Shown here in pieces: positions 1 to 22,292 of a stretch of 22,292 bases of DNA. Location of the stretch: IMG/VR virus record IMGVR_UViG_3300030118_004059, positions 1-22,292 of that record; one strand, written 5' to 3'. A model generated the notes under the pieces. The model saw only the letters and a program-made list of their open reading frames with translations. It did not search any database and was not told the DNA's origin. The position numbers and the translations under genes were made by a program. Numbering within the stretch: the first letter of the stretch is position 1; each line of letters begins with the position of its first letter. Source of the DNA: a virus.

Positions 1-52
1 TATCAGGAATGATATCTCTTAGCTGTTGATGAAAGTTTTCAGATTTGTCCAT
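1..52 (-). CDS. partial 5' end of an unidentified early gene
   Basis: Only the first 17 codons are inside the window; the rest lies off the left edge. The visible residues read MDKSENFHQQLRDIIP. The ATG at 52 overlaps the last codons of the dnaB-like gene by 14 bases and is preceded by a purine-rich GGGGGAAG about nine bases upstream, which supports it as a real start. As the third gene of the leftward replication operon (initiator, helicase, this) it could encode a primase, polymerase or helicase partner, but nothing in 17 residues shows that. Confidence 0.5.
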   Translation of the reverse strand, partial: MDKSENFHQQLRDIIPD

Positions 53-1346
53 ATTGTTTTCTTCCCCCGAAAGCCTGCTCCTCTGGGTCCACAAACCTTG
101 ATCTGTGTCCTTCAAACCCTAGCTCAAACTCTCCTGTTTCACCTAATCTATTCTTTCTAATTATAACCTCTGCTAGACCTGTATCCAAAGAGTCATAGTA
201 TTCCTGTCTATACAACATTATTACCATATCAGCATCTTGCTCTATAGATCCTGAGTCTCTCAAATCTGAGAGGACTGGTCTTTTATCCGTTCTCGCCTCC
301 ACACCCCGATTTAATTGAGATAACGAGATTAACGGACAAGAAATTTCTTTCGCCAGTCCTTTCAGAAGATTGGAGATGTAAGTCATTGATGCAGTTCTGC
401 TATCAGAATTACTTGGTGCTTTGTTTGTTGTCATCAAAAGCTGTAAGTAATCAACTACTATCAAGTCAACATCTGTGATTGATTGTATTGCTTTGGTTTT
501 GTTTATTAAAGTCTCAATGGTGATAGGTGATTTGTCATAGATGTATAAGCCAGAACCAGAAAGCTGTTGTTTTACTGTATGAAATGATGCCCATTCGCTT
601 TTAGACATATTGCCAGCAATGAGAGAATCCATTTTGATACCTGACTCAGAGCTTATTATTTTCTTAACAAGTTGTTCGTTTGTCATTTCAAGACTAAAAA
701 CTAAAACATTTTTACCTTTCATAACATTGTTTGTTGCTATATTAAGTGCCCATGTGGTTTTACCCATGCCTGGTCTACCAGCAACAACAATAAGATCACC
801 AGCCTTGAATCCTTTTATTTTTTCATCTATGTTTTTGAAACCAGTTTTTATTAAATTCTTGCTTACTGCATTTGCATCTTTTAACTCTTGCTCAACAGTG
901 TTTATTACATCAATAACATTTTTAGGTGCTCCAGAGTTTTTAGTTATCTTGTTGTTAATTAAAAGGTCATTAACTTTATCTATCATTTCCTCAATCGTTA
1001 TATCCTCTGCAACGATGGCTGGTATTTTTTTTGCAAGGTTCTTTAGTTTGTTTTTAGATGTTTTTAAATTCATCATCTTCATCCAAGAAGCAAATCCAGC
1101 AGACGAAATACAGTATCCTGCCGCTTGCCTGACTTCCTCAACCATTCTTTTATTTTTAAGATTATGCATAACCGTAACCATGTCCGATCTTTGATGTTCT
1201 AACATAACCTCATAGGCTTTACCGTAAGCTTTGTTTTCAAAATGTTCTGGCAACAAACCTTCTTCTTGTGAAAGTAAAAACTTTTTGTGATCTAAAATTA
1301 TTGATCCTATTAAGTTTGATTCTAAGTCTAATAATTCCTTATCCAT
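39..1346 (-). CDS. dnaB: DnaB-family replicative DNA helicase
   Basis: A 435-residue protein with the full DnaB layout. An N-terminal helical domain (about residues 1-110) is followed by a linker and a RecA-type ATPase domain. Visible motifs are Walker A GRPGMGKT at 190-197, the catalytic-Glu segment FSLEMT near 217-222, Walker B LIVVDYLQL at 295-303, the SQLNRGVE/RPVLSDLRDSG segment at 343-366 and the arginine-finger region IRKNRLGETG near 396-405. The family forms a hexamer that unwinds the fork 5' to 3' and is loaded at the origin by an initiator or loader. The ATG at 1346 has GAGGAG just upstream and overlaps the stop of the initiator-like gene by 8 bases, so the two are probably translationally coupled. 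The length is slightly short for bacterial DnaB (about 470) but normal for phage versions. The identification is secure. Confidence 0.95.
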   Translation of the reverse strand: MDKELLDLESNLIGSIILDHKKFLLSQEEGLLPEHFENKAYGKAYEVMLEHQRSDMVTVMHNLKNKRMVEEVRQAAGYCISSAGFASWMKMMNLKTSKNKLKNLAKKIPAIVAEDITIEEMIDKVNDLLINNKITKNSGAPKNVIDVINTVEQELKDANAVSKNLIKTGFKNIDEKIKGFKAGDLIVVAGRPGMGKTTWALNIATNNVMKGKNVLVFSLEMTNEQLVKKIISSESGIKMDSLIAGNMSKSEWASFHTVKQQLSGSGLYIYDKSPITIETLINKTKAIQSITDVDLIVVDYLQLLMTTNKAPSNSDSRTASMTYISNLLKGLAKEISCPLISLSQLNRGVEARTDKRPVLSDLRDSGSIEQDADMVIMLYRQEYYDSLDTGLAEVIIRKNRLGETGEFELGFEGHRSRFVDPEEQAFGGRKQYGQI

Positions 1347-1971
1347 ATCTCCTCTCTATAATTGCATCAAATTGATTCATACCTAACATTGTCATTAGTG
1401 TTGGCTTTTTGTCCCAGTAAGACCTTATCCATTTTTTATGACCATCACTGTTTGCAATGCTGAAGTATGCTTGCCAAAACTCTTCCTTGGTAAGATCTAT
1501 TCGTTTATTTGTTTTTGGCGAAGTTATTCCCTTTCTCCCCAACTCCCTGAGCTCCTTCCATCTTGGCACAGCCTTGAATGTATTAACTGAGTGCTGATAA
1601 AAAACCTTGTCGGTTTTTTCTTTAAAAATATTATTTATTTTTTCCAACTCTAGTATATATACCTTTTTAGTATTAACTTTAGTATTGTAGCCACCTGCCG
1701 ACCCCCTATAGCCGTCTGCCGACCCCACCTTTAAAGTGTAAAGATTGCTTGTATTGTTTCGTTTTTCCCAGTCAATATAGCCAGCATCTTTTAACTTTTT
1801 TAAATTATCTTTGACAGCAGTTAAAGATAAACAAGTAACCTTGGTTAGTGTCTCGTGTGATGGATATGCTTGACCATATTGGTCTGACCAATTAGCTAAA
1901 GTAAAAAGAATTAGTTTTTGTGTTGGTGTAACTTTAAGGTAAATAATTTTTGTAATGTTTTCTACTGACAT
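1339..1971 (-). CDS. winged-helix replication initiator-like protein (lambda O-type role)
   Basis: A 210-residue protein. Residues 13-80 form a winged helix-turn-helix: VTPTQKLILFTLANWSD, then YPSHETLTKVTCLSLTAVKDNLKKLKDAGYI and a basic wing. This is the type found at the N-terminus of phage replication proteins and lambda O. A short Gly/Ser linker (GSADGYRGSAGGY, 83-95) joins it to a basic, Trp-rich C-terminal part (125-210) that I do not recognise. It sits directly upstream of dnaB with an 8-base overlap, which fits an initiator that binds the origin and recruits the helicase. Start: ATG at 1971 with GAGGAAAC upstream. The linker-coding DNA carries an 11-bp direct repeat next to a very AT-rich stretch, reminiscent of lambda ori inside O. 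It could instead be a transcription regulator; the gene order favours initiator. Confidence 0.7.
   Translation of the reverse strand: MSVENITKIIYLKVTPTQKLILFTLANWSDQYGQAYPSHETLTKVTCLSLTAVKDNLKKLKDAGYIDWEKRNNTSNLYTLKVGSADGYRGSAGGYNTKVNTKKVYILELEKINNIFKEKTDKVFYQHSVNTFKAVPRWKELRELGRKGITSPKTNKRIDLTKEEFWQAYFSIANSDGHKKWIRSYWDKKPTLMTMLGMNQFDAIIERRYG
1621..1733 (-). other. candidate phage replication origin inside the initiator gene
   Basis: Seen: an 11-bp direct repeat CTGCCGACCCC (plus strand) at 1695-1705 and 1716-1726, inside a looser 21-bp tandem repeat. It is followed, in the direction of the gene, by a very AT-rich stretch; 1621-1680 has 9 G/C in 60 bases by hand count and contains the tandem AATACTAAA motif (minus strand). 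Known: lambda ori lies in the middle of gene O, with iterons followed by an AT-rich unwinding region, between the DNA-binding and helicase-recruiting halves of the protein. Inferred: the same layout here suggests an origin. Only two repeats are visible and they also encode a GSA-[DG]-GY peptide repeat, so this may be simple coding duplication. Confidence 0.35.
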
Positions 1972-2078
1972 TTTGTTTCCTCATTTACATTTAACACTAA
2001 AAATAAAATAAAGTAAATACATAAAATTAGTTGATTTATTAATTTATATCATTATACTTATTACAAACTGGAGGAAAT
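1972..2078. promoter_or_regulatory. divergent early control region
   Basis: These 107 bases separate the leftward replication genes from the rightward recombination operon and are extremely AT-rich. They hold the rightward promoter listed separately and, near 2074, the Shine-Dalgarno of the Erf gene. For the leftward direction only a weak TTTACT/TTAAAT pair with 17-base spacing can be seen close to the initiator start. No clear operator dyad is visible. Confidence 0.5.
2031..2058 (+). promoter_or_regulatory. sigma70-like promoter of the recombination operon
   Basis: TTGATT at 2031-2036 and TATACT at 2053-2058 are separated by 16 bases, each close to the -35 and -10 consensus. Transcription would begin near 2065, giving a leader of about 14 bases with GGAGG at 2070-2074 before the ATG at 2079. 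AT-rich sequence yields chance matches, but spacing, position and the strong ribosome site agree. Confidence 0.55.
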
Positions 2079-2681
2079 ATGAATAATCTTATCGATGCTT
2101 TATTGAAAGCACAAAACGAAATTGACCATGCTGTAAAAGACGGGACCACACACTTTGGTGGTTATCCAACTCTTGAAGCTGTAATCAATACAGTCAAACC
2201 AGCACTTAATAGAAACGGTGTTTATTACCAACAAAAAACAGTAGCTAGTGAAAGAGGTGTTGTTGTAGAGACGGTCTTTTATGGACACGGTGCAGAACTA
2301 AATGCTGGTCAACTTATGGTTCCAGCAACAAAAAATAATGCTCAACAATTTGGTTCAGCACTTACATATGCAAGAAGATATGCTTTAGCTACTGCTTGTG
2401 GTATTGGTGCTAGAGATGATGACGGTCAAGAGTCAACTGCTGCATCTAACAATATAGTAGAAGATGATAAACCTGAAAACCATGTTGCTGATATGTTAAA
2501 AGATTTAGAAGATGAGCAACCAAAAAGAAAATCTGAGTCAGATAAAATATACCAAAGACACCTAGAAACATTTCAAATTACAGACGATAAAGAAGTTCAA
2601 GCTGAACTTACATCTGCATATGCAAAATGGGTTGAAGATAAAAAAGCAGCAAAAGCCAAAAAAGATGAGGATATTTTATGA
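2079..2681 (+). CDS. erf: ERF-family single-strand annealing recombinase
   Basis: A 200-residue protein with the core of the ERF superfamily: a DNA-binding segment up to residue 90 and the signature GSALTYARRYALATACGIGARDDD at about 92-115. ERF proteins such as P22 Erf bind single strands and anneal them during RecA-independent recombination and genome circularisation. The C-terminal third (120-200) is acidic then lysine-rich and probably disordered, with a final DEDIL tail. It is the first gene after the rightward promoter, with GGAGG five bases before ATG, and its stop overlaps the start of the exonuclease gene (ATGA). Annealing protein plus exonuclease forms a classic phage recombination pair. 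The family call is confident. Confidence 0.9.
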   Translation: MNNLIDALLKAQNEIDHAVKDGTTHFGGYPTLEAVINTVKPALNRNGVYYQQKTVASERGVVVETVFYGHGAELNAGQLMVPATKNNAQQFGSALTYARRYALATACGIGARDDDGQESTAASNNIVEDDKPENHVADMLKDLEDEQPKRKSESDKIYQRHLETFQITDDKEVQAELTSAYAKWVEDKKAAKAKKDEDIL

Positions 2682-3628
2682 AAATAAAACAAGGCACACC
2701 TGAATGGCATGAACAAAGAAAAGGTATTATTACTGGAACTAGGTTTCAAAAAGCTGTTAAAGAATGTATATGGACTAAAGGCGATCAGTGGGAAGCTCTA
2801 GGTAGAGAGATGTATCGTGGAGACCATAACCTTTCTCAAGATCCTTTTAATCAAAATGCTATCTATGCAATGAAGTGGGGCACAGAAAATGAGCCTGTGG
2901 CTATACAAGCACTTAAAGAGATGGGCTTTCAGATAGTTCCAACATCTTTTGTAAAACACAAGGAACATGATTGGCTTGGTATGTCGCCAGATGGTTTGCT
3001 TAAAAAAGGCAGAGATAATAAAAGATCAGCTATAGAAATTAAATGTCCGATTAGTAAGCCAGTAGAAAATGTTAAAGAATCAAAAAGAAACTATTGGCAT
3101 CAAATGCAGCTAGGCATGGAGTGCATGGATTTAGATGAAATGCTTTTTGTGCAGTGGACACCGAATGAAATTAAAACAGAGTGGGTTGAAAGAGATCCAA
3201 CTTGGGCTGAAAGATATATACCAAAAGCAAAAGAATTTGTTGTTTGGTATAAAGAACAACTAGAAAACCCAGAAGTTATTACAAGATGGGCTCAAGATAA
3301 AGAAGAGCCTGGAGTGAACTATAAACCTGTTGATGAAGATGATGATACATCTAAATTAGCAAGTATTATTGCCAAACTAAAGAAGCTAGACGAAGCTAAG
3401 AAACCGTTGGAAGCAGAGAAAAGAGAACTCGCTGACAAGCTGGTTGAAAAGCATAGTGGAGCCTTTAGCACGCCTACGGTTAAGTGTCATATGACACACG
3501 CCAAAGGGCGTATAAACTACACCAGAATGGTGAAGGACCTAGAGATACCTTACGATCAGGTAGAGGGCTACAGAGAAGAGGGTAAACCTAGGATCTATAC
3601 TAAATTAGTGGAGAATAAAAATGAGTAA
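2678..3628 (+). CDS. YqaJ / lambda-exonuclease-type recombination nuclease
   Basis: A 316-residue protein of the YqaJ-like viral recombinase family (PD-(D/E)XK fold). Visible motifs are the opening GTPEWHEQRKG at 6-16, GTENEP with Glu72, the catalytic pair SPDG (Asp105) and IEIK (Glu120, Lys122), and YWHQMQ at 139-144, the usual helix after the active site. Such enzymes digest one strand of duplex ends to leave single strands for the annealing protein. Residues 225-260 form a charged coiled-coil-like helix, and 261-316 are an extra C-terminal segment not needed for the nuclease fold. The start overlaps erf by ATGA, with GAGGA upstream, so the two are coupled. The stop overlaps the next small gene by 8 bases. 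Catalytic residues look complete. Confidence 0.9.
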   Translation: MKIKQGTPEWHEQRKGIITGTRFQKAVKECIWTKGDQWEALGREMYRGDHNLSQDPFNQNAIYAMKWGTENEPVAIQALKEMGFQIVPTSFVKHKEHDWLGMSPDGLLKKGRDNKRSAIEIKCPISKPVENVKESKRNYWHQMQLGMECMDLDEMLFVQWTPNEIKTEWVERDPTWAERYIPKAKEFVVWYKEQLENPEVITRWAQDKEEPGVNYKPVDEDDDTSKLASIIAKLKKLDEAKKPLEAEKRELADKLVEKHSGAFSTPTVKCHMTHAKGRINYTRMVKDLEIPYDQVEGYREEGKPRIYTKLVENKNE

Positions 3629-3782
3629 AGTATCAATGACTACAAGGCTTCCTGTAGAGGTAAGTCATGTTATGGATAAATCCAGAAATGATAGAAACCA
3701 TAGATTTTATGACAGGTCTAATTCCTACATAATTAATAAGGTTATGTCTGACTGGGCAAAACGGGAGAAGAAAAATGGATAA
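3621..3782 (+). CDS. small ribbon-helix-helix-like protein (53 aa)
   Basis: A 53-residue gene: an opening strand-like SKVSMTTRLPVEV, helix VSHVMDKSRND, a Tyr/Asn turn and a second helix SYIINKVMSDWAKREKK. This order (beta, helix, turn, helix with small residues at the second helix start) resembles Arc/CopG ribbon-helix-helix DNA-binding proteins, which act as dimers. It overlaps the exonuclease gene by 8 bases and the next gene by 8 bases, with GGAG eight bases before the ATG, so it is well embedded in the operon. It may regulate early transcription, but no target can be named. The gap between helices is longer than usual, so the fold call is moderate. Confidence 0.65.
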   Translation: MSKVSMTTRLPVEVSHVMDKSRNDRNHRFYDRSNSYIINKVMSDWAKREKKNG

Positions 3783-4197
3783 AAAAGAATATCTAAATAA
3801 AGGCGGTGTTTGGAAAAACGATTACAAAAAAGATACCAAAGACGGCAAACCAGATTTTACAGGGAATAAAGGAGCTGGTTTACATCTAAAAATACAGAAT
3901 GGTCTTACCAACTGGAAAGATGAGGTTATTGTTAAGGATATTGAAAGTTTAGTAACTTATGATAAGGAGGGAAATGCTTATCCTTTTCTTATTAAAGATG
4001 CAAACGGGAACATTGTTGGCATAGAGCTACGCTTGAATGTTAAATCTTGGAAAAGAAAAGAAGGAGGAAAAGACAGTGCTCCAGTTCTTACATTTCAAGT
4101 AGAGCCGAATGTTAATAGTGGTAATGAAAACCAAATACCTTTTCCAAAAGAAAGCGAAACAGGTAATAATATGTCTAATGATGACATCCCATTTTAA
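3775..4197 (+). CDS. probable single-stranded DNA-binding protein (SSB-like)
   Basis: A 140-residue protein. The body (20-115) looks like a beta-rich single domain. The C-terminus is a disordered Asn/Ser/Glu segment ending in NDDIPF, the acidic tip that SSB proteins use to recruit replication and repair partners. The N-terminal part does not show an obvious bacterial SSB OB-fold signature, so the call rests on the tip, the size and the position between exonuclease and nuclease genes in a recombination operon. The ATG at 3775 overlaps the preceding small gene by 8 bases and follows GGGAGAAG. The internal lysine-rich start (KKEYLNKGGVWKNDYKK) suits DNA contact. It could be an annealing accessory factor rather than a true SSB. 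Confidence 0.6.
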   Translation: MDKKEYLNKGGVWKNDYKKDTKDGKPDFTGNKGAGLHLKIQNGLTNWKDEVIVKDIESLVTYDKEGNAYPFLIKDANGNIVGIELRLNVKSWKRKEGGKDSAPVLTFQVEPNVNSGNENQIPFPKESETGNNMSNDDIPF

Positions 4198-4210
4198 ATA
4201 AGGAGTAAAA

Positions 4211-4531
4211 ATGGAAAAAGAAAAAACTAATAACGAAGCTGCACAACCTCAACCAGTAGATAATATTAATTTAAGTATTGGTGGAGAGATCAGAAACTAT
4301 CAAGTTGAACATCTATCTGATGATGCTAAAAATAAGCTTGCAAGAGTGAATCAGGATGAGGTTCAAGTGTTGCCTTTGATACAAAGAATATTTACTTTAG
4401 CAGCCTTGGGTGCAAGAGTTGAAGCTGAAGCTATGGAAAAATCATTACCTAATAAGTATGAAGTTGTTAAACAACCAGAAGCTGAAGAAGAGGCTCCAGA
4501 GCAACCAAACGGCAAAGCTGCTGATAAATAG
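4211..4531 (+). CDS. small acidic phage protein of unknown function
   Basis: 106 residues. The visible core is a short conserved-looking segment LSIGGEIRNYQVEHLSDDAKNKLARV around 21-46, then a helix to about 80, and an Ala/Glu/Pro-rich disordered end. The pattern of a short beta unit reading 'X-Y-X-V-E-X-L-S-X-D-A-K' recalls small phage proteins grouped as DUF6447, but I cannot confirm that without a profile search. AAGGAG six bases upstream supports the ATG. It lies 13 bases after the SSB-like gene in the same operon. Confidence 0.75.
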   Translation: MEKEKTNNEAAQPQPVDNINLSIGGEIRNYQVEHLSDDAKNKLARVNQDEVQVLPLIQRIFTLAALGARVEAEAMEKSLPNKYEVVKQPEAEEEAPEQPNGKAADK

Positions 4532-4543
4532 GATTGATAGCCC

Positions 4544-4978
4544 ATGGACTCGTCTCATGCGTTCCTTAGGGACTTTTCCGTGGGTCATCAATTTGAAGAG
4601 CTAGTCTTACAAAAGATACAAGAAAAGTATCCAACCGCTGTGTTGGTGCCAGGCAAGTTCAAGCCATATGATATCTTTATACCTGAAAAAGATTTAAAAG
4701 TAGAAGTTAAGGTTGATCTTAAAAGTCAACAAACTAAAAACATTCTTATTGAACTTAGAATGTTTGGTAAGAAAAGTGGACTTTTGTCTACAAAAGCTGA
4801 CTACTGGATTATCTATACAGGATCAGAGTACTTGTGGACTAAACCACAAAAAATTATAGAGTGCATCATTCTTAATAACATACCCTCACAAAAAGTTTTG
4901 GGTAAAGATGATGATGTCGAAAAGGACGCTTGCTTGATACCTATTCATATATTTAAGAAATATGTGCTTGACAAGTGA
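4544..4978 (+). CDS. PD-(D/E)XK nuclease-like protein
   Basis: 144 residues with an arrangement typical of small PD-(D/E)XK nucleases. A helix with Glu18/Glu19 (GHQFEELVLQKIQEKYP) is followed by a strand with Asp43 (FKPYDIFIP), a strand with E54-V-K56 (LKVEVKVD) and a core strand KADYWIIYTG near 84-93. Small nucleases of this kind in phage early operons act as Holliday-junction resolvases or in DNA repair; the exact role is not shown here. The ribosome site is modest (AGGATTGATAG before ATG). It stands 12 bases after the acidic small gene and is the last mid-sized early gene before three micro-genes. Confidence 0.65.
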   Translation: MDSSHAFLRDFSVGHQFEELVLQKIQEKYPTAVLVPGKFKPYDIFIPEKDLKVEVKVDLKSQQTKNILIELRMFGKKSGLLSTKADYWIIYTGSEYLWTKPQKIIECIILNNIPSQKVLGKDDDVEKDACLIPIHIFKKYVLDK

Positions 4979-5004
4979 ATGTAACTCATGGAACAATTAG
5001 TTAC

Positions 5005-5151
5005 ATGGTAGATATATTAAGTCATATATTTGGATTAATTATGTTAGTTGGTATGGGCTTTCTTTGCTATATAGCTGTGCACATGGCGGAGGAGAAAAGA
5101 CAAGGAAAGCACATACCGTTTCCGTGGGAGAAAAAAAACAAAGATGATTGA
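5005..5151 (+). CDS. 48-aa single-membrane-segment micro-protein
   Basis: MVDILSHIFGLIMLVGMGFL opens the protein: a hydrophobic helix of about 20 residues (4-25, ending CYIAV) followed by a charged, basic cytoplasmic-type tail (EEKRQGKHIPFPWEKKNKDD). One membrane pass with an N-out or N-in tail is plausible. There is no clear Shine-Dalgarno before 5005 (an internal ATG at 5041 is also possible), which lowers confidence. It overlaps the next micro-gene by 8 bases. Host-membrane-targeting early proteins and antiholins can look like this; no function can be assigned. Confidence 0.5.
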   Translation: MVDILSHIFGLIMLVGMGFLCYIAVHMAEEKRQGKHIPFPWEKKNKDD

Positions 5152-5248
5152 TTGGTTTTGGAACCTAATAGATAAATGTGTAGAGAAATCACTACAAAAA
5201 CAATCAGACGAAATGTTTAAGAAACATATAAACCAGGAGGAAGAATGA
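5144..5248 (+). CDS. 34-aa micro-protein, amphipathic helix
   Basis: Reads MIDWFWNLIDKCVEKSLQKQ and continues to a GluGluGlu end: an aromatic, amphipathic N-terminal helix and a charged tail. It overlaps the preceding gene by 8 bases and shares ATGA with the next one, the packing style of its neighbours. The only ribosome site is GGGAG about 13 bases upstream, which is distant. It may be translated by coupling. Function unknown. Confidence 0.35.
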   Translation: MIDWFWNLIDKCVEKSLQKQSDEMFKKHINQEEE

Positions 5249-5415
5249 GCAATCATCACAACGAAGCTAACTTAGAAGCTTTATACGAAGCTGAGTATAA
5301 AAAGATATGCAAATACTTTCCAAGAACTAGCGAAAAAAGGAAACAAGAGTTTGCAGAGTTAGCGGTAGAAAGAATTATGAGACAAAGAAATGAAGACATG
5401 GAAGAAAGCAGTTAA
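5245..5415 (+). CDS. 56-aa charged helical protein upstream of integrase
   Basis: 56 residues, all helix-forming and strongly charged (ANLEALYEAEYKKICKYF, then KRKQEFAELAVERIMRQRNE). The ribosome site is excellent: AGGAGG at 5235-5240, four bases before the ATG. The start shares ATGA with the preceding micro-gene and the 3' end overlaps the integrase start by 26 bases, so integrase translation is probably coupled to it. Its place directly before int is where excisionases and integrase regulators are often found, but the sequence shows no recognisable DNA-binding motif. Confidence 0.7.
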   Translation: MSNHHNEANLEALYEAEYKKICKYFPRTSEKRKQEFAELAVERIMRQRNEDMEESS

Positions 5416-6190
5416 AGAGTATTACAGGTTTCATAAGATGGGTAGAAATGATTTTACCTACAGAAAATATTTTGATCCTATACTAGCAGACAAAGATATA
5501 AACACCATATCCAAACAAGATATAGCAAAAATTAAGTCTGGCATAAAAGGTAAGCCAAGCACAGTTAATAGATACTTAAGTTATTTTAGAGCAATACTTA
5601 TGTATGCTTACGAAGAATTAGGATGGTTGGACTCCAAGCCTATAATCAAAAGAGTAAAAGAACAGCCTATGAAGACTAAGTATTTTACTCTGGAACAAAT
5701 CAAGAGGCTCTACAAGGTTTTACCCGACCACTTGAAAGATCCTTTTGAGTTTTCCCTCCTAACTGGGGTGAGGATGTCCAACTGTCTTAATCTTAAATGG
5801 ACCCACATACACAAAAATCAGATCGCCATAGATGCAACAGAAACTAAAAATGGTAGACCTTTGTGTGTGCCTTTGAACAAAAGGTGCTTAGAGCTCCTAC
5901 AATCAATTAATAATACTAGCCCTTATGTTTTTACCTATGCGGGCAGAAAGATCAACAGAGCGTCTAACACGGGCTGGTATAACGCATTAGATAAAGCTGG
6001 ACTGAAAGGATACCGCTGGCATGATATAAGACATACCTGGGCTACCCATCATGTGATGAATGGAACCCCCTTACATACACTTCAACATTTGGGTGGGTGG
6101 TCCGACTTTAATATAGTTAACAGGTATGCTCACCTATCAGAAGATTATTTGAGTGAAGCTTGTGAGAATAGCAATACTTTGATATCTTAG
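5390..6190 (+). CDS. int: tyrosine-family site-specific integrase
   Basis: A 266-residue tyrosine recombinase. An N-terminal core-binding helical domain (about 1-95) precedes the catalytic domain. Active-site residues are all visible: Arg128 (TGVRMSNCLNLKW), Lys153 (ETKNGRP), His211 and Arg214 (RWHDIRHTWATHH), Trp237 in the GGW position often taken by His, and the nucleophile Tyr246 (NRYAHLSEDYL). It lacks a separate long arm-binding domain, so it is a small phage integrase. It probably integrates the phage chromosome at an attB, often a tRNA gene in related marine phages (established for other phages, not shown here). ATG 5390 is the first start after an in-frame stop at 5378-5380; the ribosome site is weak and the overlap with the 56-aa gene suggests coupling. 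It is the last gene of the rightward operon. Confidence 0.93.
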   Translation: MKTWKKAVKEYYRFHKMGRNDFTYRKYFDPILADKDINTISKQDIAKIKSGIKGKPSTVNRYLSYFRAILMYAYEELGWLDSKPIIKRVKEQPMKTKYFTLEQIKRLYKVLPDHLKDPFEFSLLTGVRMSNCLNLKWTHIHKNQIAIDATETKNGRPLCVPLNKRCLELLQSINNTSPYVFTYAGRKINRASNTGWYNALDKAGLKGYRWHDIRHTWATHHVMNGTPLHTLQHLGGWSDFNIVNRYAHLSEDYLSEACENSNTLIS

Positions 6191-6208
6191 GCTTGATATT
6201 CATATCAA
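6179..6208. repeat. TTGATAT triple repeat at the end of int
   Basis: TTGATAT occurs at 6179-6185 and 6193-6199 and as the inverse ATATCAA at 6202-6208. The last two form a near-perfect palindrome with a 2-base centre. The first copy lies in the final codons of int. Spacing of 14 bases between direct copies and position right after an integrase gene suit arm-type integrase sites or a regulator operator; a weak RNA hairpin is the alternative. Confidence 0.45.
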
Positions 6209-6215
6209 TCCTTTT

Positions 6216-6269
6216 GCGGGGCTTTGATTGCAGTTTCCTCAAAAATAGTTTTTACAAGTCCCGCTTTTT
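6216..6269 (+). terminator. probable intrinsic terminator after int
   Basis: GCGGGGCTT at 6216-6224 can pair with AAGTCCCGC at 6256-6264 (nine pairs, one G-U), followed by TTTTT at 6265-6269. The loop is long (31 bases), which weakens it as an intrinsic terminator. It ends the rightward operon at the convergent junction. In the leftward direction there is no T-run after the stem, so it would not stop late transcription. The 3' arm CAAGTCCCGC also looks like the T-arm half of a tRNA, which is relevant to attP. Confidence 0.45.
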
Positions 6270-9200
6270 AATTATTGTCTTCTTTTTTCTTTTCTTTCGC
6301 CTTACGCAGAGCTTTGTTGTATTCCTTGTTGAATTTCAAATATACAAGCTGAACTTCTTGATCGTACTTAAGCATTAATTCTGAATATCTATCTGGGTCT
6401 TTAATTTGATATAAGTTTTGTGCAGTTTTCATTTTATCTCTTATTTCTTTTAAGTCTTTTTCAGCTTTTAAAAGCTTTGGCATGCTTGCATCTCTTACTG
6501 CTTTAGACCGTTTGTTGAATATTCTTTTTTCCTCTGGAGTCATAATGTCGCCTAGTTTCACAATTTCCATGTTTTCATTTTTTCTAAACTCAGCCTTTTG
6601 TTTAAAATCAAGATTTTTATATTCATATGCTAAAGCTTCTATTTCATCTTTTCGCTTGTAGTATCTAGACCCATTAATAAAATCTTGCGGTTCAGCAACA
6701 GCTGATCGAAATATTGGATAATCTTCAAAAGAATCAATTCCTAGTTTTCTTTTTCTAGGCAAGTCAGTAACCCTTCCAATAGTCCTTCCAAATCCACCCG
6801 CATGATAATCTATAAAGTATTTAAGTTGATTTGGGTCTAAATCCGCCCAACCAGATCTGTAATCATTACCTCCAGTCATATCATTTAAGGCTTTGGTAAA
6901 ATCAACATAACCTTTGTTGGTGCTTCTAAATGCTTTTTTAAATTTTGGTTCTGGCACAGAATATGGAAAATCCTCTTTTGTTATTGGTCCACCAAAATAA
7001 GTCTCGTTTGCTGCTATATCTAAAAAAGGTCTCATAATAGGAGACGGAGCAAACGCTCTAGTTCTTGCAAGCAAACCATCCAATCCAGTAGCTTCTGTGG
7101 TTATTGGTGATATTGGTGAAAAAGAGGTTATAAAGCTATCTGCTAATTCATAACCCGCTTCCTCTATTGTTGTAACTGGAATTTTAAATTTTTCAGGAAA
7201 TATTTTATCTGCCTGTGTTTCAACAAAAAGCCTTCCAATATTAAAATGTACATTGTATCCATATGCTAATGGAGTAGCCAATGCAATAGGTTTTTCTCCA
7301 GTAGGATCCATATATTTTTTTATTTCACCAAACTTTTTAACTTGCAAACCTTCACCAGGTTCAATTTTTATTTCATCAGGTAAAAGCAGAAGCAGGTTTC
7401 TGTTTCTTTCATACTCTGGTATTTTTTTATATACAAGCTCACCATCTTCATCTTCATCACTGATTAATATGTTATACATACCATAGAGCATACCTATAGT
7501 TGCTGCACCGCCACTTAAAGCTATTTTGGCAGGCTGTAGCCTTCTTCTTCCTCTTTTTGTAAAGATATTTTGTCCACGCATAAACTGCACGGATCCTTGA
7601 ACCGCTGGATTAAAAAACATTAAAAAGGCACCTATCTCTTGACCCCACTCACCCCTTCTATCAAAATTAACTGAAGCATTTTTTGCCTGCACTGCTGCTC
7701 TTCTTTTATTCTCCATTGAAACATTATCAACACCACCTCTTTGTCTTATAAACGCTTTGAATTGCGAAAATCGCCAACCGTTTTCCAACACATTATTTAT
7801 ATCTCCAATAAGGTCTAGAGTATTTCTTTTTAAATCTTCCGCACTAATTTTTCCTGCTCTATATTTTGCAAGTGCAGTAAAGTTTTTAGTCAGCTTATCA
7901 GTATCTAAAAACTCAAAGTAGGATGTTTTAGAGCCCATAGCATGATACATTTCTACTAACTTTCTTTTTTCTGGATCTTTAATACCCTCAGGTCCTTTTC
8001 TGTAATATACAAAAAGTTCGCCCAAACTTGGTAAAATACCTTTAATTGAGTCAAATATAATGCTTGATCCATAAATCCTGCCACCTGGGGTTGACTGCTC
8101 TCCTAATGCACTTGCGGTTGCAGCATAACCATCTCTTGAAAAATTTGGAAACATAAAATCTACATTCCATCCAGTATTCATTATTGACATAAACCTTGTC
8201 ATCATGGCTACATATTGTAAAGATTTATGCATACCCTGAGTATCTAGGTGTTGTAATGCTCTCGCTAATCTTTCATCTCTAATTATTACAGCTTTTTGTT
8301 TGCCATCTTCTTTGAAAAATACATATCCAGATCCTCTAATTGGATCCCACTCTGGTCTTAGTTTTGCTTCACGGGGCACTTTCTCTAAAGTTTCATATAC
8401 CTTGGGGTTTTTAAATGTTCTTGCCTGATTTGCAAGAGTTGTTGCAACTTCATTTTTTTCTGCACGAACAACAGCATTTTCCCTTTGCTTGTACATTTGT
8501 ATTATTGGGTCTCCTGCAAGAGATGTCCTACCTTTGGCTTTTGGTACTTCTAGCCCATATACAGACAAACCCTTGCCCTGTCTGTTTGGTAAACCATCTG
8601 CATTGGTATCAGCTGCGAAGCCAGACAAGGGAATATAATATTTATATCTAGCCACCCAATCATCAACATTTTCTTTTGCAACTAATCCGTTAGCTGTATA
8701 AACATCTCTAGTGCCTTGTATAAATTTTTGAGCAAGCTTACTAAGTGCTATATACTTTTTACCTTTCTCATTTATTGCCTTAATCGTATCGTTTGTTTTG
8801 TTATATTCAATACCGTACTTGTTAGCCAATGCAAAGATAGCATCATCAGTTTTAATACCTGATCCATTATCAGAAAAAGGCTCGGCAAGATTTTTAAGTT
8901 TTGTTATCTGTGCTTTTTGTCCTGGACTTAGCTGATCTCCATATTTTTCCATAGCAGCATCAACCTTAGCCATTCTAGTTTCAAAAATATATTTGTTCCT
9001 TTCTGGTGCGTGAAGGTTGTAAAGAAAGTCTGTTATTTTGCCATAATCGTTATCAGCAAGCTCAAACATTTTATCAAGCATATTGCTTATTTCATCAGAG
9101 ACTTTTAACATTTTGTCGCCAACTATAGACTTCATTAAGTCCATTCTGTCAACCACAGACAAATCTAAATCTTTGAGGATACCCATGCCTAACTGGTCTT

Positions 9201-12200
9201 CAATGACCTCTTCTAGAACTACCTGTCTTTCATATTGATTTTGAAACTTTGTTAAAAGCCATTGAAGCATGAGACCTGAATTAAGCTCATCTCCAGATGA
9301 CCATTCATAATTCTCAGATGGGGGCTTGCCTGGCGGTGCTGGTTTTTGTGTTATTTCAAAAGAAGGATCAACTTCAGGTTCGGGGTCAACCTTTCTTTCT
9401 ATTTCTTGACTACTTCGATTCCTTGATTCTTCAAATAATTTAGAAAGTTCTGTAATCCTTGTTTCCTGTCTTCCCCTGGCTTCACTTGAAAACCTACCAG
9501 AGTCTTTGAGTTCTTGGATTCCTTGTTCTGTTTCTGTTTCATTAAATGTCTTTAGGTCAAATATAGCTTTTTGTTTTTCAAGCTTACCTTCTTTATTTAA
9601 GGTTGGTATATCAGCAGTATATAATGCATCTTCTATATTATCAAACACTATTGTAGCGTCTAAATAATATTTGCTATCTTCTGGATTTAACCAGCCACCA
9701 GCAAAAACTGGTTGATCCATTTGTTCGGATAGGTCAGCAACATTGTTATAAAACTGAATTGCATCAGCCTCAGTCATTTTGTTTTGATCTAACACTATTT
9801 CAAGTGCTTTTATGGGTGCGACTGCAAAACCACTGGTAGGAGATTCTAGTGTTATTGGATCAACAGTAAACCCTTCTGGGTTTTGTTTTATAAAGTCTAA
9901 TAGAGCAGTAGAGTTTAGTCTTGGTACTGAAAGTCGAATGTCGTTCCTGTCGGGCTCTCTTTCCTGTCCCTCCACTCTGGTATCGGCTGTTTGGTCCTGA
10001 GTGCCTTGTCTATCTGCTTGGTTATCTGCTCCTCTGTCTGGTACCGCAAAACTTCGCTGGGCAAGGGGTGATTGAAAAGCAGTGTATAGTCCCTGAGCTT
10101 TCTTTGAAAATCCGTCAACTGATAACGCATCGTTAATTCTCTCTATTAATTTAGTTGTTTCTGGAGCACTTTCCCTAAAGAGCTCTCTATTATTATTATA
10201 TAACACAAACATTTGTGCAAATGTTTCAGATTTATACCAGTTACCATCCATTTGAATTTGGTCAGCATTTGTAACAAAGCTACCCAATGGGTATGAAAGC
10301 ATATGACCACCATAATAATCTTCTGGAGTCTTTAATGTCTTTTCAAATATTTCCAACGCCTCCTTCATTACAACTCCGCCTTGCTCTGTTTTAATATCCA
10401 TGACTCCATCTTTGAATGTGGCTGGAGGCAAGTCAAACAATGGAGATTGTGCAGTTACTGGTCTATAAATAGATCTATCTTTTATCGATAGGTCTTTTCC
10501 TATTGTGAAGTCAATGTGATGACCAAGCTCATGCATGAACACATCTCGTAAAAATATTTTTGCTCCAAGCGGATTTTCAAAGTCTAAGTTTGATAAACCT
10601 GATATTGGAGATAATGTAATTCCTTGCAGTTCAGGCATATAGGTTCCATATGCAGGACTAAAATTTTTAAATCTTTCATCTTTAACATGTGCACCAATAA
10701 AGCTTAAGTCAGAAAAAACATCTATTGGCACCATATCTTTGATGTCAATAAATGCCTTACTTACATTTATAATTTCATCAGCAGATAGGTCTCTGACTCT
10801 ATAAAGATTTGTATCAGAAAATCTTACAGGCAAATCTTGGAAAATATTTTTATCAAATTTCCTTGGTTCAACAATGTGTTGTTTAACAAGACTCAACTCG
10901 TTTGCATCATATGAGTCATTTTTAATTCTTTCAACATTCAACAAAGATGTTTCTGGCAGAGATAACACTAAATTATTTTGTGTTTTTGTAACTTGTTCTT
11001 TTATGTTTGGACCTGATTCAAAGTCAATTTCACTTGTAAGTTCTCCAGCTTCTTTTTTGGGTAGAGCAAGAATTTGCTCTGTTTGCCCGTATTGATAATC
11101 AACTTTCTCATCAAAGCTTTTCTGAAACTTTGTTTGCACTTCTTCAGCAAAAGACATATTTTCTGTTGTAAGGGCTTCAGTCTGCCCTACAAAATCTATG
11201 TTAAGCAACTCTTCAGCTATAATGTTCATAGGGTCAACACTATTATTGTCTACCATTTCTGGGCTGTTCAATTTTATTGCTGCTTTATCAAGAGCAATTT
11301 TTACCATATCCTTATTAGCAACTAAGTTTGATAGTTCGTTAAGTATTTCTTGCCCCTCTTGTTCCCCTTTAGATTTTATTGCAGACTTGATTTGTGGCGA
11401 CAGTTGCACTGCTGTATTAATTCCAGTTATGGTTCCTCCAGCTATAAATGACCCCAAGGCAGTATGAGCAAGATTATCACCAATGATTTCTGGTACAGAT
11501 CTACCCTCATAAAAAGGATTATTATAATTGTCATAAGCAATTCTTAGTTCATCTTGATTATCAAAATAAGCATTACTATGTGTTTGTACTAGCGTGTTAA
11601 ATTGCTCTCCCAACTGGTCAGCAATGAAAGCGGCAGCACCATTTTCTAGAATTTCTTTAACATATTGGTCTCCAGGTCCTTTTTTAAAAATGTTGATGCC
11701 CTTCGCTATTTTGGCAGCTGGAGTAAGTTCAGTAACTACTTCAGATGTAGCTTGTATTTTTGCGTTGGCGGTTGCATCCTTGATAGACATACCTCTAGCC
11801 ACAGAATCTTCAAATACTTCTCCATAAGTAATAGTTCCAAAAATAGGTAAGCTGCTTAAGGCAAAAGAAGTAGAAGCAGCAGGATTTTTTGTAACATAAC
11901 TTGCAATAAGAGAGGGTGCAACTAAGCCAATACTAGTTACGGCTCCTGTAATTGTTTGGTCTGTTCTATCTGTAAATCCAGCTTGTTTGTATCTTTTTTC
12001 TCGTTGTGCTCTTTTTTTTGAAGTTTCTTTGTCCCAAGACTCTCTCCATTCAGAAAATTCTTGTTGCGTTTTTTCTCTAATTTCTTCTAACTCCTCCTTT
12101 GGTTTTCTAGTTAAAGCTATATCGCCTGAGCCAAAAAAACTTTTTTTAAGACCAACATCTTTTTCAATCTCAGATCTGATATAACCGTAGCCTATCACTC

Positions 12201-12552
12201 TGTCTCTTGTTAACTGATTCGCCATACTGCTTGTATCTTCATCAGAATCTAACTGTGCATTAAGGTCTTCTAGCAAATCATCAAATGCTTGTGCTTTTAT
12301 GCTTTTAAAAATTTGCTCTGGCATATCAGCATAGGTTTCAAGAAGATCAATGCCTCCTTGTTTAAAATACTGTGGTGTTTTTTGGAGTCTTGACTTGCTT
12401 TCTTTTGTTAAGGGATCTTCTTCTCTGGGTTCAAGCTTTTGACCGAATTGATATTCTTGTTGGTCTTGTTGTTCTTTTCTCTGTTCTAACTCTTCAAGAG
12501 TTTCTTCTTCAGGCTCCTTCTCTAGTAGTTGACCAAATTTATATTCTGCCAC
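6268..12552 (-). CDS. giant polyvalent internal virion protein (metallopeptidase and LPD38-like region)
   Basis: A 2094-residue protein, the largest here and last of the late operon. In order: an acidic Gln/Glu-rich N-terminus with repeated YxFGQ motifs (4-8, 34-38; another at 486-490); Gly/Ala-rich hydrophobic helices at about 202-245 and 361-383; a zinc-metallopeptidase motif HELGHH at 674-679 with a candidate third ligand Glu776 in ETFAQMF; a hydrophilic linker near 820-890; an alpha/beta region after IRLSVP; a coiled-coil stretch; an LPD38-like region (about 1440-1960: NTGWNVDFMFPNFSRDG, FFNPAVQGSVQF, SGGAATIGMLYGMYNILI hydrophobic helix at 1677-1697, SPIMRPFLDIAANETYFGG); and a basic helical tail. 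Such proteins are packed in the virion and ejected with DNA, comparable in role to T7 gp16. The start is GTG at 12552 with AAGGGG eight bases upstream; the ATG at 12557 is out of frame. LPD38 naming is from recalled pattern. Confidence 0.85.
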   Translation of the reverse strand: MAEYKFGQLLEKEPEEETLEELEQRKEQQDQQEYQFGQKLEPREEDPLTKESKSRLQKTPQYFKQGGIDLLETYADMPEQIFKSIKAQAFDDLLEDLNAQLDSDEDTSSMANQLTRDRVIGYGYIRSEIEKDVGLKKSFFGSGDIALTRKPKEELEEIREKTQQEFSEWRESWDKETSKKRAQREKRYKQAGFTDRTDQTITGAVTSIGLVAPSLIASYVTKNPAASTSFALSSLPIFGTITYGEVFEDSVARGMSIKDATANAKIQATSEVVTELTPAAKIAKGINIFKKGPGDQYVKEILENGAAAFIADQLGEQFNTLVQTHSNAYFDNQDELRIAYDNYNNPFYEGRSVPEIIGDNLAHTALGSFIAGGTITGINTAVQLSPQIKSAIKSKGEQEGQEILNELSNLVANKDMVKIALDKAAIKLNSPEMVDNNSVDPMNIIAEELLNIDFVGQTEALTTENMSFAEEVQTKFQKSFDEKVDYQYGQTEQILALPKKEAGELTSEIDFESGPNIKEQVTKTQNNLVLSLPETSLLNVERIKNDSYDANELSLVKQHIVEPRKFDKNIFQDLPVRFSDTNLYRVRDLSADEIINVSKAFIDIKDMVPIDVFSDLSFIGAHVKDERFKNFSPAYGTYMPELQGITLSPISGLSNLDFENPLGAKIFLRDVFMHELGHHIDFTIGKDLSIKDRSIYRPVTAQSPLFDLPPATFKDGVMDIKTEQGGVVMKEALEIFEKTLKTPEDYYGGHMLSYPLGSFVTNADQIQMDGNWYKSETFAQMFVLYNNNRELFRESAPETTKLIERINDALSVDGFSKKAQGLYTAFQSPLAQRSFAVPDRGADNQADRQGTQDQTADTRVEGQEREPDRNDIRLSVPRLNSTALLDFIKQNPEGFTVDPITLESPTSGFAVAPIKALEIVLDQNKMTEADAIQFYNNVADLSEQMDQPVFAGGWLNPEDSKYYLDATIVFDNIEDALYTADIPTLNKEGKLEKQKAIFDLKTFNETETEQGIQELKDSGRFSSEARGRQETRITELSKLFEESRNRSSQEIERKVDPEPEVDPSFEITQKPAPPGKPPSENYEWSSGDELNSGLMLQWLLTKFQNQYERQVVLEEVIEDQLGMGILKDLDLSVVDRMDLMKSIVGDKMLKVSDEISNMLDKMFELADNDYGKITDFLYNLHAPERNKYIFETRMAKVDAAMEKYGDQLSPGQKAQITKLKNLAEPFSDNGSGIKTDDAIFALANKYGIEYNKTNDTIKAINEKGKKYIALSKLAQKFIQGTRDVYTANGLVAKENVDDWVARYKYYIPLSGFAADTNADGLPNRQGKGLSVYGLEVPKAKGRTSLAGDPIIQMYKQRENAVVRAEKNEVATTLANQARTFKNPKVYETLEKVPREAKLRPEWDPIRGSGYVFFKEDGKQKAVIIRDERLARALQHLDTQGMHKSLQYVAMMTRFMSIMNTGWNVDFMFPNFSRDGYAATASALGEQSTPGGRIYGSSIIFDSIKGILPSLGELFVYYRKGPEGIKDPEKRKLVEMYHAMGSKTSYFEFLDTDKLTKNFTALAKYRAGKISAEDLKRNTLDLIGDINNVLENGWRFSQFKAFIRQRGGVDNVSMENKRRAAVQAKNASVNFDRRGEWGQEIGAFLMFFNPAVQGSVQFMRGQNIFTKRGRRRLQPAKIALSGGAATIGMLYGMYNILISDEDEDGELVYKKIPEYERNRNLLLLLPDEIKIEPGEGLQVKKFGEIKKYMDPTGEKPIALATPLAYGYNVHFNIGRLFVETQADKIFPEKFKIPVTTIEEAGYELADSFITSFSPISPITTEATGLDGLLARTRAFAPSPIMRPFLDIAANETYFGGPITKEDFPYSVPEPKFKKAFRSTNKGYVDFTKALNDMTGGNDYRSGWADLDPNQLKYFIDYHAGGFGRTIGRVTDLPRKRKLGIDSFEDYPIFRSAVAEPQDFINGSRYYKRKDEIEALAYEYKNLDFKQKAEFRKNENMEIVKLGDIMTPEEKRIFNKRSKAVRDASMPKLLKAEKDLKEIRDKMKTAQNLYQIKDPDRYSELMLKYDQEVQLVYLKFNKEYNKALRKAKEKKKEDNN

Positions 12553-12560
12553 ACCATTAT

Positions 12561-12566
12561 CCCCTT
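12561..12566 (-). promoter_or_regulatory. ribosome site fixing the GTG start of the giant protein
   Basis: AAGGGG on the minus strand, eight bases before the GTG at 12552, overlaps the TAA stop of the preceding gene. It fixes the start at GTG, because the nearby ATG at 12557 is in another frame. Confidence 0.6.
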
Positions 12567-14040
12567 ATTGCTCTACAAGCTGCATGTATAAGTAATCTAG
12601 CAACTCCTCATCATTTAGCTCAAAGGGAGCACCATCAATAAGAGCATCAATATCATCTATACCATAGAGATCAGCTAGTGATTCTTTATATTCTTTTCTT
12701 GGGGTGTTATGTGCTATTGCTAAATTACCAAATGTATATATTGCCCTTTGACCATCTTTAAGGTTGTTGTCAGCAAATTGTAGTTTTGCAACCTCTTCAG
12801 AGAACTGTGCAAGTCTTGGTTGAACTGATGCAAAGTACTTACCTAAATTGCCTCCGTATTTCTCAGGTATTATAAAAAGATCTCCTTCTTTCTCTGTTTT
12901 TAAGGTCGGCATATAAAAAGCAAATGTTTGAATTGCTGCACTGACCTCTTCTTCTTGTCCAACCAAAGTGCCTTTAAGATCTAAATCAATTACAGACAAT
13001 GCTTTTGCATCAAAAAAATTATCCATTGCTTTGTTGTAAGTTTCTCTTACTGTTACCATGTCAAGTTTCTGTGGTGTTTCTCCTTTTCCTTTTTTACCCT
13101 GTGAAAGAAGGTCTTCTTGATATTGAATTTTGAATTTGCCAAGCTCTTCAGCTGCTTTAATAAGATTTGGATTTTCTGAGAATTGTGCGGCTACAGTCCT
13201 AAGTGCACTCATTGTGTCAGTCGCATCACGAATAGATACAGCCTTCGCATCAACTCCTTCCAAGTCTTGTTGAACACTTGAACCACTTAAGTCGGGTAAA
13301 AATCCTTCAAATTCTTTTTGTTCGCCATCGACATCAACCGTAAATGTAGCACCTATTACCGCATTTAAACCATTTTCTTTTCCAACTATATCCCCGTTTA
13401 GTCTTATATCTACTATAGAGCCTTCTTCACCATCATTGCTAATAAATTGTTTTCCCTTGAAAAGATTTATGTCTGACTTATAAATTGTTGTAAGATCGTC
13501 TGCAAAAGAAGGACCTATTTTTGTAAAATCACCAGATTCTAAAACAGGTTGTAGGTTTAGGTAGGCATCCAATACTTTTGGGGTGGCTATTTCAAGAAAG
13601 TCAAATCCTTCAGCTTTAAGTCGCTCATATGTTGTTTCACCAAAATACATGTGCTCTTCTAATGCCTGTGGATCTGTCGGCAAATTACTAAAGTGATCGA
13701 TCAAGCTAACAGTTTCCATCCAACCAGCTCTACCTCTTTCATAGTCTAGTCGAATTTTATTTGCAGCATTTTCAGTTAAAACACCTTGTGTTTGTGCTTC
13801 TTTAAGAATAGTCCCAGCATTATAGCTTTGGACCATAGCCTCATTCTTTCTTGTCTCTGACTTTTTCTTCTCTGCATCAATATCAAAAGAAGCTAGATCA
13901 GTTTTCATTTTTTGTTCGGCTGCTTTAATCTGAACATCAGTAAGCTCAAGCTGTTTTTTTTGTCTTTCTTCGTCTAATTTTTGTTGATTGAATTTTAATG
14001 CTAAATTAAAACCTGACTCAAATCCGCTTGCTAAACTCAT
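12565..14040 (-). CDS. coiled-coil virion protein, probable ejected/internal protein
   Basis: 491 residues not assignable to a family by eye. Residues 13-83 are a long, charged helical stretch rich in Gln, Lys and Glu (KFNQQKLDEERQKKQLEL and onward), typical of coiled coils. The rest (90-491) is mixed alpha/beta with an acidic C-terminal end. It lies directly upstream of the giant polyvalent protein, 12 bases apart, and downstream of small Ala/Gly-rich virion proteins, the place where T7-like phages keep the gp15-type internal protein. That positional parallel is inference. No strong ribosome site precedes the ATG at 14040; it is only 2 bases after the stop of the 111-aa gene, so coupling is likely. 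Confidence 0.75.
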   Translation of the reverse strand: MSLASGFESGFNLALKFNQQKLDEERQKKQLELTDVQIKAAEQKMKTDLASFDIDAEKKKSETRKNEAMVQSYNAGTILKEAQTQGVLTENAANKIRLDYERGRAGWMETVSLIDHFSNLPTDPQALEEHMYFGETTYERLKAEGFDFLEIATPKVLDAYLNLQPVLESGDFTKIGPSFADDLTTIYKSDINLFKGKQFISNDGEEGSIVDIRLNGDIVGKENGLNAVIGATFTVDVDGEQKEFEGFLPDLSGSSVQQDLEGVDAKAVSIRDATDTMSALRTVAAQFSENPNLIKAAEELGKFKIQYQEDLLSQGKKGKGETPQKLDMVTVRETYNKAMDNFFDAKALSVIDLDLKGTLVGQEEEVSAAIQTFAFYMPTLKTEKEGDLFIIPEKYGGNLGKYFASVQPRLAQFSEEVAKLQFADNNLKDGQRAIYTFGNLAIAHNTPRKEYKESLADLYGIDDIDALIDGAPFELNDEELLDYLYMQLVEQ

Positions 14041-14042
14041 AA

Positions 14043-14378
14043 TTAATCAAATAATTTGTTAAGTAATGCTGCTGCCGCAACTCCTAGCAACACTGGTCCT
14101 GCCAATGCACCAAGAGCTGCTCCACCTTGTGCAAGCAAAGTTCCTCCTGCTGCCTTTGATGCTGCTGCCTTTGCTATTGCTGCGTCTGCTGCTAAATATG
14201 CACCTACTCCAGCACCCATACCCATAAGGCTTTGCTCTGCTGCCTCTTTCTGCATACTAAGATTTCTTTCTGCAATGTCTTTTTGTGCTTCAAGCCTAGC
14301 TGCACCAAGCAACCCAGCTGTTGCTTGCTTTTTTGTTTCTTGCCCTGTTGCCAATAGTCCGCCTAATCCTCTAGCCAC
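14043..14378 (-). CDS. Ala/Gly-rich hydrophobic virion protein
   Basis: 111 residues. After MARGLGGLLATGQ comes a helical charged segment (14-50), then a strongly hydrophobic Ala/Gly stretch to the end (about 52-108) ending ALLNKLFD, able to form two or more membrane-compatible helices. Small proteins of this composition in the internal-protein cluster could help form the trans-envelope ejection channel (compare T7 gp14); that is inference. The start is GTG at 14378 with AGGAGG five bases upstream. The gene overlaps the preceding one by 8 bases. Confidence 0.75.
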   Translation of the reverse strand: MARGLGGLLATGQETKKQATAGLLGAARLEAQKDIAERNLSMQKEAAEQSLMGMGAGVGAYLAADAAIAKAAASKAAGGTLLAQGGAALGALAGPVLLGVAAAALLNKLFD

Positions 14379-14901
14379 TTAATCCTCCTTGTGTTAAAGA
14401 TCTATCAGTAATGCCGCTTCCTAGCCCACCAGATAAAATTTGCATCCTTCTTTCTTCTGATCTCATCCTAGCAAAGTTTCTTGCTGCGACTAACGAAGAT
14501 GCTTCAGCTCTTTGAAAGTCTGTTTGTGTTTCTGGTCTTAAAGATACACCAAAACCAGCCTGTCGTCTCATTTCTTGTCCTCTTGTATTAGCAAACTGTC
14601 TAGCTACAGCACCTTGAGCCCTATTGATTTCTTCTTGCTGTAACTCACCAAAACCTGTAGTCATTTGTCTAATTAAATCTTGTTCTACTGGAAAGAATCT
14701 ATTTAGGTAATCTTGGAACTCAGCTTCATATAGATCAGCCAAAGTATCTTGAGCAGACTGATCGCCTTGTCTAAATGGGTTGACATAAAGATTGCCCCCA
14801 GATTGCCCATAGTTGCCAGCCATGCCACCACCATAGTTACCGTAACCACCGCTCATATCTTGAGGTCCAAAAAGAGGCAATCCTCCAGTATAAAAAGCCA
14901 T
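14371..14901 (-). CDS. Gly- and Gln/Arg-rich virion protein, paralogue-like to the 191-aa protein
   Basis: 176 residues from the ATG at 14901, chosen over the longer 14955 start because TAGGAG lies ten bases upstream and because the holin-like gene ends exactly at this ATG (TAATG). The N-terminus is a Gly/Tyr/Asn-rich linker (SGGYGNYGGGMAGNYG, 17-32). The body is helical with YLNRFFPVEQDL at 65-76 and a later GVSLRPETQTDF at 118-129. These two blocks resemble YQQYYVPLENEF and GVDPTSGQY in the 191-residue protein two genes upstream, suggesting shared descent. Probably an internal or adaptor virion protein; the exact role is unknown. Confidence 0.75.
   Translation of the reverse strand: MAFYTGGLPLFGPQDMSGGYGNYGGGMAGNYGQSGGNLYVNPFRQGDQSAQDTLADLYEAEFQDYLNRFFPVEQDLIRQMTTGFGELQQEEINRAQGAVARQFANTRGQEMRRQAGFGVSLRPETQTDFQRAEASSLVAARNFARMRSEERRMQILSGGLGSGITDRSLTQGGLSG
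14384..14389 (-). promoter_or_regulatory. strong ribosome site selecting a GTG start
   Basis: A perfect AGGAGG on the minus strand sits five bases upstream of the GTG at 14378 and decides the start of the Ala/Gly-rich virion protein. Confidence 0.7.
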
Positions 14902-15074
14902 TACAACAATGCTCCTATAACTTGTGAGCCGATAATAAGAACATATAGTCCCCAAATCATAGACTCTAATCTAACAAATCTTTTTGAACCAGAATCTAAA
15001 CGATCTTCAATGTTTTTATAACGCAGGGCACATATCTCTTCGTGTTGATCTATTCTTGTTCTAGCTGTTTCCAC
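14901..15074 (-). CDS. 57-aa holin-like / XhlA-type membrane protein
   Basis: A short gene of 57 residues. The N-terminal half is a charged helix (IDQHEEICALRYKNIEDRLD) and the C-terminal half is one membrane helix (MIWGLYVLIIGSQVIGALL, 39-57). The charged coil plus C-terminal anchor is the plan of XhlA-type haemolysin/holin accessory proteins in phage lysis cassettes. Start is GTG at 15074 with AGGAGG five bases upstream; the start lies inside the preceding gene (14-base overlap) and the stop forms TAATG with the next start. A lysis role is inference, since no endolysin is in the window; a virion membrane protein is the alternative. Confidence 0.75.
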   Translation of the reverse strand: METARTRIDQHEEICALRYKNIEDRLDSGSKRFVRLESMIWGLYVLIIGSQVIGALL

Positions 15075-15636
15075 TACCACCTCCTAAAAACAGACCTGTT
15101 CCAAAACCTAAACCTGTTCCTATTACTGATTGTCCTGCTTGACCTTTTTGAAAAGCCTGTTGTGCTTCAGCAATACCCCTTCTTGAGGCGAGCTCTCCAA
15201 CATCACCAAGTCCACTAATAGCACCTCCAACCTGTCCCTGACCCATAGCAACTATATTTTGCATACCTTGATAATATCTATCTAACTGACCAGACAATCC
15301 CTCAGTTTGACCAAGTGCCATGCCTCTTGCCTGTGCTTGATTCATGGCTGATGTAGCTGCTTGGTATTGTCCGCTTGTAGGGTCAACTCCTTGAGCAAAA
15401 GCCTGTCTTTCCATATTTGCTCTGGCTGCTTGAAACTGTGGCTGTTGAACAGCACTCACATATCCTTCTACAGTTTTGAATGACGACTCATCTTTCATGG
15501 CTGCTACATTAGCCATAAATTCATTTTCTAGAGGAACATAATATTGTTGATAAAGATTAAATCTTTGTGCAGCTATTGAAGCTAAAGCTTTTTGTGCTGC
15601 TGTGTCTTTTATTTTGGTTGATCCGCCACCGCCCAT
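15061..15636 (-). CDS. Gln/Ala/Gly-rich virion protein with MGGGGS start
   Basis: 191 residues. It opens with MGGGGSTKIKDTAAQKALA, continues as a helical Gln/Ala-rich protein with YQQYYVPLENEF at 29-40 and GVDPTSGQY at 83-91, and ends in a Gly-rich hydrophobic stretch GTGLGFGTGLFLGGG. The composition resembles internal/adaptor virion proteins of short-tailed phages, and the hydrophobic end may contact membrane. The start shares TAATG with the preceding GNAT-like gene, with GGAGAAAG upstream. No enzymatic motif is seen. Confidence 0.75.
   Translation of the reverse strand: MGGGGSTKIKDTAAQKALASIAAQRFNLYQQYYVPLENEFMANVAAMKDESSFKTVEGYVSAVQQPQFQAARANMERQAFAQGVDPTSGQYQAATSAMNQAQARGMALGQTEGLSGQLDRYYQGMQNIVAMGQGQVGGAISGLGDVGELASRRGIAEAQQAFQKGQAGQSVIGTGLGFGTGLFLGGGSGNS
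15080..15085 (-). promoter_or_regulatory. ribosome site for the hidden holin-like gene
   Basis: AGGAGG on the minus strand, five bases before the GTG at 15074, lies within the 3' end of the 191-aa gene, where it also codes for a Gly-rich tail. It is the main evidence that the 57-residue gene starts at GTG. Confidence 0.65.
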
Positions 15637-16040
15637 TATAGTTCTTTCTCCGATAAATAAAGTTTTATTTGATAACCTCTATGAGATAAAGCATCTGCTA
15701 ATCCTTTCCAAGCTGTCCAAAATTCTATTTTATTACAACCTCTTTCTCTTGCCATGTCTTCTATATAATCCATGTATTTATCAGCTGCCTCGCCTCGTTT
15801 ATCATATGCCACCCAGATTAATAAGGACTTAGTTGGCTGAAACATGCTGGGCTTTTCTTGTAGAATGATAAAGCTTTCACATGGTTCTTGCTCTATATCT
15901 ACATAAAGCTCTGCAATGTTATTTACCAAAGCTCCGTAAATGTCTTCTGGTCGCCACTCTGGATTTGCTTCTTCTTTTATTTCCCGCAAACCAGGGGCTA
16001 TAAAATCCCAGTAAACTCTTACATCAACCTGAGCTAACAT
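15636..16040 (-). CDS. GNAT-fold-like protein in the virion cluster
   Basis: 134 residues. The second half follows the GNAT acetyltransferase pattern: core strand SLLIWVAYDKRGEAADKYM (72-90, the motif-A turn and helix), then MARERGCNKIEFWTAWKGLADALSHRGYQ (96-124), matching the strand-helix end of the fold with its GY near the C-terminus. The pyrophosphate-binding Q/RxxGxG/A loop is degenerate (KRGEAA), so catalysis is uncertain. Phage T7 gp13 is, from memory, assigned to the same clan, and the gene sits likewise before internal virion proteins, so it may be an assembly factor. ATG at 16040 has only a weak AAGA upstream; a TATAAT box precedes it. Confidence 0.65.
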   Translation of the reverse strand: MLAQVDVRVYWDFIAPGLREIKEEANPEWRPEDIYGALVNNIAELYVDIEQEPCESFIILQEKPSMFQPTKSLLIWVAYDKRGEAADKYMDYIEDMARERGCNKIEFWTAWKGLADALSHRGYQIKLYLSEKEL

Positions 16041-16081
16041 TTTTCTTGTAAGATATCACTTTTTATTATATCTATCAAAGC
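16041..16081 (-). promoter_or_regulatory. inter-operon gap with -10-like box and inverted repeat
   Basis: This 41-base gap is the largest in the late module. On the minus strand it has a perfect TATAAT (plus 16065-16070), which would start transcription near 16058, 18 bases before the GNAT-like gene. No good -35 is seen at 16-18 bases. An inverted repeat AGATAT...ATATCT (16051-16056 and 16068-16073) overlaps the box and could be an operator or a weak hairpin. A chance AT-rich match is quite possible. Confidence 0.3.
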
Positions 16082-16423
16082 TTATCCGCCTTCTTCTGGT
16101 GGGTTTAATACATCTGCACCATAAACTAAAAATGTAAATAATGCATCTAAACTGGACTTATCTTCGTAAACCTTTTCAACCCACTCAACAACCTTTGCCT
16201 CTGTTAAGGAATCTAGGTCTATAAAACTGCTGTCTGGCAAGCTTTTTGCTCTGTCATATGGGCAAAAATATACTGTTTCTAAAGAAGATCCTGTCTTACT
16301 TGAATCAGTCTGATCTACTGCTGATATCTTGCAAGTAGCCTGATTGACTATTTTTGTATCATCCATAAGAACTGCTTTTAAAGAAACAAATTCAAATGTG
16401 TAATTGAAATTATGTACTGCCAT
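16082..16423 (-). CDS. conserved-style tail-region protein, unknown function
   Basis: 113 residues: a beta-rich N-terminal part (FNYTFEFVSLKAVLM, then ATCKISAVDQTD) and a conserved-looking helix DLDSLTEAKVVEWVEKVYED at 69-88, ending in a Pro/Glu/Gly tail. The LTExxVxxWV pattern occurs in small proteins next to tail genes of marine phages, as far as I recall; no function is known to me. The ATG at 16423 shares TAATG with the tail-fibre stop, and AAGGACAGG lies upstream inside that gene. Confidence 0.7.
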   Translation of the reverse strand: MAVHNFNYTFEFVSLKAVLMDDTKIVNQATCKISAVDQTDSSKTGSSLETVYFCPYDRAKSLPDSSFIDLDSLTEAKVVEWVEKVYEDKSSLDALFTFLVYGADVLNPPEEGG

Positions 16424-19400
16424 TATGGTGCCTGTCCTTGACCTTGATTGCCGCCTTGATTACCACCCTGATTACCACCCTGATTACCACCCTGATTACC
16501 ACCCTGATTACCACCCTGATTAGATGGAGTTGTTTGTACTGAATAAGTATCAGATGTTTCTGCTATTGTAACTGTTGCTGATCTTGACTGCCCAGCTCCA
16601 GGTCCACTTGTAAGTCTAACTTGAAGAGTATCACCAGAGCTAACAGTAACTGAAGATGATGAAAAAGTTCCGCCATTTTTACTCATTTCAGGTGATCCAG
16701 TTCCAGTAAGTACAGCTGTAGCTGATGTAAATTGACCACCTAGAGTAACAGTATTTGATGTATGTAAAGTGTTTGTAGAAGCTCCACTTACATCTTGGAA
16801 TGTAAATTGATCTGGAGTATCAATGCCAAACTTAATAAATCTAGCTTCTATTGATCCTACTTGCACATTATTACTGTCGCCTTGTGCTTGTATAAATAAC
16901 TTTACAGTACCAGATCCTGTATATCTAAATGCTAAAGGAATATTTGCAGTGTCAGAACTTGAAACAAGTCTAGACTGAGATATATTACCATGCATATTTT
17001 CTAGTAAAGGCGTTATGTGAATCACGCCAGCACTACTCTCAATAAGACTTGGTGTGTCATCGTTATTTGTAGTAACAGTAGTGTTTATGTTGTTAGAAGA
17101 GCTTGGTCCATGAGTGCCATCACCAAATAAAAATCTTATAGTTTTGACCTCTCCTGTGCCTCCTACCGCTCTAACAAAACCAGTATAAAAGCCAGCACCA
17201 GAACCAATAGATGTTACAAATGCATATCTCATACTGTTGTTGTTAAAGTTTCCTATTACAGATCCAGAAGTTAAGCCACCTTCTGAGGGTAAAAGAAAGT
17301 TTTGAGTGTTAATTTGATCTACAGTAATCGAGTTTGCTGTAATTTTGCCACCGTTAATAGTCGTAGTATTATTGTTTACATCTGCTGCTGCACCTCCAGA
17401 TTCTACTGGAGTTATTGTTAATTTATTAGCAGCAATAGTATTTGTTGTAATGTTGCCACCATGAATTGTAGTGCCACCGTTTTGCGATAGATCTGATCCA
17501 ACTATAATGCCACCAGCAGTTATAACTCCATTAACATCTATACGATCTGCAACAAGTTCTCCAGCCGTAATAGAATCTGCATTTATATCAACTGCATTAA
17601 CTAAATCGGAGCTGAGTTCATCTATTTGAGCTGCTTGTATAGAAGCATTTTTAATAAGAGCTGTATCTATATAAACACCAGCTGCGTTACCATTAGCATC
17701 TGTACTTGTAAGCACAGTAAATGGCGACACTTGTCCGCTACCAGATGACGGCACTATAGCAAATCTATCTGCTTGGAATACTACATTGCTTGTTTGCTGA
17801 CCGCTTGGACTCGTACTGCTTTGTACTACAAAACCAGCTATATGACCGTTACTATTAACTTGTAAAACATAGGAAGCATCTGCTTGTCCTAGTGTATTAG
17901 TTGTAGTTTCAGCAAGCTGTAAGACCCCAGCATTGGTTCCTATAGTTGCTCCATTTGTAACTATTGAAGATGTGGCACTAGCATTAGCATTAGTGCCAGC
18001 TACCTCAACACGCAAAGTGGTTGATGTCAGTCTTGATACTACTTTAAATGTTCTGTTAAGTTGTTCAGCACTCAAGCCTCCAGTGCTTGAAAACCCTTTT
18101 AGTGATAAAAATACACCATTAGTAATATCTGCATTTGTTATATTGTGTGCAGTTGATGATCCAGAAGCCATCGTTTGCACATCTAAATTTTTAGTGCCGT
18201 TGTTAGTTGTAACTCTAGCATCAAAAGCAATACCAAGCTCAGATGATATAGCAGTTATAGAACTGGCATTTGCAGTTATAAGACCATCTCTTAGAGGTTG
18301 CCATGTACTGCCATTCCAACGGTATATTTTGTTTTGATCTCCTGTATGTATCCAAATATCTCCAATAGATGTAGCTGTTGGCGTAGTGCTTTGAGCAAAA
18401 GTTTGTAGTCCTGTTGGAGCCAGGGGCACCCAAGCACTACCGCTCCATCTATAAAGCTTATTGTTATCATCTGTTTCTATCCAAAGATCTCCTGTTTGAA
18501 GATCGTTAGTTGCATCGTTTGCTGGTGCATCTGTGCCAACAAAAGACTTATTTTTAGTATTAACTTTTGTAGTAAGGGCTGAAATAGCACTAGCATTTGT
18601 AGAAATACCAGAGGCGTTATTGGTAACAGAACTTTCTAAAGAATCAATTCTTGAGGCACTTGCCGAACCAGAACCAAATACCTCTGTCTGCAATGTTGAT
18701 ATTGCTGAAGCATTAGCCGAAACGCCAGAAGTTCCATTATTTACAGTATTCTGTAAAGCTGTAATAGCAGTTGAGTTAGATGTAACAAGAGAGTCTCTTA
18801 CCGATACCCAGTTATTACCATCATATCTATACAGCTGATTATCATCAGAGTCTATCCATAAGTCTCCTGTTGTTAAGCTACCTGTAGGTGCATTGGCTTG
18901 TATAAAATTAACTGGAATTGAAGTAACAGTGCTTGTCAGCGAGCTCAAAGCTGTAGCCGTAGCATCAACACCTGTAGATGTATCATTAACTGTGTTTTCT
19001 AAAGCAGTAATCTTTGAAGAATTAGACGATACTGTGCCATTTATATTGCTAACATTGGTTTGTAGAGTGCTTATAGCACTTGCATTACTTGTTATTCTTG
19101 TATCATCAACCGCTACAAAGTTTGTGCCATCATATCTATATTGTTTTTTATTATCATTTGTATCAAACCAAATATCTCCCTCTTGCAAGGTCGAACTATC
19201 TGGTCTTGCTGTAGGCTCATTATCTTGAGCAAAAACATGAAGACCGCTTGAATCTCCTACAGCAACCCAGTTTGAGTTTGTTGTAGCTGTAGCACGATAA
19301 AGCTTGTTGCTGTCGTTAGAATCAATCCAGAGATCTCCTATGGCTGTTGCGGTTGGGGGATTGTCTTGTATGAATGTTCTAGCTTTTGTATTTACTGTTC

Positions 19401-20691
19401 CAGTCAAGCTGGTTATTGAAGTATTTATATTAGTTACATCATTGTCGTTTGCTGTTATCTGAGTCTGTAAACCTGATATTGCAGTTGCTACTGTTGATGA
19501 TGAATTAAAACCAGTAAGGGTGTTTTGTAGCTCTGTTACATTAGTTGATAATGTACTGATAGTGTTGCCTTGGTTTGTTACTGTGCTAGATAAGGTGCTT
19601 ATAGCATTGGCATTTGCAGATAGCCCAGTGGTTGAATTTGTTATAGCTGCATTTAGTGATGTAATATTTATTGATGTTGAAATATTTGCCCTATCGCTGA
19701 CACCAGCTACCAACAATATGTCAGATGCATTTTGCGATATAGCATTACCATTTGATGTGATTTGAGTTTGTAAGGTTGTATCAGAGGATGATGTAGATCC
19801 TGCTGTAGTGGCTGCAAAAGAACTTCCTGTATAAACATATAACTCATTCACATTAGGACTTGAGTCTGTATCTATCCATATATCACCAGCTTGTAAGGAT
19901 GTGCCATCAGGTCTTTGTGTCGGCTCACTGTCTGACCTAATAACCCTTGGTGTGTTTGTGGTAAGACTTGTAACATTAGTTGAGGCTGTTGAGGCAAGTG
20001 TATTGATAGTTTCTAAGGTTGCTTGCAAGGTTCTTTGGGTGCCACTGATAGTAATATTCATATCAGTGTTGAGGGTGTTAAACCCAGGCAGTAATTTTAT
20101 CTCCTCTGACAGCTGTGTCATTACTGCACCCACATCTACGGCTGTGCTTGCAGATGTGCCAGTCTCACTGTTGAAAGGACCAGCCTCATCGTTCTGGTTT
20201 ACATGTCGTATCCAATAATATTTAGTTGCTGCATTACCCACTTGATGACTAAATACTGAAGCAGTGGTTTGTGCTAAGAATGTTCTTGTAGCAAAAGAGT
20301 TAGAGTTACTGACAAATATTTCTGTATGCGAATGACCAGCATAATCAGGAAAATCCCAAGACAATAATATATTTTGAAAAGCCCCTGAAGCAGTAAATCC
20401 TGTTGGTGCTGTAGCATTAGCAACCCCATCTTTTTTGTTATTATCATCTATAACAAAATCAGATCCACCACCAGTAACACTAAAGGTTTGTTTGGCTATG
20501 CCAGTGTCTATAAGGTCTTGGAAGGTTACTGCCCTATCAAGTATGTTACCCTTTTCACCTTTTAGTTGTTGCAGTGTATCTTGCACAGATTGTGCAAATC
20601 TTTTGCCTTCTATACTGAAATCTCTTGGTATAGGAAAACTACCACGAGCTGTTTGATTTTTTTTCTTTTTTTTAAGGTATTCGTTTGCCAC
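16423..20691 (-). CDS. tail fibre / tail-tip protein with J-like C-terminal region
   Basis: 1422 residues. In order: a lysine-rich start (MANEYLKKKKKNQTARG); a fibronectin-III-like domain at about 95-184 (TGFTASGAFQNILLSWDF to GPFNSETG); six copies of a GD[LI]W[IF]-x-[TS] ... LYRYDG..W module between about 269 and 800, separated by Ser/Thr/Asn heptad-like coils (VTSNSTAITALQNTV type); a segment typical of lambda J and DUF1983 proteins around 970-1100 (ADRFAIV at 974-980, then GVYIDTALIKNASI, and IDVNGVITAGGIIVGS); a beta-rich tip; and a Gly/Asn/Gln repeat tail. It likely binds the host surface. GTG start at 20691 with AGGAG upstream, sharing TAGTG with the preceding stop. Two A8 runs lie near the start. 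Confidence 0.85.
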   Translation of the reverse strand: MANEYLKKKKKNQTARGSFPIPRDFSIEGKRFAQSVQDTLQQLKGEKGNILDRAVTFQDLIDTGIAKQTFSVTGGGSDFVIDDNNKKDGVANATAPTGFTASGAFQNILLSWDFPDYAGHSHTEIFVSNSNSFATRTFLAQTTASVFSHQVGNAATKYYWIRHVNQNDEAGPFNSETGTSASTAVDVGAVMTQLSEEIKLLPGFNTLNTDMNITISGTQRTLQATLETINTLASTASTNVTSLTTNTPRVIRSDSEPTQRPDGTSLQAGDIWIDTDSSPNVNELYVYTGSSFAATTAGSTSSSDTTLQTQITSNGNAISQNASDILLVAGVSDRANISTSINITSLNAAITNSTTGLSANANAISTLSSTVTNQGNTISTLSTNVTELQNTLTGFNSSSTVATAISGLQTQITANDNDVTNINTSITSLTGTVNTKARTFIQDNPPTATAIGDLWIDSNDSNKLYRATATTNSNWVAVGDSSGLHVFAQDNEPTARPDSSTLQEGDIWFDTNDNKKQYRYDGTNFVAVDDTRITSNASAISTLQTNVSNINGTVSSNSSKITALENTVNDTSTGVDATATALSSLTSTVTSIPVNFIQANAPTGSLTTGDLWIDSDDNQLYRYDGNNWVSVRDSLVTSNSTAITALQNTVNNGTSGVSANASAISTLQTEVFGSGSASASRIDSLESSVTNNASGISTNASAISALTTKVNTKNKSFVGTDAPANDATNDLQTGDLWIETDDNNKLYRWSGSAWVPLAPTGLQTFAQSTTPTATSIGDIWIHTGDQNKIYRWNGSTWQPLRDGLITANASSITAISSELGIAFDARVTTNNGTKNLDVQTMASGSSTAHNITNADITNGVFLSLKGFSSTGGLSAEQLNRTFKVVSRLTSTTLRVEVAGTNANASATSSIVTNGATIGTNAGVLQLAETTTNTLGQADASYVLQVNSNGHIAGFVVQSSTSPSGQQTSNVVFQADRFAIVPSSGSGQVSPFTVLTSTDANGNAAGVYIDTALIKNASIQAAQIDELSSDLVNAVDINADSITAGELVADRIDVNGVITAGGIIVGSDLSQNGGTTIHGGNITTNTIAANKLTITPVESGGAAADVNNNTTTINGGKITANSITVDQINTQNFLLPSEGGLTSGSVIGNFNNNSMRYAFVTSIGSGAGFYTGFVRAVGGTGEVKTIRFLFGDGTHGPSSSNNINTTVTTNNDDTPSLIESSAGVIHITPLLENMHGNISQSRLVSSSDTANIPLAFRYTGSGTVKLFIQAQGDSNNVQVGSIEARFIKFGIDTPDQFTFQDVSGASTNTLHTSNTVTLGGQFTSATAVLTGTGSPEMSKNGGTFSSSSVTVSSGDTLQVRLTSGPGAGQSRSATVTIAETSDTYSVQTTPSNQGGNQGGNQGGNQGGNQGGNQGGNQGQGQAP
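16446..16521 (-). repeat. 12-bp in-frame tandem repeat at the tail-fibre C-terminus
   Basis: Five perfect copies of GATTACCACCCT (plus strand, 16458-16517), one degenerate copy before (16446-16457) and a partial one after. On the coding strand it encodes repeated GGNQ, just before the GQGQAP end. The unit is a multiple of three, so copy-number change keeps the frame and only lengthens or shortens the flexible tail. Confidence 0.9.
20656..20673 (-). repeat. double A8 homopolymer tract near the tail-fibre start
   Basis: Plus strand: eight T, one C, eight T (AAAAAAAA-G-AAAAAAAA on the coding strand), within codons 6-12 of the tail fibre (LKKKKKN). It includes the A AAA AAG heptamer used for frameshifting in dnaX. 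Slippage by one base leads to a stop within about ten codons, so it would switch off the fibre. Confidence 0.7.
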
Positions 20692-22292
20692 TAGGCTATC
20701 TCCTGTGGACTTTCATAAACGCAAACTTCGTTAATGATATCTGTTCCCTCCAGCTGTATTTCAAAAACTTTACCTCTATAACCACCTGGCAACCTAAAAG
20801 GGTCTGAGTTAGCTACAGTCTGCGTGTGTTTTAGAGAACCATCTGCGAAGAGTTTAAATGTAAGGGCGTTGTATGCTTCAGCATCAACTTTAGCAATGCC
20901 TGGAGATAAAGGTCTGTTGCTAAAAAATTCTTTTGACTTCCATAGATATGATCTTTTAGTCGTGCCTCTAGCAAACTTTTTGAGAGTGCCGTCTATAACT
21001 AGATATAACTCATCGTTTTCTCTGTCATTAAACCCTGCTGTTGCATAAAAGTTAAGATTTACAAAAGCATTTTTGCCACCTCTAGGATCAAAGATAAAAC
21101 CTTTTTTAGTAGAGTTATTGGAGCCATCATAAGTAAAAGCTATATACTTGCCCTCATATTCATATGCTTCTACATTGCTTGGATAATACTCTGTTTGCCA
21201 TTGATCTCTTGTGAGTATTTGTTCTGTAATTAGCTGTATGCCTGAGTTTGATGCTAAGACTAGACCATCAGGTGAAGAGTAAATAGCATACTCACCCATA
21301 TCAACCAAGGATCTTTTATTAACGCATGGTAAGTTCGCATCTATTTCTACCATAGCCATAGCACTAGGATCGGTTCCAGATGCCATCAAAGGCTTGCCTT
21401 TTGTTGTTACTAGCAAACCAGATGCTATAGATGCTATGGCAACTATGTCCTCTTGCGTTGTTAATTGGTTAGCAAGTGGATAAGAGTGAGGCAGAAAAGA
21501 CTCGCTGAAAAGCAAAGTATTACCTGAGAAACCTGCCGTAATACCATTTGGCATAGTTGTAATACCAAGCATCGGTCCATCTGGGTGATCTGAAGTAGTA
21601 TCATCTGGTGGTGCTAGGTTGTCCGATGATTCTATTTCTTCCCCGAGTAGGTCGTCTGTAACTGCCTCTGTTGTTGTGCCAGCTGATGTACCAGTAACAT
21701 CTTTAACAAATCTAAATACACCGTTGATATCAGTTCTATAGATTCTTCTTTTCGCTATTGAATAATTACCTGAGGTTGCTGCTGGTAAAGTTAATGTAAC
21801 CGTAGCTCCATTTTCTGCGTCTACAATATCTGCTGATGTTACTTCAGAGGGTGGTCCTTCTTCACCAAAAGTTGTAATTTCTGTATATAAGTATGCTCTT
21901 GAGCTAAGGGCTGCACCATCTGCTGCTGTGGCATTGTTAACACTTGGTGCTGCTGTAAAGGCTGCTGGTGTAGGTAAACCTAATCTAAATGAAGCTGTTG
22001 GGTATGGTCCTGAACCAGATACGCCAGATGATAGAGATGTATATTTAGGAAAGTTGCCAGACCCTGTAAAGTAAAACCTACCGTGTGTATCTTCTTTAAT
22101 GGGACTTCTAATAACATCTACATCATCTGTAAAGGTAAACCACGAAGATGAGGTAGCTTTAAATATAGTCCTTGTAGTCGTTGATATGTGTGATGCTGGG
22201 TGAGTGTTCCCTGACTCAGAGGGATCATTTACATCTGTTGGTATGCCCTCTATTCTGCCTGAATCTAAAAAAACATTTTGTGCGTTTTGTGC
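20691..22292 (-). CDS. virion structural/tail protein, 5' end beyond the window (tail-nozzle candidate)
   Basis: The frame is open from the stop at 20691 to the right edge (checked codon by codon), giving at least 533 residues; the ATG at 21572 is internal. Visible parts from the edge: AQNVFLDSGRIEG, a form common in podoviral tail-tube/nozzle proteins; beta-rich repeats; an Ig/fibronectin-like segment YLYTEITTFGEEGPPS; RIYRTDINGVFRFV; LPNG-like MPNGITAGFSGNTLLFSE; then a propeller-like or jelly-roll end. The plan resembles large tail proteins around T7 gp12 in short-tailed phages, but I cannot prove homology. Directly followed by the tail fibre with a 1-base overlap, in the same operon. Confidence 0.8.
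   Translation of the reverse strand, partial: AQNAQNVFLDSGRIEGIPTDVNDPSESGNTHPASHISTTTRTIFKATSSSWFTFTDDVDVIRSPIKEDTHGRFYFTGSGNFPKYTSLSSGVSGSGPYPTASFRLGLPTPAAFTAAPSVNNATAADGAALSSRAYLYTEITTFGEEGPPSEVTSADIVDAENGATVTLTLPAATSGNYSIAKRRIYRTDINGVFRFVKDVTGTSAGTTTEAVTDDLLGEEIESSDNLAPPDDTTSDHPDGPMLGITTMPNGITAGFSGNTLLFSESFLPHSYPLANQLTTQEDIVAIASIASGLLVTTKGKPLMASGTDPSAMAMVEIDANLPCVNKRSLVDMGEYAIYSSPDGLVLASNSGIQLITEQILTRDQWQTEYYPSNVEAYEYEGKYIAFTYDGSNNSTKKGFIFDPRGGKNAFVNLNFYATAGFNDRENDELYLVIDGTLKKFARGTTKRSYLWKSKEFFSNRPLSPGIAKVDAEAYNALTFKLFADGSLKHTQTVANSDPFRLPGGYRGKVFEIQLEGTDIINEVCVYESPQEIA

Follow-up and report, generated by a model that had tools for sequence, protein, structure and literature searches.

Where does a phage that encodes both a replication initiator and a replicative helicase begin to copy its DNA? 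The question is raised by a linear virus record of 22,292 bases, probably a fragment, the whole of which is referred to here as the window. Its initiator gene (1339..1971, minus strand; gene position k is window position 1972 - k) encodes 210 amino acids. The next gene (39..1346, minus strand), whose start shares 8 nt with the end of the initiator gene, encodes a replicative helicase of the DnaB family, with matches to Pfam DnaB_C (E 3.2e-87), the DnaB N domain (E 6e-5) and PHROG 19 (E 2e-93). Divergent from the initiator gene are genes for an ERF-type annealing protein (2079-2681) and a YqaJ/RecE-type exonuclease (2678-3628), and an integrase gene (5390-6190) lies beyond the exonuclease gene on that side. 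An initial annotation of this DNA proposed that a replication origin is embedded in the initiator gene. Judged from sequence comparison, the stretch 1654-1728 is very probably an in-gene iteron replication origin of a phage with its own initiator and DnaB, and it is most likely an origin of the lambda O and P22 gp18 kind, closest to the 18-12 arrangement of phages P22 and L.

The initiator is predicted to consist of a winged helix (about residues 12-80), an origin-encoded linker of low model confidence (about 81-106) and a helical C-terminal domain (about 107-210). The winged helix previously assigned to the N terminus of the gene before dnaB corresponds to Pfam HTH_36 at residues 15-66 (E 3.9e-10). 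The N-terminal part also matches PHROG 1032, annotated as a replication initiation protein (E 1.3e-17), and PHROG 391 and 8540, annotated as replication initiation O-like (E 6e-12 and 1e-11). An O-like initiator with an N-terminal winged helix is the kind of protein found in modules of the lambda O or P22 gp18 type. In the AlphaFold2 model (mean pLDDT 66.5), residues 70-105, which cover the origin-coded residues, score below 50, and a C-terminal helical domain is predicted at 109-209. Fold matches of the model are winged helices (Z 8-11) and span residues 11-85 only; the solved structures among them are generic, with LexA first and a plasmid-type 'initiator' entry and DnaD also present. Foldseek with the whole model gave no match at E <= 0.001. 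The C-terminal domain gave no match indicating helicase binding in these whole-model searches, an absence that means little for this domain.

The repeats and the AT-rich DNA of the initial annotation were recovered from the sequence as described. An 11-bp direct repeat, CTGCCGACCCC, is exact at 1695-1705 and 1716-1726 on the plus strand, a tandem AATACTAAA lies on the minus strand at 1686-1678 and 1674-1666, and nine G/C were counted in the 60 bases of 1621-1680. The lambda-like order, repeats first and AT-rich DNA second, also holds, with the AT-rich run on the helicase-gene side. The repeat extends to 18 bp at 16 of 18 positions (89% identity; 1688-1705 and 1709-1726, spacing 21), and the full units, taken on the minus strand, are 21 bp long. 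The distal unit, iteron 1 (GTGGGGTCGGCAGACGGCTAT), occupies 1708..1728 with its dyad centre at 1717. The AT-rich-proximal unit, iteron 2 (AGGGGGTCGGCAGGTGGCTAC), occupies 1687..1707 with its dyad centre at 1696, and it is this unit that is flipped in place in the relative L035. The tandem 12-mers, AATACTAAA-GTT-AATACTAAA, are found at 1666..1686 on the minus strand. The AT-rich run (1621..1680, no strand assigned), presumed to be the strand-opening region, includes a conserved GGTATATATA on the minus strand.

How much these features mean in one sequence depends on the null against which they are set. Exact 11-mers with at least five G/C repeated within 60 nt occur elsewhere in the window only as a coding tandem at 16457-16512 and a pair at 14147/14162, and dinucleotide shuffles gave a mean of 0.08 such pairs per window. 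The coding tandem is a 12-nt repeat at the 3' end of a 1422-aa gene (16423-20691, minus strand), where it encodes a repetitive GGNQ tail. Random synonymous codons form a fairer null for the origin repeat, because its two copies encode similar peptides, GSADGY and GSAGGY; against this null, P is 0.007 for the exact 11-mer and 0.036 for the 21-nt match. Taken by itself, the AT-rich run does not stand out, because an intergenic cluster upstream of the gene is equally poor in G/C. This cluster, made up of 60-base windows starting at 1970-2011, is the only other one of its kind and holds the window minimum of six G/C. The intergenic region 1970-2070 as a whole is among the most AT-rich parts of the window, and the corresponding place is equally AT-rich in all five long relatives. 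From the evidence of the window alone, the case for an in-gene origin is only suggestive.

The relatives supply the stronger evidence. IMG/VR protein searches returned 9 relatives, then 56, then 78 loci in overlapping sets, down to 57% full-length identity; the analysis covered 76 genes, and 62 of these are distinct and extend to the block described below. In a collection of named phages, 67 records matched the initiator, none over 80% of the query. Bacterial genome contigs held 50 stretches that fit the pattern, yet no relative was found in them by tblastn. Synonymous change was measured from pairwise differences of cluster representatives against each pair's own gene-wide rate. Across 30 clusters, codons 83-106 (1654..1725, minus strand), the candidate-origin core, carry 349 synonymous differences where 2146.2 are expected, a ratio of 0.163, and none of 20,000 random 24-codon sets was as low. 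The lowest nine-codon window, residues 96-104, stands at 0.045 of expectation (0.007 in a first pass with 20 clusters), and values for the 161 nine-codon windows outside residues 80-112 run from 0.63 to 1.37. Among the 20 cluster representatives of the first pass, codons 96-98 and 100-102 show zero synonymous change, and the suppression reaches codon 106, at window position 1654.

The encoded peptide behaves differently from the DNA. Mean amino acid identity is 0.73 in the winged helix, 0.69 in the residues coded by the 12-mers and 0.75 in the C-terminal domain, and it is lowest, at 0.39, in the iteron-coded residues. It is the DNA of the block, not the peptide, that is under strong selection, because synonymous change is suppressed there while no other part of the protein is as poorly conserved as the peptide that the repeats encode. 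An alignment of homologues, which the initial annotation had named as the way to separate conserved DNA from conserved codons, thus clearly favours a DNA-level element, and the proposal of an origin inside the initiator gene gains its support from this constraint, from which we infer origin activity. Two fragmentary relatives at contig ends, L176 and L179, have stops or an altered second 12-mer (TATACTGAA in L179), reflecting either sequence error or decay.

The distinct genes share one layout. Two 21-nt units come first and are followed by AATACTAAA-N3-NATACTAAA, behind which there is usually a TATATA-like stretch. The AATACTAAA pair is codon-aligned directly behind the two units in all 62 genes. 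The core of the first 12-mer is identical in every one, and the second has A as its first base in 33 genes, T in 27 and C in 2. The 42 nt of the two units, by comparison, form 29 alleles, within which the two copies agree at 5 to 19 of 21 positions. Among the allele families are GGGTCGGCAGGTGGCTAC in the window, CCGCCGTCAGGTGGCTAC in L031, GGGCGGGAGGTGACTAC in L126 and GTACTCCAGAAGTAC in L167. Two iterons lie between the two domains of the initiator, within the coding sequence, in the window and in 24 of the 29 alleles. The remaining five (L035, L017, L045, L140 and L144) have no recognisable direct repeat, agreeing at no more than 10 of 21 positions. Homologues that lose the repeat had been put forward as evidence against an origin, and these five literally do so, but all of them retain the AATACTAAA pair, and L035 retains a flipped site. 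In genes of the L045, L140 and L127 type, the distal copy is altered and the proximal copy is better kept. The distal iteron of L045 (4259-4279) and that of L140 have an inverted repeat in place of the direct repeat, GTAGGT...ACCTAC in L045.

Putative dyad symmetry is centred at gene nt 255 and 276, which are exactly 21 apart, with 3.41 of 7 pairs at each over the 29 alleles against a background mean of 1.80 (sd 0.72) over all centres; higher scores are seen at two centres within the constant 12-mer block. The symmetry of the proximal copy is modest, at 2-4 of 7 pairs in 25 of 29 alleles, and reaches five or more only in L074, L149, L162 and L167; in L167 and L149 a palindrome with 5-bp arms has its centre at 276. 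The case of L035 fits this axis. Its proximal unit, GGGGTCAGCAGGTGGCTGT, lies on the opposite strand at gene nt 267-285 and agrees with the window's 19-nt iteron at 16 of 19 positions, while the next-best place in the gene scores 10 and 1000 codon-permuted genes reach at most 13. The flip changes the peptide to QPPADP where the window encodes GSAGGY, and its axis, at about nt 276, is the dyad centre derived from the other alleles. The related L017 scores 12 of 19 at the flipped place, within its null. On the tentative two-code reading given below, the flip would show that each iteron serves as a symmetric site for a dimer, constrained in its position and not in its direction.

The elements are also confined to one place. 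The AATACTAAA pair occurs exactly once in each of 20 related records. The iteron pattern YCRNSAGRYGGCTAY has 32 sites in 18 of the 20, all at the initiator-gene locus, and as expected it misses the records of L035 and L017. The 20 records were chosen for carrying the initiator gene, so only the absence of the motifs elsewhere is informative.

The window initiator is 97% identical to that of L002, whose DnaB is only 74% identical, and it is 91% identical to that of L028, whose DnaB is 99% identical. Along the gene (1339-1971), the winged helix resembles that of L002 and L027, and the C-terminal half resembles that of L028, as do the DnaB and ERF genes. The initiator gene therefore appears to be a recombinant, with the exchange just upstream of the origin. 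Aligned DNA of the window and L028 types (L004 is the same contig as L028) differs mostly before about nt 246, and residues 48-64 are unchanged between the two winged-helix versions, so both versions would serve the same iterons. One apparent covariation was dropped. Residue 47, just before the recognition helix, covaried perfectly with T or C at gene nt 271 among the 45 distinct genes first compared, but two changes on the tree are enough to explain this, with one independent pair on well-supported branches. The pairing was then broken by L125 (C47, CCG), L149 and L162 (G47, CCG) and L126 (N47, GCG).

Three other explanations for a conserved block in this position were weighed against an origin. 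The one with the most in its favour, though improbable, is a regulatory site: the initiator would control transcription of its own gene or dnaB, by a roadblock or at an internal operator, and replication would start elsewhere. The data reveal a selected DNA site and not the effect of binding, and the divergent intergenic region upstream holds another AT-rich stretch. All five long relatives likewise have 60 bp with at most nine G/C about 370-390 bp upstream of the site. An operator, however, needs no 12-mer pair and AT-rich run in fixed register, and the iteron motif is absent from the promoter region of the initiator gene in all 20 related records. Lambda, P22 and L, according to published accounts and annotations, have their origin at the very same spot of the gene. 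The AT-rich run contributes less to the preferred reading than the initial annotation had supposed. It does adjoin the iterons on the helicase-gene side, but only three of the five long relatives have such a stretch of at most nine G/C at the origin, and it is not the special part. A GC-skew minimum elsewhere had also been named as evidence against the origin. In the five records of 42-54 kb, cumulative skew tracks the coding strand and dips no more than locally near the point of divergence beside the initiator. With the initiator turned to the plus strand, the global minimum lies elsewhere in all five: in four it is within 0.3 kb of the record start, and in the fifth it is at 4.3 kb. Skew is uninformative on the origin and counts neither for nor against the proposal. 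Two strict patterns found no DnaA boxes in the window.

Constraint on the codons by an RNA structure, an overlapping gene or an internal promoter is highly unlikely. Synonymous constraint by itself is compatible with all of these, but across 20 representatives the consensus fold is weak (-4.2 kcal/mol, 7 pairs, several of them broken), the five other frames are closed in 19 and one frame is open in one, and no sigma-70-like site is present on the gene strand in the block. The flipped site of L035 suits duplex DNA and not RNA. That the repeat arose by chance from a repetitive peptide in an AT-rich genome is scarcely credible. Similar peptides do make similar codons likely, as the modest P value of the 21-nt match under random synonymous codons reflects, but the peptide varies among relatives while the register and synonymous suppression persist.

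An origin inside an initiator gene has well-described precedents. PMC8022706 describes four repeats of about 20 bp in P22 gene 18 and six imprecise 11-bp repeats, a likely origin, in gene 18 of phage L; each set is read by its own initiator, and the DnaB-type gene 12 adjoins. For lambda and the Stx phages, PMC7466680 places the iterons in the middle of O and gives the minimal site as an imperfect inverted repeat of 19 bp; it also reports earlier work in which two iterons and the AT-rich region were the minimal fragment for unwinding. In the description of PMC5043065, O binds as dimers to inverted repeats, and a region of 40 bp rich in A+T comes next. The two iterons of the window equal this reported lambda minimum and are fewer than the four to six of lambda, P22, L and the Stx phages. 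The scan used to find repeats was controlled on lambda O, where the best repeat (nt 349) is the first annotated iteron, and on P22 gene 18, where it falls at nt 373, inside the annotated rep_origin.

P22 is the closest match in layout, with an O-like initiator gene, origin repeats in mid-gene and a phage DnaB gene overlapping by a few nucleotides (gene 18 at 32488-33303, rep_origin 32840-32984, gene 12 from 33300). It also has an exact tandem A-rich 12-mer behind the repeats, ACAAAAGACAAT twice. It differs in having four repeats of another sequence, a 12-mer spacing of 14 rather than 12 and a longer initiator. Phage L shares repeats within the initiator gene that are taken as the likely origin and a DnaB-type neighbour, but the repeats described for it are six, imprecise and 11 bp long, and its origin was likewise deduced from sequence. 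Lambda and the Stx phages share the O initiator, the mid-gene iterons and the AT-rich side downstream; they differ in their four or six imperfect inverted repeats of about 19 bp and in the use of P to bring host DnaB. Vibrio phages 381E49-1 and V039C have 35-38% winged-helix identity, repeats directly after the winged helix (GGTATGGCAGGAAATG and GGTATAGCAGGAGATG, spacing 21 or 24) and a DnaB-type gene next, but they carry two or three repeats and a GAACCAGTCAAA-like second element, and the tblastn match is N-terminal only. Repeats follow the winged helix in the comparator initiators of Vibrio, Pseudomonas, Psychrobacter and Escherichia phages. Marinomonas phage P12026, a comparator chosen for its DnaB, is not a convincing case: one of its genes shows only a simple GGGAACA repeat, and nothing significant was found in the other.

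The helicase neighbour decides which subtype is the nearer one. A DnaB gene follows the initiator gene on the same strand and in the same order in all 46 distinct related contigs that continue past it (from 59 rows, after setting aside 4 for contigs already counted and 9 that stop at or within the initiator gene). A phage DnaB gene directly after the initiator is the mark of the P22 18-12 subtype. For the loader of lambda O-P, none of 10 related records matched the Phage_lambda_P family. DnaC-family matches in these records were only sub-threshold (6 of 10), and none fell outside DnaB-like frames, which are 434-448 aa long and have the size and place of DnaB. The initial annotation's lambdoid-like module therefore stands in part: the initiator carries its own candidate origin and a DnaB gene adjoins, but P22 and L 18-12 are closer than lambda O-P.

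A working model can be drawn from these parts. The winged helix of the initiator would bind the iterons, probably as one dimer per dyad; their 21-bp spacing is about two helical turns. Binding would bend or unwind the adjoining AATACTAAA 12-mers and the AT-rich run, and the C-terminal domain would recruit DnaB. This helicase is the phage's own, the product of the adjacent gene, and would be brought in with no loader of the P type, following the gp18/gp12 layout of P22. The peptide of the linker would be mostly a passenger, required only to stay open and flexible. A bolder reading, which is tentative and on balance somewhat doubtful, is that the block holds two separately evolving codes, the iterons being a fast-switching recognition cassette and the A-rich 12-mer pair a fixed strand-opening code. 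The linker would again be a passenger, and the 12-mer pair would be read by invariant machinery, either the initiator on single strands or the helicase. The tandem 12-mers of P22, Escherichia phage PhiR63_1 and Psychrobacter phage Y8A offer a hint that such a pair is a general second element of O-type origins. Outside the clade, among nine comparators, only P22, PsyY8A and PhiR63 (12 of 12) are convincing. Lambda scores 9 of 12, which we take, by our own estimate, to be what chance would give over so many positions. In O-like genes of Vibrio, Escherichia and Psychrobacter phages (L096, L097, L100 and L102; about codons 115-150), iterons are followed by GAACCAGTCAAA / GAACCTATCAAT elements, which are exact and at 12-nt spacing in PhiR63_1 and Y8A. 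These are possibly a common second element of O-type origins.

The layout itself is already known from P22, L and lambda, and what deserves further attention is the flip of an iteron, the series of alleles and the 12-mer pair that stays constant. Among the papers listed in literature searches, none dealt with an origin inside a gene in this phage group, and a marine/temperate query likewise returned none. The present comparison makes a clear quantitative sequence case for one in an uncultured phage group. The 29 alleles, which share one register and of which one is inverted in place, amount to a natural mutagenesis series for the rules of initiator-iteron recognition and for the strand-opening 12-mers. 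Synonymous suppression where the peptide varies could locate origins in many phages annotated only with an O-like gene.

The neighbouring recombination genes vary among the same relatives. The divergent ERF-type annealing gene of the window was matched in only 13 of the 59 rows and is missing or unrecognisable in most relatives, including L031-L075. The YqaJ exonuclease was matched in nearly all of these rows, and within this recombination module the annealing protein seems to be the part that is swapped.
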